Source: Acidisarcina polymorpha (GTDB lineage: Bacteria; Acidobacteriota; Terriglobia; Terriglobales; Acidobacteriaceae). From it: a DNA stretch of 64,000 nucleotides. The stretch lies in NCBI RefSeq assembly GCF_003330725.1, contig NZ_CP030840.1:5332001-5396000 (forward strand), in the 5' to 3' direction. Shown piece after piece: positions 1 to 64,000 of the stretch. Below the pieces are notes generated by a model. The model searched no databases, was not told where the DNA came from, and worked only from the letters and a program-made list of their open reading frames with translations. The position numbers and the translations under genes are program-made. Positions within the stretch are counted from its first letter, which is position 1. Every line of letters starts with the position of its first letter.

Positions 1-1
1 G

Positions 2-1375
2 CTCTCCCTCGACACGCCCATCAATCTGCATGTTCTCGCCTTCGCCGCCGGTATCGGCTTGCTGACCACCATCGCCGCTGGAGTCTTCCCCGCCATGCAA
101 GCCGGGCGCACCGATCTCAACACCCGGCTCAACGAGGGCGGTCGCAGCGGCCTCGCCGGTCGTGGCCGCCATCGCCTGCGCTCCGCTCTCGTGGCCTCCG
201 AAGTCGCGCTCGCTCTGGTCGCGCTGGTCTGCGCCGGCCTCTTTGCCCAGGGATTCGCCGAGACCAGCCGCATCGATCCCGGCTTCGATCCCAATCACGT
301 TCTCCTCAGTCAGTTCTCGCTCGCCACCAACGGCTATAGCCTCGAACAGCGCAAACTCTTCTCACGTAGATTGAAAGCGAAGCTGGAGTCAGTCTCGGGA
401 GTGACCAATGTGGCCTATGCAGACGGCGTCCCGCTCGGCTTTGAACCTAGCTGGTGGGAAGACCTCCAGATCGACGGCTACGTCCCGGCGTCTGGCGAGA
501 ACATGAAGACCTTCCGCAACGTCGTATCTCCCGGCTATCTCGGACTCATGCACATCCCGCTGCTCGACGGCCGCGACTTCAACGAACAGGACGATGAAAA
601 CTCCCAGCCGGTCATGATCGTGAACCAGACCTTCGTCCAACGCTTCCTCGGCGGCGGCAGCGTCATCGGCCGGCGCGTTCATGGCTGGGGCCAATGGTTT
701 CGCATCGTCGGCGTCGCGAAGGACAGCAAATACCACTACCCCAACGAATCCCCGGTCCCATACTTCTACGTGCCTTTCCGGCAAATCTACCGCGCCGACA
801 TGAACCTCGCGTTCTATGTACGAACCAAGCTCGAACCGATGACTGTCCTGGCCGCCTTGCGGTCCGCGGTCCACGAAATAGACCCCAGTGTCACCGTCTT
901 CAACCCGATTCCATTGAAGGACTATATCGGCGCATCCCTCTACCCGCAGAAGCTGGCTGCCACGCTGCTCACCATACTCGGAGGATTAGCCGTGCTGCTC
1001 GCCGCTGTTGGCCTCTACAGCGTTATGGCCTACGCCGTCGCCCAGCGCACCCAGGAAATCGGCGTCCGAATGGCGCTCGGCGCCAGGCCGCGAGATGTGT
1101 TGAACCTCGTCGTCGGTCAGGGACTTACATTAACCGGTTGGGGACTCGCGGCAGGTGCTGTGTTGGCCTTCGGGGTGGCCCGCAGCGTCGCCGCCATCGA
1201 GTTCACCGACTCGGCGATGGGTAGCGGCGCCAAGCTGATGGGGTCTCCCGCGAGCAACCCCGCGATCTATGCCGGAGCCGCGCTCTTGCTCTGCGCGGTC
1301 GGCGCTCTGGCAGCCTATCTCCCCGCGCGCCGCGCCGCGTCCATCGACCCTATGCGCGCGCTAAGAACCGAATAG
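2..1375 (+). CDS. ADOP/MacB-type ABC permease, C-terminal part
   Basis: The reading frame is open from the first base, so this is the 3' part of a gene that begins upstream. The roughly 458 visible residues hold a periplasmic MacB-like core domain (residues about 90-290) followed by a C-terminal FtsX domain with several membrane helices; the conserved sequence around VAQRTQEIGVRMALGA, just after a helix, is typical of FtsX permeases. The protein ends PARRAASIDPMRALRTE, the usual end of the acidobacterial ADOP permeases. These are inner-membrane permeases whose substrates are generally unknown, and no ATPase gene is visible next to it. A TTG at 59 could be mistaken for the start, but conserved sequence continues upstream of it. 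A second, frameshifted member of this family lies at 35909-38337. Confidence 0.9.
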   Translation, partial: LSLDTPINLHVLAFAAGIGLLTTIAAGVFPAMQAGRTDLNTRLNEGGRSGLAGRGRHRLRSALVASEVALALVALVCAGLFAQGFAETSRIDPGFDPNHVLLSQFSLATNGYSLEQRKLFSRRLKAKLESVSGVTNVAYADGVPLGFEPSWWEDLQIDGYVPASGENMKTFRNVVSPGYLGLMHIPLLDGRDFNEQDDENSQPVMIVNQTFVQRFLGGGSVIGRRVHGWGQWFRIVGVAKDSKYHYPNESPVPYFYVPFRQIYRADMNLAFYVRTKLEPMTVLAALRSAVHEIDPSVTVFNPIPLKDYIGASLYPQKLAATLLTILGGLAVLLAAVGLYSVMAYAVAQRTQEIGVRMALGARPRDVLNLVVGQGLTLTGWGLAAGAVLAFGVARSVAAIEFTDSAMGSGAKLMGSPASNPAIYAGAALLLCAVGALAAYLPARRAASIDPMRALRTE

Positions 1376-1392
1376 GAGATAGATCCCAAGAC

Positions 1393-2160
1393 TCAACGGG
1401 CGGCCGCCAGAACGTGATAGCTGTGCACCAGAAATTGGCCCCCCAGCACCAGCAGCCAGATCCAAAGCGCCAGGCGCAACGGACGCCGTGGAATCGTCCC
1501 GCTCACTAACGTCCCGGAGACCGCTCCGAACACGCCGCCTACGATGAGATGGATCAACAACTGAGGGTCAGTGGCGTGCGAGAACCAGTGCGCGCCGCTC
1601 CCGATCAGCGACATCAGGAAGCCAAAGACGATGTCCGTCCCGACCACCTGCGCGGGGAGCAACGGCGTCAGCGCCAGCAGCGCCGCGCTACCCAATGCTC
1701 CCGCGCCAGCAGAGGAAAACCCGACCTCCGCCCCCACCGGAAACATCAGCCACGGCAGGATAGGGCTGCGGTCCGCCGCATCTGGCTTCCACCCTGCTGG
1801 CCGCAGAGATGCGTAGATCTGCCAGCTCGCCGTGCCCACCAGGATCGCGCCAAGCAGCGCATTGATCAGGTTTTGTGAGCCACCGGTCACCAGATGCTTC
1901 AATGCGAAGGAGCCGACGAGAACCCCCGGAACTCCGCCCAGAAGCATGTAGCCAAGCGTCCGCCATGCCACCTGCTGACGAAAGATCTGCGCCGGTACCA
2001 GCACCAGCTTGACTGCCGCTGAAAAGGTGAGTCCGATGGCGACCGCAACCGGCGCAGGGACGCCCAGGAACAGGATCAGCACCGGCACCGTGACCGTGCC
2101 AGCACCCACGCCGGTGAGTGCAATGAACAGCGCGATCATGAATCCAATGGCGTACTGCAT
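1393..2160 (-). CDS. TauE/SafE family sulfite exporter-like permease
   Basis: A 255-residue polytopic membrane protein with about eight predicted helices in two halves, each half starting with a glycine-rich helix (residues about 8-35 and 135-165) as in TauE/SafE permeases. It is the last gene of the cysD-cysN-cysH run, 32 bases beyond the cysH stop, with its own GAGGTG Shine-Dalgarno just before the ATG. The position suggests it moves sulfite, sulfate or another sulfur oxyanion across the inner membrane, for example to vent excess sulfite from the reductase. Direction and substrate are inferred from context; family members also export organosulfonates. Confidence 0.85.
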   Translation of the reverse strand: MQYAIGFMIALFIALTGVGAGTVTVPVLILFLGVPAPVAVAIGLTFSAAVKLVLVPAQIFRQQVAWRTLGYMLLGGVPGVLVGSFALKHLVTGGSQNLINALLGAILVGTASWQIYASLRPAGWKPDAADRSPILPWLMFPVGAEVGFSSAGAGALGSAALLALTPLLPAQVVGTDIVFGFLMSLIGSGAHWFSHATDPQLLIHLIVGGVFGAVSGTLVSGTIPRRPLRLALWIWLLVLGGQFLVHSYHVLAAAR

Positions 2161-2192
2161 TCACACCTCAGAGGTTGTTGCGTTCCTGATTC

Positions 2193-2909
2193 CTACTTCG
2201 CCGGAGCTGCTTCGATGTGAATCCCGCATTCCACTTTGCGCCCCGCCCATCGCCCGGAACGAGGATCGTTCGGATCGAGCGGCAGCGTCGTACATGGCTC
2301 GCAGCCGATCGACGAATAGCCCCGCTCGTAGAGCGGCAGCAGCGGAATCTCTAATCGTTCGCAGGCCTGCCAGACATCGCGTGTTGACCAGGCCGCCAGC
2401 GGCGCAAGCTTCTGCACCTGGCGTCCTCCAGGCAGCGTGAAGAGCGCCGACTCTTCAAGCGCCGCGCGGCTCTTCGCCTGCTCGCGTCTCAATCCGGTAA
2501 GCCAGATCCGGTATTCCCCCACCGCCTTGAAAAGCGGCTCGACTTTGCGCAGCTTGCAGCACTGGTCGGGCGCCGTTTGATAGAGCAGCCCGTGCTCGGC
2601 TTCCTGCTCGGCAACCGTCTTCTCTGGAAGCAGGTTGATTAGATTCAATCCCCACTCCCGGCTCATCCGGTCGCGATATTCATAAGTCTCGGCAAAGTGA
2701 TACCCAGTGTCGAGAAAGAGGATCGGAATCCTCTTATCGAACTCGATCGCCAGCTTGGTCAGCAGCACATCCTCCGCCTGAAAACTGCAAGTCAGGCAGG
2801 CATCGTGGTGCCCCGTCAGTACCTGCGCGAGTACGCTGCGTACCTGATCGATCTTGACCGATGCTTGATCGACAGCATCCGTCTGGTTCGGAAGAATCAA
2901 AGTACTCAT
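2193..2909 (-). CDS. cysH: Thioredoxin-dependent adenylyl-sulfate (APS) reductase, CysH family
   Basis: A 238-residue PAPS/APS reductase with the nucleotide-binding PP-loop-like fold (LTCSFQAEDVLLTKLA, residues about 41-56) and the C-terminal catalytic ECGIH. It also has a CC pair (TAPDQCCKLRKVEPL) and a later CEPC. These four cysteines bind a [4Fe-4S] cluster in the APS-reducing class (EC 1.8.4.10) and are missing from the E. coli-type PAPS reductase, so APS is the predicted substrate and sulfite the product. The ATG overlaps the cysN stop as ATGA, so translation is probably coupled. This assignment agrees with the absence of a working APS kinase in this operon. Confidence 0.93.
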   Translation of the reverse strand: MSTLILPNQTDAVDQASVKIDQVRSVLAQVLTGHHDACLTCSFQAEDVLLTKLAIEFDKRIPILFLDTGYHFAETYEYRDRMSREWGLNLINLLPEKTVAEQEAEHGLLYQTAPDQCCKLRKVEPLFKAVGEYRIWLTGLRREQAKSRAALEESALFTLPGGRQVQKLAPLAAWSTRDVWQACERLEIPLLPLYERGYSSIGCEPCTTLPLDPNDPRSGRWAGRKVECGIHIEAAPAK

Positions 2910-4615
2910 CGTCTCTCACTCTCCTCGGAGCTGCCGACTGCGTGTGCACCGGCCATCACTCCGCTCGTCGCCAGCAGCTGGTGCAAGGCGGCCAGCCCTG
3001 CCTCTGGATCGACACTGCTCGCGACGATCTGCTGTCCATTCACCTCGGCACGCAACCATTCCCCATCGGCGATCGTCACCAGAAGCGCCAGCAAGCCCGA
3101 CTGCGCCGCCCACTCAGCCTGCCTTACCTCCAAGCAGCGAATCGTCACTGCATGAGTTACAAATAGCGAACGCTCGACCCGGTCGATCCATTCCGATGGC
3201 CCGTTTAGTGCAAGAATGCCGCCGTGATGCCCCCAACGCGCAGCCCGTTCGCCGGCGCTGACCGCGCCCACCGGCAGTTCCGAGATGACTCCATCCATCT
3301 CGCGGCCTAGGACTTCGGTGACCATGCCCGCTGCCACCGTGCTGTTCGTCTCCGCATCGATCAGGATGAAGGCCCCGGTAATCCGGTTGTCGACGTAGCG
3401 GTCTAGCGGGATCGGTCGCACCAGTTGCACCGTCGCCACGCCAAGCCCGTTCATCTCCAGCGTCTCTGCCGGCTCATGCGCAAGCGAGCGAATATCGGTC
3501 CGGTAGTCGACTGCAGCGATGACTGCCGGTACAGTTTGACTGGTGTGTTTCAGTAGGTAGCGCCGGTTGCGCTCCAGCGTATGTCCGTCCATCCACACCA
3601 GCGCCGCCTTGCACCCCCGGGCCACAATCGCCGGGGTCTCCGCCGCCACCAGCAGATCGCCGCGGCTGATGTCCAGTTCGTGGCTCAGTGTCAGCGTTAT
3701 TGAAAGTGGCGCATAAGCTTCTGCCAGATCGCCATCATAAGTAACAATGCGAGTTACTTGTGCAGAGCGCCCCGACGGCAGCACCGTCACTGTGTCTCCG
3801 GGGCGGACCGTTCCTGAAGCAATCTGACCCGCAAAACCGCGAAAATCCTGGTCCGGACGAAGCACCCGCTGTACGGGAAAGCGGAGCGGCGCATTCCGTG
3901 TATCGATGGAAGCGGGAAGCGTCTCCAGCAGTTCCAGCAGAGACGGGCCGCGGTACCACGGCATCGCTCCCGAACCATGCACGACATTGTCTCCGGCCAG
4001 CGCGCTGACTGGCACGAAAATTGGCTGGACGGGACTGCCCGTATCCGCGGCGATCTGTTTTAACACTTCGCCGAAATCCAGCTCAATGGTGCGAAATGTG
4101 TCCTCGTCATAGTCAACCAGGTCCATCTTGTTGACCGCGACTAGAATGTGGCGCACCCCAAGCAGAGATGCAATATAAGCATGTCGCCGTGACTGTGACA
4201 GAACTCCCTTGCGCGCATCGAGCAGCACCACCGCCGCATCCGCCGTCGAGGCGCCGGTCGCCATGTTGCGCGTGTATTGCTCATGGCCTGGCGTGTCCGC
4301 GATGATGAACTTGCGCCGTGCCGTCGAAAAGTACCGGTAGGCCACATCGATGGTGATGCCTTGTTCCCGCTCTGCTCGCAGCCCATCGGTCAACAGCGCG
4401 AAATCGATCTGCCCCGGAGCCGTCGTCCCCTTGCCCTCAATCGATCGCACCTGGTCTTCATAGACGCTCTGGGTGTCATAGAGAAGCCGTCCAATCAACG
4501 TGGACTTCCCATCATCCACGCTACCGGCCGTCGAGAACCGGAGCATGTCCTTGCTCCGCTCCTGTGCCAGGAAGTCCTCGATCAAAAATGCAGGCGCCAG
4601 AGTCTCAGTCGCCAT
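2906..4615 (-). CDS. cysN: Sulfate adenylyltransferase subunit 1 (GTPase) with degenerate APS-kinase-like tail
   Basis: The GTPase subunit of ATP sulfurylase: with CysD it activates sulfate to APS using ATP, driven by GTP hydrolysis. The P-loop GSVDDGKST is near residue 31, the G3 motif DTPGHEQY near residue 107, and the G4 motif NKMD near residue 160, followed by EF-Tu-like beta-barrel domains. At 569 residues it is longer than a plain CysN (about 475) and shorter than a CysN-CysC fusion (about 640). The last 115 or so residues open with RWGHHGGILALNG, resembling the start of the APS-kinase domain in fusions, but the following P-loop (GxSGxGKST) is absent. The start shares one base with the cysD stop (TGATG). 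It sits second in the operon. Confidence 0.93.
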   Translation of the reverse strand: MATETLAPAFLIEDFLAQERSKDMLRFSTAGSVDDGKSTLIGRLLYDTQSVYEDQVRSIEGKGTTAPGQIDFALLTDGLRAEREQGITIDVAYRYFSTARRKFIIADTPGHEQYTRNMATGASTADAAVVLLDARKGVLSQSRRHAYIASLLGVRHILVAVNKMDLVDYDEDTFRTIELDFGEVLKQIAADTGSPVQPIFVPVSALAGDNVVHGSGAMPWYRGPSLLELLETLPASIDTRNAPLRFPVQRVLRPDQDFRGFAGQIASGTVRPGDTVTVLPSGRSAQVTRIVTYDGDLAEAYAPLSITLTLSHELDISRGDLLVAAETPAIVARGCKAALVWMDGHTLERNRRYLLKHTSQTVPAVIAAVDYRTDIRSLAHEPAETLEMNGLGVATVQLVRPIPLDRYVDNRITGAFILIDAETNSTVAAGMVTEVLGREMDGVISELPVGAVSAGERAARWGHHGGILALNGPSEWIDRVERSLFVTHAVTIRCLEVRQAEWAAQSGLLALLVTIADGEWLRAEVNGQQIVASSVDPEAGLAALHQLLATSGVMAGAHAVGSSEESERR

Positions 4616-5559
4616 CAGAAATAGCCCTCGCGCTTCTTCAACTCCATTGAGCCTTCCTGATCATGGTCGATCGCACGATTGGCTCGCTCTGAGGAACGGA
4701 ACGAGAGCAACTCGGCAATGATGGCCGGGATGCTCTCTGCCTCTGAGCGAATCGCTCCGGTGCACGGGCTGCAGCCGAGCGATCGCAGCCGCGACTTGAC
4801 CATCTGCGGCCGTTCTCCCGGCCGGGCGACAAACGTCTGTTCAACCGGTAGCAGTTCCTTGCCGCGCACGTACATCGGACGTTCTTTCGCAAAATACAGA
4901 TCCACGACCGGGATGTTTTCTTCGTGGATGTACTGCCACACATCCATCTCCGTCCAATTCGAAAGCGGAAAAACCCGGATGCTTTCACCCGGGTGCACCC
5001 GCGCATTGTAGAGGTTCCACAGCTCGGGTCGCTGGTTCTTCGGGTCCCATTGACCAGCGCTGTCGCGGAAGGAATAGATGCGCTCCTTGGCGCGCGATTT
5101 CTCCTCATCGCGCCGGGCTCCCCCAAACGCCGCATCGAAGCCATAGTAGGTGAGAGCATCCAGCAATGCTTGGGTCTTGAGCAGCCCACAGCAGCGCTTC
5201 GTGTCCAGTACGATCGGGTTTGTCCCCGCTGCGATCGCGGGCTCGTTCCGCCAGACCAGCAGCTCAGCGCCAATGGAGCGCGCCATCTCGTCGCGAAATT
5301 CCAGCATCTCCGCGAACTTGAAGCCGGTATCGATATGAAGCAGCGGGAAGGGAATTGGCGCCGGGTAAAACGCCTTCTGCGCCAGCCGCAGCATGACCGA
5401 AGAGTCTTTGCCAATCGAGTAGAGCATCACCGGCTTCGCGAACTCCGAAGCCACTTCGCGAAGGATATGAATGCTCTCGGCTTCCAGCAGTTGAAGATGG
5501 CTCAGGTGCGGCACACTGCTCGGCATCGCTCGCTGTTGGTCGCTCTCGATCACGGTCAT
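4615..5559 (-). CDS. cysD: Sulfate adenylyltransferase subunit 2
   Basis: A 314-residue PAPS-reductase-fold enzyme that forms the catalytic subunit of ATP sulfurylase with CysN. The PP-loop variant [13 protein letters not shown] (residues about 48-60) binds [34 protein letters not shown] and the C-terminal KKREGYF are all typical of CysD. It is the first gene of the sulfate operon, in line with its upstream leader at 5560-5796. A later in-frame ATG (MPSSVPHL, residue 12) is an alternative start because homologues often begin with a short tail before the LxxLEAES segment. Confidence 0.95.
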
Positions 5560-5607
5560 GCAAATCTCTCTGTGAGGGAAGTTGCTGAATCCGGGTCGAT
5601 ACGAGTC

Positions 5608-5633
5608 ACACCCGGCGAGTCAGCTTCGGGTGT
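5608..5633 (-). promoter_or_regulatory. Inverted repeat in the cysD leader
   Basis: A perfect 7-bp inverted repeat (ACACCCG at 5608-5614 and CGGGTGT at 5627-5633, 12-base loop) lies about 50 bases upstream of the cysD start. A third copy of ACACCCG occurs at 5676-5682. It could be an RNA leader hairpin or an operator for a sulfur regulator. No known riboswitch consensus was recognised. Confidence 0.3.
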
Positions 5634-5796
5634 TCTTCTGATAAGTTGCTAAAGGGAAATCAGAGATTAGAGCAGACACCCGTCGAAGATGTTCGATGGG
5701 CAACAACAGAAACGGCTATCGCGATGAATCACCACTTGACGATCCTAGCAGACGGCAGAGGCAGGTACAAGTTGAGTTCAGCGGGAGGACTTGTGC

Positions 5797-6123
5797 TCAT
5801 CCCGCTGCTTCTCCGCTCCGCATCGCAAGCTCCGTGGCGAAGACACGCTCCTCGTCGTCGCAAACAAACAAGTGACACTCCATCGGTTCCAGACACTGCT
5901 GCCAATCGCCCGCCAACGGGTCGCCGCCATCAAGAAAGAAGTGGCACGCATTCGCGCCACAAGCACAAGGCTCATCGCAAGCCTTAAAAGCGTGATCGCT
6001 AAGGACCTCACCGCCTTTGGGCGAAGATAGCTCCGATTTGCTCGTACTCTGCGGGGAAGAGGAGTACTTCCGCCAGGCCAAAGAGGAGACCGTCTCGAAG
6101 TAGCCAGGTATGTGGTTCGCCAT
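5797..6123 (-). CDS. Small cysteine-containing hypothetical protein
   Basis: A 108-residue open frame of unknown function upstream of the sulfate operon and on the same strand. The C-terminal half has six cysteines, in ACDEPCACGANACHFF and QQCLEPMECHLFVCDDEE, spaced in a way that could bind metal or form disulfides. The N-terminal 40 residues are low-complexity and serine-rich, so the true start may be further in. The reading frame looks protein-like and has no strong competitor on the other strand, but there is no clear Shine-Dalgarno. A gap of 237 bases separates it from cysD, so it need not be part of that operon. Confidence 0.4.
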   Translation of the reverse strand: MANHIPGYFETVSSLAWRKYSSSPQSTSKSELSSPKGGEVLSDHAFKACDEPCACGANACHFFLDGGDPLAGDWQQCLEPMECHLFVCDDEERVFATELAMRSGEAAG

Positions 6124-6290
6124 ACCTACAGTGTGATGCTAAAACCCTGCTATGCCGTGAACAAAAGCGGAGGAGGTATCCTGGCTAGCAACAACCCGGA
6201 CCACCCTCGTGACGAGTGCATGTTCTCATTCGAGTGACTACTCTCCCCGGTCAACTCGTATTCCGGGAATGCAGCCATGACTCACTACCT

Positions 6291-6953
6291 CTATGGAGTC
6301 CCAAAAGACTCCGCCAGGATCTGCTTGGCAAGCCGCACCTCATCCGCGCTCACCGTGTGGGCCCGGCCCGGGTAGCGGCGCGTCGTCACCTTCCCCTGCA
6401 TTCGCGCAATGACATCAGCGGACTCCTGCACACGCTCCCACGGCACATGCGGATCGGGATCGCCCGAGCCGAACAAGGCCGGCGTTCCCTCAAGATCGCC
6501 GGCATAGTCCATCACCATACCCAGAGGACCAATCAAGCCGCCCGTAAAGGCAATTAGCCCCGCATATCTTGCGGGATGCCTGGCAATGTATTCGGTTGAA
6601 AGACAAGCTCCCTGAGAAAAACCGCAGACCACGATCCGCTCCTCGGAAATCCCGTTTTCCTTAGCCAGCTCGATCGTGGTTGCAATCTTCTTCAGCGCCG
6701 ACGACAACCACGGTTCGTTCTGTTCCCGTGGCGCCAGAAAAGAGTGAGGGTACCAGCTATGTCCCGCCGCACTCGGAGCAAGATAAGCAAGCGATGGATG
6801 ATACATAGCCGGCGCAAGATTAAGGATGTCCGTAGCTGAAGCACCCCGTCCGTGCAGCATGATGACCGCGCCCGCTGCTTGCTTCAATCCCACGCCGATC
6901 CGCTGTACCGGCTCCAGAGCGTGAGGATCGGCGTTCGATTGCCCGTTCGTCAT
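6291..6953 (-). CDS. MhqD-like alpha/beta hydrolase (phospholipase/carboxylesterase family)
   Basis: A 220-residue alpha/beta hydrolase: oxyanion-region HGRGASATD, nucleophile elbow GFSQGACLS, acidic residue in GSGDPDPHVPW and catalytic histidine in GRAHTVS. The chosen ATG overlaps the stop of the upstream dioxygenase as ATGA, so the two are translationally coupled; a longer frame running back into that gene is a shadow. In Bacillus the paired genes mhqE (ring-cleaving dioxygenase) and mhqD (hydrolase) respond to quinones, and the same pairing here suggests hydrolysis of ring-cleavage or quinone-adduct products in the cytoplasm. The natural substrate is not established. Confidence 0.85.
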   Translation of the reverse strand: MTNGQSNADPHALEPVQRIGVGLKQAAGAVIMLHGRGASATDILNLAPAMYHPSLAYLAPSAAGHSWYPHSFLAPREQNEPWLSSALKKIATTIELAKENGISEERIVVCGFSQGACLSTEYIARHPARYAGLIAFTGGLIGPLGMVMDYAGDLEGTPALFGSGDPDPHVPWERVQESADVIARMQGKVTTRRYPGRAHTVSADEVRLAKQILAESFGTP

Positions 6954-7903
6954 ACGGCGCTGCTTGCCTTGTGAAGTTCCAGCTTCGCCAGTCGCTGTTC
7001 CACCCACGCGCGTCGCGGCTCCAGCCACTCGGGAATGCGAAGCTCCTCGCCAAGCGACTCCAGCGGTTCGTCCAGTGCGAACCCCGGCGGGTCTGTCGCC
7101 AGCTCGAATAACACCCCGCCCGGCTCGCGGAAGTAGATGGATTGGAAGTAAGTGCGGTCCATCACCGGAGTCACGTCGAGATACTTTCCTATCTCTTCCC
7201 GCCACTCCAGTTGCGCCGCATTATCGGGAGCACGGAACGCAATGTGATGGACGCTTCCCGCCCCAGTCCGTCCATAGGCGGCATTCGGATCGAGAATCAA
7301 GTCAATCTGATTTCCCGGGGCGTCGCCGTCTGCCGCGAACCGCAACCGGTTTCCCTCTTCCGCAATCTTGTGAAATCCCAGCACATTCAGGAGATTACCG
7401 GTATTCTCGCCATCGTGTTCGAGCAGCGTCACGCCGGAGAACCCTCGAATCGCATGTTCCTGCGGCACCGAGGCAAACCGCGAGGGATTGGCCGCCGTCG
7501 CCTCGCCATAGGCCACGATCTCGAGCTTCATCCCCTCCGGATCCGCGAAGCTGAGCACCTCTTCCTCGAAGCGTCTGCCGCTCTCTTTTACCGGCAATCC
7601 CCGTTCGAGCAGGCGTCGTCTCCAGTAGCCGAGCGAATTCGATGGCACGCGAAAAGCAGTCTGCGCCACCTCGCCTGCCCCCGACACTCCACGAGCCGAC
7701 TGCGGCCAGGGGAAAAAGGTAAGGATGGTGCCCGGCGTTCCCGCATCGTCGCCAAAGTAAAAATGATAAGTTCCCGGATCATCGAAGTTCACCGTGCGCT
7801 TCACAAAGCGCAGGCCTAAAACTTCGGTGTAAAAGTCCAGATTGCGCTGCGGGTCGGAGGCAATCGCGGTGACGTGATGAAGCCCAACAATAGGTTTCGG
7901 CAT
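6950..7903 (-). CDS. Ring-cleaving dioxygenase, VOC family (MhqE/MhqO-like)
   Basis: A 317-residue protein of four glyoxalase-type beta-alpha-beta modules arranged as two VOC domains (residues about 4-130 and 150-290). The first histidine is in GLHHVTAIA, the second in VHHIAFRA and the glutamate in GGVLFELATDP, giving the 2-His-1-Glu metal site of extradiol dioxygenases. The start MPKPIVGLHHV matches where family members begin; a 23-residue upstream extension has no conserved content. It is followed by an MhqD-like hydrolase with an ATGA overlap. Its likely role is oxygen-dependent opening of hydroquinone or catechol rings during quinone stress. Confidence 0.88.
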   Translation of the reverse strand: MPKPIVGLHHVTAIASDPQRNLDFYTEVLGLRFVKRTVNFDDPGTYHFYFGDDAGTPGTILTFFPWPQSARGVSGAGEVAQTAFRVPSNSLGYWRRRLLERGLPVKESGRRFEEEVLSFADPEGMKLEIVAYGEATAANPSRFASVPQEHAIRGFSGVTLLEHDGENTGNLLNVLGFHKIAEEGNRLRFAADGDAPGNQIDLILDPNAAYGRTGAGSVHHIAFRAPDNAAQLEWREEIGKYLDVTPVMDRTYFQSIYFREPGGVLFELATDPPGFALDEPLESLGEELRIPEWLEPRRAWVEQRLAKLELHKASSAV

Positions 7904-7967
7904 AAGCCCTGCTTTCAAGCTTTCGATGCTAAAACCTTCAAAAGGGCGCAAACCAGAGCCTGAAGGC

Positions 7968-7989
7968 GGCACGGCTTCCCAGCCGTGCC
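7968..7989. repeat. REP-like perfect hairpin
   Basis: Nine perfectly paired bases (GGCACGGCT / AGCCGTGCC) around a TCCC loop, lying in the 186-base gap between the aldehyde dehydrogenase stop and the dioxygenase start. Neither strand has a following U-tract, so it looks more like a dispersed palindromic repeat than an intrinsic terminator. Confidence 0.5.
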
Positions 7990-8089
7990 ATACGCTCAGG
8001 AAAATGAGGCGGCTTCAGAGCAGACGAAGCTGGACAACTCAATCAGACTTCCTCTGGAAACAGGCGATGCTCTCCAACCAGTAGCCTAC

Positions 8090-9589
8090 CTACAACGCCA
8101 CGGCCACCGCCTTGGTCTCCAGATAGTTCTGCACTGCTTCCTCACCCTTCTCTCTGCCCCAGCCCGACTCCTTATACCCGCCAAACGGGAGCGTGGCATC
8201 GAAAATATTATGGCAATTGATCCAGACCGTCCCCGCGCGAATCCGCCGGGCCAACTTGTGCGCCGTGCTGAGGTCGTCTGTCCAGATGCTGGCAGCGAGC
8301 CCGAAAACAGTGTCGTTCGCCTCGGCGGCGATCCGGTCTAAATCGTCGTCAGAGAAGCGCTGCGCACAAACCACCGGGCCGAAGATCTCTTCCTTCACCA
8401 CCTTCATCTCCGGCATCGTCTTCGCCAGCACCGTGGGTTGAACAAAATATCCGCGGTCGCCGGTACTGTGGCCTCCCGTAAGGACTTCAGCACCCTCATC
8501 GACACCCGCCCGGATATACCCGGTCACCCGTTGAAACTGCTCGTCACTGACCAGCGGGCCAAGTTCCGTGCTCGGGTCCATGCCCGGCCCGATTTTGATC
8601 TTGGCGGCGATGCGGCTCACTCCTTCAACCACCTGGTCGAAAACCTTTTCGTGCACCATCAGCCTCGAACCCGCGCAGCAGCACTGCCCCTGGTTGAAGA
8701 AGATCGCGCTGGCTGTGCCGGCAATCGCCCGATCCATGTCGGCATCGGGGAAGACGATCGCCGGGCTCTTGCCGCCAAGCTCCAGCGTGACCTTCTTCAG
8801 GTTTCCCGCCGCCGCCCTGACGATCAGCCGGCCTACCTCCGTCGAACCCGTGAACGCTACCTTGTCCACCATCTCGTGCGCCGCCAGCGGAGCCCCCGCG
8901 CCTTCACCGAAGCCGGTGAGCACATTGACGACGCCCTCCGGAAATCCCGCTTCATGGATCAATTCCGCCAGCCGCAGCCCCGATAGCGGCGTCTGCTCCG
9001 CCAGCTTCAACACCACCGTGCAGCCGGCAGCCAGCGCTGGACCAAGCTTCCAGGCCGCCATCAGCAGCGGAAAATTCCACGGAATAATCTGGGCCGCCAC
9101 TCCAACCGGCTCCCGCAGCGTATAAGAATGAAATTCGCCAGGTGAGGAGAGTGATAGCGTCGAACCACTAATCTTCGTCGCCCAGCCCCCCATGTAGCGG
9201 AACATATCGACCGCCAGCGGAACGTCGGCTGCCCTGGCGACCACCACCGGCTTGCCGTTGTCGATCGACTCCAGCTCGGCGAATTCCTCAAGATGCTTTT
9301 CCAGCAGGTCGCCCAGCTTCCACAATAAGCGTCCTCGCTCCGACGGCTTCATCCGCGCCCACGGACCATTGTCGAAGGCCGCGCGCGCCGCCCGCACCGC
9401 GCGATCGACGTCCTCGGCTTCGGCCTCCGGTACATGGGCGATCACTTCGCCTGTCGCCGGGTTATAAACTGGAAATGTCTTGCCGGATGCTGCCACGACG
9501 AACCGCCCGTCGATGAACATCCGGTGTTTCTGGCCAATGAAATCAGCGGTGCGCGTACTCACCCGCGAATCGATTGGAAGAGTTGCCAT
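8090..9589 (-). CDS. NAD(P)-dependent aldehyde dehydrogenase
   Basis: A 499-residue ALDH-superfamily enzyme oxidising an aldehyde to a carboxylate with NAD(P). Visible motifs are PWNFPLLMAAWKLGPALAAG (cofactor domain), FTGSTEVGR, the catalytic-base region LELGGKSP, and the nucleophile in NQGQCCCAGSRL, with PFGGYKESGWGRE near the C-terminus. The start MATLPIDS is preceded by CGGAGG eight bases upstream; an in-frame extension of 35 residues is rejected for lack of any ribosome-binding site or homology. Closest in feel to betaine, phenylacetaldehyde or retinal-type ALDHs, so the substrate is uncertain. It is transcribed divergently from the radical SAM gene, across a 240-base gap with no recognisable gene. 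Confidence 0.93.
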   Translation of the reverse strand: MATLPIDSRVSTRTADFIGQKHRMFIDGRFVVAASGKTFPVYNPATGEVIAHVPEAEAEDVDRAVRAARAAFDNGPWARMKPSERGRLLWKLGDLLEKHLEEFAELESIDNGKPVVVARAADVPLAVDMFRYMGGWATKISGSTLSLSSPGEFHSYTLREPVGVAAQIIPWNFPLLMAAWKLGPALAAGCTVVLKLAEQTPLSGLRLAELIHEAGFPEGVVNVLTGFGEGAGAPLAAHEMVDKVAFTGSTEVGRLIVRAAAGNLKKVTLELGGKSPAIVFPDADMDRAIAGTASAIFFNQGQCCCAGSRLMVHEKVFDQVVEGVSRIAAKIKIGPGMDPSTELGPLVSDEQFQRVTGYIRAGVDEGAEVLTGGHSTGDRGYFVQPTVLAKTMPEMKVVKEEIFGPVVCAQRFSDDDLDRIAAEANDTVFGLAASIWTDDLSTAHKLARRIRAGTVWINCHNIFDATLPFGGYKESGWGREKGEEAVQNYLETKAVAVAL

Positions 9590-9829
9590 AAATACCTCCG
9601 GCGGGTCTTGAAAATTGCTCAAACAAACAAAAGCTCGAGACGAATTTCCGGGTGTCATTGGACCCGACCCGCGTGCTGCCGAAAACAATAGCACCGGAGG
9701 AAAACGGTTGGCGAATGACTTCCAAAAAACTAAATGCGACTATACGGGTCCAGCGCGAATCAAGTTTCTTCAGCCCTCGTCGAACCAAGCTGACTGCGAC
9801 TGCGTCCTAACTAAAAGCGGAGGAATTTA

Positions 9830-10852
9830 TTGAATAGCAGTGACGTGTTGCAAGCCTGGTCGGTGATTCTTGCCGGCAATCGCCCCTCCTTATCCATTGA
9901 GATAACCAAGGAATGCCCACTTCGCTGCCCCGGCTGCTACGCCTTCGATGCCGCCCATCTGGGAGGCGAAACCGAGTTGCGCCAGCTCTCCGATTTCAAG
10001 GGAACCGACCTCGTCAGTAGAATCCTCGAGATCGTCGACCGCGAAAAACCACTGCATGTCTCGCTCGTCGGTGGAGATCCCCTGGTTCGCTACCGCGAGC
10101 TGGAGTTGCTCCTCCCCCAGCTCGATAGCCGCAAGATCCACACCCAGATTGTCACCAGCGCCTTTCGCGTGATTCCGCAAGAGTGGATGCGATTCAAGCG
10201 CCTGACCGTCTCCGTCTCCGTCGACGGACTTCAGCCCGAGCATGACGAGCGTCGCAAACCCGCAACCTATGATCGTATCCTCAAGAACATTGCCGGCGCC
10301 AAAGTCACAATCCACTCCACCATCACTGGCAACATCGCCGGTCGCCCCGGCTATCATGAAGAATTCCTCCGCTTCTGGAGCGATCGTCCCGAAGTCGAAA
10401 AGGTCTGGTTCAGCTTGTTCACTCCACAACGCGGAGCCACCGGTCCGGAAATCCTCACGCCCGAGCAGCGCGTCCTTGTGGTCGACGAACTGCTCCGCCT
10501 CCGTCCGCTGTATCCCAAGCTCGAAATGCCCCCGTATCTGATTCGCGAGATTCTCTCTCCGCCAAAGAGTCCCGACGACTGCATCTTTGCCCGCACCACC
10601 CACACGATCTCGGCCGATCTTCGGACTAAAATCACTCCATGCCAGTTCGGAGGCGACCCCGACTGCTCGCAATGTGGATGCATGGCGTCGATGGCGCTCG
10701 CCGCCGTTGGACACTACCGGGTCATTGGCGGCTTGACCGCCGGGCACCTCTTCCGAGCCTCCGACCGCGTCGGCTCCGCCTGGAAGAAACTGAAAAGCGG
10801 CTTCGGAGAACCACCCCCAGAGCCAACTCCTACCCCGTTCACCATCTTGTAA
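9830..10852 (+). CDS. Radical SAM protein of unknown substrate
   Basis: A 340-residue radical SAM enzyme. The cluster-binding motif CPLRCPGC (CX3CX2C) is at residues about 29-36, followed by the SAM-binding strand SLVGGDPLVR. The C-terminal part has CxxCxC-type cysteines (DCSQCGC) that could hold an auxiliary cluster, then a proline-rich end. The start is a TTG, chosen because GGAGG lies six bases before it (9819-9823) and no better in-frame codon exists. It stands alone, divergent from an aldehyde dehydrogenase, so context does not reveal the substrate. A regulatory or peptide-modifying role cannot be told apart. Confidence 0.85.
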   Translation: MNSSDVLQAWSVILAGNRPSLSIEITKECPLRCPGCYAFDAAHLGGETELRQLSDFKGTDLVSRILEIVDREKPLHVSLVGGDPLVRYRELELLLPQLDSRKIHTQIVTSAFRVIPQEWMRFKRLTVSVSVDGLQPEHDERRKPATYDRILKNIAGAKVTIHSTITGNIAGRPGYHEEFLRFWSDRPEVEKVWFSLFTPQRGATGPEILTPEQRVLVVDELLRLRPLYPKLEMPPYLIREILSPPKSPDDCIFARTTHTISADLRTKITPCQFGGDPDCSQCGCMASMALAAVGHYRVIGGLTAGHLFRASDRVGSAWKKLKSGFGEPPPEPTPTPFTIL

Positions 10853-10854
10853 GC

Positions 10855-10869
10855 GCCTTCAAAGAAGGC
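10855..10869 (+). terminator. Short hairpin after the radical SAM gene
   Basis: GCCTTC-AAA-GAAGGC begins three bases beyond the stop codon. It is a compact 6-bp stem without a clean U-run afterwards, so it may act as a weak terminator or as a 3'-end stabilising hairpin. Confidence 0.35.
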
Positions 10870-10875
10870 TCCTTC

Positions 10876-10915
10876 CACCCAGTGGGATCAGCCCGATCCC
10901 ACTCAGCCCCGGGTG
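10876..10915. repeat. Nested palindrome
   Basis: An inner perfect stem AGTGGGATC (10881-10889) / GATCCCACT (10895-10903) is enclosed by CACCC (10876-10880) and GGGTG (10911-10915). It lies between two convergent genes and could be a REP-like element or part of a bidirectional terminator. Confidence 0.45.
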
Positions 10916-10969
10916 CGCCTTAAATTCACAACACGCTACTTGTCTCCCGAGAACGCACTACACGCGACT

Positions 10970-11006
10970 TGTCATCCTGAGCGCAGCGAAGGATCTGCGT
11001 TTCCAG
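10970..11006 (+). repeat. Dispersed repeat, copy 1
   Basis: This copy begins TGTCATCCTGAGC and ends GAAGGATCTGCG plus a short tail. The same word pair recurs at 20517-20598 and, reversed and expanded, at 51691-51740. All three copies are intergenic. Confidence 0.7.
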
Positions 11007-11029
11007 CAAATATGCATCACGGTCATCAC

Positions 11030-11049
11030 GTCTTCAATAAACTGAAGAC
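11030..11049 (-). terminator. Hairpin after ribokinase stop
   Basis: A perfect 7-bp stem (GTCTTCA / TGAAGAC, six-base loop) directly abuts the ribokinase stop codon on its 3' side. No U-tract follows on the minus strand, so termination is only suggested by position. Confidence 0.35.
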
Positions 11050-11973
11050 TCACCACCGTAGAAGAAAAGCATCAACCTCGGCGCGCGTCGGCATCGAGGG
11101 TTGAGCACCCTGCCGGGTGACCGAAATCGCCGCCACCGCGGAAGCAAATCTCGCCGCCGCGACCGGCTCCAATCCTTCGCTGAGTGCAACCCCAAAGCCG
11201 CCATTGAAAGCGTCACCAGCAGCCGTTGTGTCGCAAGCCTTGACCGCGAACGCCGGCACATGCGCGCGAATACCGCCCGCCGTTGCCAGATAAACTCCAT
11301 CCTCGCCCATCTTCAGGACCACCCCGCGAATGCCCCTCTCCAGCAGCGCCTCCGCCCGTGAGCGTGCTCGTTCTAACGAAAAGCCATCGATGCTCGCGCC
11401 CAAAAGAATCTCCGCCTCAGTTGTATTCGGAGTGATCCAGGCAAGCTGCTTCAATAGTTCCCGAGGTAAGCTCTGCGCCGGAGCCGGATCGAGCATCAGC
11501 GGCACTCCCCCGCGAAAAGCGATCTCGCCGAGCGCACCCACCGCATCGAGCGGCGTCTCCAGTTGAACCAGCACCAGCGCTGCTGAAAGTATCAGTTCGC
11601 GATGCGCGTCAATGTCGCTTGGCGACACCAGCGCATTCGCCCCCGAGACCACCACGATGCTGTTTTCCCCAGAGGCCTCGCGAGTAATCAGAGCCACGCC
11701 GGAGGGTCCCTCCGCCTCGCCGACCGCCGCCGCATCGACTCCGGCTTCAACCAGCCGAGACCGCAGGTCGGCGCCAAAGCTGTCCCGTCCCAGCTTCCCG
11801 ATCATGCTGCATGGGTAGCCCAGCTTGGCCACAGCGACCGCCTGGTTCGCACCCTTGCCGCCCGGAAAAACCGCGAAGCTATCGCCCAGAATCGTCTCAC
11901 CTGGTCTCGGAATTCGCTCCGCGCCAACCACCAGATCTGAATTGATACTGCCAACCACCACAATCGGTTTCAT
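11050..11973 (-). CDS. rbsK: Ribokinase (PfkB family)
   Basis: A 307-residue PfkB-family sugar kinase that phosphorylates ribose at O5 with ATP. The N-terminal motif VVGSINSDLV and the glycine pair FPGGKGANQAVA (residues about 36-47) bind the sugar; the C-terminal signature DTTAAGDAFNGGF holds the anion hole and catalytic aspartate. The ATG overlaps the stop of the upstream permease as ATGA, which fixes the start and removes a 44-residue extension into the neighbouring gene. Coupling to a sugar/ureide-type permease suggests uptake and phosphorylation of ribose or a ribose-releasing nucleoside. Confidence 0.92.
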   Translation of the reverse strand: MKPIVVVGSINSDLVVGAERIPRPGETILGDSFAVFPGGKGANQAVAVAKLGYPCSMIGKLGRDSFGADLRSRLVEAGVDAAAVGEAEGPSGVALITREASGENSIVVVSGANALVSPSDIDAHRELILSAALVLVQLETPLDAVGALGEIAFRGGVPLMLDPAPAQSLPRELLKQLAWITPNTTEAEILLGASIDGFSLERARSRAEALLERGIRGVVLKMGEDGVYLATAGGIRAHVPAFAVKACDTTAAGDAFNGGFGVALSEGLEPVAAARFASAVAAISVTRQGAQPSMPTRAEVDAFLLRW

Positions 11974-12971
11974 CTTCGCCCACCATACAGCGGTGCGACG
12001 GCTACCAGCACCAGCCCCGCCAGAAACAGCGCAAACATCAAAGGAAGCAAACGCCGCGCGTTCGCAGGAGCAGTCTTGAACTCCCGCCACACAAAGACGC
12101 CCCACAATGCCGAGATCATGGTTGCTCCCTGGCCGATCGCGTACGATACCGCCGGACCCACAATCCGCGCGTCTGAAGCCACAAAGTTAAATACTGCTCC
12201 GGTACACCAGATCGCTCCGCCGAGCGCGCCCCAAAGATGCCAGCTCGGGCGTCCTTCGAAATAATCCCGGAAGCTCACCGCCGCCGCTCCAGTGATCGAG
12301 CGCTTCATCATGAAGAAGTTGACCGGTATCGTGCATAACAAAACTCCAGCCGAAAAAACGAACGCCACCGCATACGGACCCAGAGAATGCTCCCCACTCC
12401 CGGCCTTCGAAACCAGCGGGTAGAAGAGTCCCATCAGCACCCCGCAAACCACGCTGATCTGGATCCCTTTCGCGCTGACCCCGCGCCGCACCGTCTCCCG
12501 TCGGCGATAGGCGAGCGCATCGACCAGGATCGCCATGACTACCAGAAAGACCCCGCTAAACAGCAGCAGAGGACTTCCCGCCGGGGCAATGAGAAAGTTC
12601 AACAGCACCCCAACCACCAGCGCCAGCCCGATGCCGACCGGAAACGCCACCGCCATCCCCGCGATTTCAATCGCCGCCACCAGCAGTACATTTGCGACAT
12701 TGAAGACCGCTCCGCCAGCCAGGGCGAGCAGCAGATGGCTTCTATCCGCCTGCTGCAAATTCCCCAGGAAAGCGTTCGCACCTCCATGCACGCTTCCCAG
12801 GCTCACTCCCCAGGCAGCGCTCGCCACCAGGATCCCGATCGCATAGTCCCAGTAGAAAAGCTGGAACGACCATCCCGGCGTCAGCTTCAGCGTGTTCGCC
12901 CACGAGCCCCAGCACAACATGCTCAGCAGCATCAGCAGCAGCGCAATTCCATAAGTCTCAGGCTGGTACAT
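11970..12971 (-). CDS. Membrane permease of the drug/metabolite superfamily (GRP sugar or ureide permease type)
   Basis: A 333-residue membrane protein with about ten predicted helices. The N-terminus (MLCWGSWANTLKL, then a FYWDYAIGILV helix) resembles the glucose/ribose porter and plant ureide permease branch of the DMT superfamily, which has a tryptophan in the first helix and a conserved YxDY segment. It overlaps rbsK by four bases, so its cargo is probably ribose or a nucleoside-like compound. RhaT-type rhamnose transport is a less likely alternative. Direction is inferred to be import. Confidence 0.75.
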   Translation of the reverse strand: MYQPETYGIALLLMLLSMLCWGSWANTLKLTPGWSFQLFYWDYAIGILVASAAWGVSLGSVHGGANAFLGNLQQADRSHLLLALAGGAVFNVANVLLVAAIEIAGMAVAFPVGIGLALVVGVLLNFLIAPAGSPLLLFSGVFLVVMAILVDALAYRRRETVRRGVSAKGIQISVVCGVLMGLFYPLVSKAGSGEHSLGPYAVAFVFSAGVLLCTIPVNFFMMKRSITGAAAVSFRDYFEGRPSWHLWGALGGAIWCTGAVFNFVASDARIVGPAVSYAIGQGATMISALWGVFVWREFKTAPANARRLLPLMFALFLAGLVLVAVAPLYGGRR

Positions 12972-13090
12972 TCCCGGTTTCCGCTTTCCTCAAGGGTGTC
13001 GAAGTAGGTTGATAGTAGAGGCTGACCCTGAATAGGCCGAGCAGCCGTGCCATCGTGAAAGTAAATGGAATGCTTCCGCCAAATGCAAGC

Positions 13091-13906
13091 TCAATCGATG
13101 CCAGCCACTCTCGGCAGCGCCTGTTTTCTCGCCCCCTCGCCGGAAGCAAGCTCCTCGCGGTCATCCTTCAGCCCAACCCCGCTGAGTCGCAGTCTTCGCG
13201 CTTGAATCATCAAGTAATGCAGCGTCCGTGCGGCGTCATCCGGACTTAGCCCTTCCCCGCGTACATTCGAAATACAATTTCGTTGGGCATCGCTGCGCCC
13301 CACTCGAGGCGCGTATGTGAGATAAATGCCCAGGCTGTCAGCAGCACTCAATCCCGGCCGCTCGCCGATCAGTATCACGGCTATCTCCGCTTCCAGCAAT
13401 TCTCCAACTTCATCCCCAAGCGCCACCCTTGCCTGCTCAGCAATGAAGATAGGACCCACGAACCAATCCGGTTCTAACTCGCGAACCGCCAGAATGACCG
13501 GGACGGCATAGCGTTCAGGTGCAACCGCGGAAAGCCCATCCGCGATAATGAACACCACTGTGGGAGGATGGGCAGCGAGCTGGCTCCGGATTTGTTCCCG
13601 GCTCCGATCGTCCAGCCGCCGACCCAGATCTGGCCGGCGCAGATAGCAAGCTCGGTCCGTCGCCGCGCTCCGGAGGCTAACGCTCACCAAACCCGCCGCC
13701 TTCAACTGGCCGGCGATCCGGTGAGTGTCGAGATCCGCATGAACAGCGTCCCTAGCCATCGCATGGGCAAGCCCGAGATCCAGCAGTCCCGCTGTTGGCA
13801 GACTATCGCCCGACCGCCCAAGCGCAATCCGCGCGCGGGTGAAACGGCGCAGCGGCGCGAGCGGATGCTCTGGTCGTCCCGGGCTGCTGGTGATCTTATC
13901 GCTCAT
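13091..13906 (-). CDS. eutC: Ethanolamine ammonia-lyase small subunit
   Basis: The 271-residue light subunit of adenosylcobalamin-dependent ethanolamine ammonia-lyase, which cleaves ethanolamine to acetaldehyde and ammonia. Family features are FTRARIALGRSGDSLPT near the N-terminus, the VFIIADGLSA stretch that packs on the cobalamin, GERPGLSAADSLGIYLTY, and GLSPDDAARTLHYL near the end. The start overlaps the eutB stop as ATGA. No shell proteins, EutA reactivase or other eut genes are in the window, so this is the minimal catabolic form. Confidence 0.94.
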   Translation of the reverse strand: MSDKITSSPGRPEHPLAPLRRFTRARIALGRSGDSLPTAGLLDLGLAHAMARDAVHADLDTHRIAGQLKAAGLVSVSLRSAATDRACYLRRPDLGRRLDDRSREQIRSQLAAHPPTVVFIIADGLSAVAPERYAVPVILAVRELEPDWFVGPIFIAEQARVALGDEVGELLEAEIAVILIGERPGLSAADSLGIYLTYAPRVGRSDAQRNCISNVRGEGLSPDDAARTLHYLMIQARRLRLSGVGLKDDREELASGEGARKQALPRVAGID

Positions 13907-15297
13907 GCATCGCCTAATAGTTCAGCTGCGTGAGGCAGCAGCAGTTGCTCATCCTCATCGCCGCGCAGCTCACCCCGCGCATCGGCAATCCCCATCTGCT
14001 CCAGCCACGCCTCGAACTCTGGCGAGCGTTTTAGCCCCAGCACTCGCCGTATGTACAACGAGTCGTGAAACGAGGTGCTCTGGTAATTCAGCATGATGTC
14101 GTCCGCGCCCGGTATACCCATAATGAAGTTCACCCCCGCTACTCCCAGCAGCGTCAGCAGCGAATCCATGTCATCCTGGTCCGCCTCGGCATGGTTGGTG
14201 TAGCAGATGTCGCAGCCCATCGGCAGGCCGAGCAGCTTGCCGCAGAAGTGGTCCTCAAGGCCCGCCCGAATGATCTGCTTGCCGTCATAAAGATACTCGG
14301 GCCCGATGAACCCGACGACCGTGTTGACCAGCAAGGGCTTGAATTCCCTCGCCACTCCATAGGCCCGCGCCTCGCACGTTTGCTGGTCCATGCCATGATG
14401 CGCACCGGCGGAGAGCGCGCTTCCTTGTCCGGTCTCGAAGTACATCAGGTTGTCACCAACCGTGCCTCGCCCCAACGACAGCCCCGCCTCATACGCCTCC
14501 TGCAAAACCGCAAGATCAATCCCGAAGCTGGTATTCGCCTTCTCCGTCCCGGCAATCGACTGGAAGACCAGGTCGACCGGCGCGCCTCCTTCGACGGCTT
14601 GGATCGTGCTCGTGACATGCGTCAGCACGCACGACTGGAACGGCGCCTCGTACTTGATGCGGAACTCGTCCAGCATCCGGAGCAGCGTCATCACATTCGC
14701 CAGCGAGTCGCTCGCCGGATTGATCCCGATCACCGCATCGCCGCAGCCATAGAGCAATCCGTCAAGCATCGAGGCGGCAATCCCTCGCACATCGTCGGTT
14801 GGATGATTCGGCTGCAGACGCACCGACAAGCGGCCCCGCAATCCAATCGTATTTCGAAACCTGGTCACCACCCGGCACTTGCGCGCCGCCAGAATAAGGT
14901 CCTGGATGCGCATCAGCTTCGAAACCGCCGCCGCCATCTCCGGCGTAATCCCCGGAGCGACCCGAGCCAGCGTCTCCTCTGTGGCCGCAGCACCCAGCAG
15001 CCAATTGCGGAACTCCCCAACCGTCAGCCCGGAGATTTCGCCGAACGCCTCTTCTTCATGCCGGTCAAGAATCAGCCGAGTCACTTCATCATGTTCATAC
15101 GGAACCAGCGCCTCGTTCAGAAAATTCCGTAGCGGGACCTCCGCCAGCGTCATCTTCGCTATCATTCGCTCCTGTTCGTTCGCGGCCGCGACTCCAGCCA
15201 GCAGGTCTCCCGACCTTAACGGCGTCGCTTTCGCCATCAGCGTCTTCAGGTCTTCGAAGAGGTAGGTGCTGCCACGAAATGAATGACGGTAAGGCAT
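13903..15297 (-). CDS. eutB: Ethanolamine ammonia-lyase large subunit
   Basis: The 464-residue heavy chain forming the TIM-barrel active site for ethanolamine deamination with EutC. The start PYRHSFRGSTYLFEDLKTLMAKA is standard for the family. Visible conserved segments include GLRGRLSVRLQPNHPTDD, the INPASDS substrate-binding turn, FETGQGSALSAGAHHGMDQQTCEARAY (here read as flanking pieces around residues 300-325) and MGCDICYTNHAEADQDDMDSL. The sensor kinase upstream is on the same strand and ends 62 bases away. The acetaldehyde product could be oxidised by the aldehyde dehydrogenase at 8090-9589, but that link is speculative. Confidence 0.95.
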   Translation of the reverse strand: MPYRHSFRGSTYLFEDLKTLMAKATPLRSGDLLAGVAAANEQERMIAKMTLAEVPLRNFLNEALVPYEHDEVTRLILDRHEEEAFGEISGLTVGEFRNWLLGAAATEETLARVAPGITPEMAAAVSKLMRIQDLILAARKCRVVTRFRNTIGLRGRLSVRLQPNHPTDDVRGIAASMLDGLLYGCGDAVIGINPASDSLANVMTLLRMLDEFRIKYEAPFQSCVLTHVTSTIQAVEGGAPVDLVFQSIAGTEKANTSFGIDLAVLQEAYEAGLSLGRGTVGDNLMYFETGQGSALSAGAHHGMDQQTCEARAYGVAREFKPLLVNTVVGFIGPEYLYDGKQIIRAGLEDHFCGKLLGLPMGCDICYTNHAEADQDDMDSLLTLLGVAGVNFIMGIPGADDIMLNYQSTSFHDSLYIRRVLGLKRSPEFEAWLEQMGIADARGELRGDEDEQLLLPHAAELLGDA

Positions 15298-15359
15298 TCT
15301 CTTCAGTCCACTGTAGGAGCTCTAGTCAGACTTCAAACGCTAGGGTCTCGGCAGATTCC

Positions 15360-17303
15360 CTAGCCCGCATCTGGACGGGTTTCTTGGAATGAGGCCGCTT
15401 CGAATGGAAGAAAGATGCTCGCTACCGTCCCTCGGTGCGGCTCCTCCTCGCGGCTGCGAATCCGGATACGGCCCTGATGACGGGCGACGATCTCCGCGCT
15501 GATCCACAGGCCGAGACCTGTGCCGCCAATGCCCTTGGTGGTAAAGAACGCATCGAAGATCCTGCCTCGCGTCTTTGCGCTCATCCCCATTCCGGTGTCG
15601 GCGACGGTCAGAAACAATCCGCGGCGTCCGGACAGCCAATCGACGCCTTCACGGCTCCGGACCAGCAAGCGCCCGCCATTCGGCATCGCATCCACGGCGT
15701 TTCCCACCAGGTTGTTCAGCACCTGCCGGATCTCCCCTTCCAGGCAGGTCACCGGTTGCTTCTCCCGGTGGCGATGTTCTACTCCGATTCGCAGGTTTCT
15801 CAGCCTGCCCTCATAGATACTGAGCACACTCAAAAACAGATCGCTGCCCGTCCTCTTCTGCGGCCGGGTAGTCTGTTTGTGAAAACGCAGCGTCTGATTC
15901 GCGATGATAGAGACTCGTCGCAGCTCTTGGTCGGCGGTATCGAGGAATTCCTGCACAATCGGCAGCGCCGCATGCTGCCGCGCCAGATAGATAAGGTTCA
16001 TCACCGATTCGAGCGGGTTGTTGATCTCGTGAGCGATCGAGCTGGCCAGGCGTCCCACCGCGGCCAGCTTTTCGCTCTGCATCAACGCCGCTTCAGCCCG
16101 CTTCTGCTGGGTGATCTCGACCGTCGCTCCCGCAATCGCCAGCACCGTGCCATCATCGGCGAAGATGGGGGAATAGTTCGCGTTCCAGTACCGATAATCA
16201 TCGGGGCGCGTCGGCATCACTCCCTCGACCTCCTGGTTGAGCATCGGCTCGCCTTGCGCGGCCCGGCGGATACATTGATGCAGCATATTCATGTCGCCCA
16301 TCAGCTCGTCGAAGCGCTTGCCCAAAGCTTCCTCTGGACTCATTCCCAGAATCTCCGCTTTTCGGCCGTTCAGGCGAATCAGCCGCAGCTCCTTCGGCTC
16401 GTACAGCGACATGCCGATCGGTGTGCCCCGGTAGATCGCCTCCAGCTCCCGCCGTTGCCGGTCGATCTCTGCATATTGCCGGGCAAGCTGTTCGGCCGCC
16501 AGCCGGCTTTCGTGCACGTCCGTCGCCACGCCCAGCCAGCGCTCGATCTCTCCACGCTCATCGCGCTGCGGCCGCGCTCGCAGGTGCCACCACCGCGCGA
16601 CCCCGTCTTCTCCGCGGATCAGTCGCGCATCGATGGCATACTCCTCGCCGGTCGCGACGCAGTGCGACCAGCTCCGCAAGACCCGTTCCCGGTCCTCCTC
16701 ACAAAACGCCTGGATGTAACCCGTCCCGTCGTGGAGCGTAAAGTCCCTTCCCAGGTATTCAAGAAAAGTCTGGTTCGCATAAAGCACCCGGCCGCTCCGG
16801 TCTGCCGTCCACAGACACTGGGGATTCAGCTCGGTCATGAGCCGGTAGCGCTCTTCGCTGGCCCGCAGTGATTCCTCCCGTTCCATCTGCTCCAAGGCCG
16901 AATCTCGCGCAGCCCCGCTCTTCTCCGCCGGCTTCACAGACCGGTAGTGCATCGCAATGCCAACATCGGTCGGGATCATGCGAAGATCAAACCAGGCGTC
17001 GAATGGCTCGTAATAGAAGCCGTCCACATGGCGTTCTTCCGACAGCTGAAGAGCCTCGCGGCAAGCCTGCTCCAGCTTCGTTCCCGCAATCTGTGGATGA
17101 AGGTCCCACAGGGAACTGCTCTCCAGGTGTTCGGGAAGGACCCGGCTGATGCGCCGGGCCGTCTGATTGGCATAGACGATCCGCCATTCTCTATCGAGCA
17201 GCAGCACTGCTTCCGGCAGACACTCTACGACCCGCCCCAGACTCGCCTCTATCGAAGCGTGGCCGTGATGAATCGCCTCCGCACCTAAGTCCTTTTCATC
17301 CAT
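15360..17303 (-). CDS. PAS-domain sensor histidine kinase
   Basis: A 647-residue kinase without obvious membrane helices, so probably cytoplasmic. It has three PAS-type domains at about residues 20-130, 150-270 and 285-410, then a HisKA dimerisation domain with H-box SSIAHEINNPLESVM near residue 425 and an HATPase domain with N-box LNNLVGNAVDAM, G1 DTGMGM and G2 GTGLGL. It ends with a short tail and has no receiver domain; no cognate response regulator is adjacent. Same-strand placement directly before eutBC suggests, but does not prove, that it helps sense ethanolamine or energy state. Confidence 0.9.
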   Translation of the reverse strand: MDEKDLGAEAIHHGHASIEASLGRVVECLPEAVLLLDREWRIVYANQTARRISRVLPEHLESSSLWDLHPQIAGTKLEQACREALQLSEERHVDGFYYEPFDAWFDLRMIPTDVGIAMHYRSVKPAEKSGAARDSALEQMEREESLRASEERYRLMTELNPQCLWTADRSGRVLYANQTFLEYLGRDFTLHDGTGYIQAFCEEDRERVLRSWSHCVATGEEYAIDARLIRGEDGVARWWHLRARPQRDERGEIERWLGVATDVHESRLAAEQLARQYAEIDRQRRELEAIYRGTPIGMSLYEPKELRLIRLNGRKAEILGMSPEEALGKRFDELMGDMNMLHQCIRRAAQGEPMLNQEVEGVMPTRPDDYRYWNANYSPIFADDGTVLAIAGATVEITQQKRAEAALMQSEKLAAVGRLASSIAHEINNPLESVMNLIYLARQHAALPIVQEFLDTADQELRRVSIIANQTLRFHKQTTRPQKRTGSDLFLSVLSIYEGRLRNLRIGVEHRHREKQPVTCLEGEIRQVLNNLVGNAVDAMPNGGRLLVRSREGVDWLSGRRGLFLTVADTGMGMSAKTRGRIFDAFFTTKGIGGTGLGLWISAEIVARHQGRIRIRSREEEPHRGTVASIFLPFEAASFQETRPDAG

Positions 17304-17565
17304 GGGCGAATATCAGACTACTCCAGTTTGTATCTATGTTCCCTTCAGTGGCACTCACCACCCACTCTACCCGCACACATCCCACACCGCTATTCCGCAC
17401 GATCAGCTTCCTGGCAATTCCCTTCATAATCGATACCGGCTGTCGCTATTGTGGAAGCGCACTCGAACCGGCCACCAACCTCTTGGGCACGCAAAGCCCG
17501 AAATGATTCGGCTAGGATCCACTCTTTTCATCGCCAGTTTGCTGGCTCCGTAATAAGGTGAAAAC

Positions 17566-18528
17566 ATGCAATCGCCCGACAGCCGCCCTGACAGCCACCT
17601 TGACGGACCCGCGCTGCTGCTCCGCGGCCTCCGCAAGTCGTTCGGCGATGTCGCCGCGGTGCAGGGAATCGATCTCGAAGTCGCGCGTGGCGAGTGCTTC
17701 GGCCTGCTCGGCCCCAACGGCGCTGGCAAGACCACCACCATCGAAATCTGCGAAGGCCTCACCACTCCCGATGAGGGCGCCGTCGAGCTCCTCGGCCTCG
17801 ATTGGCGGCGACACGCCAACCAGCTCCGCCAGCGCATCGGCATCCAATTGCAGGAAACTCAGTTTCCCGAGAAACTCACCGTAGAGGAAACCATCCGCCT
17901 CTTTCGCAGCTTCTTCGATCAAGGACTCACCGTCGAGCGCTCGATCGAGATGGCCCAGCTTGAGGAGAAGCGCAAGTCTCGCGTCGGGGGCCTCTCCGGT
18001 GGGCAGAAGCAGCGTCTCGCCATGGCCTGCGCTCTGGTCGGCGCTCCCGAGCTGCTCTTTCTCGACGAACCCACCACCGGCCTCGATCCCCAGGCCCGCC
18101 GCAACCTGTGGGAGCTAGTCGAACACCTCAAAGGCGCCGGGCGCACCATCATTCTCACCACCCATTACATGGACGAAGCCGAGCGTCTCTGCAACCGCGT
18201 CGCGGTCATGGATCACGGCAAAATCATTGCCCTCGGCACGCCCAAGGAACTCATCGCCTCGATTGGCGGCGAGCAGATCGTCGAGTTTGCCGTAGACAAT
18301 GGCCTCACTCTCGATCCCGCGATCCTCACCCGCATTCCCGGCGTCGAGTCCCACCGCCTCCACGCCGGAGTCCACCAGCTCTTTGTCTCCGAACTCCACA
18401 CCACCGTCCCGCCCATCTTTGCCTCGCTCGCCGCCCAGGGTTCCCGTCTGACCGAATTCCGTACCCATTCGGCGACCCTCGAAGATGTCTTCGTCTCGCT
18501 CACCGGAAGGAACTTGCGCGATGAGTAA
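17566..18528 (+). CDS. ABC-2 type exporter, ATP-binding protein
   Basis: A 320-residue ABC ATPase: Walker A GPNGAGKTT near residue 48, signature GGLSGGQKQRLAMA near residue 142, Walker B LLFLDEPTTGLDPQ near residue 165, and the switch histidine in TTHYMDEAERL. A 100-residue C-terminal extension follows, as in DrrA/NatA-type exporters. AAGGTG precedes the ATG. The partner permease begins eight bases before this stop codon. Export of a lipid, antibiotic or other hydrophobic compound is the family norm; the substrate here is unknown. Confidence 0.93.
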   Translation: MQSPDSRPDSHLDGPALLLRGLRKSFGDVAAVQGIDLEVARGECFGLLGPNGAGKTTTIEICEGLTTPDEGAVELLGLDWRRHANQLRQRIGIQLQETQFPEKLTVEETIRLFRSFFDQGLTVERSIEMAQLEEKRKSRVGGLSGGQKQRLAMACALVGAPELLFLDEPTTGLDPQARRNLWELVEHLKGAGRTIILTTHYMDEAERLCNRVAVMDHGKIIALGTPKELIASIGGEQIVEFAVDNGLTLDPAILTRIPGVESHRLHAGVHQLFVSELHTTVPPIFASLAAQGSRLTEFRTHSATLEDVFVSLTGRNLRDE

Positions 18529-19612
18529 GCTCAGCGAAAGCTCGCTCTTCGAACTCACCACCGCCCGCCTCCGCCTCTTCTTCCGCGAACCGGAAGCCGT
18601 CTTCTGGATCTTTGTCTTCCCGATTCTGCTATCGGTCGGCCTCAGCATCGCCTTCCGCAACCGCCCTGCTGACGTTCTCCAGGTCGCCGCCACCACCGGC
18701 CGCCTCGCTCAGGCGCTCAACGCCGATCGAGGACTGACGGCTGTCACGATGGACGAGGCCAGCGGCGCCCACGCCCTCGCCACCGGCAGAATCCTGCTCC
18801 TCGCCGTAGACCACTCCGGAAGCGCCAACCCCGCCTCTGGGAATGCTGGTGCCGTGGTACCTGGCTCTGTCATCCCCGGCTCTGTGATTTACGACTACGA
18901 CGACACCAACCCCGATGCCCGCACCGCCAGGCTCCTCGCCGATCGCGCCATCCAGAAAGCAGCCGGCCAGCAGGATTCCGTACCCACCGCCAACCAGCAG
19001 GTCCACGAAGCCGGTGCCCGCTACATCGATTTCGTCATCCCCGGCCTGCTCGGCATGAACCTCATGAGCTCCGCCATCTGGGGACTCGGTTTCGCCATCG
19101 TCGAAGCCCGCCAGAAGAAGCTGCTCAAGCGCCTCGTCGCCTCGCCCATGCCGCGCTGGCAATATCTCGCCTCGTTCCTGCTCTCCCGGCTTCTCTTGCT
19201 GGTCATTGAGGTCGGAGTCTTCCTCGGCTTCGCCCGCCTGGTCTTCGGCGTTCCGTTTCGCGGACCCATCTGGCAGCTCGTGCTCCTCTGTATCCTCGCC
19301 TCGCTCAGTTTCTCCGCGCTCGGGCTCCTCATTGCCTCCCGCGCCAAGACCATGGAGGCCGCCTCCGGCCTGATGAACCTGGTCATGCTCCCCATGTGGA
19401 TCGTCTCCGGCGTCTTCTTCTCCGCCAGCCGCTTCCCCAACATCGTCCAACCCGTCATCCGCGCCCTGCCACTCACCGCCGCCATCGACGCCCTCCGCGG
19501 AAACATGCTCCAGGGAACATCCCTCGCCCAACTGGCCGGCCCCGTAGCCGTGTTAACGATATGGCTGCTCCTTGCCTTTACCCTGTCGCTAAGAATCTTC
19601 CGCTGGAGATAG
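18521..19612 (+). CDS. ABC-2 type permease
   Basis: A 363-residue ABC-2 permease: one N-terminal helix (VFWIFVFPILLSVGLSIAF), a 150-residue extracytoplasmic loop, then five or six helices from about residue 170. The central sequence YIDFVIPGLLGMNLMSSAIWG is typical of ABC-2 exporters. The ATG at 18521 follows GGAAGGAA and lies within the end of the ATPase gene, so translation is coupled. The loop contains a repeated GSVIPGSVI motif, a small local duplication. With the preceding ATPase it makes a complete half-transporter pair. Confidence 0.9.
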   Translation: MSKLSESSLFELTTARLRLFFREPEAVFWIFVFPILLSVGLSIAFRNRPADVLQVAATTGRLAQALNADRGLTAVTMDEASGAHALATGRILLLAVDHSGSANPASGNAGAVVPGSVIPGSVIYDYDDTNPDARTARLLADRAIQKAAGQQDSVPTANQQVHEAGARYIDFVIPGLLGMNLMSSAIWGLGFAIVEARQKKLLKRLVASPMPRWQYLASFLLSRLLLLVIEVGVFLGFARLVFGVPFRGPIWQLVLLCILASLSFSALGLLIASRAKTMEAASGLMNLVMLPMWIVSGVFFSASRFPNIVQPVIRALPLTAAIDALRGNMLQGTSLAQLAGPVAVLTIWLLLAFTLSLRIFRWR

Positions 19613-19747
19613 AAGCAAATTCCCGTCATCCGTCGGCTCGAGTAGGACACGGCATCACACAACCGGACCCAATCTTCAACCATGTTGAGGACGGAAATGA
19701 TGCCGCTCGATCGAAGCGGCTTCAACCGAGGGAACCCACAATCTCTC

Positions 19748-20164
19748 TCACTTCTGAGAACGTTCACTGCGGCGCACCACAAGTTTCAAGCCAGACCAGG
19801 TCTCATCCACCGCGCAAACCTTGATGTCGACTAATCCCAAGGGAAGCGCCTCCGCCCGGACGATATCTTCTGAGACCTCGGTCGGAATCTTTGCCGCCTT
19901 CTTCGGCCAGGAAACCCAAATCATTCCATCGGAGGCAAGCAGCACCCGCAACTCCGCAAGCATCTTTGCGAGCTCCTGACGGCGAGTCACAAAGAGATGC
20001 GCCATCTCCAGCCCGGGGGCAGGCGCTTCGAACAGCGTTGGACTTACCCCGCACTGCGCGATCTCCTCAGCCACCATAACCGGCATAGCATACCGCCAGG
20101 TGCGCTGAGCATCTTTGACCCCAAGCTTCTTCGCCAACGAAGTACCCGAGTATCCCGCAACCAC
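19748..20164 (-). CDS. DUF3052 domain protein
   Basis: A 138-residue protein of the DUF3052 family, whose biochemical role is not known. It opens VAGYSGTSLAKKLGVKDAQ and later has GMIWVSWPKKAAKIPTEV, both characteristic. The start is GTG with a strong GGGAGGGAG site six bases upstream. It runs against the upstream permease gene with a 135-base gap, and a repeat-rich stretch lies behind its start. No partner gene is evident. Confidence 0.8.
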   Translation of the reverse strand: MVAGYSGTSLAKKLGVKDAQRTWRYAMPVMVAEEIAQCGVSPTLFEAPAPGLEMAHLFVTRRQELAKMLAELRVLLASDGMIWVSWPKKAAKIPTEVSEDIVRAEALPLGLVDIKVCAVDETWSGLKLVVRRSERSQK

Positions 20165-20413
20165 AGGCGACTCCCTCCCACGAAGCTCCTCGACCAGAGC
20201 AGCGTCCTACACCGTTGGAACAGCATCCCACACCACCGCTACGGGCCGCGTCGAAGAAGTAATATACGGACTCGCGCTCGAAGACAAATTTGCCAAACGC
20301 CCAGTGAGCGCACCTAAGCCGAATCTGAACCACACGGAAGCGGAAGAGTCGAAACCGGTAGGCATGGCGCTGATCAGCACACCAGCTAAACTAGCTTCCT
20401 AGGTCTAAACTTC

Positions 20414-20517
20414 ATGAAGCAAGCCCATGAAACAGGCCCATGAAACAAGCCTATGAAACAAGCCCATGAAACAAGCCTATGAAACAAGCCTATGAAGCAA
20501 GCCTATGAAGCAAACCT
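20414..20517 (+). repeat. Eight-copy 13-nt tandem repeat
   Basis: Eight direct units of consensus ATGAAACAAGCCY run without spacers over 104 bases. Variation is at the sixth base (A/G), one position in the middle and the last base (C/T). Thirteen is not a multiple of three, so the array cannot encode a repeated peptide in one frame. Confidence 0.9.
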
Positions 20518-20598
20518 GTCATCCTGAGCGAAGCGAAGGATCTGCGTTTTCAGGATCTGTGTTTTCAGATCTGCGTTTCACGGATCTGCGTTTCCAGG
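20517..20598 (+). repeat. Dispersed repeat, copy 2, with tail expansion
   Basis: Starts TGTCATCCTGAGC, continues to GAAGGATCTGCG, and the tail GGATCTGCGTTTYCAG is then reiterated about three more times in degenerate form to position 20598. It joins the 13-nt tandem array directly. Confidence 0.8.
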
Positions 20599-20662
20599 AC
20601 GCGCGGTCTTGGTCAGAATGTTGAGTCTCGAACAAAGTCTTAAGAAGGACCGTAGCCACTCC

Positions 20663-21437
20663 ATGCTCCGCACCATCCACGCCACCAAATACGTCACGCC
20701 TCTCCGCGAAGGCGGCTCGCTCCCCGCGATCGTCGAGGCCGAGGATGATGGCCTCTACGTGGTCAAGTTTCGCGGCGCCGGGCAGGGTCCACTAGCGCTC
20801 GTCGCCGAACTGGTTGCCGGGGAAATCGGCCGCGCCCTCGGCTTGAATGTTCCCGAGTTGGTCTTCATCGAGGTCGATCCATTGCTCGGAAGAAATGAGC
20901 CCGACACCGAAATCCGTGATTTGCTTCGCCAGCGCCGGACTCAATCTCGCGCTCGACTACCTTCCCGGATCAACCATGTTTGATCCCGCTGCGGGAGACA
21001 CCGCTGGCGCCGCAACCGCCTCGACTGCCGTATGGTTCGACGCCTTCGTCATGAACGTCGATCGCACCGCCCGCAATGCCAACCTCTTGCGTTGGCATCA
21101 GCGCCTCTACTTCATCGACCAAGGGGCGTCGCTCTATTGGCATCACAACTGGAAGACAGCGCCCTCGCTCGTCGAGTCCCGCTTTCCCGCGATCCGGCAG
21201 CATCTGCTCTTGCCTTGGGCGACCCAGCTCGATATTGCGGATGCCGCTGCCCACGCGCGATTGTCCGCCGAGAGCTTCGCCCCGATCCTCGATCAAGTTC
21301 CCGATGCATGGCTCCTGCCTGGGGGTAGCCCTTCGACCGATGCCCACGAACAGCGCGAGCGATACATCCACTTCCTCACCGCCCGCCTCAGCGCGTCCGC
21401 CAAATTCATCGAGGAGGCTATTTATGCCCGCACGTAA
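20663..21437 (+). pseudogene. HipA-like kinase (HipA_2 type), frameshifted
   Basis: The frame starting MLRTIHATKYVTPLREGG carries the N-terminal part of a HipA-like protein kinase and ends conserved sequence at EPDTEIRDLL. The rest, from ASAGLNLALDYLPG through the kinase motif NVDRTARNANLL and metal-binding FIDQGASLY, continues in another frame to 21437. Joining the two requires about two extra bases near 20927-20931, where GCTTCGCC would have been CGCGCC. So the gene is either broken by a 2-base deletion or misassembled. If intact, about 258 residues would result. A DUF3037 gene follows with a 14-base overlap, the usual partner of this family. Confidence 0.8.
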
Positions 21438-21861
21438 TTCCTTCGACTACGCCGTCCTGCGGGTCGTGCCCCGAGTCGAGCGTGGCGAATTCATCAACGC
21501 CGGAGTTGTCGCCTTCTGTTTGGAGCAACGCTTTCTCGAGGCCAGGATCGTCATCGACGAAGCCCGTCTGCTCGCCCTCTGGCCCGACATTGACCTCGAT
21601 GCGGTGCGCCGTCACCTTGAAGCGATTCCAAAAATTTGCGCTGCCGACTCCACCGCCGGCCCCATCGCCCAGCTCAGCCAACGGGAACGCTTCCATTGGA
21701 TCGTCTCCCCACGCAGCACCATCATCCAGGTCTCTCCCGTGCACACCGGGATCTGCGACCATCCGGCCGAATCGCTCGAACATCTTTCCCGGCTCTTCCT
21801 CGGGACCGAGTCAATCGAAGCCGCACCCGCCCGCGTCGAAATGATCGACGCTCAGCCTTGA
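21424..21861 (+). CDS. DUF3037 protein, partner of HipA-like kinase
   Basis: A 145-residue DUF3037 protein beginning PARNSFDYAVLRVVPRVERGEFINAGVV, the family hallmark. The ATG at 21424 has GAGGAGG seven bases upstream, inside the end of the HipA-like gene, so it can be translated despite the upstream frameshift only if ribosomes reach or initiate there independently. The pair is widespread and of unknown function; its arrangement resembles a toxin-antitoxin or two-component module but that is inference. Confidence 0.82.
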   Translation: MPARNSFDYAVLRVVPRVERGEFINAGVVAFCLEQRFLEARIVIDEARLLALWPDIDLDAVRRHLEAIPKICAADSTAGPIAQLSQRERFHWIVSPRSTIIQVSPVHTGICDHPAESLEHLSRLFLGTESIEAAPARVEMIDAQP

Positions 21862-21922
21862 AGATCCGCTTCTTTGCACCATAAATAGGGCGATCCGCCT
21901 TTGGTCCCTAAAAAGCCTCTCC

Positions 21923-21954
21923 AGGGTGCAAAAAAACGCTCAAAATTGCACCCT
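21923..21954. terminator. Inverted repeat after DUF3037
   Basis: Nine perfectly paired bases (AGGGTGCAA at 21923-21931, TTGCACCCT at 21946-21954) enclose a 14-base A-rich loop. It sits between DUF3037 and the next same-strand gene and may end the HipA-like transcript; only a weak T-run follows. Confidence 0.45.
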
Positions 21955-22017
21955 TTCAAGCACGTTTTCCCCTTCATAAATCACGTCGATTCACTCTAGT
22001 ACACTCAGAGTTGAACG

Positions 22018-23184
22018 ATGTCTTTCGCTCAGCGACTCCGCAAATTCCGCTTCGATCGACCGCAACGGATAGCGGCAGTCCTGCTTTTGCTACTCTTCTC
22101 GCAATGCTACTGGGTCACCCGTCATCAGACCCTGACTGAGCGTGACTACCAGTACGCCCGCTGCGGACGCGAGATGTGGGAGAAGCCCTCGCCACTCGCC
22201 GGATACTTCACCAGCTGCGGCAATATCCATGACGGCACCCTCGCCTATCGCGCCGCCGGATTGCTGCTGACCATGGAACGAATCTTCTCCGGAGCATCCT
22301 CAAACAATTCCCCATGGGAGCTGCGCCATCAACTCAGCGACGTGCTGCTCTTGATGCGTTTGCCCTTCATCTTCTGCGGACTGTGCCTGGGCGCCGCGCT
22401 CTGGTGGGTCACGCGGCGGCTCTTCGGCAATGAAGGCGGCTTCGTGGCGCTCTCGCTCTATTGCTTCTCTCCCGAGATCGTTCACGCCTGCACTTATCCG
22501 AATCCCGAAATCCTGGCAGCCTTCGGCTTCTTCGCCGCTGTTTATACGGCCATCGGCGTCGCCCACGCCATGCAGGGGCCGCGCAGAAAATGGCGTCCGC
22601 GCATCGTGCTGCTCACCGCCGCGCTGGGGTTCACGGCGGCCTCGCACGTGGCCGCGGCCTTGCTGGCGTTTTTCGTTGCCTTGGGTTTCATGATCTATCT
22701 GGCCGAACGCCGCCGCTCATCTCTGATTCCCATCGCTCTCTATTCCGCCGTCGGTACTCTACTGATCCTGTTCGCCTCGTACGCCTTTCGCCCGGATGCC
22801 TTCAGCTATGTTTTTCGCAGCGCCGCTGCCCGCATGTGGTTTTCTCTTGAACCGGCAAAGGCCCTCTTCACCTCACTGCCCAATGCTGGAATGACCCTCG
22901 CCGCGGCAATCTCCTTGCTCCTCTTTATCAGCGTGAAACGATCGCGCTATTTTGGGAATCTGGCAGCATTGCTGGTCACTGCATTACTACTCCCCATCGT
23001 CACTACTGGGGTGCCAGGAGAGCCCTGGCTGTGGATGGTTCCCTTCCTGTTGACCTTCATCGGCGGCGTCTTCGCCGACGCCCTCGAAACTCCACAGAGG
23101 CGAATTTTTCTCATCGCCACCTGCGGCATCTTGGTGATGCAGGCGGCGCTCTGTGTGGCTTCTTTGCCGCGGCTCGTGAACTAG
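22018..23184 (+). CDS. GT-C fold membrane protein (PMT/ArnT-like), function unknown
   Basis: A 388-residue polytopic protein with about ten helices. After the first helix there is a loop with ERDYQYARCGREMW, placed like the catalytic acidic loop of GT-C (dolichyl-phosphate-mannose or ArnT-type) glycosyltransferases, and a later helix pair GFFAAVYTAIGV / LGFTAASHVAAALLAF. It lacks the large C-terminal soluble domain. A polyprenyl-phosphate-sugar transferase role is plausible, but no sugar-specific neighbours support it. It is separated from gyrA by a promoter-bearing gap. Confidence 0.6.
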   Translation: MSFAQRLRKFRFDRPQRIAAVLLLLLFSQCYWVTRHQTLTERDYQYARCGREMWEKPSPLAGYFTSCGNIHDGTLAYRAAGLLLTMERIFSGASSNNSPWELRHQLSDVLLLMRLPFIFCGLCLGAALWWVTRRLFGNEGGFVALSLYCFSPEIVHACTYPNPEILAAFGFFAAVYTAIGVAHAMQGPRRKWRPRIVLLTAALGFTAASHVAAALLAFFVALGFMIYLAERRRSSLIPIALYSAVGTLLILFASYAFRPDAFSYVFRSAAARMWFSLEPAKALFTSLPNAGMTLAAAISLLLFISVKRSRYFGNLAALLVTALLLPIVTTGVPGEPWLWMVPFLLTFIGGVFADALETPQRRIFLIATCGILVMQAALCVASLPRLVN

Positions 23185-23231
23185 CGCGGCCAAGTCCCTC
23201 TGGTCATTGAGGTTAGCCGGGGAAATGCCCC

Positions 23232-23260
23232 TTGCCTAGGGGTAAGTATTTGAGTATCAT
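23232..23260 (+). promoter_or_regulatory. Sigma-70 promoter for gyrA
   Basis: TTGCCT and TATCAT (five of six matches to the -10 consensus) are spaced by 17 bases. The start would fall near 23267, giving a leader of about 110 bases before the gyrA ATG. Confidence 0.55.
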
Positions 23261-23375
23261 AGACATAGATCAATTCCTCAGGATTCTTTCGAGCACGCCT
23301 GAAGCTCTCTGCTGATCCTCTCTCTAGCGACGAGCGTTGCCTTGCAAGGAACCATTCGATTGACGGATCCCAACT

Positions 23376-26006
<2,631 letters not shown>

Positions 26007-26050
26007 GAGCGTTCCAACTTCATGGCTTCAACGAACGAAGACCATTAAAG

Positions 26051-26092
26051 AAAAAGGGCATCGGAGTCGAGGTCGACTCCGATGCCCTTTTT
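26051..26092. terminator. Strong bidirectional intrinsic terminator
   Basis: A perfect 20-bp inverted repeat separated by two bases, with A5 on the left end and T5 on the right, so it works on both strands. It separates gyrA from the convergent methyltransferase gene. Confidence 0.92.
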
Positions 26093-26109
26093 GAAAACGC
26101 CGGAAACAA

Positions 26110-26895
26110 TCAGCTCAGACTCGAAGAGCTCAGGGCCCCATGTCCATTCGAATTGGCCGACTTCCTTACGCTCGTCCGCTGTAGAGCAATGTCGCACTGC
26201 ATCTTGTTCTGAAATGCGAAATAGACGACTTCCCACTCCTCAGTGGCGACCAGTGCGTTGACCACAGGGACGGTGCCGAATGGCCGCAGGCCGGTAACCG
26301 AAAAGAAAATGTAGTCGTTGAAGAAAATAATGCCGTCTGGCTTCAGCTTGGGGATGGCAGCGACTGCATCCCGAGCTACGTCAATCAGGTCATGACCGGC
26401 ATCGATATAGATGTAGTCGTACTTTCCATCGGGCTGCGATGAAAGCAGCTTCGCGGAATCACCCTTATTGAAAGTGACCCGGTCCGATTCCTTGACATGG
26501 CCTTTTGCCTTCACAAGCTCATAGGTCAAATCCATCAGGTCAATATGGCTGGGCTCGCACCAATCGAGAATCTTGCGCGCGAATTCACCTTCATAGGTGC
26601 CGACCTCTGCCCAGATTTTTCCCTTTGGAAGCGCCTTAAGCATCTCATCCCGATCGGCAAAAACCTTGCAGTTCTCGACCAGGTTTTGCTTAAAGTGAGC
26701 GGGAACCGGAAGTAAAGGATCGTTCTGATCGTGGGCGTTTTGAATGCGATCTCCATAAAGACGCATCCACAACCTACAGAGGATCTTGTATAGGGTCCAT
26801 TGAAATCCTGAAACCGCCATCCCGTGTCGAGCTGGGCCACTCTGTACAGCGAATTGCTTAGTGTCATCTCTGTACTTTGCTAGGTCAAATCCCAT
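26110..26895 (-). CDS. Class I SAM-dependent methyltransferase
   Basis: A 261-residue protein with a Rossmann methyltransferase domain: WAEVGTYEGEFARKILDWC is the SAM-binding motif I region, followed by IDLMDLTYELVKAKG and YDYIYIDAGHDLIDVARDAV. This pattern resembles the sugar/cephalosporin hydroxylase-type methyltransferase group (Methyltransf_24). The start MGFDLAKYRDD is preceded by GGGGGGA; a 12-residue upstream extension has no such site. Substrate unknown. It converges on gyrA and is followed upstream by a 250-base lower-GC gap. Confidence 0.8.
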   Translation of the reverse strand: MGFDLAKYRDDTKQFAVQSGPARHGMAVSGFQWTLYKILCRLWMRLYGDRIQNAHDQNDPLLPVPAHFKQNLVENCKVFADRDEMLKALPKGKIWAEVGTYEGEFARKILDWCEPSHIDLMDLTYELVKAKGHVKESDRVTFNKGDSAKLLSSQPDGKYDYIYIDAGHDLIDVARDAVAAIPKLKPDGIIFFNDYIFFSVTGLRPFGTVPVVNALVATEEWEVVYFAFQNKMQCDIALQRTSVRKSANSNGHGALSSSSLS

Positions 26896-27147
26896 AATTA
26901 TCCCCCCGGCGTTGAAGCCGCTGCTGACCACAAAATGTTTAATTAGGATTTTCCAATTATGACTGGATCAACTTTATAACAGTCATTGCTGGAATCGCAA
27001 TCGTAAAGGGGAATTAAGATACCGAATCGTTCTTGTCTCAACTCGTGGTCGAGGTTCTTTATTAACAGAGAGTTACGTTCAACTTTGCGGAACAAGTGTA
27101 CGGCGCAAGACCCGTTATCGTTCGAGCGGCGCCAGGGTTGAGCCGTC

Positions 27148-27591
27148 TCAGCTGCTGTGGGCAACTGCTTTTGAAACCGATTGTTCATTCACGGGGACAA
27201 CCGGTTTTTGCCGCTGCTTCTTATCTTCGTGCGAAATCAGCAGCGCTTCGAGCTGTCGAACCAGTTCAGAAGTGTTCATTGGCTTGACCAGCATTTCATC
27301 CGCACCGTCTTCGCTCCAATCGGAGCCGGGCAAAGGAAAAGCAGTCAACATGGCCACCGCAGGCTGGTACGTCGCGTTCTTGGCGGCGCGAACCACCTCA
27401 GTTCCAGCAGTCTCGCTTTCCATTCGCATGTCGGTGATGATCATGTGATAGGCGTTGGCACGAATCTTTAATTTCGCTTCCTTGGCCGAAGCCGCCGTCT
27501 CCACGTCAAAGCCATTCAGCTCGAGGACTGCTTTCAGCGTTAGCAGAACCGCAAGCTCATCATCTACCAGCAAAATACGCCGCTTGATCAA
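27148..27591 (-). CDS. Stand-alone response regulator receiver protein
   Basis: A single receiver domain: acidic pair in RRILLVDDELAV, phosphoacceptor Asp in MIITDMRM, Thr in AMLTAF and Lys in MLVKPMN. No output domain follows; the last 25 residues are polar. The TTG start at 27591 has GGAG seven bases upstream (27599-27602); a TTG seven codons further out has none. It likely relays a signal or inhibits a kinase by protein contact. It is divergent from mtaB. Confidence 0.82.
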   Translation of the reverse strand: MIKRRILLVDDELAVLLTLKAVLELNGFDVETAASAKEAKLKIRANAYHMIITDMRMESETAGTEVVRAAKNATYQPAVAMLTAFPLPGSDWSEDGADEMLVKPMNTSELVRQLEALLISHEDKKQRQKPVVPVNEQSVSKAVAHSS

Positions 27592-27707
27592 GGGAATGCT
27601 CCAGCAAATCAAAGTGCAGGAAGGTGGCCTACGTCACTCACTTCGTAACGAGGGCAGGGAGCCCAAAACCCGGGCCGGGTGCCTATCCGGTTGATAGACT
27701 GGTTAAG

Positions 27708-29111
27708 GTGGCAGAATATCACGTTGAGAACTTCGGATGCCGCGCGAGTCGCGCCGATGGCGAGGCAATCGCTTCCAGGCTGCGCGATTCCGGCGTCCGC
27801 GAGGCTGGTCAGCCAGGCTTGGCTGATGTGGTGATTGTCAATACATGCAGTGTTACGGAGGAAGCGGATAGGAGCGCTCGGGCTTATCTGCGCCGTATCC
27901 GTCGCGAAAATCCCAAGGCAAGAGTCGTCGTAACCGGCTGCTATGCGCAACGCGCGCCGGAAGAGTTGGCTGCCCTCCCCGGAGTCCATGCGGTTATCGG
28001 TAACAGTCATAAGTCCCGGGTTGTGGAAGCGGCGATCGCTCAAATCTCCAGTTCCGACAAAGGATCTGGGGCTTTCGTTCCCCTGAATTCGCTCCGGCCC
28101 TCGAGCATAGAATCGGGTGCAGCTTCAGTATCGATATGGCATGACCCTCTGTTCGCGCACTCAGAACTTGCCGCCTTGCCGTTCGCCTCCGACGCACATC
28201 AAACCCGGCCCAACTTGAAGATTCAGGATGGCTGCGGCAACCGGTGTTCTTTTTGCATTATTCCTACGACCCGGGGATCTAGCCGATCAGTCAACCTCAA
28301 GGAATGCTTGCGGGCGGTAGAAGGCTTCGCTGCTCAAGGCGGCCAAGAGTTGGTACTCTCCGGAATCAATCTTGGCCGCTGGGGCCGGGATCTTTCCCCC
28401 GCAACTCGACTGGAGGAATTGGTTGGCGCAATCCTTGAAAAGACGAGTTTGCCTCGGCTCCGAATCAGTTCCGTTGAGCCGATGGACTGGTCGGCCGATC
28501 TGATCGCTCTTTTCCGGATGCATGGTCAGGATCGAGGTGGCGGTGGTCCGCGCCTGGCGCGCCACGCTCATCTTCCCTTGCAGTCCGGGTCGGATGCGAT
28601 CCTGCGGGCGATGCATCGCCGCTATCGGCCCTGGCACTATGCGGCGAAGCTTGAGGAGATCCGATCCGCCTCTCCGGGAGCGGCGATCGGGGCGGATGTG
28701 ATGATCGGCTTTCCCGGTGAGACCGATAGCCTCTTTGCGCAGACTTACGACTTCATCGATCGATTGCCATTCACCTACTTGCATGTCTTCCCATTTTCGG
28801 CGCGCCCTGGCACTCAGGCCTTTGCCTGGCATCAGTCCACGCCTTCATCTGGCAACGCGGTGAAGGAGCGGAAGATCGCGTTGCGGAGACTGATCTCCAG
28901 AAAAAACGCGGAGTTCCGGGCGTCGTTGATCGGCTCCACTCTGTCGGTCGTGACACTCGCGGGCTCAAGCGCCTTTACGACCGAGGCGCTTTCGGATAAC
29001 TTCGTGAAGTTGATGGTCGAGGGGGCCTTCGCTCCGAACCGCTTGCTACGCGTTCGGATAGCAGCCATGACCCCTGACGGGTTGACTGGTGTGCCGGTTT
29101 CCGCATCGTAA
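27708..29111 (+). CDS. mtaB: tRNA threonylcarbamoyladenosine methylthiotransferase MtaB
   Basis: A radical SAM methylthiotransferase adding a methylthio group to t6A37 of tRNAs. The N-terminal UPF0004 cysteines are in YHVENFGCRASRADG, NTCSVTEEADRSARAYLRR and VTGCYAQR; the radical SAM motif is CGNRCSFCIIP, followed by TRGSSRS and LSGINLGRWG, which separates MtaB from MiaB and RimO. A C-terminal TRAM-like region follows. The GTG at 27708 gives 467 residues and places the conserved YHVENFGC right at the start; an ATG at 27624 adds 28 unconserved residues and would leave only 32 bases between divergent genes. Confidence 0.88.
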   Translation: MAEYHVENFGCRASRADGEAIASRLRDSGVREAGQPGLADVVIVNTCSVTEEADRSARAYLRRIRRENPKARVVVTGCYAQRAPEELAALPGVHAVIGNSHKSRVVEAAIAQISSSDKGSGAFVPLNSLRPSSIESGAASVSIWHDPLFAHSELAALPFASDAHQTRPNLKIQDGCGNRCSFCIIPTTRGSSRSVNLKECLRAVEGFAAQGGQELVLSGINLGRWGRDLSPATRLEELVGAILEKTSLPRLRISSVEPMDWSADLIALFRMHGQDRGGGGPRLARHAHLPLQSGSDAILRAMHRRYRPWHYAAKLEEIRSASPGAAIGADVMIGFPGETDSLFAQTYDFIDRLPFTYLHVFPFSARPGTQAFAWHQSTPSSGNAVKERKIALRRLISRKNAEFRASLIGSTLSVVTLAGSSAFTTEALSDNFVKLMVEGAFAPNRLLRVRIAAMTPDGLTGVPVSAS

Positions 29112-29159
29112 GAGGAGGTTAAGAAGGACGCCGCCGTTGGCTAGGAACTTGCCTCTAGC

Positions 29160-29168
29160 TGTTATACT
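29160..29168 (+). promoter_or_regulatory. Extended -10 promoter for infC
   Basis: TGT followed by TATACT fits an extended -10 element (TGn-TATAAT). The start would be near 29175, leaving a leader of about 33 bases that contains the Shine-Dalgarno. No convincing -35 was seen. Confidence 0.4.
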
Positions 29169-29207
29169 GATGAGGCGAGGCAAACGCCCTCGTGCCATGG
29201 AGGACTC

Positions 29208-29846
29208 ATCGACAAGCGTTCAGCAAAATCATTCATCCGTATTAACGAAAAGATCCGCGCCCGCGAAGTGCGCGTGATTGACGATGCCGGCAATCAGCTG
29301 GGCATCCTTCCTCCCTTCGAGGCTTTGAAAATCGCCCGGGAGCGCGGTCTAGACCTGGTGGAGGTCTCACCGAGCGCCGTGCCGCCAGTTTGTCGCATTC
29401 AGGATTACGGGAAGTTTCTTTACGAGAAAGACAAGAGCGACCGGGCCGCCCGCAAGAAGCAGAAGGTCATCGTCGTGAAAGAAGTCAAGTTCTCAGTCAC
29501 CGTTGACGAACATGATTACCAGACGAAAAAGAACCAGGCAGTCCGCTTCCTGACGGAAGGCGACAAAGTGAAAGCGTCGCTTCGTTTCAAAGGCCGTCAA
29601 ATGGCGCACCGCGAGCTGGGCTATGCGATCGTCAACCGGCTCATCCAGGACATCGGCGACAATGGGGTGGTTGAGTTCATGCCTCGCATGGAAGGGACGA
29701 CACTTCATGCCATTCTTGCCCCCGGCAAGAAAATCGAAGCGGCCAAGGCCAAAGCTGCTGCTCCGAAGCCGCCTGCGGCACAACCTCCTCTCAACGCGCA
29801 GCCGCCCGCGATAGCCGTCCAAGGCAGCACAGCACCGCAATCTTAG
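29208..29846 (+). CDS. infC: Translation initiation factor IF-3, AUC start
   Basis: IF-3 binds the 30S subunit and proofreads start-codon selection. The N-domain (RINEKIRAREVRVIDD, LEALKIARERGLDLVEVSP-like) and C-domain (RFKGRQMAHRELG, FMPRMEGTTLHAIL) are complete, with a proline/alanine-rich tail to 212 residues. The only ATG or GTG in frame (GTG 29268) would cut off the conserved RINEKIRARE segment. Reading back, GGAGG at 29199-29203 precedes an in-frame ATC at 29208, giving an N-terminus DKRSAKSFIRINE of the expected length. AUU/AUC starts are classic for infC and allow autoregulation. rpmI and rplT do not follow. Confidence 0.9.
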   Translation: MDKRSAKSFIRINEKIRAREVRVIDDAGNQLGILPPFEALKIARERGLDLVEVSPSAVPPVCRIQDYGKFLYEKDKSDRAARKKQKVIVVKEVKFSVTVDEHDYQTKKNQAVRFLTEGDKVKASLRFKGRQMAHRELGYAIVNRLIQDIGDNGVVEFMPRMEGTTLHAILAPGKKIEAAKAKAAAPKPPAAQPPLNAQPPAIAVQGSTAPQS

Positions 29847-29868
29847 CGAGCGGCAAATCAGCCGCTCG
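29847..29868 (+). terminator. Terminator-like hairpin after infC
   Basis: CGAGCGGC-AAATCA-GCCGCTCG, an 8-bp perfect stem starting immediately after the stop codon, followed by TTT. It explains why the transcript does not continue into the convergent neighbour. Confidence 0.7.
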
Positions 29869-29918
29869 TTTCCCTGAATACGCCCAAGCTTTAGAGCAGT
29901 AGCAAGGCAGCGTCCGCC

Positions 29919-31367
29919 TTAGAACGCGGCGCCCGCCGAGTTCGGCTGGTTGCTGACTATTTGCTTGCCGCCGCTATTGGCGACGACAAATCCCGGCCCG
30001 GGAGTGGCGAGCGGGTGATCGATGCTGGTCCAGAGAAAGACTCTGGCCGATCCAGTCCAAACCTGACTGAGTGCAACCGCTCCGGTTGAAACCGCTGGCG
30101 CTATCAGGTTGAAGCCGACTCTGTCCGGCAGCGCAATGAGGACCGGCCGCTCCAGGTAAAAAGCCAGCGACGATGCATCGGGATATTTCCCGTCGATCAC
30201 AACCAGGTCATTGGGGTTGAGCTCGGGACGGATGGCGTCGGCCAGGATCTGCGAGGAATAGCGGGGGGAGGCGAGGACCATTCCCACCTGGATCGCAACT
30301 ATGATGCCGGCCAGTGTCCCGGCAAGGAAGCAGTTGGCGATTCGGATGCGGCCTCGAAGACGATAGATCAAATGACCGGTAACTCCGGCCAGAAAGGCAA
30401 TTGCGGTGATCAACAAGGGGACTCGGCTGGACGGAGCATTGATGACCACGGATCGATGATGGACGCTGAAGAGCAGCGGTCCGTGTATGGCAAAGAAGGC
30501 CGCGCTCAGCGAGACCAGAAGACCGATCGCGAAGACGAACCATGCGATCCGACGGCCAATCGCCTGATCGGAAAAGGCTTCATTCCTGGTCAGCCAGCCG
30601 CCCAGCAGCAGAGCGAGCGGAGGTATGGGAGCAAGCCAGATGATCGCATCTGGGCGGCGCTCGAAAATGCCTGCGAAGAGGTAGGCACAGATTGCCCAGC
30701 CAGCCAGAAACCATTCCGCCTGGCGAGCCAGATCCGTCGTGCCGCGAACGATCCAACAGAGCAGAACAATTGCCAATGGCAAGAGGACGCCCGGCCAGCC
30801 TCCGGTAAGCAGGATCAGTGCGCATGCGGTTGCCGAGATGGCGATCGCGTTCCAGCCCTGAATCCGCTTGACGACCAGCAGTTCCCACAGCACGACAGCA
30901 ACCAGTGTTGTGCCGAGGCACAAAAACGGGGCCGACGTCAGATCGCGAGTTGTTAAGAACGTGGTCGGAATGGTGAGAAAGAAAAGCGCGGCATAAAAGC
31001 CTGCGGCATTCCAACCCAACAGTTTTCGTCCGAAATAAAAGAGGATGATCGCCAGGGCGAGGATGCACAGAGCGATCGGAAGCCGGGCTGACCAATCCGC
31101 CACACCAAAGATCCTGTAGCTTGCCGCGATACTCCAGTCGAGCGCCCGGGAGGAAGACCTGACTGGCACGCCGTTCACGAAGGGCGTCGTCCAGTCGCTT
31201 CGGTTGACCATCTCTCGCGCCATTTCAGCATGGATGGTGGCCACTCCGTCAGGCAGCGGAGGACGGCTCAGCGAAAAGCTGCCATAAAGGAGGAACCATA
31301 TCCCGAAAAGGGGTATCAGGAACTTCCACGCCAGGTTGATTCGTTTGCTTGGAATCTGGTCCTCCAC
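29919..31367 (-). CDS. GT-C (ArnT/PMT-like) membrane glycosyltransferase
   Basis: A 482-residue protein with about eleven helices. The first periplasmic loop has the DG...HAEMAREMVNRSDWTTPFVNGVP arrangement seen in ArnT-type transferases (residues about 40-65), followed by RLPIALCILALAIILF and TRDLTSAP. The C-terminal 110 residues are soluble (DAIRPELNPNDLVVIDGKYPDASSLAFYLERPV), matching the periplasmic domain of ArnT relatives. It probably moves a sugar from undecaprenyl phosphate to a surface glycolipid or protein. The start is GTG. It is divergent from a Rieske oxygenase by 67 bases. Confidence 0.72.
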   Translation of the reverse strand: MEDQIPSKRINLAWKFLIPLFGIWFLLYGSFSLSRPPLPDGVATIHAEMAREMVNRSDWTTPFVNGVPVRSSSRALDWSIAASYRIFGVADWSARLPIALCILALAIILFYFGRKLLGWNAAGFYAALFFLTIPTTFLTTRDLTSAPFLCLGTTLVAVVLWELLVVKRIQGWNAIAISATACALILLTGGWPGVLLPLAIVLLCWIVRGTTDLARQAEWFLAGWAICAYLFAGIFERRPDAIIWLAPIPPLALLLGGWLTRNEAFSDQAIGRRIAWFVFAIGLLVSLSAAFFAIHGPLLFSVHHRSVVINAPSSRVPLLITAIAFLAGVTGHLIYRLRGRIRIANCFLAGTLAGIIVAIQVGMVLASPRYSSQILADAIRPELNPNDLVVIDGKYPDASSLAFYLERPVLIALPDRVGFNLIAPAVSTGAVALSQVWTGSARVFLWTSIDHPLATPGPGFVVANSGGKQIVSNQPNSAGAAF

Positions 31368-31434
31368 GAGAGCTGGGCCTTCGGCGATTATAGTAGGGGC
31401 GTGCCCTGGAGTCCCGGATTGATAAAGTTGGAAT

Positions 31435-32547
31435 ATGGCGTCTGAAATTGCATCGTTGCCGATCTATCCGTCCGCGCCCACGGAGACGCCTGCCACCCAG
31501 TTGATTTATGACGACTGGTATCCGGCTCTGCGGAGTGAAGTGTTGGCCGGCAAGAAACTGGCAACTGCCACTCTGCTGGGAATTCCGATGGTGCTTGGGA
31601 GACGGAGCGATGGGCGAATTTTTGCGATGCGCGACAGCTGCCCGCATCGCGGGATTCCGTTGTCCTGTGGCTGGTTCGATGGCCGGCAGGTCACCTGCAA
31701 ATATCACGGATGGGCCTTTGAGCCAGTGACCGGCCAGTGTGAAGAAATTCCTTCACTGACGCCGAGCGATCCGCTCGATCCCCACAAGATTTATGCCGGG
31801 GCGTTTCCGTGCGAGGAGCGGGACGGGCATGCCTGGGTCTTCGTTCCCGGGCCCGGTCGCGGGCGAGTGACTTTGAGCGACGAGTTGCCCGTTATTCCCG
31901 AGACGCCGAAATTTGGAGCCAAGTATCGAAGCGCTCACCTGACCGCTGATCTGCCTTGCAACGTGGATCATGGCATCATCGGCCTCATGGATCCGGCGCA
32001 CGGGCCCTTTGTCCATCAGGCCTGGTGGTGGCGGGGGCGGCATAGTATCCATGAAAAGCAAAAGCACTTCGAGCCGATCCCGGAGGGGTTTCGAATGGCG
32101 ACCCACGCGCCGTCTGGTAATAGCGCCCCTTACAAGTTATTGGGTGTCTACGGCGAACCGATCACCACCACCATCGATTTTGTTCTGCCCAACCGCAGGT
32201 ATGAAACCATTCGTTGTGGTCAGAAGTGGTTTTCCAGTCTCACCACGGTGACGCCCACGGCAGCGAACCGCTGCCGGATCGATGTGGTGGCCGCCTGGAA
32301 TGTCTTCTACTACGTGCCGTTGGTGACCAGCATTGCCAAGTTCTTCGGCAACCGTTTTGTCCGGCAGGACCAGGAAACCATGATCCAGCAGGCGCAAGGA
32401 TTAAAGCATAACCCTTCGCTCATGTTGATCGATGATGCCGATCGTCCGGCAAAATGGTACTTTGCCCTAAAACAAGCTCGGCTGGAGGGCCGCTCCGCTT
32501 CGACCCACCCCATGCCGGGTCCGGTGACCCTGAAGTGGCGGAGCTAA
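31435..32547 (+). CDS. Rieske non-heme iron oxygenase
   Basis: A 370-residue Rieske oxygenase alpha-type subunit. The [2Fe-2S] ligands are Cys69-X-His71 (SCPHRG) and Cys88-X2-His91 (CKYHGW). The catalytic domain has a mononuclear-iron site in NVDHGIIGLMDPAHGPFVHQ. This resembles the pheophorbide-a-oxygenase/choline-monooxygenase branch more than ring-hydroxylating dioxygenases with a beta subunit. No ferredoxin or reductase gene is adjacent, so electrons come from elsewhere. Substrate unknown. It is followed at short distance by the S9 peptidase. Confidence 0.85.
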   Translation: MASEIASLPIYPSAPTETPATQLIYDDWYPALRSEVLAGKKLATATLLGIPMVLGRRSDGRIFAMRDSCPHRGIPLSCGWFDGRQVTCKYHGWAFEPVTGQCEEIPSLTPSDPLDPHKIYAGAFPCEERDGHAWVFVPGPGRGRVTLSDELPVIPETPKFGAKYRSAHLTADLPCNVDHGIIGLMDPAHGPFVHQAWWWRGRHSIHEKQKHFEPIPEGFRMATHAPSGNSAPYKLLGVYGEPITTTIDFVLPNRRYETIRCGQKWFSSLTTVTPTAANRCRIDVVAAWNVFYYVPLVTSIAKFFGNRFVRQDQETMIQQAQGLKHNPSLMLIDDADRPAKWYFALKQARLEGRSASTHPMPGPVTLKWRS

Positions 32548-32680
32548 AAACTCTGGATGAGGGATGAGTCTTCCATCACTTCATCTATATTGGTCATCTT
32601 CCACGCTCAATGCTTACCTGCGTTGCACCGCACAATCTCTATGGAAGAGTCTTTCCAATCGATCTAACCGGAGTTTCTCT

Positions 32681-34906
32681 TTGAAGGTCCTCATTGGCTT
32701 GTTGCTCTCGCTTCTTGCACCACTCCAAAATCCCTTTGCCGCCGAAGTTCAACGTCCGATCACGGTAGAAGACATATACGCTCACGGCAATCCCACGGGA
32801 TGGATGCCGGAGGAGTTGCAATGGTCTCCGGATGGCGCTCGAGTCACATTTCTTTCCTCAGACTCTGACCTAATGGAGTTGAATCCGAATAACGGTTCCA
32901 TCGGAACTCTGGTGAGCCATACCAAGCTCGGCTCGCTTGCGTCCAAAGCGGCAAACGAGAAAGACCGGGACCATCGCTCGCGCTATGGAATGTCCAGCTA
33001 TATCTGGGCGCCGGACTCCAAGCACATCCTCTTCGATAGTGATGGGCAGTTGTTCCTCTACTCTCTGGATAATGGCACGGCCATCGATGTGGCTTCTACT
33101 GGAGTAGGCAGCGGCGACGACCCGAAGTTTTCTCCGAACGGACAGTATCTCTCCTACGTGCGCGATCACAATCTTTTCGTCCACCGGTTCAAAGATCAGT
33201 CGGCCGAGGTTGCGCTGACAAATACGCATGATGAGGCGCTGCTGAACGGAGAGGTGGATTGGGTCTATCTGGAAGAACTTGACGTCCGAACCAACTATGT
33301 CTGGGCGCCCGATTCAGCCAGAGTCGCCTACCTTCAGATGAACGAAGAGAGCGTGCCCGAATATCCGATTACGGATTGGGTCCCCATACATGCCACTGTC
33401 GATCGCCAACGCTACCCGCAACCAGGCGACCCGAATCCGCAGGTTCGTCTCGGAGTGGTGAAGGCGCAGGGCGGCAAGACATTATGGATGAAACTACCGA
33501 TCAGTGAAGGGAATGACTATATTCCGCGCTTCGGCTGGGTGAATCCAGAGACCTTGTGGATTGAAATCCTCACCCGCGACCAAAAGCATCGCAGCATCTA
33601 TTTCGCCGATGCCCAGCATGGCGACGTGAGGCTGGCCTACTCAGAGCAGGATGAGAAGTTCCTCGATAACTACGATGTCGAGTTCAGCAGGGGGAATTTC
33701 TATCTATTGAGTTGGCGGGATGGGCACACTCACATCTATGACTACGCCTTCGACCAGGCGAATCCGCTGAGCGGCGCTGTCGCAGAACCATCGGCCCATC
33801 TGGTCAGACAGATTACGAGCGGCGATTTCGAAGTGACACATCTGGAGCCGGTCGTTGAAAACTCCCAAACAATCTTCTTTATCTCGAATGAAAGCGATCC
33901 TCGCGAAATGCAGGTCTGGGCGATCCAGACCGATGGTACCGGCAAACGCAGGCTCTCGACGTCCGCCGGCGTTCATTCACCAGTCTTCGCGCCATCCAGT
34001 TCCACGTTTATCGACACCGCTTCGGATCGGACAACGCCACCGAGAGTCGATCTTTGTCATGGTTCGGATTGTCGCCCGTTTTGGAAGTCGCAACCCCTGG
34101 AAGGAGTGACGATCACTGCGCCGGTATCTTTGCAGTTGACAGCAGCCGACAGCAAGACCACGCTCTATGCCGAACTGTTGCTGCCTTCAGGTGAGAAGCC
34201 TGCTTCCCTTCCACTCATCATGAATCCCTACGGTGGACCACACGCGCAGACCGTGCAAAACAGCTGGCGCAGCACGCAGGACCGCATGTGGGATCAGCTT
34301 TTATTGCAGCATGGCTTTGCGGTGCTGCGCGTCGATAATCGCGGCATGGGCGCGCGGGGACGCGACTTTGAGCAGGCTGCTTATCACAACTTCGGCCCAG
34401 TGCAGCTCGCCGATCAACTGGCTGCCCTCGATCAGGTGCTGGCGAAATATCCGCAGCTTGACAAGGACCGCCTCGGCTGGTGGGGATGGAGTTGGGGCGG
34501 GACCTTCACCCTGAATGCTATGACCCATTCGGACCGCTTTCGCGCTGGAGTTCCGGTAGCGCCGGTGACCGACTGGCGCAACTACGACTCGATCTATACC
34601 GAGCGATATATGGGACTGCCAGCGGAAAATGCGGACGGCTACCGAGACCAGTCGGTGGTGAACTCGGCGAGCCATCTGAAGGGTCATCTCTTGATTGCAC
34701 ACGGTACGGGCGATGACAACGTGCACCTCGCCAATACCATGCAGTTCATTCAGGCATTGATCGATGCCGACCTTCCCTATGACTACCAGGTATATCCACG
34801 AAAGACCCATTCGATCGCCGGAGCCGAAGCGCGGACACAGCTCTTCAACCGGATTCTCGCTCACTTTGAAACTTATCTAAAACCTGTCGCCGGGAGTGCG
34901 CCATGA
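32681..34906 (+). CDS. Secreted S9 family (DPP-IV type) peptidase
   Basis: A serine exopeptidase of the dipeptidyl-peptidase IV group. The TTG at 32681 has GGAG seven bases before it and gives a clean signal peptide: KVLIGLLLSLLAPL with a cleavage-like FAA-E; starting at ATG 32564 would bury this behind 39 residues. The eight-bladed propeller spans to about residue 480, with the substrate-binding double glutamate in VDWVYLEELDVRTNYVWAPD. The catalytic domain has the nucleophile in GWSWGGTF and the histidine near the end in KTHSI. Likely periplasmic, trimming dipeptides from peptide N-termini. Its stop overlaps the following MBL gene. Confidence 0.92.
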   Translation: MKVLIGLLLSLLAPLQNPFAAEVQRPITVEDIYAHGNPTGWMPEELQWSPDGARVTFLSSDSDLMELNPNNGSIGTLVSHTKLGSLASKAANEKDRDHRSRYGMSSYIWAPDSKHILFDSDGQLFLYSLDNGTAIDVASTGVGSGDDPKFSPNGQYLSYVRDHNLFVHRFKDQSAEVALTNTHDEALLNGEVDWVYLEELDVRTNYVWAPDSARVAYLQMNEESVPEYPITDWVPIHATVDRQRYPQPGDPNPQVRLGVVKAQGGKTLWMKLPISEGNDYIPRFGWVNPETLWIEILTRDQKHRSIYFADAQHGDVRLAYSEQDEKFLDNYDVEFSRGNFYLLSWRDGHTHIYDYAFDQANPLSGAVAEPSAHLVRQITSGDFEVTHLEPVVENSQTIFFISNESDPREMQVWAIQTDGTGKRRLSTSAGVHSPVFAPSSSTFIDTASDRTTPPRVDLCHGSDCRPFWKSQPLEGVTITAPVSLQLTAADSKTTLYAELLLPSGEKPASLPLIMNPYGGPHAQTVQNSWRSTQDRMWDQLLLQHGFAVLRVDNRGMGARGRDFEQAAYHNFGPVQLADQLAALDQVLAKYPQLDKDRLGWWGWSWGGTFTLNAMTHSDRFRAGVPVAPVTDWRNYDSIYTERYMGLPAENADGYRDQSVVNSASHLKGHLLIAHGTGDDNVHLANTMQFIQALIDADLPYDYQVYPRKTHSIAGAEARTQLFNRILAHFETYLKPVAGSAP

Positions 34907-35820
34907 ATGGCATGGAAAAGCATCCGGCAGAGCGTGCAGACACCGGGGAATTAATTCGCGGTCGAGCAACGCTCGGAAGCTTCGAGCTGATCGTTCTTAC
35001 CGACGGCACTTATCTGCTGGACGGCGGGGCCATGTTTGGCGTTGTGCCCAAGCCAATGTGGGAGAAGCGGGCGCCGGCCGATGTGCAAAACCGAATCCTG
35101 CTGGGCACGAACACCGTCGTCATCCGAACCGGTACGCACACGGTGGTGATTGAGACGGGGATCGGGAACAAGCTGCCCGACAAGCTCCGCGCAATCTTTG
35201 GCGCTAAACAGCTATTGCCTTCTTCATTCGCGGCGGCGGGCATTTCTTTCGATGAGATCGACATCGTCATCAATACCCATCTGCACTTCGATCACTGCGG
35301 ATGGAACACGACGCTCGCTGGCAATGGCGAGCTGGTCCCAACCTTTCCGAATGCCCGTTATTTTGCGCATCGTGGAGAAGTGGAGCACGGACGCCTTCAG
35401 CTTGAGCGCGACGCGGTCAGTTATCGAGGCGCAAATTACGATCCACTCCTCGAGAGCGGACAGATGACGCAACTAGACGGCGCTCCCGGGTCTGTCACCG
35501 AGATTGTTCCGGGTATCTCGGTGGAAGTGTATCCCGGACATACCGCCCAGTTGATGGCGGTCAACATCGACTCCAATGGTCACCGTGCTTGTTACATATC
35601 GGACTTGATCCCGACCACCGCTCATTTGGACACAACCTGGGTGATGGGCTATGACCTCGATCCGGTCGCTTGCATCGAGCAGCGGAAACGGTTTTATTCT
35701 CGGGCGATCCCGGAGCAGTGGCTGGTGCTGTTTACCCATGACCACCATACGCCGATGGGCTACATCGGATGGAATGAGAAGGGAAGACCTATGCTGCGGA
35801 TTGAACCCAAAGCCGAGTAG
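34903..35820 (+). CDS. MBL-fold metallo-hydrolase
   Basis: A 305-residue metallo-beta-lactamase fold hydrolase with the zinc motif NTHLHFDHCG (HxHxDH) near residue 125, a later histidine in VEVYPGHTAQL, the aspartate in ISDLIP and the last histidine in FTHDHHTPMG. This matches the AHL-lactonase/methyl-parathion hydrolase-like group, so a lactone or ester substrate is possible. The ATG overlaps the peptidase stop as ATGA, an operon arrangement. There is no signal peptide. It converges on the frameshifted ADOP permease. Confidence 0.85.
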   Translation: MNGMEKHPAERADTGELIRGRATLGSFELIVLTDGTYLLDGGAMFGVVPKPMWEKRAPADVQNRILLGTNTVVIRTGTHTVVIETGIGNKLPDKLRAIFGAKQLLPSSFAAAGISFDEIDIVINTHLHFDHCGWNTTLAGNGELVPTFPNARYFAHRGEVEHGRLQLERDAVSYRGANYDPLLESGQMTQLDGAPGSVTEIVPGISVEVYPGHTAQLMAVNIDSNGHRACYISDLIPTTAHLDTTWVMGYDLDPVACIEQRKRFYSRAIPEQWLVLFTHDHHTPMGYIGWNEKGRPMLRIEPKAE

Positions 35821-35908
35821 AGCATTGTTCCGTCACTGTGACTCGAATCAACGAAGCCTGAAGGTCTTACCCGAGGACAAGGACTGCGGAACGATTTTCG
35901 CTTTGGCG

Positions 35909-38337
35909 CTATTCATCCCGCAGCAGCCGCGCCGGTTCGACCTGAAGGGCACGACGAGCGGGAACGGCCGCGGAGATGAGTCCGATGAACGCCATCGTGA
36001 CTGCGACGCCCACGATGACGAACGGATCGGAGGCATTCGCCTGGTAGACAACGCTGGCGAGCAGCCTGCTCGCGGCAACGCCAAGTCCGAGGCCCGAAAT
36101 CGAGCCGATGGATAGCAGGATCGCAGTGCGTTGCAAAGCCGCGCGGAGTACTTGCCGCTGCTGTGCGCCGAGCGCGACGCGGATGCCCAGTTCTCGCATG
36201 CGTTTGGAGACGGTGTAGCTCGCAAGTCCAAAGATGCCGGTAACGGCAAGCATGGTGGCGAGGATCCCGAGCACACCCAGAGCAATCGTGGCCGCGCGGG
36301 CGGGAAAGGTCGCAAAGGCCAGCGCGTCCGGCCAAGGACCAAGCGCAAATGTGGGCAATCCCCGATCGACGCTGCTGATCGCTTGGCGAACGGCAGCCAC
36401 AATATCCGCCGTCGGGCGCTCGGAACGGACGATGAGTACAGTGTCGTTGTCTGGGCTTTGATCGATGGGCAGGTACACTACCGGGGCAGGATCTTCGGTA
36501 AGGGTTGAGTATTTGCCGTCCTCGACGACGCCGACAACCTCGGTCTCCTTTCCAGGATCGGTCGGGTATCGCCTACCCACGGCATTTTCGACACCAAACA
36601 GCTGCCTCGCGAAGGTCTGATTCACGATGGCCACCTTCGGGGCGTGTTGGTCGTCGTGTACGGTAAAAGCGCGCCCGTAGAGCAGGTGCGTACCCGCGGC
36701 AGCGAAGTAGGTCGGCGAGATGCGGTAGTAGTTGGCGGCGAATCGTATGTTCACGCTGCTGAAATCGGTCGTTCCTGGCGGGAAAATCGCAGTGTCCGAC
36801 TGGTTCACGCTCAAGGGTGTGGTGTTGGAGTAAGCTGCTGCCCTGACTCCGGGGATCGATGCAACCGCGTCAAGCAGGCGTTTCTGAACTCGGCTGCTCT
36901 CTACGCCCTTATATCCGCCCAGGCTGGTGTCCAGCGAGGCGAGCACCGCGCCGCCGGGGTTAATTCCCAGCGACATGGCAAAGGTCCTGCGCAGGCCTCG
37001 GATAGAAACAAATGACGCAGTTACTAACAAGCAGCAGAGTGCAATCTGGACGACAAGCAATATCTCGCGGAGTGCGAAGCGGCGAGGGTTGACAATCGAG
37101 CTACCAGCGGCCTTCATGGTTTGATTGGGATCGGTGATCCACACCTGATGGGCGGGAATGACGCCAAAAATAATTCCGGTGAGCACTGCGATCGCGGCGG
37201 CGAAGACGTAAACCAGCAGGCTGGGTTCGACCAGGAACTGGACCGGGATCTCCATCTGTGGATGGAACTGTGAGAGTGCGTGGAGCAGGAGTCTGGCTGC
37301 CACCGCCGCCGCCCCTCCACCCAGCGCAGAGATCAGCATGGACTCGGTTAGCAGTTGGCGAAGGATGCGCCCACGGCTGGAGCCGATCGCGATGCGGATT
37401 CCAAGTTCTTTGGAGCGATCAGCCGTCCGTGCGGAAAAGAGACCGCCGAGGTTGGCGCAAGCGGCGAGCAGGACCAGAGCGGCAAGAGACATGATGCCGG
37501 CAAGAAAAGCGCGGAGCGGTTTGCCAAGTCCGTCGCCAAGGAAACCGGGTTTGGTCAGCTTGAGGGCTATGCCTTTGTCTTGTTGAGGAAATTCTTTGGC
37601 GAGTTGAGCAGCGATGGTATCCAGATCGGCCGATGCTTGTTTGGGGGTGAGACCGGGCTTGAGCCTGCCGACCGCCCATCCATTGCTGTCGCCGCGACGT
37701 TCGAGCCAGTCGTCGTTCTCGATCTGCAGCTCATTGTGGATAGGAATCCACAGCTCTGGCCAGAGAAAGCGTTCCGTCCCATTGAAGTACTGTGGCGCTG
37801 CCCCAATCACGGTATAAGGAAATTTGTTCAACCGGACCGTCTTGCCGACGATGCCGGGATCGCCGCCGAAGCGAGTCTTCCAGCTGGCGTAGCTGAGAAC
37901 CATGACCTCGCTGCCGTTCACCTTGACATCGTCGGAGGGTCCAGAAATCGCCCGAGCAAAGGCTTGATCCTCATCATGGCGAAGTAGTTGCCGCTGGTCT
38001 CATAGCCCCAGACCGGCTGAGCGCTATTGCCAACCTCCAAACCGAATCGCATGAGGCGGGTATCTGCGATCTCAGAGAAGGTATGGTTGCGGTCGCGAAC
38101 ATCTCGATAGTCGGGATAAGAAAGGTTGATCCATTCAGACTTGGTGTGTTGGGCCTGGTATAACCGTTGCGCTTCTGGTATCGGCAAAGGATGAAGCACC
38201 AGCGCGTTCAGGACACCGAAGACCACGATGTTGGCGCCGATCGCCATGGTCAACGTGAGCACGGCGATGATCGAGAATCCAGGGGACCTGCGGAGTTGCC
38301 GGAAAGCGAAGCGGATATCCTGACGAAAATTCTGCAT
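35909..38337 (-). pseudogene. ADOP/MacB-type ABC permease, frameshifted
   Basis: One permease is split over two frames. The 5' part (37918-38337) starts MQNFRQDIRFAFRQLRRSPGF and reaches LLGRFLDP before running off frame into a TGA. The 3' part, continuing SDDVKVNGSEVMVLSYASWKT through two FtsX domains to LRDE, lies in the next frame down to 35909. Restoring one base in the C-run near 37937-37939 reunites the conserved LLGRFLDPSDDVK sequence. The break creates a GTGA overlap that imitates translational coupling. Together about 808 residues, full length for the family (MacB core, FtsX, second core, FtsX). Broken gene or sequence error. Confidence 0.85.
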
Positions 38338-38615
38338 GACTGAATCCTGGCCGGAGGCGCGGCGTTGACAGCAGCAGGTGCACGTGAGTCTCCCTTTGGA
38401 GAGTGCGGCTAAATCACTTGGACTGAGCGCTCACTTCTTCGTTTGGCGTCGTGAATCTGTACGGATTGTTCGTCTCTGGCAGACGTATGTCCAAATATGG
38501 ACAAAGAGCAGGGAGGGTACTGCAGCGAAGAGGCCAAATAGAACGGCACGTGATGGATCGAGACAGCAGACGACCGAGGTCTCAGTATCAAGACCTCGGG
38601 CATCTATGACCGTCT

Positions 38616-40295
38616 TTAGTCTCCGGTATGGGTGTGCTCTCTGGCATGGGAGCGAGCTACCGCGGATGTTCCTTGTGCGGTGGATGTTGAGGTTGAGGTC
38701 CCAAGAATGGCCGTTAACTGAGCGCCATTTGGAGAACCGAGGCCGGTGCAGGCATCCCATCCCGGACCGGCGCTATAAGCGCCATTACTTCCTTGAGTGA
38801 TGTCGTTGAAGCCGTTCTCCGCGCTTGCATAGATGGTCGAGTTGATGAAGCCCAGATTGCTGCCCCGCTGCTGATTGAGCAGGGCGATCAGGGCCGCCCA
38901 GAGCGGTGCGACCGCACTCGTTCCGCCTACAACTTCAGACTGACCATCGAAGGTGACGTTGTATCCGGTTTCGGGAGAAGCGTCTCCCGCAACATCGGGC
39001 ACGCCACGGCCGCCAGCGCTGGTTGGAGCAGCCGGAACGTTGGCATTTGCCTGCCAGGAAGGCCGTGCAAAGACACTGCTGACCCCACCCCCACTGGCGC
39101 CTCCCTGACTCGCCTGATCGTCCCAGACAACCTCCTGCTCGATGGTTGTCCCTGAAGCCATCAACTCGGTGCCGCCGCAACCGAGCACATGCGGGCTGGA
39201 AGCAGGGAAGTCTACGTTATTGCCGGTGCCTCCGTCGCTCGAGCCGTTATCTCCCGAGGCGACGGTGATGGTGATCCCAAGCGCAGCAGCAGACTGGCAG
39301 GCGTCATCGAAGGCGGTCAAAGACTGCGCAGTGTAATTCGACTCTGGGCTGCCCCAGCTGATCGAGATGACGGACGGCGGACCATTTGCCGTATCGTGCA
39401 AGGCAGTGGTGAGTGCGTCCAGAAAGCCCTGGGACGTATTTGTAGTGAAGTAGACGGCGATATTGGCGCCCGGAGCAATGGAACCTGCCACTTCGATGTC
39501 CAACGCAACTTCACCGTCCGCGCCGTTCGGATCGCCAGGAGCATTGGTTGCGCCATCGACAGAGACCGCCGTTACTTGCGGCTCAGCGATCCCCAGCCCG
39601 TTAAAATAGGTCGATAAATCATTGGGATTGTAACCGCCTCCTAGTTCCAGAATGCCGATAGTCTGTCCAGCGCCGTTGACGCCGGTCGGGAAATTGTAGA
39701 GCCGGGCCACCTGTGGCGGGTTGAAGGAGCTGGCCTGAGCGGGCGTTTGCGTGGGAGCGGGCGAAGGACCGGTCGGCTTCTTGTGTTTCCGGTGATGATC
39801 GAGGACCCGGAAGTGCGGTTTCGCGATCGGGTGATTGTCTAGTCCCAGGATGGCTTCCACTGGTTCGGCGTGTTCTTGCGTCATCGAGATCGTACCGGTA
39901 TAGCTGTGAAATTTCCGGCCTTCCAGCTCGTAATCATTGAGTGTCACGCCGAACGCTTCTTCGATTTTGTTCACCGGCCCGCGCATCGTGATAGTGCGGC
40001 GGTCCAGACTGGAAGCGCCTTCATCGACGGTGAGCCCGTTCTTATGGGCAAACTCGCGCAAGTGGGCAAAACTGGCGGGATCAGCAGCATACTTCTCAGA
40101 GAACTCTTGCGGGCTCACGTGCCGTCCGCCCAGTTCTTCGAGATTGAGCGGATTCTTGCGTTTCACGATCACCGACACACTGATAATGCTCTTTGGGTCG
40201 GTCTTGCCTGCCACAGCTGCGCCCGGATGGATGTGACGTTCGCTCAACGGGAAAGATACCCGGGATTGGCTGTGCTGCGGATGCTGAGTTGACAT
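38616..40295 (-). CDS. Kumamolisin-like S53 (sedolisin) peptidase precursor
   Basis: A 559-residue acid-acting serine-carboxyl protease with an N-terminal prodomain of about 180 residues, a linker rich in P/T/K, and the catalytic domain. Glu and Asp of the triad sit four residues apart in GADGEVALDIEV, the oxyanion Asp is in VASGDNGSSDGG, and the serine is in GGTSAVAPLW. The calcium site is near the end (FNDITQG, GPGWDACTGLG). GAGGTGAA precedes the ATG. There is no classical signal peptide, as in the Bacillus kumamolisin precursor. It probably acts outside the cell at low pH, fitting acidic-soil bacteria. Confidence 0.95.
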   Translation of the reverse strand: MSTQHPQHSQSRVSFPLSERHIHPGAAVAGKTDPKSIISVSVIVKRKNPLNLEELGGRHVSPQEFSEKYAADPASFAHLREFAHKNGLTVDEGASSLDRRTITMRGPVNKIEEAFGVTLNDYELEGRKFHSYTGTISMTQEHAEPVEAILGLDNHPIAKPHFRVLDHHRKHKKPTGPSPAPTQTPAQASSFNPPQVARLYNFPTGVNGAGQTIGILELGGGYNPNDLSTYFNGLGIAEPQVTAVSVDGATNAPGDPNGADGEVALDIEVAGSIAPGANIAVYFTTNTSQGFLDALTTALHDTANGPPSVISISWGSPESNYTAQSLTAFDDACQSAAALGITITVASGDNGSSDGGTGNNVDFPASSPHVLGCGGTELMASGTTIEQEVVWDDQASQGGASGGGVSSVFARPSWQANANVPAAPTSAGGRGVPDVAGDASPETGYNVTFDGQSEVVGGTSAVAPLWAALIALLNQQRGSNLGFINSTIYASAENGFNDITQGSNGAYSAGPGWDACTGLGSPNGAQLTAILGTSTSTSTAQGTSAVARSHAREHTHTGD

Positions 40296-40483
40296 GGTTC
40301 ACCTCGACTGCCAGAGTTGATGGTTTGGACCGCACTGCTGCGACATGGTGACGCAGCGAGTCACGGCGTTTCACGCGGACACGGACGAATTGTCCATTCA
40401 GGGTGAGCAGAGTTGTTTTGGAAATTGGGTCTGACTATAGACCTCTTCCCGTTCAAGTCGCAAGGGGAATTAGTTCGCTCAAG

Positions 40484-42106
40484 TCATAAGGGTATATTCC
40501 CATGCTTTTTCGGCGGATTCTTGTCGCGCTTGCCATCCAGCATTTCTAGTGCGGCGATCATGCGCCGCCGGGTTTCCCTTGGTTGGATGACGGCATCGAC
40601 ATAGCCGCGTTCTGCTGCAATATACGGATTCGCAAATTGCTGGCGGAACTCTTCAACTTTGCGGCTTCGCGCCGCGGCCAGGATCTCGGCCCGGCGCTCG
40701 GCGGTGAGCGGGCCTTCCACCAACTCGGTTTTTTCAACGACCGCCGCCAGTTCCCGGCCGTAGACGATGTTCACTGCGCCTTCCGCGCCCATCACGGCGA
40801 TCTCCGCAGTGGGCCAGGTGAGATTGAGGTCGGTGCGAATGTGCTTGGAACTCATGACACAGTAGGCGCCCCCATACGCTTTTCGTGTGATGAGAGTCAG
40901 TTTAGGAACGGTGGCTTCGGCGAAGGCGTAAAGCAGCTTCGCGCCATTACGGATGATGCCGCCATGCTCTTGCTGGACGCCGGGAAGGAAGCCGGGGACA
41001 TCCTCAAAGGTGATCAGCGGGATATTAAAACAGTCACAGAAACGAACAAAGCGGGCCGCCTTAATGCTGGCATCGTTGTCGAGCACACCGGCGAGATAAG
41101 CCGGCTGATTGGCTACCACGCCGACAGGCCGGCCGTTCATCCGGGCAAAGCCGACGACAATGTTGCGGGCAAAGTGTTCGTGGACTTCGAAAAAGTAGCC
41201 GTCATCGACGACGCGTTCAATCACATCCTTGATGTCGTAAGGCTGCGAAGAATCGGCCGGGATGATCGTGTCGAGCTCCGGGTCGGCGCGATCGATAGGA
41301 TCGGTACATGGCCGCCGGGGCGGGTCATCCACATTGTTCAAGGGAAGAAAGCTGAGCAGCTCGCGAACCATGGCCAGGCACTCGGCGTCATCCTGGGCCA
41401 TGAAGTGAGCCACTCCAGAGATTTCATTGTGGGTGGCGGCGCCGCCTAAATCTTCCTTGCTTACTTCCTCGTGGGTGACCGTCTTGATCACGTCCGGGCC
41501 GGTGACGAACATGTAGGACGTCTTGTCGACCATGAGGGTGAAATCGGTAATCGCCGGCGAGTAGACGGCGCCGCCTGCGCACGGGCCGAGGATTGCAGAG
41601 ATTTGCGGGACGACTCCGCTGGCTAGAGTGTTGCGAAGAAAGATGTCAGCGTACCCGGCGAGCGAGACAACCCCTTCCTGGATGCGTGCGCCGCCGGAAT
41701 CATTGAGCCCAATGATCGGCGCCCCAACCCGCATCGCCGTGTCCATGATCTTGACGATTTTCGCGGCGTTCGTCTCCGACAAGGAGCCGCCGAACACGGT
41801 AAAATCCTGCGCGAAGACGAAGGCGATCCGCCCGTCGATGCGTCCATACCCGGTGATGAAGCCGTCGCCCAGGATGCGCTTGTCTTCGGAACCCATTCCG
41901 AAGTCCGTACAGCGATGGGTTACGAACTTGTCAGTCTCCTCAAAGCTGCCCTCATCGAGCAGCAGGAGAACGCGTTCTCGAGCGGAAAGCTTGCCTTCAC
42001 GATGCTGTCGCTCTCGTCGTTCCGGGCCGCCGGACTCTTCGGCGAGAGCATTGCGTCGCCCCAATTCGGCGAGCGGCGAGGAGGGGGTGGGCGATCGGGT
42101 GTCCAT
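40484..42106 (-). CDS. Acyl-CoA carboxylase carboxyltransferase (beta) subunit
   Basis: A 540-residue biotin-dependent carboxyltransferase of the propionyl/methylcrotonyl-CoA carboxylase type. Oxyanion-hole sequences are in [14 protein letters not shown] with AGGAVYSP (N-domain) and [10 protein letters not shown] with [14 protein letters not shown] (C-domain); it ends [13 protein letters not shown] as PccB proteins do. It transfers CO2 from carboxybiotin to an acyl-CoA, most likely propionyl-CoA. The biotin carboxylase/carrier subunit is not in the window. A TATAAT lies eight bases before the ATG with no Shine-Dalgarno, which suggests a leaderless message. Confidence 0.93.
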
Positions 42107-42114
42107 GAAGAGGG

Positions 42115-42120
42115 ATTATA
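42115..42120 (-). promoter_or_regulatory. Perfect -10 box next to the carboxylase start
   Basis: Consensus TATAAT on the minus strand, ending eight bases before the ATG at 42106. Transcription would start within one or two bases of the start codon. No good -35 hexamer is seen at normal spacing. Confidence 0.4.
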
Positions 42121-42245
42121 GACACGGAACCAGACTCACAGGTGAAGCGGCCGAACTTCCTGGGCTTGCAGGCAACAGTTCGTCCATGGACACAAAATCT
42201 TGAAGTTTGCGGCCGAACCGGACCGCCAGGACTGTTCAACCGCCG

Positions 42246-42416
42246 CTAGTAAACTTCTCGACGAAAGAGCTGGTCTTTTTCCTTGCAAGGGGTGCTGCCG
42301 CATCCAAACGCGCAGCAAGCGAAGAGTGCAATACCAACCACCGCTAAACTAACCGGAACCCAGGCCCCCATTGCATGGAGCCAAATCATGAGCGCGTGTA
42401 GCTTGAGGGAAACCAT
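42246..42416 (-). CDS. Small membrane protein with Cys-rich turn
   Basis: A 56-residue frame shorter than usual gene-calling limits. It has one strongly hydrophobic segment (VPVSLAVVGIALFACCAFGC) after an amphipathic start (MVSLKLHALMIWLHAMG), then a short charged tail CKEKDQLFRREVY. GGTGG lies a few bases before the ATG. It is divergent from dinB and co-oriented with the carboxylase gene. The amino-acid pattern looks like a real membrane-anchored microprotein, but conservation is unchecked and no function can be named. Confidence 0.45.
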   Translation of the reverse strand: MVSLKLHALMIWLHAMGAWVPVSLAVVGIALFACCAFGCGSTPCKEKDQLFRREVY

Positions 42417-42546
42417 AACGCCACCTACATTCTCGTAAGATGATTGAGTCGTTCAGCAGGTTTGCTGCATCCTCAGCCATCTGCGAACATCATCCCATTG
42501 TTTTTCGCCAATGGGAAGGCGAAACTTGAGGAGAACGGGGGCCGCG

Positions 42547-43848
42547 ATGAATCAGCTTCCCCAAAGTGCGATCGACGGTCCTCGACTGGCATGGCTCTTT
42601 CTCGATTTGAACTCCTACTTCGCCTCGGTGGAGCAGGAACTGCAACCGCGCTTGCGGGCGCGTCCGGTAGCAGTCGTGCCCCTGTTCGCCGACACAACTT
42701 GCTGTATCGCCGCCAGTTACGAGGCAAAAGCCTTCGGCGTCCGCACCGGCACGACGGTTGCCGACGCCAAGCGGATGTGTCCTGGAATCGAACTCATCGA
42801 GGCGCGGCACGAGATCTATGTCGACTACCATCACCGCATCATTGAAGCGGTCGAGACCTGTGTGCCGATTACCGCAGTCATGTCGATTGATGAAATGGCG
42901 TGTCGGCTGATCGGACGAGAGCAGCCTTTGCTGGCTGCGCTCGATCTCGCGCGGCGCGTCAAACTGGCGGTACGGGAGCGGGCCGGGTCTACCTTGAAGT
43001 GCTCCGTTGGTCTGGCCCAAAATCGATATCTCGCCAAGATCGCCTCCGACATGGAGAAGCCAGATGGGCTGGTCGCCTTAACGCCGGACATCCTGGAAGC
43101 GGCCTTGCTCGGGTTAAAGCCCCGAGATCTGCCTGGAATTGGCGCCCGGATGGAAAAACGGCTTCATGAATGTGGTATTCGCACCATGCAGCAGCTCTTG
43201 AAGCTGGGGCGCGAGGAGATGAATTCCGTCTGGGGCGGGATCGGCGGCGAGAAGCTCTGGCATTGGCTGCGCGGGCAAGACTTCAATGATCCAGCTTTGG
43301 AGCACCAGAAGTCGATCAGCCAATCGCATATGCTCTCTCCTGAGTTGCGAACGCTTGAGGGCACCTATGCGGTGCTCCACAAATTGCTCCATAAAGCGGC
43401 CATGCGGTTACGTTCTGCCCGGCTTTGGACAACTCATCTGACTTTGGAAATCAAGTACGCCGTTCCCAAAGCAGTCGCGACCAAGCAACATCTTTCCGGT
43501 ATTCCGCAAAGTGCCTGGGCAAAGGGCACATCCTTGATCGAATGTCAGGACAACCTTACTTTGATCGAGGCGCTGCAGAAGCTCTGGGCGCAGCGTCCGC
43601 AGGGCGCAGGCTTTGAGAAGCCGTTCTATGCAGGAATCGCGCTGGGGAATTTGGTCCCAAACCATCTGCACACCTTGAACTTGTTTTCGGGACTCGAAGA
43701 GGAATCCCGGCGGACTCGAATCACGACGACCATGGACTCACTGAATCACAAATATGGGACGAACACAGTAATGGCCGCGAGCATGCTGCTGGCGGGGGCC
43801 GCAGCGCCGACTCGGATTGCGTTCACCAGCATTCCGGAGTTGTTTTGA
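42547..43848 (+). CDS. dinB: DNA polymerase IV (Y-family)
   Basis: A 433-residue translesion polymerase. The first catalytic aspartate and steric-gate region are in LFLDLNSYFASVEQ, the second acidic pair in VMSIDEMACR, the helix-hairpin-helix in DLPGIGARMEKRL, and a little-finger domain follows to about residue 360. The ATG at 42547 is preferred because conserved sequence starts soon after; the ATG 36 bases upstream has no ribosome-binding site. Residues around the active site (N in NSYF, GIGG) differ from E. coli DinB, placing it in a side branch of Y-family enzymes. It would copy damaged DNA with low fidelity. Confidence 0.88.
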   Translation: MNQLPQSAIDGPRLAWLFLDLNSYFASVEQELQPRLRARPVAVVPLFADTTCCIAASYEAKAFGVRTGTTVADAKRMCPGIELIEARHEIYVDYHHRIIEAVETCVPITAVMSIDEMACRLIGREQPLLAALDLARRVKLAVRERAGSTLKCSVGLAQNRYLAKIASDMEKPDGLVALTPDILEAALLGLKPRDLPGIGARMEKRLHECGIRTMQQLLKLGREEMNSVWGGIGGEKLWHWLRGQDFNDPALEHQKSISQSHMLSPELRTLEGTYAVLHKLLHKAAMRLRSARLWTTHLTLEIKYAVPKAVATKQHLSGIPQSAWAKGTSLIECQDNLTLIEALQKLWAQRPQGAGFEKPFYAGIALGNLVPNHLHTLNLFSGLEEESRRTRITTTMDSLNHKYGTNTVMAASMLLAGAAAPTRIAFTSIPELF

Positions 43849-44006
43849 GCAGTCACCGGGTCGGCGATCCCCGTCGACCCGAGGACGATTACGGGATGGT
43901 ATCTTCCACTCATGGCATTTGATCGAGGTATCTTCCTTCTTGTTGGCTGGTTCGGTGTTGCTGTCGATCTTCGCTCCGAGTCGACCGCACTGCCGGGAGC
44001 AGCGTG

Positions 44007-44945
44007 ATGGCGATCGGCACCACCCAGGAGCGTCTTGCATCTGGAAAGGGAACAACAGCGCTGGGCGAACTCGCGACTGAGGCGCGAAATCCCGCAAGCG
44101 CGAAACTGGATGAACTTCCTACACTCGATATGCTCCGGGTGATCAATGCTGCCGACCGTGAGGTTGCGGAGGCGGTTGCCGCAGAACTCCCCAACATCGC
44201 TACCGCCGTCGACGCTATTGTCGCCAGAATCAGAAGACGCGGCCGTCTTTTCTACCTCGGGGCAGGCACCTCGGGACGGCTCGGCGTTCTGGATGCATCG
44301 GAATGCCCTCCAACATTTGGTGTCCCCGGCGAACTCGTTCAAGGCATCATCGCTGGGGGCGATGTGGCGTTGCGCACGTCCGTCGAGGGTGCGGAGGACG
44401 ATCGATTGCTGGGGACTGCAGACCTCAAAGCCGCTGGATTCTCGGCCCGGGACGCACTCGTGGGAATAGCCGCGAGCGGACGAACCCCTTACATGTTGGG
44501 GGCCATCGATTATGCGCGGGCGCTCGGCGCACTGACCATCGGCCTGAGCTGCGTTCCCAAATCTGCGGTGGCTTCTGCCGCTGAGATAGCCATCACGCCG
44601 GCGACCGGCGCAGAAATCCTGACCGGGTCGACCCGCATGAAAGCAGGTACGGCAACCAAGCTGGTTCTGAATATGCTGAGCACCGCAGTCATGGTCCGCA
44701 CCGGTCATGTCTACGGCAACTGGATGGTCAACGTTCAGATGACCAATGCCAAGCTGGTGGATCGGGCCGAACGCATTCTTTCAGCAATGACCGGACTGCA
44801 GAAAGACGATGCAGAAAGGCTGCTGCAGAAGGCAGGTTCGGTCAAGTGCGCGGTACTGATGCACAAGCTGAAAATAGAGCGAAGTCAGGCGGAAGGACGT
44901 CTGGCGGCGGCGGACGGCGATCTACGCAAGGCGCTCGGCGAATGA
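44007..44945 (+). CDS. murQ: N-acetylmuramic acid 6-phosphate etherase
   Basis: A 312-residue SIS-fold lyase that cleaves the D-lactyl ether of MurNAc-6-phosphate during peptidoglycan recycling. Diagnostic sequences are LGAGTSGRLGVLDASECPPTFG, the catalytic VEGAEDD, GIAASGRTPY, and TGSTRMKAGTATKLVLNM. GGGAG seven bases upstream favours ATG 44007 over the GTG immediately before it. It overlaps the next gene by ATGA. The partner sugar kinase (anmK) and MurNAc transporter are not in the window. Confidence 0.96.
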   Translation: MAIGTTQERLASGKGTTALGELATEARNPASAKLDELPTLDMLRVINAADREVAEAVAAELPNIATAVDAIVARIRRRGRLFYLGAGTSGRLGVLDASECPPTFGVPGELVQGIIAGGDVALRTSVEGAEDDRLLGTADLKAAGFSARDALVGIAASGRTPYMLGAIDYARALGALTIGLSCVPKSAVASAAEIAITPATGAEILTGSTRMKAGTATKLVLNMLSTAVMVRTGHVYGNWMVNVQMTNAKLVDRAERILSAMTGLQKDDAERLLQKAGSVKCAVLMHKLKIERSQAEGRLAAADGDLRKALGE

Positions 44946-45799
44946 AGAGTGCGGCTCCGGTAAGATTCGGAGAGGGAAACCCGGCATTTGCCGTTCCCGA
45001 ACAAAAATCCCATAGCAGTCATCCATCGACTGTCAGAGACGGTATCCGCTTGAAAGCAACCAGATTCGAGTTCCGCTTCCGTGTTGCAATCATCTGTGTG
45101 CTTTACTTCCTCGGCTTCTTCGCGCCGTGGGAGCGATTCGGCGCGGCTGCGAGTCCCTATCCGCGTCGATTGTGGTCCTGGCTGGCGATCCTGCTGGCGA
45201 GAAATAATCTGCTCTCCCTCGGCAATGCCTACTTAGTGGTGACCATCGCCACGGTAACGATCGCCATTCTCGGCGCGCTTCTCCGGGTATGGGGAACTGC
45301 TTATTTGGGGAACTTCGTGATGCGACATCCGGCCATGCAGGCCGGCGCAGTCATGGCCGCTGGACCTTATCGCTACCTGCGGAATCCCTTGTATCTAGGA
45401 ATGATGCTCACCGCCTCCGCAGTCGCCGTCTTGATGCCGGTCTCAGGAGCTGTGGTTTTCCTGGCCGGCATGCTTCTATTGACGATTCGCCTGATCGCTG
45501 CTGAAGAGTTTTTTCTGTCCGCACAACTGGGTCCGGACTACGCACTTTACCGAAAGTCCGTCCCCTCGATCTTGCCGATGGCCCGCACCAGACCAGCGGC
45601 CTCCCCGGCTAGACCGCGGTGGCTACAAGGCATCGTGGCGGAGTCATTTCCAGTCGGGACGGCTGCTTGTTTCGCGATTCTCGCCTGGAGCTACGACGCC
45701 GATCTGCTCACCCGCTGCATTCTTGTATGCTTCGGCGGTTCACTCATCGTGCACGCGCTGATCAGTACACGGAAAATGCCCGCGGCCATGATTCGATAA
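44942..45799 (+). CDS. Isoprenylcysteine carboxyl methyltransferase-like membrane protein
   Basis: A 285-residue membrane protein with about six helices. The conserved core is the GPYRYLRNPLYLGMMLTA motif (near residue 145) followed by an EEFFLSAQLGPDYALYRKSVP segment, as in ICMT/PEMT methyltransferases. The N-terminal 40 residues are soluble and variable, so translation might begin later. It may methylate a lipid or isoprenoid carboxyl; bacterial members are uncharacterised for the most part. The ATG overlaps the murQ stop, and the gene converges on dnaB with a 35-base gap. Confidence 0.78.
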   Translation: MKSAAPVRFGEGNPAFAVPEQKSHSSHPSTVRDGIRLKATRFEFRFRVAIICVLYFLGFFAPWERFGAAASPYPRRLWSWLAILLARNNLLSLGNAYLVVTIATVTIAILGALLRVWGTAYLGNFVMRHPAMQAGAVMAAGPYRYLRNPLYLGMMLTASAVAVLMPVSGAVVFLAGMLLLTIRLIAAEEFFLSAQLGPDYALYRKSVPSILPMARTRPAASPARPRWLQGIVAESFPVGTAACFAILAWSYDADLLTRCILVCFGGSLIVHALISTRKMPAAMIR

Positions 45800-45834
45800 T
45801 GTCACGTACGAGGAGCGCGTACCTCGGCAAATGC

Positions 45835-47232
45835 CTACTGATACTCCTCGCCGCCGTGAGCGAGGTTCTCAAACCTTGTGCACTTCGACATATAGGCCAG
45901 ATGCACCGAGCCGGTCGGGCCGTTGCGCTGCTTGGCGATGATGATTTCGGCCTTACCTTCGGTGTCCGGGTCAGGTTGGCCGTTTTCATCGCGGTTGTAG
46001 TAACTCTCTCGGTGAATGAACGCGACGACGTCGGCATCCTGTTCGATCGATCCGGATTCGCGAAGGTCCGAGAGCATTGGCTTTTTATCTCCTCCGCGTT
46101 GCTCGGAGGCGCGGCTTAGCTGGGATAGCGCCACGACCGGAACCTTCAACTCCTTGGCCAGCGCCTTCAATCCGCGGGAGATGGCGGAGACCTCCTGGGT
46201 GCGGTTCTCGTAGCCCTTCGCGGATTTTCCACCTTGAGAAGCGGTCATCAGCTGGAGGTAGTCGATGACAATGAGGTCGAGGCCGCCTTGGATCTGCCGC
46301 AGGCGGCGGGCCTTCGCGCGCATTTCGGTCAGCGAGATACCGGGGCTGTCGTCGATGAAGATTTTGGCTTCGGTCAGGGCTTCAAGGGCGAGTGTGAGTT
46401 TTTCCTGATCTTCGCGGAGGAGAAAACCCTTCTGGATCTTCTGCGAGTCGACCAGCGCCTGCGAGGCCAGCATGCGGCGGAGCAGGGACTCCTTCGACAT
46501 TTCGAGCGAGAAGACAGCGACGATTTTTCCGCCATAAACTGCCGCATTCTGGGCGATGTTGATGGCCCAGGCGGTCTTGCCCATCGAAGGACGAGCCGCG
46601 ATGATGGTTAATTCAGAATGCTGGAGACCGCTGGTCATGCGGTCGAATTCGGTAAAATGCGTGGCCAGGCCGGTGATCTCCTTGCCCTGCTTGTACAGAT
46701 TGTCGATCGTTCCAAAAGAGTCCCTGACGATTTCGGGGATGCCGGTGAAACCATTCGTAATGCCGTTTTCGGTGACCGTGAGCAGGGCGGATTCGGCCGC
46801 GTTGAGCACATCGAGCGCATCATCGGACTGGTCGGCGGCGCGGGTGATGGCGTTCGAGCAGATGCCGATCAACTGCCGCAAAAGCGACTTGTCCTTGACG
46901 ATGCGAACATATTCCTCAATCGAGAGGCGTCTCGGCAATCCCTCGGTGAGCGAGGCGAGATAAGCCACACCCCCCACAGACTCAACTTCCTTACGCCGAG
47001 CCAGTTCTTCCGTGAGGGTGACCAGGTCAACCGCCCGGCCGGAGTCGATCAGCTCCCCCATCCGGGCGAAGATACGTTGATGAGAATCAAGCGCAAAGTC
47101 TTCGGAGCGGATGCGCTCGGCGGCTTCGTTGTATGCGTTGTTTTCAAGCAGAACCGCGCCGAGGATCGAGCGTTCGGCGTCGATGCTGGCTGGCAGGCCG
47201 CGTTCAAAGGCAATGTCGGGAGTGGTAGCCAT
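45835..47232 (-). CDS. dnaB: Replicative DNA helicase DnaB
   Basis: A 465-residue hexameric helicase that unwinds DNA 5'-3' ahead of the replisome. The N-terminal DnaG-interacting domain (PASIDAERSILGAVLLENNAYNEAAERI) is followed by the RecA fold with Walker A ARPSMGKTAWA, Walker B DLIVIDYLQLM, and RGLKALAKELKVPVVALSQLSR and LSDLRESGSIEQDADVV near the end. No intein interrupts the P-loop. ATG 47232 is chosen; a 60-residue upstream extension is hydrophobic and unlike the family. The promoter region is shared with the divergent toxin-antitoxin pair. Confidence 0.97.
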   Translation of the reverse strand: MATTPDIAFERGLPASIDAERSILGAVLLENNAYNEAAERIRSEDFALDSHQRIFARMGELIDSGRAVDLVTLTEELARRKEVESVGGVAYLASLTEGLPRRLSIEEYVRIVKDKSLLRQLIGICSNAITRAADQSDDALDVLNAAESALLTVTENGITNGFTGIPEIVRDSFGTIDNLYKQGKEITGLATHFTEFDRMTSGLQHSELTIIAARPSMGKTAWAINIAQNAAVYGGKIVAVFSLEMSKESLLRRMLASQALVDSQKIQKGFLLREDQEKLTLALEALTEAKIFIDDSPGISLTEMRAKARRLRQIQGGLDLIVIDYLQLMTASQGGKSAKGYENRTQEVSAISRGLKALAKELKVPVVALSQLSRASEQRGGDKKPMLSDLRESGSIEQDADVVAFIHRESYYNRDENGQPDPDTEGKAEIIIAKQRNGPTGSVHLAYMSKCTRFENLAHGGEEYQ

Positions 47233-47391
47233 GGATGAGTTCTTATTGTCTCCCGGCAAGTTTTGAACAGCCCAGTAACACTGTGGGAACCCGGCATTTT
47301 GGTGGAAAACGAGAAGCTGTCGAACAATTTCGTATAGATCAACTAGAATTATGGTCAGAAAATAGGAGAGCAAGACTAGGAGGTTATGGTT

Positions 47392-47637
47392 ATGGCCAGT
47401 TGGCAGATGCAAGAAGCGAAGACCCGGCTGAGTGAAGTGATTGAGGAAGCTTCAAAGAAGGGGCCGCAGATCATTACCAGGCACGGGGCGGAACGAGCGG
47501 TGATTCTCTCCATGGCGGACTATCGCGCGCTCACCGCCCACAAACCCGACTTAAGAGATTATCTGCTGGGAGGGCCGAAGCTGGATGACTTCGAGATCGA
47601 ACGTGACCTTGATCCGGGCAGAGAGATTGGCCTTTGA
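47392..47637 (+). CDS. Phd/YefM-type antitoxin
   Basis: An 81-residue antitoxin with the WQMQEAKTRLSEVIEEASKKGPQIITRHGAERAVILSMADYRAL pattern (seen in pieces along residues 4-45): N-terminal DNA-binding fold for autorepression, C-terminal tail (DFEIERDLDPGREIGL) that would neutralise the toxin. AGGAGG lies eight bases before ATG 47392, and only two before an ATG at 47386, so the former is preferred. It overlaps the toxin gene by four bases (TTGA). Confidence 0.92.
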   Translation: MASWQMQEAKTRLSEVIEEASKKGPQIITRHGAERAVILSMADYRALTAHKPDLRDYLLGGPKLDDFEIERDLDPGREIGL

Positions 47638-48077
47638 GTGGGCGGCGACTTCAATACCTGCTCGACACGAATGTCCTATCGGAGACGCGCAAGAAACAGG
47701 CCGACGCTCAAGTTATTAGGTTCCTGAGTTCGGCTGACCCGTCGACGCTCTATATAAGCGTTTTGACGCTGGGGGAGTTGAGGAAGGGAGTGGCGCTCAA
47801 GCAACACTCCGATCCGGACGCTGCGAAGCAGATCGGCCACTGGGTGGATGGACTGGAATACAGCTTCGCGGACCGCATCCTGGGCATCGACGCCGCGACG
47901 GCGCGGCTGTGGGGGGAGTTGTCGGCGCAGCGTCCCAGGCCGGTGATCGACACGCTATTGGCGGCAACCGCGTTGTCGCATGAGTTGACCTTCGTGACTC
48001 GCAACATGAGCGATGTGTCGGACATTCAGATGCAGCGACTTGATCCCTGGAAAAGTAACGCGGCCGGTGCAAAATAG
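47634..48077 (+). CDS. PIN-domain toxin (VapC/FitB-like)
   Basis: A 147-residue PIN-domain ribonuclease. The metal-binding acidic residues are in YLLDTNVLSE, SVLTLGELRKGV and PVIDTLLAATALSHELTFVTRN, all present. The start is a TTG within the antitoxin stop, so it is made only after the antitoxin. The likely target is tRNA or another structured RNA. With the Phd-type antitoxin this is a complete type II module, divergent from dnaB. Confidence 0.92.
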   Translation: MSGRRLQYLLDTNVLSETRKKQADAQVIRFLSSADPSTLYISVLTLGELRKGVALKQHSDPDAAKQIGHWVDGLEYSFADRILGIDAATARLWGELSAQRPRPVIDTLLAATALSHELTFVTRNMSDVSDIQMQRLDPWKSNAAGAK

Positions 48078-48207
48078 ACTCGCTCTGATGCAACTCAACT
48101 TTCGCCGAATCCTACCATCTACGCTTGTTCCTGGTAATGCTGCTGCGGCCACTTGCCATGCTCTCTGCGGCTTTGCAATACAATGAAGAGGTCATGCTGT
48201 ATTCGCA

Positions 48208-48840
48208 ATGAAGATGCAATCAAGAGTTCGAATTCTATTGTTCCTGCTCGCGGGGTTGGCTCCCGCAGCTTCTACCATCCGCGCACAACAGGCAGCTGAC
48301 CAAGAGACTGCCAAAACCCCTACCCAGATCGAAGTCATGCAGCATCTCGAGGATTCCTGGAGCGCGGCCCTGGCAAAGCGCGACCAATATGGTCTCGAGA
48401 TGGTGCTATCGCCGCAGTTCGTGGACATTTCCGCTAATGGCGATGTGCGCTCGCGCAACCAGGAGATTGCCTACGTCCTCAATCACTTTCCCGACCTGAT
48501 TTCCTTGGAGCAGACAGTGGTGAGCGTTCGCATGCTCGGCGACGTTGCCCTGGTGAATGGCACTTACGTGCTGCGGCGTCGCGCGAATGGCCATCCTGTC
48601 GACGAAAAGGGCGTCTTTAGCCATGTCTTCCAAAGAAACCGGTCGAATTGGCAATGCATCAACGCCCAGCGGACCATCGTCGTCGAACAGGCGCTGGATA
48701 AAAAGGCGGCCGCGACTACTACTAAGCAGAGCAAGGCGGAATTGCCGTTCCATATCCCGCTGTTTCACAAAGGAGACGAGCCGGCTTCGCCGCCCCCGGC
48801 TTCTTCCGATCAGTCCACAGCTAAACCGAACCCACAGTAG
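48208..48840 (+). CDS. Exported SnoaL/DUF4440-like protein
   Basis: A 210-residue protein with a signal peptide (RILLFLLAGLAPAAST, cleavage-like IRA-QQ) and one NTF2/SnoaL-like cone domain at about residues 45-160, seen in EDSWSAALAKRDQYGLEMVLSPQFVDI and HVFQRNRSNWQCINAQRT. The last 45 residues are P/S/A-rich, like a flexible tail. Such proteins bind small molecules or act as periplasmic accessory domains; function unknown. It converges on mnmG. Confidence 0.75.
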   Translation: MKMQSRVRILLFLLAGLAPAASTIRAQQAADQETAKTPTQIEVMQHLEDSWSAALAKRDQYGLEMVLSPQFVDISANGDVRSRNQEIAYVLNHFPDLISLEQTVVSVRMLGDVALVNGTYVLRRRANGHPVDEKGVFSHVFQRNRSNWQCINAQRTIVVEQALDKKAAATTTKQSKAELPFHIPLFHKGDEPASPPPASSDQSTAKPNPQ

Positions 48841-48853
48841 TTTGGCGGCGGTG

Positions 48854-50833
48854 CTAAGCGATCGTGCCGGCGAGCCGCTTGCCCTGGATCTCGATATAGA
48901 CATTCACCAACGAGATTGCCGCTGGAGTGACCCCAGGGATGCGGCTTGCCTGACCTAACGTCTGTGGCCGAACTCGGCTGAGCTTCTCCTGCATCTCGCG
49001 GGAGAGGCCGCTGACGGCGGTGTAGTCGAACCATCCGGGAATGGCACGGCCTTCGGCCTTCTTGAGCTTGTCGATCGACTTGCGCTGCTGATCGAGATAG
49101 CCGGCGTATTTGATCTCGGTCTCTATCGCTTTGAGTTCATTGCGAACCTGCGCCTTTAGAAGCTTCGAGTCGCTCGCGCGCAGCAAAGGCGCGAAGAGCG
49201 GCTCTTCTGCTCGCGCGAACTCTTCGCGCAAAAGCGGAAGCAGCAACTCAATTGTGATCTCGGGGCGCTTGAGCAGCTGGGCATAGGTTTGCCCATTCGC
49301 GCCGCTCAACTCTGCGGCGATTTCGGGGATCAGGGCGGTCATTCGCGGGAAGTCGGCCTTGCGGGTGCCGAGCAGCTTTTCGACGGCGACGGCGCGGGCC
49401 TGCTTGGCTTCATACTCCGCCCATGCCTGGTCGTTAATGAGGCCGAGGCGGCGGCCGTAGGGGGTGAGCCTGCGATCCGCGTTGTCGATCCTCAGGTGCA
49501 GGCGGAACTCGGCGCGCGAAGTGAACATCCGGTATGGCTCATTAGTGCCCTTGCTGATGAGGTCGTCGATGAGAATGCCGGTATAGCCTTCGGTGCGATC
49601 GAGGGTGAACGGCGCCTCGCCCTTGACCTTGAGCGCGGCGTTGATGCCGGCCATGAGGCCCTGGCAGGCGGCTTCTTCGTATCCCGATGTCCCGTTGATC
49701 TGGCCTGCAAGATAGAGGTTCTCGAAGCTCTTGACGTTGAGCGAGCGGTCGAGTTCAGTCGGATCGATGGCGTCGTACTCGATGGCATAGCCGGGGCGCA
49801 GCATCTCGGCATTTTCCAGGCCCGGGATCGAGTGGACGATGTCGGACTGGACGTCCATGGGCAGGGAAGTGGACATGCCGTTGACGTAGACCTCGTGGGT
49901 ATCGAGGCCCTCGGGCTCGAGAAAGAACTGGTGCTGCTCCTTGTCGGGGAAGCGGACGACTTTGTCTTCGATCGACGGGCAGTACCGCGGTCCGGTGGCC
50001 TGGATTTGACCGGTATACATCGGCGATCGCATGACATTTTCGCGAATCAGGCGCAGCGTCTCGGGGGTGGTGTGGGCGATGTGGCAGGAGATCTGCCGCT
50101 GCGGGATTTCGCGGGTACGGAAGCTGAATGGTGTGGGCTCAGCGTCGCCGGGCTGCTCTTCGAAGCGGCTCCAGTCGATGGTACGGCCGTCAAGGCGCGG
50201 CGGCGTTCCGGTCTTCAACCGGCAGCCGCGCAGGCCGAGCCGCTTCAATGCCTCTCCCAGGAGAATGGACGGCGGCTCCCCGCTGCGGCCTGCGGAATAT
50301 TGCTGCTCGCCGCAATGGATGAGTCCGTTCAGGAAGGTGCCGGTGGTGATGACGACGGCTCCGGCGAAGACGCTGCGCCCATCGCGCAGCTTCAGTCCGG
50401 TGATTTTTTCCCGGCTGCCTTTGGGCCGGCTGCCGGTGTCGTCGCGAAGGACATCGACGACTTCGGCTTGCTTGATGAAGAGGCCGGTCTGAGCTTCGAG
50501 CACCTGGCGCATCTTGATCCGGTATTGCTGTTTGTCGCACTGGGCGCGAGGAGACCAGACGGCCGGACCGCGTGAGGTATTCAGAAGCCGAAACTGGATG
50601 CCCACGGCGTCGGCAACTTCGCCCATGATGCCGCCGAGGGCGTCGACTTCGCGAACCAGATGACCCTTTGCGATGCCGCCGACGGCCGGGTTGCAGGACA
50701 TCTGGGCGATCAGGTCGAGGTTCAAGGTGAAGAGCGCGGTGCGCAAGCCCATGCGGGCCGCGGCAATGGCCGCTTCGCAACCTGCGTGGCCCGCTCCCAC
50801 GACCACGACATCGTATTGTTCGGTGTATGCCAT
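48854..50833 (-). CDS. mnmG: tRNA uridine-5-carboxymethylaminomethyl(34) synthesis enzyme MnmG
   Basis: A 659-residue FAD protein that, with MnmE, makes cmnm5U at the tRNA wobble position. The Rossmann motif [20 protein letters not shown] is at residues about 10-29, the conserved [22 protein letters not shown] near residue 47, the [11 protein letters not shown] turn, and the C-terminal helical domain with [16 protein letters not shown]. MnmE is not in the window. It is 69 bases downstream of an Lgt-like gene on the same strand, with no obvious terminator between. Confidence 0.97.
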
Positions 50834-50902
50834 GCTGCTGTTTCTATTCTAGTGCACCAGCGAGGAGCCCAGTCGCTGACAAGACTTGCCGGCCGCGGAG
50901 AT

Positions 50903-51664
50903 TTAGAACAGCCACAGCAATCCGCCAACGAGCGCCATTCCGGCAGCTAGACTCTGCGAGGCGAAGAAGCTGTTTGCCGGCAGATCGCTGCGCAGGAGAT
51001 TCATGCAGGAGCTGCTTGTTGCATAAAGGAACAACCACGCGCCCATGACCTCGCCGCTGCGAATCTTCCATGTATCGCGCTTCGCAATCAGGGTGAGCAG
51101 CAGCACGAGGATGCAACACTCCACGAACGCCGAGTAGATTTGAACTGGATGCAGCGGCGTACCCAGCGGGGTTCCGTACCAAAGCGAGGCGAGTCGGCTT
51201 TTGTAGGTGATGGCCCAGGGGAGCCGGGTGGGTTTCCCGAAGGCGGAGCCGGCAAGGAATTCTCCGATGCTGGCGATGGCCAAGCCGAGCGCGAAGCCGG
51301 GGGCGAGCGCATCGAGGGTCGACCGCAAGGGCAGGCGGGTAGCGAGCGCGAAGACCAGCATGGCGGTGAGTGCGAGGGCCAATCCGCCGACGACGGCGGA
51401 ATCGGAACGAACGCTGAACACGCCGATCAGCCACAGCGGATGGGCGGTGAAGTCCTTCCAGTTGCTGAAAATCAGGATGAGGCGGGGAGCCAAGAGGGCG
51501 GTCAGGATGCCGGTGATGCCGAGGTCCCAGATTTTTTCGGGATCAAGCTCGAGGCGCCGCGCGGTAATTCTCGCGGCGGAGAGCGCCGCGAGGATGCCGA
51601 TGGCGGCAAAGGCTCCGGCGGTGGGAATGGAGATCGGACCAAACTGGAAGAGGCGGGGATACAC
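50903..51664 (-). CDS. Lgt-like membrane protein lacking the catalytic signature
   Basis: A 253-residue seven-helix protein whose start (LFQFGPISIPTAGAFAAIGIL) and HPVQIYSAFVEC motif match prolipoprotein diacylglyceryl transferase. The residues needed for catalysis are missing. Where Lgt has MSFHGG with the essential histidine, this has DSAVVGG; where Lgt has GRxGNFIN with essential Arg and Asn, this has ASIGEFLA. So it is probably not the working Lgt but a paralogue, perhaps with another lipid role. The start is GTG. It lies between mnmG and the 6S RNA candidate. Confidence 0.75.
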   Translation of the reverse strand: MYPRLFQFGPISIPTAGAFAAIGILAALSAARITARRLELDPEKIWDLGITGILTALLAPRLILIFSNWKDFTAHPLWLIGVFSVRSDSAVVGGLALALTAMLVFALATRLPLRSTLDALAPGFALGLAIASIGEFLAGSAFGKPTRLPWAITYKSRLASLWYGTPLGTPLHPVQIYSAFVECCILVLLLTLIAKRDTWKIRSGEVMGAWLFLYATSSSCMNLLRSDLPANSFFASQSLAAGMALVGGLLWLF

Positions 51665-51690
51665 TCTCGCGATTGTAAATCGGCGAACCG

Positions 51691-51740
51691 AGCAGATCCT
51701 TCAACCGCGCCTGGCTACGCCAGCTTCAATCAGGATGACA
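51691..51740 (-). repeat. Dispersed repeat, copy 3, expanded
   Basis: On the minus strand this starts TGTCATCCTGA and ends GAAGGATCTGCTC, the same flanking words as copies 1 and 2, but with an insert carrying the hairpin CTGGCGTAGCCAG between them. It lies just beyond the 3' end of the 6S RNA candidate. Confidence 0.6.
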
Positions 51741-51770
51741 ATTCCTGTTGAGCTACAGCGCTGTCGAGAA

Positions 51771-51967
51771 CAACAAAACCGACCCACTGGGCCGTAGGTA
51801 AGTACTCTGGTGAACCCGTCCTAAGACGGTGGGGCTCTCCGCGGTTCATTAGGCATTCCGGACTGGCGGACGCGGCACACAGAACCGATTTATCGAGTCG
51901 AGCCCCTGTTCAATGATTAAAGGTTCAACCAGAGTTGACCACCTACCTGCTTTGCAGGCCGGTTTCT
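51771..51967 (-). ncRNA. ssrS: 6S RNA candidate
   Basis: A 197-base long imperfect hairpin. Pairing blocks (plus coordinates): 51960-51965 with 51776-51781; 51941-51946 with 51794-51799; 51928-51935 with 51804-51811; 51922-51926 with 51812-51816; 51900-51906 with 51831-51837; 51882-51887 with 51842-51847. Between the fourth and fifth blocks is an internal bubble whose 5' strand is AT-rich and unpaired (51907-51921) and whose 3' strand holds a small hairpin CCGTC/GACGG. This is the 6S shape: closing stem, open-promoter-mimic bubble, terminal stem. A sigma-70 promoter sits upstream and a U-rich end (GGTTTTGTTGTT) downstream. Nearby zapA also fits; in E. coli the order is zapA-ssrS. RNA polymerase binding is inferred. 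Confidence 0.6.
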
Positions 51968-51974
51968 GAGTTGG

Positions 51975-52003
51975 ATGCTATCGGGAGTGGAGCGGTATTG
52001 CAA
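51975..52003 (-). promoter_or_regulatory. Sigma-70 promoter of the 6S RNA candidate
   Basis: On the minus strand TTGCAA (51998-52003) and TAGCAT (51975-51980) are exactly 17 bases apart; the predicted start is about 7 bases on, at the first base of the folded RNA. Confidence 0.5.
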
Positions 52004-52081
52004 GTCGATAGCAGCCGCGATTTATTCCTATTGCCGGAACCGCTCCACCTTGCCCAATTCGGAACGTTTGAGAAGAACGAC

Positions 52082-53131
52082 TTATGATCCCCCAGCCGGA
52101 TGGACTTGCGCCTGGACCTGGTTCTGTAGAGCCTGGGCGCGAGCCGTCAATTTCTTGAGTTTGTCTTGGATTGCCGAATCGCCAACGTGCTGGTCCTGGA
52201 GTACTCCGTCGGCATCGATGGTAAAGGTGGCAGGGATGGCATGGACGCCGAACAGAGGGGCCACCTGACCCTGGAAGCCGTCGTCCCGGCTCTGAATCCA
52301 GGTCATTTCGTTCTTGGCCACAAAATTCCGCCACTTGGCGTCGTCCCTATCCAGGCTTATGCTCATCACGACCAAGGGTCGACCGGCAAACTTGCGGGCG
52401 ATCTCTTTGAGGTGAGGCAGGGCTTCGCGACAAGGGCCGCACCAGGTCGCCCAGAAGTCGATGAGAACGACCTTGCCCGCGAGATCGTCGAGCGAGACCA
52501 CCCGATTGTCGATCGTCTTGACGGTAAATGCAGGCGCCATCTGAGCACGGACCAACTCGGGACGTTCGCTGTAGCGTTGCGCACGCTTGAAGTCAATCGC
52601 ATTCTGGTCGGCGACCTTGAGGTAGTCGGCAAATCGAGTCTTCGCGGCGGCATCTTGATTGAGCGATGCCATAGTCATGGCATCGCCAAAGATAGCTTGA
52701 TGCAAGGTCGGATCGGCGAGAACCGCGGCTTGGAACTCCTGTCCGCTGCGCGAAAGCAGGTCATCCTTATGCTTCGCTGTCCCCGCCCGGAGGAGTGCAG
52801 TGGCAAAGAGAAAGTGCGCGGTCGCAATATCTTTTTGGTTGTGGACCAGCGTAACGATGTGCTCTCCAGCAGCCAACGCCGCCTTATAGTCGTCGAGTTT
52901 CAAACCAAGGGTAATGATCTGCTGGTCGCAGGCAGCGCAGTTTGCATCCTGCTTCGCGGCTCTCTTAAAAGCATCGAGCGCCCACATATCCTTATGCCGT
53001 TTCAGCAAATCATTCGCCTCAGCGTAGGACTTCTGGGCTTTGGGGTCGGTGGGTCCGGATCGACCTTCGGAAGTTGCAAGACAAAAAGAGAGCAGGCAAA
53101 AGAACAGGCAGCGATTCAAGCGATTCCTCAA
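52082..53131 (-). CDS. TlpA-like thioredoxin-fold protein with helical N-terminal region
   Basis: A 349-residue exported protein: signal peptide (CLFFCLLSFCLATSEG), a helical, TPR-like region at about residues 30-200 with a CAAC pair, and a C-terminal thioredoxin domain with the active site FWATWCGPCREALPHL near residue 238 and cis-proline in HAIPATFTIDADG. It probably reduces or isomerises disulfides in the periplasm. It is followed by the 6S RNA candidate and preceded at 109 bases by zapA, with no sign of a shared transcript. Confidence 0.85.
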   Translation of the reverse strand: MRNRLNRCLFFCLLSFCLATSEGRSGPTDPKAQKSYAEANDLLKRHKDMWALDAFKRAAKQDANCAACDQQIITLGLKLDDYKAALAAGEHIVTLVHNQKDIATAHFLFATALLRAGTAKHKDDLLSRSGQEFQAAVLADPTLHQAIFGDAMTMASLNQDAAAKTRFADYLKVADQNAIDFKRAQRYSERPELVRAQMAPAFTVKTIDNRVVSLDDLAGKVVLIDFWATWCGPCREALPHLKEIARKFAGRPLVVMSISLDRDDAKWRNFVAKNEMTWIQSRDDGFQGQVAPLFGVHAIPATFTIDADGVLQDQHVGDSAIQDKLKKLTARAQALQNQVQAQVHPAGGS

Positions 53132-53239
53132 AGAGGAAATGAAACCTTCCGGAGGGTAGCATGGTTCGCCCGCGAGGAGCGTTTATTTCAGTTCGAGAGG
53201 TGCACCATTGTCCGACTCTGTTCCGGGTCGGTTCGCAGG

Positions 53240-53584
53240 TCAGCCGATGCGGCGCTCTTCGGTTAGCAATGAATCCAGGAGGCCGTTCAGCGAATGAGCG
53301 CGGTTGCGGATATCGCTTTCCGTGGCAGTCAAGCTGCCGTTCAGTTCGCGAAGCTTTTCTTCTGTGCGCGCAAGTTCGTCGGCGATGTTGAGGGCCGCAA
53401 GCACCGCCACCCGCAGCGAATCCACTGTCTTTCCCTGCGAGGCGACCAGCCTCATCTTCGCGTCGACGACCTCTGCAAGATGATGAATGTAGTCGGAGTC
53501 CTGACCGCGAAGCCGATAAGCCTGATCGTAGATGTCGACGGTGACGCTATCGTCGCCGGGGTGAGTGGAGGAGTGATCGGCCAT
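53240..53584 (-). CDS. zapA: Cell division protein ZapA
   Basis: A 114-residue ZapA: N-terminal beta-alpha fold (SVTVDIYDQAYRLRG, YIHHLAEVVDAKMRLVA) and a C-terminal coiled coil (NIADELARTEEKLRELNGSL). It bundles FtsZ filaments at midcell. It lies seven bases after a small coiled-coil gene that would be its partner, and 109 bases before the TlpA-like gene. In many bacteria zapA is near the 6S RNA gene, as appears here. Confidence 0.85.
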   Translation of the reverse strand: MADHSSTHPGDDSVTVDIYDQAYRLRGQDSDYIHHLAEVVDAKMRLVASQGKTVDSLRVAVLAALNIADELARTEEKLRELNGSLTATESDIRNRAHSLNGLLDSLLTEERRIG

Positions 53585-53591
53585 TCGCGTT

Positions 53592-53873
53592 TCAGGATCC
53601 TATTTCTTCGAGCTGTCCAAGCAGACGTTCAATGCGGCCACGAACCAGGTCGCGCTCGTTCTTGAATGCCTCCACCTCGGACTCGACCCGAAGCAGTTCG
53701 GCGGTCTGGGTTTCTAGGCTTTGGTGTAGTTCTGTGGCTCGCGCCTCGGCTGCGGCGCGAGCCGCGCGTTCCGACTTGAGGAGCTCGACAGTCTTCAGAA
53801 CACGCTGCTCGAGCGCGGTGAAATCGTCAATGGCGGCACTTGTATCGGGGGCCTGAAAGGCGAGGGTGGACAT
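53592..53873 (-). CDS. ZapB-like coiled-coil protein
   Basis: A 93-residue, almost wholly helical protein: heptad pattern through FTALEQRVLKTVELLKSE and ERDLVRGRIERLLGQLEEI. The chosen ATG at 53873 has a GAGG site; a longer frame upstream adds a non-conserved segment. Position before zapA and the coiled coil suggest a ZapB or similar division-associated role; sequence identity alone does not prove it. Confidence 0.75.
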   Translation of the reverse strand: MSTLAFQAPDTSAAIDDFTALEQRVLKTVELLKSERAARAAAEARATELHQSLETQTAELLRVESEVEAFKNERDLVRGRIERLLGQLEEIGS

Positions 53874-54061
53874 CAAGACCTCTTTAATCGCTGAAACTGT
53901 CTGATCGAAGTATAGCTTGCGGGCGGATGAGGAAATCTCCTCCCCTATTGACAGAAGTGGTGCGCGAAGCCGGAATGCGAAGGCGCCCTCCGCCACTCTT
54001 CGACTGCGATCGCCTCTGGAGAGAAAGCGGTGTCCTTTTTGAAGGTTTCGATCGCGAGAAC

Positions 54062-56158
54062 CTAAGTTCGAAGGTGGCCTCCTTTTGACTTCAAAACCTG
54101 GACAATTGCGGAAGAAAATGCCTGCAGGTCGTCATCGCGGAGAGTGCGGGCCTCGGATTGGAAGACGGTTCCGATCAGGAGGGAATAGTGACCTGTGGGA
54201 ATGCGCAGGCCCTTGGGGTCGCGGAGGACCTCTTTGGGTTCGATGGCCGTGAGTTCGGGGATGGCAAGGGACTCGAGCGCTGCGTCGATCTCTCCCCACT
54301 TCACCATGTCGGGGAAGACGAAGGAGAAGTCCCGGCGAACGGCGGGGTAGCGCGAGAGTTCGCCGGCGGCCGGTTGGCGGAGCGACTGGCGGTAGAGGCG
54401 GTCGAGATAGAGTTCGCCGATGTAGACAGGTTGTTTGAGCTTTCGCTGCTGGGCTTCGTTAGGGTGAAGCTGGCCGAAATAGCCGACAGTGATGCCGTCG
54501 ATGACGGCGCGGGCGGCGCGACCAGGGTGGAGCCACTCAGGCAGCAAGCCAGACTCAATGGGGAAGGCGTCGATGTATTTGGATCGAGCGGAGAACTTGG
54601 AGAGCAGTTCTTCGACAGCTCCTTTGAGGGTGTAGAAGTCAACAGCCTCGGGCTGATGGAAGGGACTGCTTGCGCCGAGGTGCCCGGTGGCGCCGAAGGC
54701 TAATGCTGGGCGTTCCTCGACCTTATCGGTAGTGCCGGAGAATGCGGTGCCCAGCTCGAAGAGGGCCACATTTTCAATGTCGCGATTCAGATTGCCGCCG
54801 AGCATGGTCAACATGCCGGGCACCAGCGACGGGCGAAGCATGCCGGCTTCTTCGTTGAGCGGGTTGCCGATCTTGACGGCGGAGTCGGGCTGCGGTGCAA
54901 AGGTAACCGCGTCGGTTACAGAACAGAAGGTGCTCGAGACGGCCTCGTTCCAGCCGAGGGCGAGCAGCGTGCGGCGCAGGGTCTGTTCTTTCCCGGCAAA
55001 GGGCAACTCGACAACCGAGCCGGCAAAGTCAGGCAGAGTATTGGCGAAACGGTTATAGCCGTAGACGCGGGCCACTTCTTCGATGAGATCGATCTCGCGG
55101 TCGAGGTCGAGACGCCAGCTGGGGAGGGTGACTGCATATTCGTCTCCACCGGATTTCTCGAGCTTGCAGCCGAGGGCGCTGAGAACGGATTCGGTAGTCT
55201 CAGCGGTGATACCTGCCGGGTCTTCAGTAGCGCCGAGGATTCTTTGGACTTCGCTAACCTGGAGCCTGATCGCTGGACGATTGGCGGCGCGGGCCTGGGC
55301 GTCGAGGATCACGATGTCGACGAGGCCGCCTTCTATTTCGCCACCCGCTTCGAGCACGATCTGGCTGACGAGCGCGTTAGCGACGGGCGGCGCATTGAAG
55401 TGGGCGCCGCGCTCAAAGCGGTGCGAGGCGTCGGTGTGCAGGCCATGGCGGCGGGCGCTGCGGCGGACGGCGGCGGGATCGAACCACGCGGCCTCGACGA
55501 GGATGTTCCTGGTCTCGGCAGTGATCATTGAATCCCAGCCGCCCATGACTCCGGCGATGCCGAGCGGCTTCGAGTGGTCGGCGACGACGAGGTCGTCGGG
55601 ATCGAGCTCGCGCTCCACTCCATCAAGGGTGCGGAGCCGCTCACCTTTGCGGGCAAGCCGGACGACGATGCCGCCTTCGAGTTTGTCGAGATCAAAGGTG
55701 TGGGTGGGCTGACCGATGGCTAGGGTGACGTAGTTGGTCGCGTCGACCGCGTTCGAGATGAGTTTTTGTTCGAGCAGGCGAAAGCGTTCAGCGATGAGGC
55801 CATGCGATGGAGTGATTTTGATATCGCGCAGGACGCGAGCGGTGAAGCGGCCGCAGAGTTCAGGCGCTTCGATGGTGATGGGGTATGGATCATTCACCGG
55901 CCGAGCGGCTGGCAGCTCAATCTGCAATGGTTGCAGTTGCAAATTGTAAATGGCTGCGATCTCGCGGGCGATGCCGTAGTGATTCATGGCATCGACACGG
56001 TTGGTGGTGATGTCCATATCGAAGAGGGAGCCATGCGCGCCTAAGTCGAAGATACCTTCAACAGCGATGCCGCGGAGGGTGAGGTCTTCGGCGAGCTTCT
56101 TGTCGGCGAGCTCGAGTTCGGGTAGATAAGAGCGGAGCCAATTGGAGAGGATTTTCAT
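54062..56158 (-). CDS. pheT: Phenylalanine-tRNA ligase beta subunit (short form)
   Basis: A 698-residue beta chain. The B1 start MKILSNWLRSYLPEL, B3/B4 editing domain (LFDMDITTNRVDAMNHYGIAREIAAIYN at residues about 45-70), B5 DNA-binding-like fold, the B6-B7 catalytic-like core and the C-terminal anticodon-binding domain (RYPAVRRDFSFVFPD) are seen. The EMAP-like tRNA-binding insertion between residues 40 and 150 is absent, which accounts for the length against the usual 790. It is downstream of pheS but separated by a four-helix-bundle gene and its repeats. Confidence 0.95.
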   Translation of the reverse strand: MKILSNWLRSYLPELELADKKLAEDLTLRGIAVEGIFDLGAHGSLFDMDITTNRVDAMNHYGIAREIAAIYNLQLQPLQIELPAARPVNDPYPITIEAPELCGRFTARVLRDIKITPSHGLIAERFRLLEQKLISNAVDATNYVTLAIGQPTHTFDLDKLEGGIVVRLARKGERLRTLDGVERELDPDDLVVADHSKPLGIAGVMGGWDSMITAETRNILVEAAWFDPAAVRRSARRHGLHTDASHRFERGAHFNAPPVANALVSQIVLEAGGEIEGGLVDIVILDAQARAANRPAIRLQVSEVQRILGATEDPAGITAETTESVLSALGCKLEKSGGDEYAVTLPSWRLDLDREIDLIEEVARVYGYNRFANTLPDFAGSVVELPFAGKEQTLRRTLLALGWNEAVSSTFCSVTDAVTFAPQPDSAVKIGNPLNEEAGMLRPSLVPGMLTMLGGNLNRDIENVALFELGTAFSGTTDKVEERPALAFGATGHLGASSPFHQPEAVDFYTLKGAVEELLSKFSARSKYIDAFPIESGLLPEWLHPGRAARAVIDGITVGYFGQLHPNEAQQRKLKQPVYIGELYLDRLYRQSLRQPAAGELSRYPAVRRDFSFVFPDMVKWGEIDAALESLAIPELTAIEPKEVLRDPKGLRIPTGHYSLLIGTVFQSEARTLRDDDLQAFSSAIVQVLKSKGGHLRT

Positions 56159-56164
56159 AAGGGC

Positions 56165-56222
56165 AGCTAAGAAGCGGTCAGCTCAAGAGCGGCTAGCTAA
56201 AAGGCGGTTAGCTTAGGCGGCT
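56165..56222 (-). repeat. 15-nt tandem array, pheT side
   Basis: Four units starting AGCT at 56165, 56180, 56195 and 56210. Read on the minus strand the consensus is AGCTRACCGCYTYTT. The last unit supplies the stop codon of the four-helix-bundle gene. Confidence 0.85.
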
Positions 56223-56624
56223 AGCGGCGCCAAGGCTTGTGGTTGATTTCTCCTTCGTTTTCAAGGTTCTCATAAATGCATGCAGCATCTGCGCGATCTC
56301 CTGACATTCGAGCATGAGCTTGTTGGCATTGGCTGGGTCTGAATAGCCAATGTCAGCGGCAAGTTGCAATTGAGTCTCAAGCTCAAACAGCGAGCCTTGA
56401 GCTTGGGTCAAGAAGAGACGAAATGATTTGTCGGATGCTCTTCCGCGCCCTTCGGCGATATTGCTCGGAACTGACACGGCAGCGCGTCTCATCTGACCGG
56501 TAAGGCCAAAGACCTCGTGTTTAGGAAAGTCGTTCGTATAAGTGTAGACGTCTCTCGCAAGCCTCATCGACCTTTGCCAAACCTGCAGATCTCGAAACTG
56601 ACGAGTCTTCAAAACAACACGCAT
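56208..56624 (-). CDS. Four-helix-bundle protein (S23 / 23S rRNA IVS type)
   Basis: A 138-residue helical protein of the TIGR02436 family: RDLQVWQRSMRLARDVYTYT, FPKHEVFGLTGQMRRAAVSV and PSNIAEGRGR are the diagnostic segments, followed by two long helices. Relatives are encoded inside intervening sequences of 23S rRNA genes, and the fold is shared with Avd of diversity-generating retroelements; the biochemical role is unknown. Start ATG 56624 is chosen; a TTG 39 bases upstream lies in the repeat array. Both flanks are 15-nt repeat arrays in opposite orientation, and the gene splits pheS from pheT. Confidence 0.85.
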   Translation of the reverse strand: MRVVLKTRQFRDLQVWQRSMRLARDVYTYTNDFPKHEVFGLTGQMRRAAVSVPSNIAEGRGRASDKSFRLFLTQAQGSLFELETQLQLAADIGYSDPANANKLMLECQEIAQMLHAFMRTLKTKEKSTTSLGAASRLS

Positions 56625-56646
56625 TTCCGCTAAATAACAATCTCTT

Positions 56647-56727
56647 AGCTGTTCTGTTCTCAAGCTGTCCGGTTCTTAGCTACGTGCTTCTTAGCTAATC
56701 CGGTCTTTAGCTAGCCGGCCCTTAGCT
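56647..56727 (+). repeat. 15-16-nt tandem array, pheS side
   Basis: Six units starting AGCT at 56647, 56663, 56678, 56693, 56709 and 56724, consensus AGCTNRCCGSYYCTT. It is the same repeat as the pheT-side array but inverted, and ends five bases before the pheS stop. Confidence 0.85.
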
Positions 56728-56732
56728 TCCGC

Positions 56733-57839
56733 TCACGCAAACTGCTCCAGAAATCGCATATCTCCCGAATACAGCTGCCCGATCTCGCTGATGCCGTATT
56801 TCATCATGGCGATACGTTCGACGCCCATACCAAAGGCGAAGCCGCTAACCTTCTTCGGATCGTAGCCCGGTTGTTTGGCTTGGACTAAGGCGAAGACGGC
56901 GGGGTCGACCATGCCGCATCCGAGCAACTCGATCCAGCCGGAGTGTTTGCATTTACGGCATCCCGTGCCTCCGCAGAAGATACAACTGATCTGGACATCG
57001 GCGCTGGGTTCGGTGAAGGGGAAAAACGAAGGAAAGAAGCGCGTCTTGACGCTCGAGCCGAAGAAGGCTTTCATCGCGTGGTCGAGCGTGCCCTTCAAGT
57101 CGGAGAAGGTGATCTTAGGGCCAACGCAGAGACCTTCGACTTGATGAAAGATCGGTGAATGTGTGGCGTCGGCGGCGTCGTTGCGATGTACCTTGCCGGG
57201 AATGACAATCTGCACCGGCGGCGGCTGCCGCTCCATGGTGCGGATTTGCACGGGCGAGGTGTGGGTACGCATCAGCAAACGGTCACGCAGCGGCTTGCGC
57301 TCCTGATTGGCGATGACCAGCGTGTCCTGGGTGTCGCGGGCGGGGTGGTTGGGGGGGAAGTTGAGCGACTCGAAGTTGTAGTAATCGGTTTCGACTTCCG
57401 GACCAACCCCGACCGAGTAGCCCATCGCCTGGAAGACGGAGACGATCTCGTTCATCGTCTTGATGAGCGGATGCTCGGCGCCGAGCGGACGTCGAAGTCC
57501 GGGAAGGGTGACGTCGATGGCCTCTGCAGCTAGTTGAGCGCGACTTATGCCGACATTGCCGGCGGACTCAAGGCGGCGATCAATTTCTTCCTTCAGTTTA
57601 TTGAAGCGCTGGCCGATATGCTTTTTAGCGTCGGCTGGAGCGGACTTCAGCCAAGCGTCGCTAATGGCCTTCAGGCGGCCTTGCTTGCGGCCGAGCCAAT
57701 GGAGGCGAAACTGCTCAACTGCCTCGTCGTCGGTGAGATTCGTCGATGAATCCTGGACTTCATCGACGATTTTGGCGAACGCGGCATCGAGGTCATCGCC
57801 TCCGAAGCCACTGAGTTCCGGAATCTGGTTTTGCGACAT
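56733..57839 (-). CDS. pheS: Phenylalanine-tRNA ligase alpha subunit
   Basis: The 368-residue catalytic subunit that activates phenylalanine and charges tRNA-Phe. Class II motifs include PEVETDYYNFESLNFPPNHPARD (residues about 145-167), the motif-2 arginine region with PGKVHRNDAADATHSPIFHQVEG, and motif 3 GFAFGMGVERIAMMKYGI. A CIFCGGTGCRKC cluster of four cysteines near residue 285 could bind zinc. The N-terminal coiled coil (QRFNKLKEEIDRRLES) binds tRNA. No T-box or attenuator was recognised in the short leader. Confidence 0.97.
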   Translation of the reverse strand: MSQNQIPELSGFGGDDLDAAFAKIVDEVQDSSTNLTDDEAVEQFRLHWLGRKQGRLKAISDAWLKSAPADAKKHIGQRFNKLKEEIDRRLESAGNVGISRAQLAAEAIDVTLPGLRRPLGAEHPLIKTMNEIVSVFQAMGYSVGVGPEVETDYYNFESLNFPPNHPARDTQDTLVIANQERKPLRDRLLMRTHTSPVQIRTMERQPPPVQIVIPGKVHRNDAADATHSPIFHQVEGLCVGPKITFSDLKGTLDHAMKAFFGSSVKTRFFPSFFPFTEPSADVQISCIFCGGTGCRKCKHSGWIELLGCGMVDPAVFALVQAKQPGYDPKKVSGFAFGMGVERIAMMKYGISEIGQLYSGDMRFLEQFA

Positions 57840-57905
57840 GATATCTCTCTGAGAATAACCCAGAGCGACCGATCTCTAGCCTCCAACAGTGCCAGATCTT
57901 ACCCT

Positions 57906-58130
57906 CTAGGCTTGAAACTGAATGGTGGAATTAAGTCGCAGCTCGACCGCCTCGATGCTCGAACCGGTCACCACCGGACCTGGAGGGGCTGCGACGTAGG
58001 CCTCATAGCCTGAAGACGTCTGCTCGACAATCGCGTTTTGCGCGGTGCTGCCAGCGGAGGCACTCCCCCGAGCAGCGGTACTGATCGCGGCGGTGCCGGT
58101 GATAGATGACGCAATACTTTCAATCTGCAT
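57906..58130 (-). CDS. Small hypothetical protein, Ala/Ser-rich
   Basis: A 74-residue frame of unknown function, starting QIESIASSITGTAAISTAA and ending VELRLNSTIQFQA. It has GGAG eight bases before the ATG, which is the main support that it is real. It contains no cysteine or evident domain. It is co-oriented with pheS and 66 bases upstream of it. Confidence 0.5.
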   Translation of the reverse strand: MQIESIASSITGTAAISTAARGSASAGSTAQNAIVEQTSSGYEAYVAAPPGPVVTGSSIEAVELRLNSTIQFQA

Positions 58131-58460
58131 GGCGGCGCTCCTGATTCCTCAATCTTTCGAGGGCCCGAAAGCCCTACTATGAACTTCGGCGAAGCGCGCC
58201 AAGACTTGAATGCTTTTCTGCCTAAAAACGTGCCGGTCCCAGGCGGTGTTTCAACTTGGGAGCAGGAAGAGACCAAATCCTATCCGAGGCCCTCGTCCCC
58301 AGGCTCTCAGCCCGCTGTGGATCTTCGCGCCTCCTGACCACCTGCGCTTGTGCTCGCGTCTGCAGCGACATCCAGACCGTCCTGGGAACCTTTCTCAATA
58401 CTTCCAGCACCGGCACCGGCGTTTTACCCTGAAAGAACTCTGGCACTCCGCCCTCCCTAC
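58131..58460. other. Intergenic stretch, nothing recognised
   Basis: Between the small Ala/Ser-rich gene and the divergent DUF5715 gene. No RNA, repeat or clear promoter was recognised. Frames in this gap lack ribosome-binding sites. Confidence 0.5.
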
Positions 58461-59303
58461 ATGCGCCGATACTTACGCTACTTCGCCCTCATGCAAGCCC
58501 TGCTCATCCCCTCAGCCGCAAGGATGTTCGCCGCGCCGCCGGTAGAGATCAGGCCCTTTCATTTACAGCGAACGCCTCGCTCTCAGGAGGTTGCAAAGCT
58601 TGCCAGACGCCGGTTGACCCGGCTTGAGGCTCGTCGAAAGAGCGTACGTCTTAACCCGACCCTTCCGGTCACGACTGCGCTCATCGACCCGGTGCCGCGA
58701 GGAAAATTCCCGTTCCCTCCGCCACTGAAAGGGTCGCGCGACTCGCTGTTGCGGCAAAATGTTCGTTCTCAAAAGGAGGGCTTGGAGCCGGTTCAGGATG
58801 ATGCCGACCTGCTTGCTCTGCGGCGTGACAGGCAGCTGGTGCCGATCCCAGTCACCGCTGCGCTGCTGGTAGACGGGCGACTTCCAGTCAACCGCCGCTA
58901 CTGTCGCGTCTGGACGGCACAATTCCTCGCCGACCTGTCGCGGGTTCACTACGGACGTTTTCACCGGCCCATCCAACTGAATTCCGCTGTGCGGACGGTC
59001 GAGTACCAGCGGCACCTGGAGTTGATCAATGCGAACGCGGCGCCGGCAGAAGGGGAAGATGCCTCGCCACACCTTACCGGAGCCACGATCGATATCGCGA
59101 AAAGGGGTTTGTCGATGGCCGAAATTGGCTGGATCCGGGCCTACCTCATGCCCCTCCAATCCGCGGGCAAGGTTGACGTCGAGGAAGAGTTCTACCAGTC
59201 GTGTTTTCACATTACCGTCTACCGCTCGTACCATCCCGCGACGGTCGGCGCTCCTACGAATGCGCACGGTAAAGCGTCTCTGCTCGCAGCGAAAATGAAT
59301 TAA
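58461..59303 (+). CDS. DUF5715 protein, D,D-carboxypeptidase-like fold
   Basis: A 280-residue protein with a signal-like start (RRYLRYFALMQALLIPSAARMFAAP). Residues about 180-265 resemble M15/VanY peptidases: LNSAVRTVEYQRHLE, the SPHLTGATIDI version of the SxHxxGxAxD metal motif, and a later CFHITVY histidine. So it may be a zinc peptidase acting on the cell wall in the periplasm. The start ATG is chosen because the signal follows it. Family DUF5715 is common in Acidobacteriota; activity has not been shown. Confidence 0.75.
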   Translation: MRRYLRYFALMQALLIPSAARMFAAPPVEIRPFHLQRTPRSQEVAKLARRRLTRLEARRKSVRLNPTLPVTTALIDPVPRGKFPFPPPLKGSRDSLLRQNVRSQKEGLEPVQDDADLLALRRDRQLVPIPVTAALLVDGRLPVNRRYCRVWTAQFLADLSRVHYGRFHRPIQLNSAVRTVEYQRHLELINANAAPAEGEDASPHLTGATIDIAKRGLSMAEIGWIRAYLMPLQSAGKVDVEEEFYQSCFHITVYRSYHPATVGAPTNAHGKASLLAAKMN

Positions 59304-59377
59304 GTGCAAAGAAGATGAACTAAGCGAAGAGGATCGTTCGAATGGCCGAAGCGAGTGACTCGCAACTCGGCAATTGA

Positions 59378-59833
59378 TCAATCGGTCATGTGGTCTTCAC
59401 AGGAAAACTCAAGTTCGAGGGCTTGAAGTGCCGCCTTCACTCGATTCAGTTCGGCTGTCAGCTGTTGTCGCTTGGCAGGGTTTGCCACCTCCGGAAGGAA
59501 GTGCAATATAGTGCCCGAGGCCTTCTGGACGGATAAAATTTCCCGTTCCGTAATCTCTCGCCGACCATCGCGCATCTCCGACCCGCCAATGTCGAGCGCG
59601 GTCCAGCAAAGCTTCAACTCGGCTTCCAGAAACTGACAGCGTCGAGTCTGCGCGACTGCCAGAGCGTCCGCGGCTTGTTTGGCTAGCAGATACACAAAAC
59701 GTTCGATGCATTGTTGCCGCGTTTGGCTGTAGACCTCGGGGTGAACGAAGAACTGACTCTGGTGTTCGTTTTGGGAGAGAAACAGGTCCGCGCAGGCACG
59801 CAAAACGGCCCTGAACGACCTATATCTGAACAC
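59378..59833 (-). CDS. Hypothetical helical protein
   Basis: A 151-residue frame with a GTG start inside the end of the RBBP9-type hydrolase gene, a 14-base overlap, so co-translation is likely. Predicted mostly helical, with two helical repeats (ECIERFVYLLAKQAADALAV-type and LTAELNRVKAALQALELEF). No family was recognised. The start is uncertain because no Shine-Dalgarno is obvious; a longer frame running into the hydrolase gene exists but is unlikely. Confidence 0.5.
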   Translation of the reverse strand: MFRYRSFRAVLRACADLFLSQNEHQSQFFVHPEVYSQTRQQCIERFVYLLAKQAADALAVAQTRRCQFLEAELKLCWTALDIGGSEMRDGRREITEREILSVQKASGTILHFLPEVANPAKRQQLTAELNRVKAALQALELEFSCEDHMTD

Positions 59834-60368
59834 GGAGACCAGCAGCAAAAGCTTCCAGCAGATGCCACCCCTCTTCCCAGCTGCCGTTGCCGGGTTCGGT
59901 GGCGATATGACCTCGCTCTCCAACTGAAATAAAGCCGGCCTCCCAAGCGCCTGCCAGTCGCTTGGCAACGTCGATCGTGCAATACGGATCGTTGGTGCTG
60001 GCGACGACAAGAGTGGGATAGGGCATCGGAACCTCCGGGATGTCGGTAAACGAGCGGGCGGAAAAACCCTCTCGATTGAAGTTCGGCGGCGCCACTAGAA
60101 ACATACCGCTGATCGGAAGGTCCGTACGATGCTGGCTCGCCCAGCAGACGCTCAACAAACACCCCATGCTATGAGCTACAAGCACGGGGGGTGCAAAGCA
60201 GGCTTTCAGGGTGCGCTCGAGCGCCGTCATCCAGTCGTTCAGTTCTGGCTCATTCCAGTTGGCTGGCGAGGGCCTCAATGCGTCGGACCGCCGCTCCTGC
60301 CAAAGTGTCTGCCAGTGTTGAGGCCCGGAATTGTTGCGTCCGGGAAGAATGAGAAGTGGTACACGCAT
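59820..60368 (-). CDS. RBBP9/YdeN-type alpha/beta hydrolase
   Basis: A 182-residue serine hydrolase: start LLILPGRNNSGPQHWQTLW, nucleophile in LVAHSMGCLL, acidic residue in ASTNDPYC and the histidine in ERGHIATEPG. Family members are small serine hydrolases of unknown physiological substrate. It leads the helical hypothetical gene and is separated from the tRNA by 255 bases. Confidence 0.88.
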   Translation of the reverse strand: MRVPLLILPGRNNSGPQHWQTLWQERRSDALRPSPANWNEPELNDWMTALERTLKACFAPPVLVAHSMGCLLSVCWASQHRTDLPISGMFLVAPPNFNREGFSARSFTDIPEVPMPYPTLVVASTNDPYCTIDVAKRLAGAWEAGFISVGERGHIATEPGNGSWEEGWHLLEAFAAGLRVQI

Positions 60369-60623
60369 GTGCGATCTCCGATCCAGGTTCAGGCGTGATT
60401 TTGCTCGTTTTTTCTGATAAGCAAAATGCCTGCTTCCGTTATAAAGCAGAACTGCACCACTCAGGCCGGCGTTGACTCGGGGTGGACGGCATCGCGTCAG
60501 AAAGATCTTTGCCCCGCGAACCGCTTATTTAAGACTCCTAGGATGAAGTGATATACGGAGAACCCCAAGAATTGCGGCTTACAGATTTCTTCCGGTGCCT
60601 GTAAACTTCTGATAGTGGGCATT

Positions 60624-60700
60624 GGCCCTGTAGCTCAGGTGGATAGAGCGACGGTTTCCTAAACCGCAGGTCGGAAGTTCGAATCTTCCCAGGGTCACCA
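60624..60700 (+). tRNA. tRNA-Arg (anticodon CCU)
   Basis: A complete cloverleaf of 77 bases: acceptor GGCCCTG/CAGGGTC, discriminator A and encoded CCA; D-arm GCTCAGGTGGATAGAGC; anticodon loop TTCCTAA with CCT at 34-36 and one A-C mismatch at the stem base; T-arm GGAAGTTCGAATCTTCC. It decodes AGG. Confidence 0.95.
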
Positions 60701-60901
60701 TCGAATCAACAAGTTATAGAGACTCGCGCGATTCCCTCGTCCGAGATCAGGTTTCGGGTACATTCGTCCATGGCTCAACCGGCATGCTCGCTCCCGAACG
60801 AGACTGACTAGCTCGAAAAGAACCCAGAGCCTCTGCTACGGGGTGTTCAGAAACAACCATCTTTGCCGATGGGCTGCCGGACCTCCGTTAAGATATCTTT
60901 A

Positions 60902-60985
60902 ATGGACTTGAGAACCAAGTTGCGATTGGAATTGCACCTTCCGGGTGGAGACATCTCGATAGTGCTCAGGAATCACCGTTTATGA
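60902..60985 (+). CDS. Possible small ORF coupled to cobG
   Basis: A 27-residue frame (MDLRTKLRLELHLPGG then a short end) whose TGA overlaps the cobG ATG as ATGA. It could couple translation or act as a leader peptide, but there is no good ribosome-binding site and no homology evidence. Confidence 0.2.
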   Translation: MDLRTKLRLELHLPGGDISIVLRNHRL

Positions 60986-62265
60986 GAGTTGGAGCCAGAT
61001 TCTGCCCGGGGATTCTAAACCCAGTCCCTGCGAAGGACGGTTTGCTGGTCCGAATACGGATCCCCGGCGGAGTGATTCAGGCCAGTCAACTCAAGACGGT
61101 CGCCGAGGCCTCACGGATGTTCGCCGATCAAGAGATCGAGATTACCTCTCGTGCCAACCTCCAACTGCGAGCTATCCAGCAGCAGGATGTTGAAGGCCTG
61201 ATCCATGCCTTAGCCGACGCAGATCTCCTGCCGTCACGCCAACACGATCGCGTTCGTAACATCGTGGCCAGTCCCTTGGCAGGGATCGACGCGGAAGAGC
61301 TCATCGACGTTTCTGCGCTTGTTCGGCAACTGGACGAGCATCTCCAGATGGAGCCGCGCTATGCGGAGCTCCATCCGAAGTTTAGCTTCGGGCTTCATGG
61401 CGGGGGAAAAAAGTTCAGTCAGGATCAAGAAGACCTCTCGCTCGAAGCAGTGGAAACTCCCGTAGGTCCCCGCTTTCAGCTTTTCATCGCTGGTCAGGAT
61501 TTGGGATTTACCGTCTCGACGGAAGAGTCCGTCTCCTGCCTTTTGCAATTGGCGGAAGCTTGCATCAACCTCTCGATGGACAATGCAGTGCCTGCCCGTG
61601 CGAAGAACATCTTGGCCTTGCCCCATGGTGGGAATCAATTGCTCTCTGGCGTTGAACACATGTTGCGTCCCAGCACGGAGCAGCTTGCCCAACCGGTCTT
61701 CGCCGAAGCGCCCCTCGGAATTCAACCTACAGCACACACCGGCTATGTGACGATTGCTCCAACCGTACCGCTCGGAAGACTTTCAGCGGACCAGGCCGAG
61801 CTACTTGCCGCAATCACCACAGAGCATCACGGAGGGCTTCGACTTGCTCCTTGGCGTGGGGTCGTTCTCTGCGGCATTCCGGAGAACGAGGCGATCGGGA
61901 TCGTCGACCGGCTTGAAGCAGCTGGCTTGTCGTGCAGCGGCCGAGATGGCTTTCGTGGCATAGCGGCTTGCGCTGGCAGTGCAGGTTGCGACGCTTCATT
62001 TGCAGATGTACGAGCTCACGCAACTCTACTCGCCGAAGGTCTTGCCGGCAGCGACGCGGCGAAAGGATGGACCGTCAACCTGTCTGGATGCGAGAAGCAG
62101 TGCGCCCGACGTCACGGGGCTACTGCGGAGATGATTGCGAGTGAGTCCGGCTACACTCTTAAAATCGAGGGTGCACTTGCCGCATCCAGTTGTTCGCCGG
62201 AGTTTGCACTTGCTGCGATCGTTGCCCTGCACCAGAAATTCCGGACTGAGGTTGCTCAGGGATGA
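60982..62265 (+). CDS. cobG: Precorrin-3B synthase
   Basis: A 427-residue enzyme of the sulfite/nitrite reductase fold that, in the aerobic cobalamin pathway, uses O2 to make precorrin-3B. The N-terminal VRIRIPGGVIQ and ITSRANLQLRAIQ segments bind the tetrapyrrole; the cluster cysteines are in CAGSAGCDAS and LSGCEKQCARRHG. The start ATG is 13 bases beyond an AGGA site. It begins a three-gene run with ATGA overlaps. Confidence 0.92.
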   Translation: MRVGARFCPGILNPVPAKDGLLVRIRIPGGVIQASQLKTVAEASRMFADQEIEITSRANLQLRAIQQQDVEGLIHALADADLLPSRQHDRVRNIVASPLAGIDAEELIDVSALVRQLDEHLQMEPRYAELHPKFSFGLHGGGKKFSQDQEDLSLEAVETPVGPRFQLFIAGQDLGFTVSTEESVSCLLQLAEACINLSMDNAVPARAKNILALPHGGNQLLSGVEHMLRPSTEQLAQPVFAEAPLGIQPTAHTGYVTIAPTVPLGRLSADQAELLAAITTEHHGGLRLAPWRGVVLCGIPENEAIGIVDRLEAAGLSCSGRDGFRGIAACAGSAGCDASFADVRAHATLLAEGLAGSDAAKGWTVNLSGCEKQCARRHGATAEMIASESGYTLKIEGALAASSCSPEFALAAIVALHQKFRTEVAQG

Positions 62266-62885
62266 ACTACGTTAAGGATGGCGCGGCCATCTATCGGGAA
62301 TCTTTTTCGATCATCAGAAGAGAAGCCGACTTGAAGGAATTTCAACCAGACCTCGCGCGAGTGGTTGTGCGCATGATTCATGCATGCGGAATGACTGATC
62401 TTGCGCAGGACGTACAGGCTTCTGCCGATGCCGCCGCCGCTGGAGTTGGCGCCCTGAGAACCGGCGCACCACTCTTCTGTGACGCGACGATGGTCGCCAG
62501 CGGAATCACGCGTTCCAGGCTCCCAGGCAACAACGAGGTGATTTGCACCTTGAACGACCCCCGCACCGCGGCCCTTGCAAAAGAGCTGCAAACCACGCGT
62601 ACCGCGGCCGCCGTGGAACTCTGGCGTGACCGGCTGGCTGGATCGGTCGTGGTGATCGGCAACGCACCGACGGCGCTCTTCCATCTACTCGGATTGATCG
62701 AGACCGGCGCACCGCATCCAGCCTTGATCATCGGGATCCCGGTTGGCTTTGTCGGGGCGGCTGAATCGAAGCAGGCGCTCGCCGCAAACTCGCTGGGGCT
62801 TCCGTATCTCACGGTTCGAGGCCGCCGGGGCGGCAGCGCCATCGCTTCCGCCGCGGTGAATGCGCTGGCCTGCGAGGACGAATGA
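62262..62885 (+). CDS. cobH: Precorrin-8X methylmutase
   Basis: A 207-residue CobH/CbiC enzyme moving the C11 methyl to C12 to form hydrogenobyrinate. It starts YVKDGAAIYRESFSIIRREAD, the active-site histidine is in RMIHACGMTDLA, and the family motif GNAPTALF occurs near residue 144. Starts within the cobG stop (ATGA) and ends in the cobIJ start (ATGA). The overlaps indicate coupled translation. Confidence 0.95.
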   Translation: MNYVKDGAAIYRESFSIIRREADLKEFQPDLARVVVRMIHACGMTDLAQDVQASADAAAAGVGALRTGAPLFCDATMVASGITRSRLPGNNEVICTLNDPRTAALAKELQTTRTAAAVELWRDRLAGSVVVIGNAPTALFHLLGLIETGAPHPALIIGIPVGFVGAAESKQALAANSLGLPYLTVRGRRGGSAIASAAVNALACEDE

Positions 62886-64000
62886 GCCAGGCGAACGAAG
62901 CTCCGCCAGCCGGGCGCCTTTGGGGAGTCGGCCTCGGACCCGGAGATCCGGAACTGGTCACCGTCAAAGCCCTGCGCATTCTTAGGCAGGCGCAAGTCGT
63001 CGCCTACCCTTGTGTAAGGCATGGTCAAAGCAATGCCCGCTCGATCGTCGGCTCTGAGCTCGTTCACGGACAGATCGAAATCCCGATGATATATCCAGTG
63101 ACCACGGAGGAAACTACCCATCCTGGCGGGTACGAGGTGGCGATCTCCGAATTCTACGACGAGATGGCCGAGCAGATTGCAGGGCATCTCGCAGCCGGAC
63201 GAAACGTCGCTATTCTATGCGAAGGCGACCCGTTCTTCTATGGCTCGTATATGTATCTGCATGACCGTCTCGCTCACCGCTTTGCAACTGAGGTGATACC
63301 AGGCATTCCCGCGATCATGGGAGCGGCCGCGCGATTCGGAGCACCTCTGGCTCGCAGGGACACTCCCTTCACCGTTCTGCTCGGAACGCTCTCTGAAGAG
63401 ATCCTGGCTGCGAAACTTTCAGCGACTGGTGCATTCGCCATCATGAAGCTGGGGCGCAACTTCTCCAAGGTGAAACGAGCCATCGACAAAGCTGGTCTCG
63501 CCGAGAAGGCACTTTTCATCGAGCGCGCCACAATGGCCGCTGAGCGGATCGTGCCCATTGATGAGGTCGATCCCGACAGCGTTCCCTATTTCTCGCTAAT
63601 TCTCGTGCCCGACGGCAGCCAGGCGCAACGAGAAGAAGCCATCAACAGTGCTGGATGGATCTCAGTAGTTGGCCTTGGACCAGGGAACGATGGCTGGATC
63701 ACTCCCGAGGCGCAGCGCGCGCTGCTTGAGGCCTCTGATCTGGTCGGCTATCACACCTACCTCAATCGGGTGCCTGAGCGTTCCGGGCAGAGACGCTTCG
63801 GCTCGGATAACAAAGTCGAGGCCGACCGCGCGCGGCACGCGATTGCGCTGGCTGCCGCAGGCTGCAAGGTGTGCGTTGTCTCCTCGGGAGATCCCGGTAT
63901 CTTTGCAATGGCATCGGCGGTTCTCGAATGCGTCGAGCAGGGACCACCGTCCTGGCGTGCGCTCGACATCAGAATCGTCCCTGGCCTCTCCGCAATGCAG
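62882..64000 (+). CDS. cobIJ: CobI-CobJ fusion: precorrin-2 C20- and precorrin-3B C17-methyltransferase, partial
   Basis: The frame stays open to the window end, so only 373 residues are seen. Residues about 14-240 are a CobI-type SAM-dependent methyltransferase (GVGLGPGDPELVTVKALR, CEGDPFFYGSYMYL, PGIPAIMGAAAR). From about residue 258 a second methyltransferase begins (SVVGLGPGNDGWITPEAQ, VSSGDPGIFAMASAV, VPGLSAMQ), matching CobJ. Fused CobIJ is known in aerobic-pathway organisms. It overlaps cobH by four bases. The C-terminal half of CobJ lies beyond the window. Confidence 0.92.
   Translation, partial: MSQANEAPPAGRLWGVGLGPGDPELVTVKALRILRQAQVVAYPCVRHGQSNARSIVGSELVHGQIEIPMIYPVTTEETTHPGGYEVAISEFYDEMAEQIAGHLAAGRNVAILCEGDPFFYGSYMYLHDRLAHRFATEVIPGIPAIMGAAARFGAPLARRDTPFTVLLGTLSEEILAAKLSATGAFAIMKLGRNFSKVKRAIDKAGLAEKALFIERATMAAERIVPIDEVDPDSVPYFSLILVPDGSQAQREEAINSAGWISVVGLGPGNDGWITPEAQRALLEASDLVGYHTYLNRVPERSGQRRFGSDNKVEADRARHAIALAAAGCKVCVVSSGDPGIFAMASAVLECVEQGPPSWRALDIRIVPGLSAMQ

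Follow-up and report, generated by a model that had tools for sequence, protein, structure and literature searches.

A 6S RNA gene next to lgt, the only copy found in an apparently acidobacterial genome

A well-known small RNA of bacteria, 6S RNA idles RNA polymerase in resting cells by imitating an open promoter. Since 6S brakes transcription globally, placing it correctly is a useful piece of annotation. For acidobacterial 6S, no paper titled on the topic was found, by which we make no claim of its absence from print; the survey of 6S dissemination by Wehner et al. (2014) probably includes acidobacteria. In the beta- and gamma-proteobacteria, the gene order zapB-zapA-ssrS has been described, as stated in PMC7641849.

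The locus considered here lies on the minus strand of the window, i.e., the whole stretch of 64,000 nucleotides of DNA that was analysed, and its features are collected in Table 1. A first-pass annotation had placed a 6S RNA at 51771-51967. This placement and identity were borne out by the Rfam 6S model RF00013, which matched the minus strand at 51777-51963 over its full length (model positions 1-187 of 187) at 48.1 bits, the cut-off being 46.4 (E 1.5e-6). The scan of the whole window gave two Rfam matches above cut-off, namely this one and a tRNA at 60624-60697, and a permissive Rfam scan of 51300-52500 produced no further match above any cut-off. The RNA occupies the 417-base gap between lgt and the thioredoxin-like gene (51665-52081), which had been remarked upon as otherwise unexplained.

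Table 1. Coordinates of the 6S RNA locus, its putative signals and its neighbours in the window
Feature	Position	Strand	Remarks
6S RNA (ssrS) gene	51777-51963	minus	Rfam boundaries, RF00013 match
-35 element TTGCAA (CTTGC core)	51998-52003	minus	read from sequence; conserved in the family
-10 element TAGCAT	51975-51980	minus	17 bases from the -35 element; conserved in the family
Closing stem, 5' arm	51954-51963	minus	RNA positions 1-10; 98.5% of cells paired; 5/10 pairs with changes on both sides
Closing stem, 3' arm	51778-51787	minus	RNA positions 177-186; pairs with the 5' arm
Central bubble, AT-rich 5' strand	51907-51922	minus	unpaired in the fold; the R3 alignment pairs one base
Terminal stem-loop arm	51831-51906	minus	RNA positions 58-133; helices 4-7
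Small hairpin, 3' strand of bubble	51816-51829	minus	RNA positions 135-148; helices 8 and 9
T-rich tract at RNA end	51769-51778	minus	follows the closing stem
zapA	53240-53584	minus	PF05164, E 2.5e-17; ends 1.28 kb upstream of 6S
Thioredoxin-like (AhpC-TSA) gene	52082-53131	minus	PF00578, E 4.8e-20; between zapA and 6S
lgt	50903-51664	minus	PF01790, E 2.3e-32; downstream neighbour of 6S

One point against this assignment is that the RF00013 score exceeds the cut-off by only 1.7 bits. Because this margin is small, a clade model, R3, was built from 32 same-family homologues with the window left out. R3 scored the locus at 158.9 bits (E 3.2e-31), the runner-up in the window reaching 7.3 bits, where six of the 32 rows of R3 had been retrieved by a further clade model, R1, which itself has the window among its 31 rows. 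A better 6S locus elsewhere in the genome, named beforehand as grounds for refutation, did not appear: RF00013 gave no second locus at E <= 10 in the 7.6 Mb and 5 contigs of the genome, and R1, which scored 90 of its 810 candidates in a search at E <= 1, returned one place only, the 51777 locus. As for the organism, the 16S gene of the genome contains GATCCTGGCTCAGAATC, which we take to be the target of Acid31, a probe for Acidobacteria, and the organism was therefore read as a member of the Acidobacteriota. We conclude, with very little doubt, that the locus is an ordinary 6S RNA gene, the sole copy found in its genome, and apparently acidobacterial. The case rests on homology, on a covarying structure, on a conserved promoter, end and neighbourhood, and on no second copy having been found.

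The minus-strand fold was calculated at -84.6 kcal/mol (z -5.0), with none of 200 shuffles equally stable, and the plus-strand fold had a z of -2.9 with 1 of 200 shuffles equally stable. The architecture described in the first-pass annotation, comprising a closing stem, a bubble with an AT-rich 5' strand and a small hairpin in its 3' strand, and a terminal stem, is present in this fold and is backed by covariation, and a closing stem, large central bubble and terminal stem of this kind are expected of a 6S RNA. For the covariation count, the predicted fold of the window was laid on an alignment of 33 family sequences, consisting of the window, 26 same-family loci obtained via RF00013 and six obtained via R1; G024 (L047, a partial match) and G034 (locus not retrieved) are left out of all counts out of 33. 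Standard pairs made up 86.1% of cells against 80.7 ± 0.4 in shuffles, 34 of the 62 pairs were changed on both sides (window included) against 17.9 ± 1.8, and the covariation score was 0.236 against 0.145. None of 500 shuffles attained any of the five covariation measures, although this control leaves relatedness in and the structure was derived from one of the 33 sequences. When the partner was slid by 1-3 columns, pairing fell to 32.6-51.9%.

The agreement is not uniform along the molecule. Helix 6 of the terminal arm had 97% of cells paired and changes on both sides in 5 of 10 pairs, and in helices 8 and 9 (81.5% and 84.2% of cells paired) such changes were seen in 4 of 5 pairs. Helices 2, 3 and 7, the last being the tip, were weaker at 77.9%, 73.4% and 71.2%, and at RNA positions 21-26 five pairs fail to form in 21 to 28 of the 33 sequences, which counts against the structure there. 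The lower stem is partly specific to the window. The changes on both sides in the closing stem, the terminal arm and the small 3' hairpin are nevertheless convincing despite the limits of the control.

The genes on the minus strand run in the order pheT, a ZapB-like frame (20.1 bits, under the Pfam cut-off of 31.5), zapA, the thioredoxin-like gene, 6S, lgt and mnmG, with 112 bases between 6S and lgt on the same strand. The distance to zapA, earlier put at about 1.3 kb on the same strand, proved right, with the thioredoxin-like gene lying between. Within the family, 25 of the 33 loci have zapA upstream of 6S and 31 of 33 have lgt downstream, in both cases on the strand of 6S, each locus being examined to at most 1.5 kb on either side; among the eight loci without zapA, L015 covers only 742 bases upstream. 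Of the 25 loci that bear zapA, 20 have it at a distance of 46-229 bases from 6S, and the thioredoxin-like gene is therefore probably an insertion in the lineage of the window. Among the 30 best-scoring loci of the phylum, which are not a random draw, zapA likewise precedes 6S in the same orientation at 23. A place behind zapA is common for 6S without being strictly defining, and the suggested echo of the proteobacterial zapA-ssrS order is real. As the arrangement is frequent in this phylum and known in proteobacteria, it is wider than the proteobacteria. Elsewhere in the window, a PIN-domain protein, VapC-like by appearance, is encoded on the plus strand at 47634-48077 (PF01850, E 2.6e-12).

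The neighbourhood also bears on whether the RNA could be related to 6S but have switched partners, like the actinobacterial Ms1, which binds core polymerase; we regard this as very improbable. The HAD hydrolase gene typical of Ms1 is absent from the locus, whose neighbours are lgt, the thioredoxin-like gene and zapA, and the 16S gene reads as acidobacterial by the Acid31 site. What such a reading has in its favour is the general architecture only, Ms1 being structurally related to 6S according to PMC9130861. Against it, the locus matches the 6S family, with no other Rfam family above cut-off there (an argument valid insofar as the library includes Ms1), and it lies in the neighbourhood of zapA, as 6S does in proteobacteria (PMC7641849).

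The sequence upstream of the 6S RNA gene is CTTGCAA-N17-TAGCATC, and the RNA is proposed to begin at 51967, 8 bases past the -10 element. The sigma-70 promoter with a spacing of 17 that had been claimed is thus found as TTGCAA-N17-TAGCAT at 52003-51975, weak against the consensus but conserved in the family. A consensus promoter scan reported none here, since it requires 9 of 12 matches and this pair scores 8 of 12, a further point against the assignment. In the stretch of about 70 bases that precedes the RNA, TAGCAT occurs at 29 of the 33 family loci, compared with 2.1% of 2,000 base-shuffled stretches. CTTGC and TAGCAT together at the conserved spacing occur at 25 of 33 (window included), compared with 0 of 20,000 shuffled stretches, and the spacing is 17 or 18 at all 30 family loci that match a looser TTG/TAGC pattern; the promoter pattern in these counts was picked after the sequences had been viewed. 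It is this conservation in relatives that makes the weak promoter credible. That the pattern is simply a common genomic motif was ruled out, as CTTGC-N17-20-TAGCAT is found 6 times in the genome against 19 times for a reversed control. Upstream of the rRNA genes, TTGACA-N17-TATTCT is one of three loose promoter-like matches, from which near-consensus promoters may well operate in this organism. The 6S promoter may be kept off consensus for the sake of regulation. A box resembling CCAACTnTTT was also seen upstream of the -35 element at 13 of the 33 family loci (L004, L013, L016, L019, L021, L022, L025-L027, L031 and L041-L043); the locus of the window does not match it, and it is a post-hoc pattern without a control.

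At the other end, the U-rich terminus that had been claimed is present as the T-rich tract at 51778-51769 and is conserved: of the 10 bases that start with the last one of the RNA, five or more are T at 30 of the 33 family loci, and a control stretch further down reaches this number at 4 of 33. Two overlapping terminator-like sites were reported at the RNA end, where 0.5 would be expected by chance, and these involve a local hairpin, at 51794-51780 or at 51799-51782, whose formation would compete with that of the closing stem. Intrinsic termination at the T-rich tract, via either the closing stem or the local hairpin, is probable, and the transcript probably extends from about 51967 to 51771, or ~195 bases. 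Read from sequence alone, the locus is a gene that stands by itself, with a promoter and an end of its own, as expected for 6S. The same signals make it exceedingly unlikely that the locus is a decayed or non-functional 6S copy, as the narrow RF00013 result (48.1 bits against 46.4) might have suggested: the promoter and T-rich end are present and conserved in the family, the model built from its relatives scores it at 158.9 bits, and no other 6S was found in the genome.

The distribution of the 6S RNA gene in the family was surveyed in 37 genomes, the window's included. RF00013 at E <= 1 matched 32 of these, one of them weakly (G024, E 0.06); R1 added G002, G019 and G027 and firmed up G024, leaving G022 and G036 without. 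In the three added genomes (loci L044, L045 and L043, respectively) R1 finds 6S at E 3e-33 or better, where the filtered RF00013 search lists none, and the 6S of this group may therefore be under-annotated. In G022, a weak match (27 bases, 17.1 bits) sits at the edge of a contig and is followed by lgt. ZapA was matched in neither G022 nor G036, so that their assemblies may lack the region. In the order, a survey with R2, the phylum 6S model, gave 6S in 53 of 53 genomes of the window's family and in none of the 7 from the sister family, f2; of 121 genomes of the class, 97 matched R2 at E <= 0.001; and in the phylum, 109 of 159 matched RF00013 at E <= 0.001. Surveys of more than 40 genomes used stricter filters with few candidates scored, and for this reason their misses are not proof of absence; the phylum survey, for one, missed G034, which the family search found.

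The apparent absence from f2 was followed further. Across its 14 genomes, no convincing 6S was found with RF00013, R1 or R2, and none was found behind zapA. The weak matches comprised one genome at E 0.97 with RF00013, one at E 0.98 with R1 and eight at E 0.03-0.98 with R2. With R1 unfiltered on 17 zapA loci, 14 of them from f2 (L052, L054-L065 and L067), the best match was 14.4 bits over 47 bases (E 0.026), and Rfam at a loose threshold gave no convincing 6S at the same 17 loci. A diverged 6S in f2 was considered, and the weak matches were rejected as short or low scoring. Eight weak candidates, seven from f2 and one from family f5, showed no mutual similarity at 1e-3 when compared as stretches of 600 bases.

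The f2 loci do share a YmdB-like gene (PF13277 in L058), which lies downstream of zapA on the same strand within 1.5 kb at 11 of 14, one of these at 707 bases. Outside the window's family, a YmdB-like gene lies close behind 6S at 9 of 36 6S loci (L003, L009, L048, L049, L069, L077 and L094-L096); zapA is also in front at three of the nine (L003, L009 and L077), and L095 and L096 have a ZapA match on the opposite strand further down. That 6S loci outside the family precede other genes in this way, together with the full-length 6S homology, leaves next to no room for the idea that the RNA is a cis-acting structured intergenic element on lgt, a leader or terminator, as its position, 112 bases ahead of lgt and in the same orientation, could suggest. 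The presence of a YmdB-like gene behind zapA in f2 and behind 6S elsewhere makes the f2 zapA-YmdB arrangement look like the same place without 6S, although the ancestral order is thinly supported.

From these searches it looks as though 6S was lost family-wide in f2. In f5, G296 (5% contamination) matches R2, and at least 16 genomes are without a match, as 16 of the 20 class genomes listed without one belong to this family. L053, from the f5 genome G053, has zapA followed by a YmdB-like gene and gave no 6S with unfiltered R1 or with Rfam at a loose threshold. A second loss, in f5, is possible. We tentatively propose, at somewhat less than even chances, that the promoter form CTTGC/17-18/TAGCATC, held fixed in the window's family, is a regulatory signature, and that 6S was deleted from its place behind zapA in all of f2 and in the greater part of a second family of the class, which would then do without 6S or use an unrecognised RNA in its stead. 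If this were true, the group would provide a natural comparison between close relatives that have 6S and others that lack it. Given the apparent loss in f2, what 6S is needed for could be asked by such a comparison. This apparent loss was unexpected, lies outside the window and is the only part of the results that may interest specialists.

By analogy with the known 6S family, transcription of the locus, accumulation of its product in stationary phase, binding of this RNA to RNA polymerase and release of pRNA would be expected. The conserved housekeeping-type promoter just upstream would start an RNA of ~195 bases, which the stem and T-rich run would end. The AT-rich unpaired bubble between two long stems would then occupy the active site of RNA polymerase carrying the housekeeping sigma factor, and as growth slows the 6S would block the polymerase by imitating an open promoter. 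On the return of nucleotides, the polymerase would use the 5' strand of the bubble as the template for a short pRNA, and the complex would fall apart. The pRNA would probably start opposite about 51919, as the T at this position (RNA position 45) is placed where we take U44 of E. coli, the template for the pRNA start, to lie.

In comparison with known systems, the locus resembles E. coli ssrS and RF00013 in its full-length match, closing stem, bubble, terminal stem and small hairpin in the 3' strand, as well as in having its own promoter and zapA upstream on the same strand. Unlike that of E. coli ssrS, which reportedly undergoes Rho-dependent termination, according to the title of a paper, the end of the present 6S resembles an intrinsic terminator. 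Two further differences from proteobacterial 6S concern the neighbours: a thioredoxin-like gene intervenes between zapA and 6S in the window's genome, and lgt comes next here rather than ygfA or an EVE-domain gene, the proteobacterial neighbours given in PMC7641849. Ms1 of actinobacteria shares the 6S-like architecture but differs in its HAD hydrolase neighbourhood, and it binds core polymerase (all three points as given in PMC9130861).
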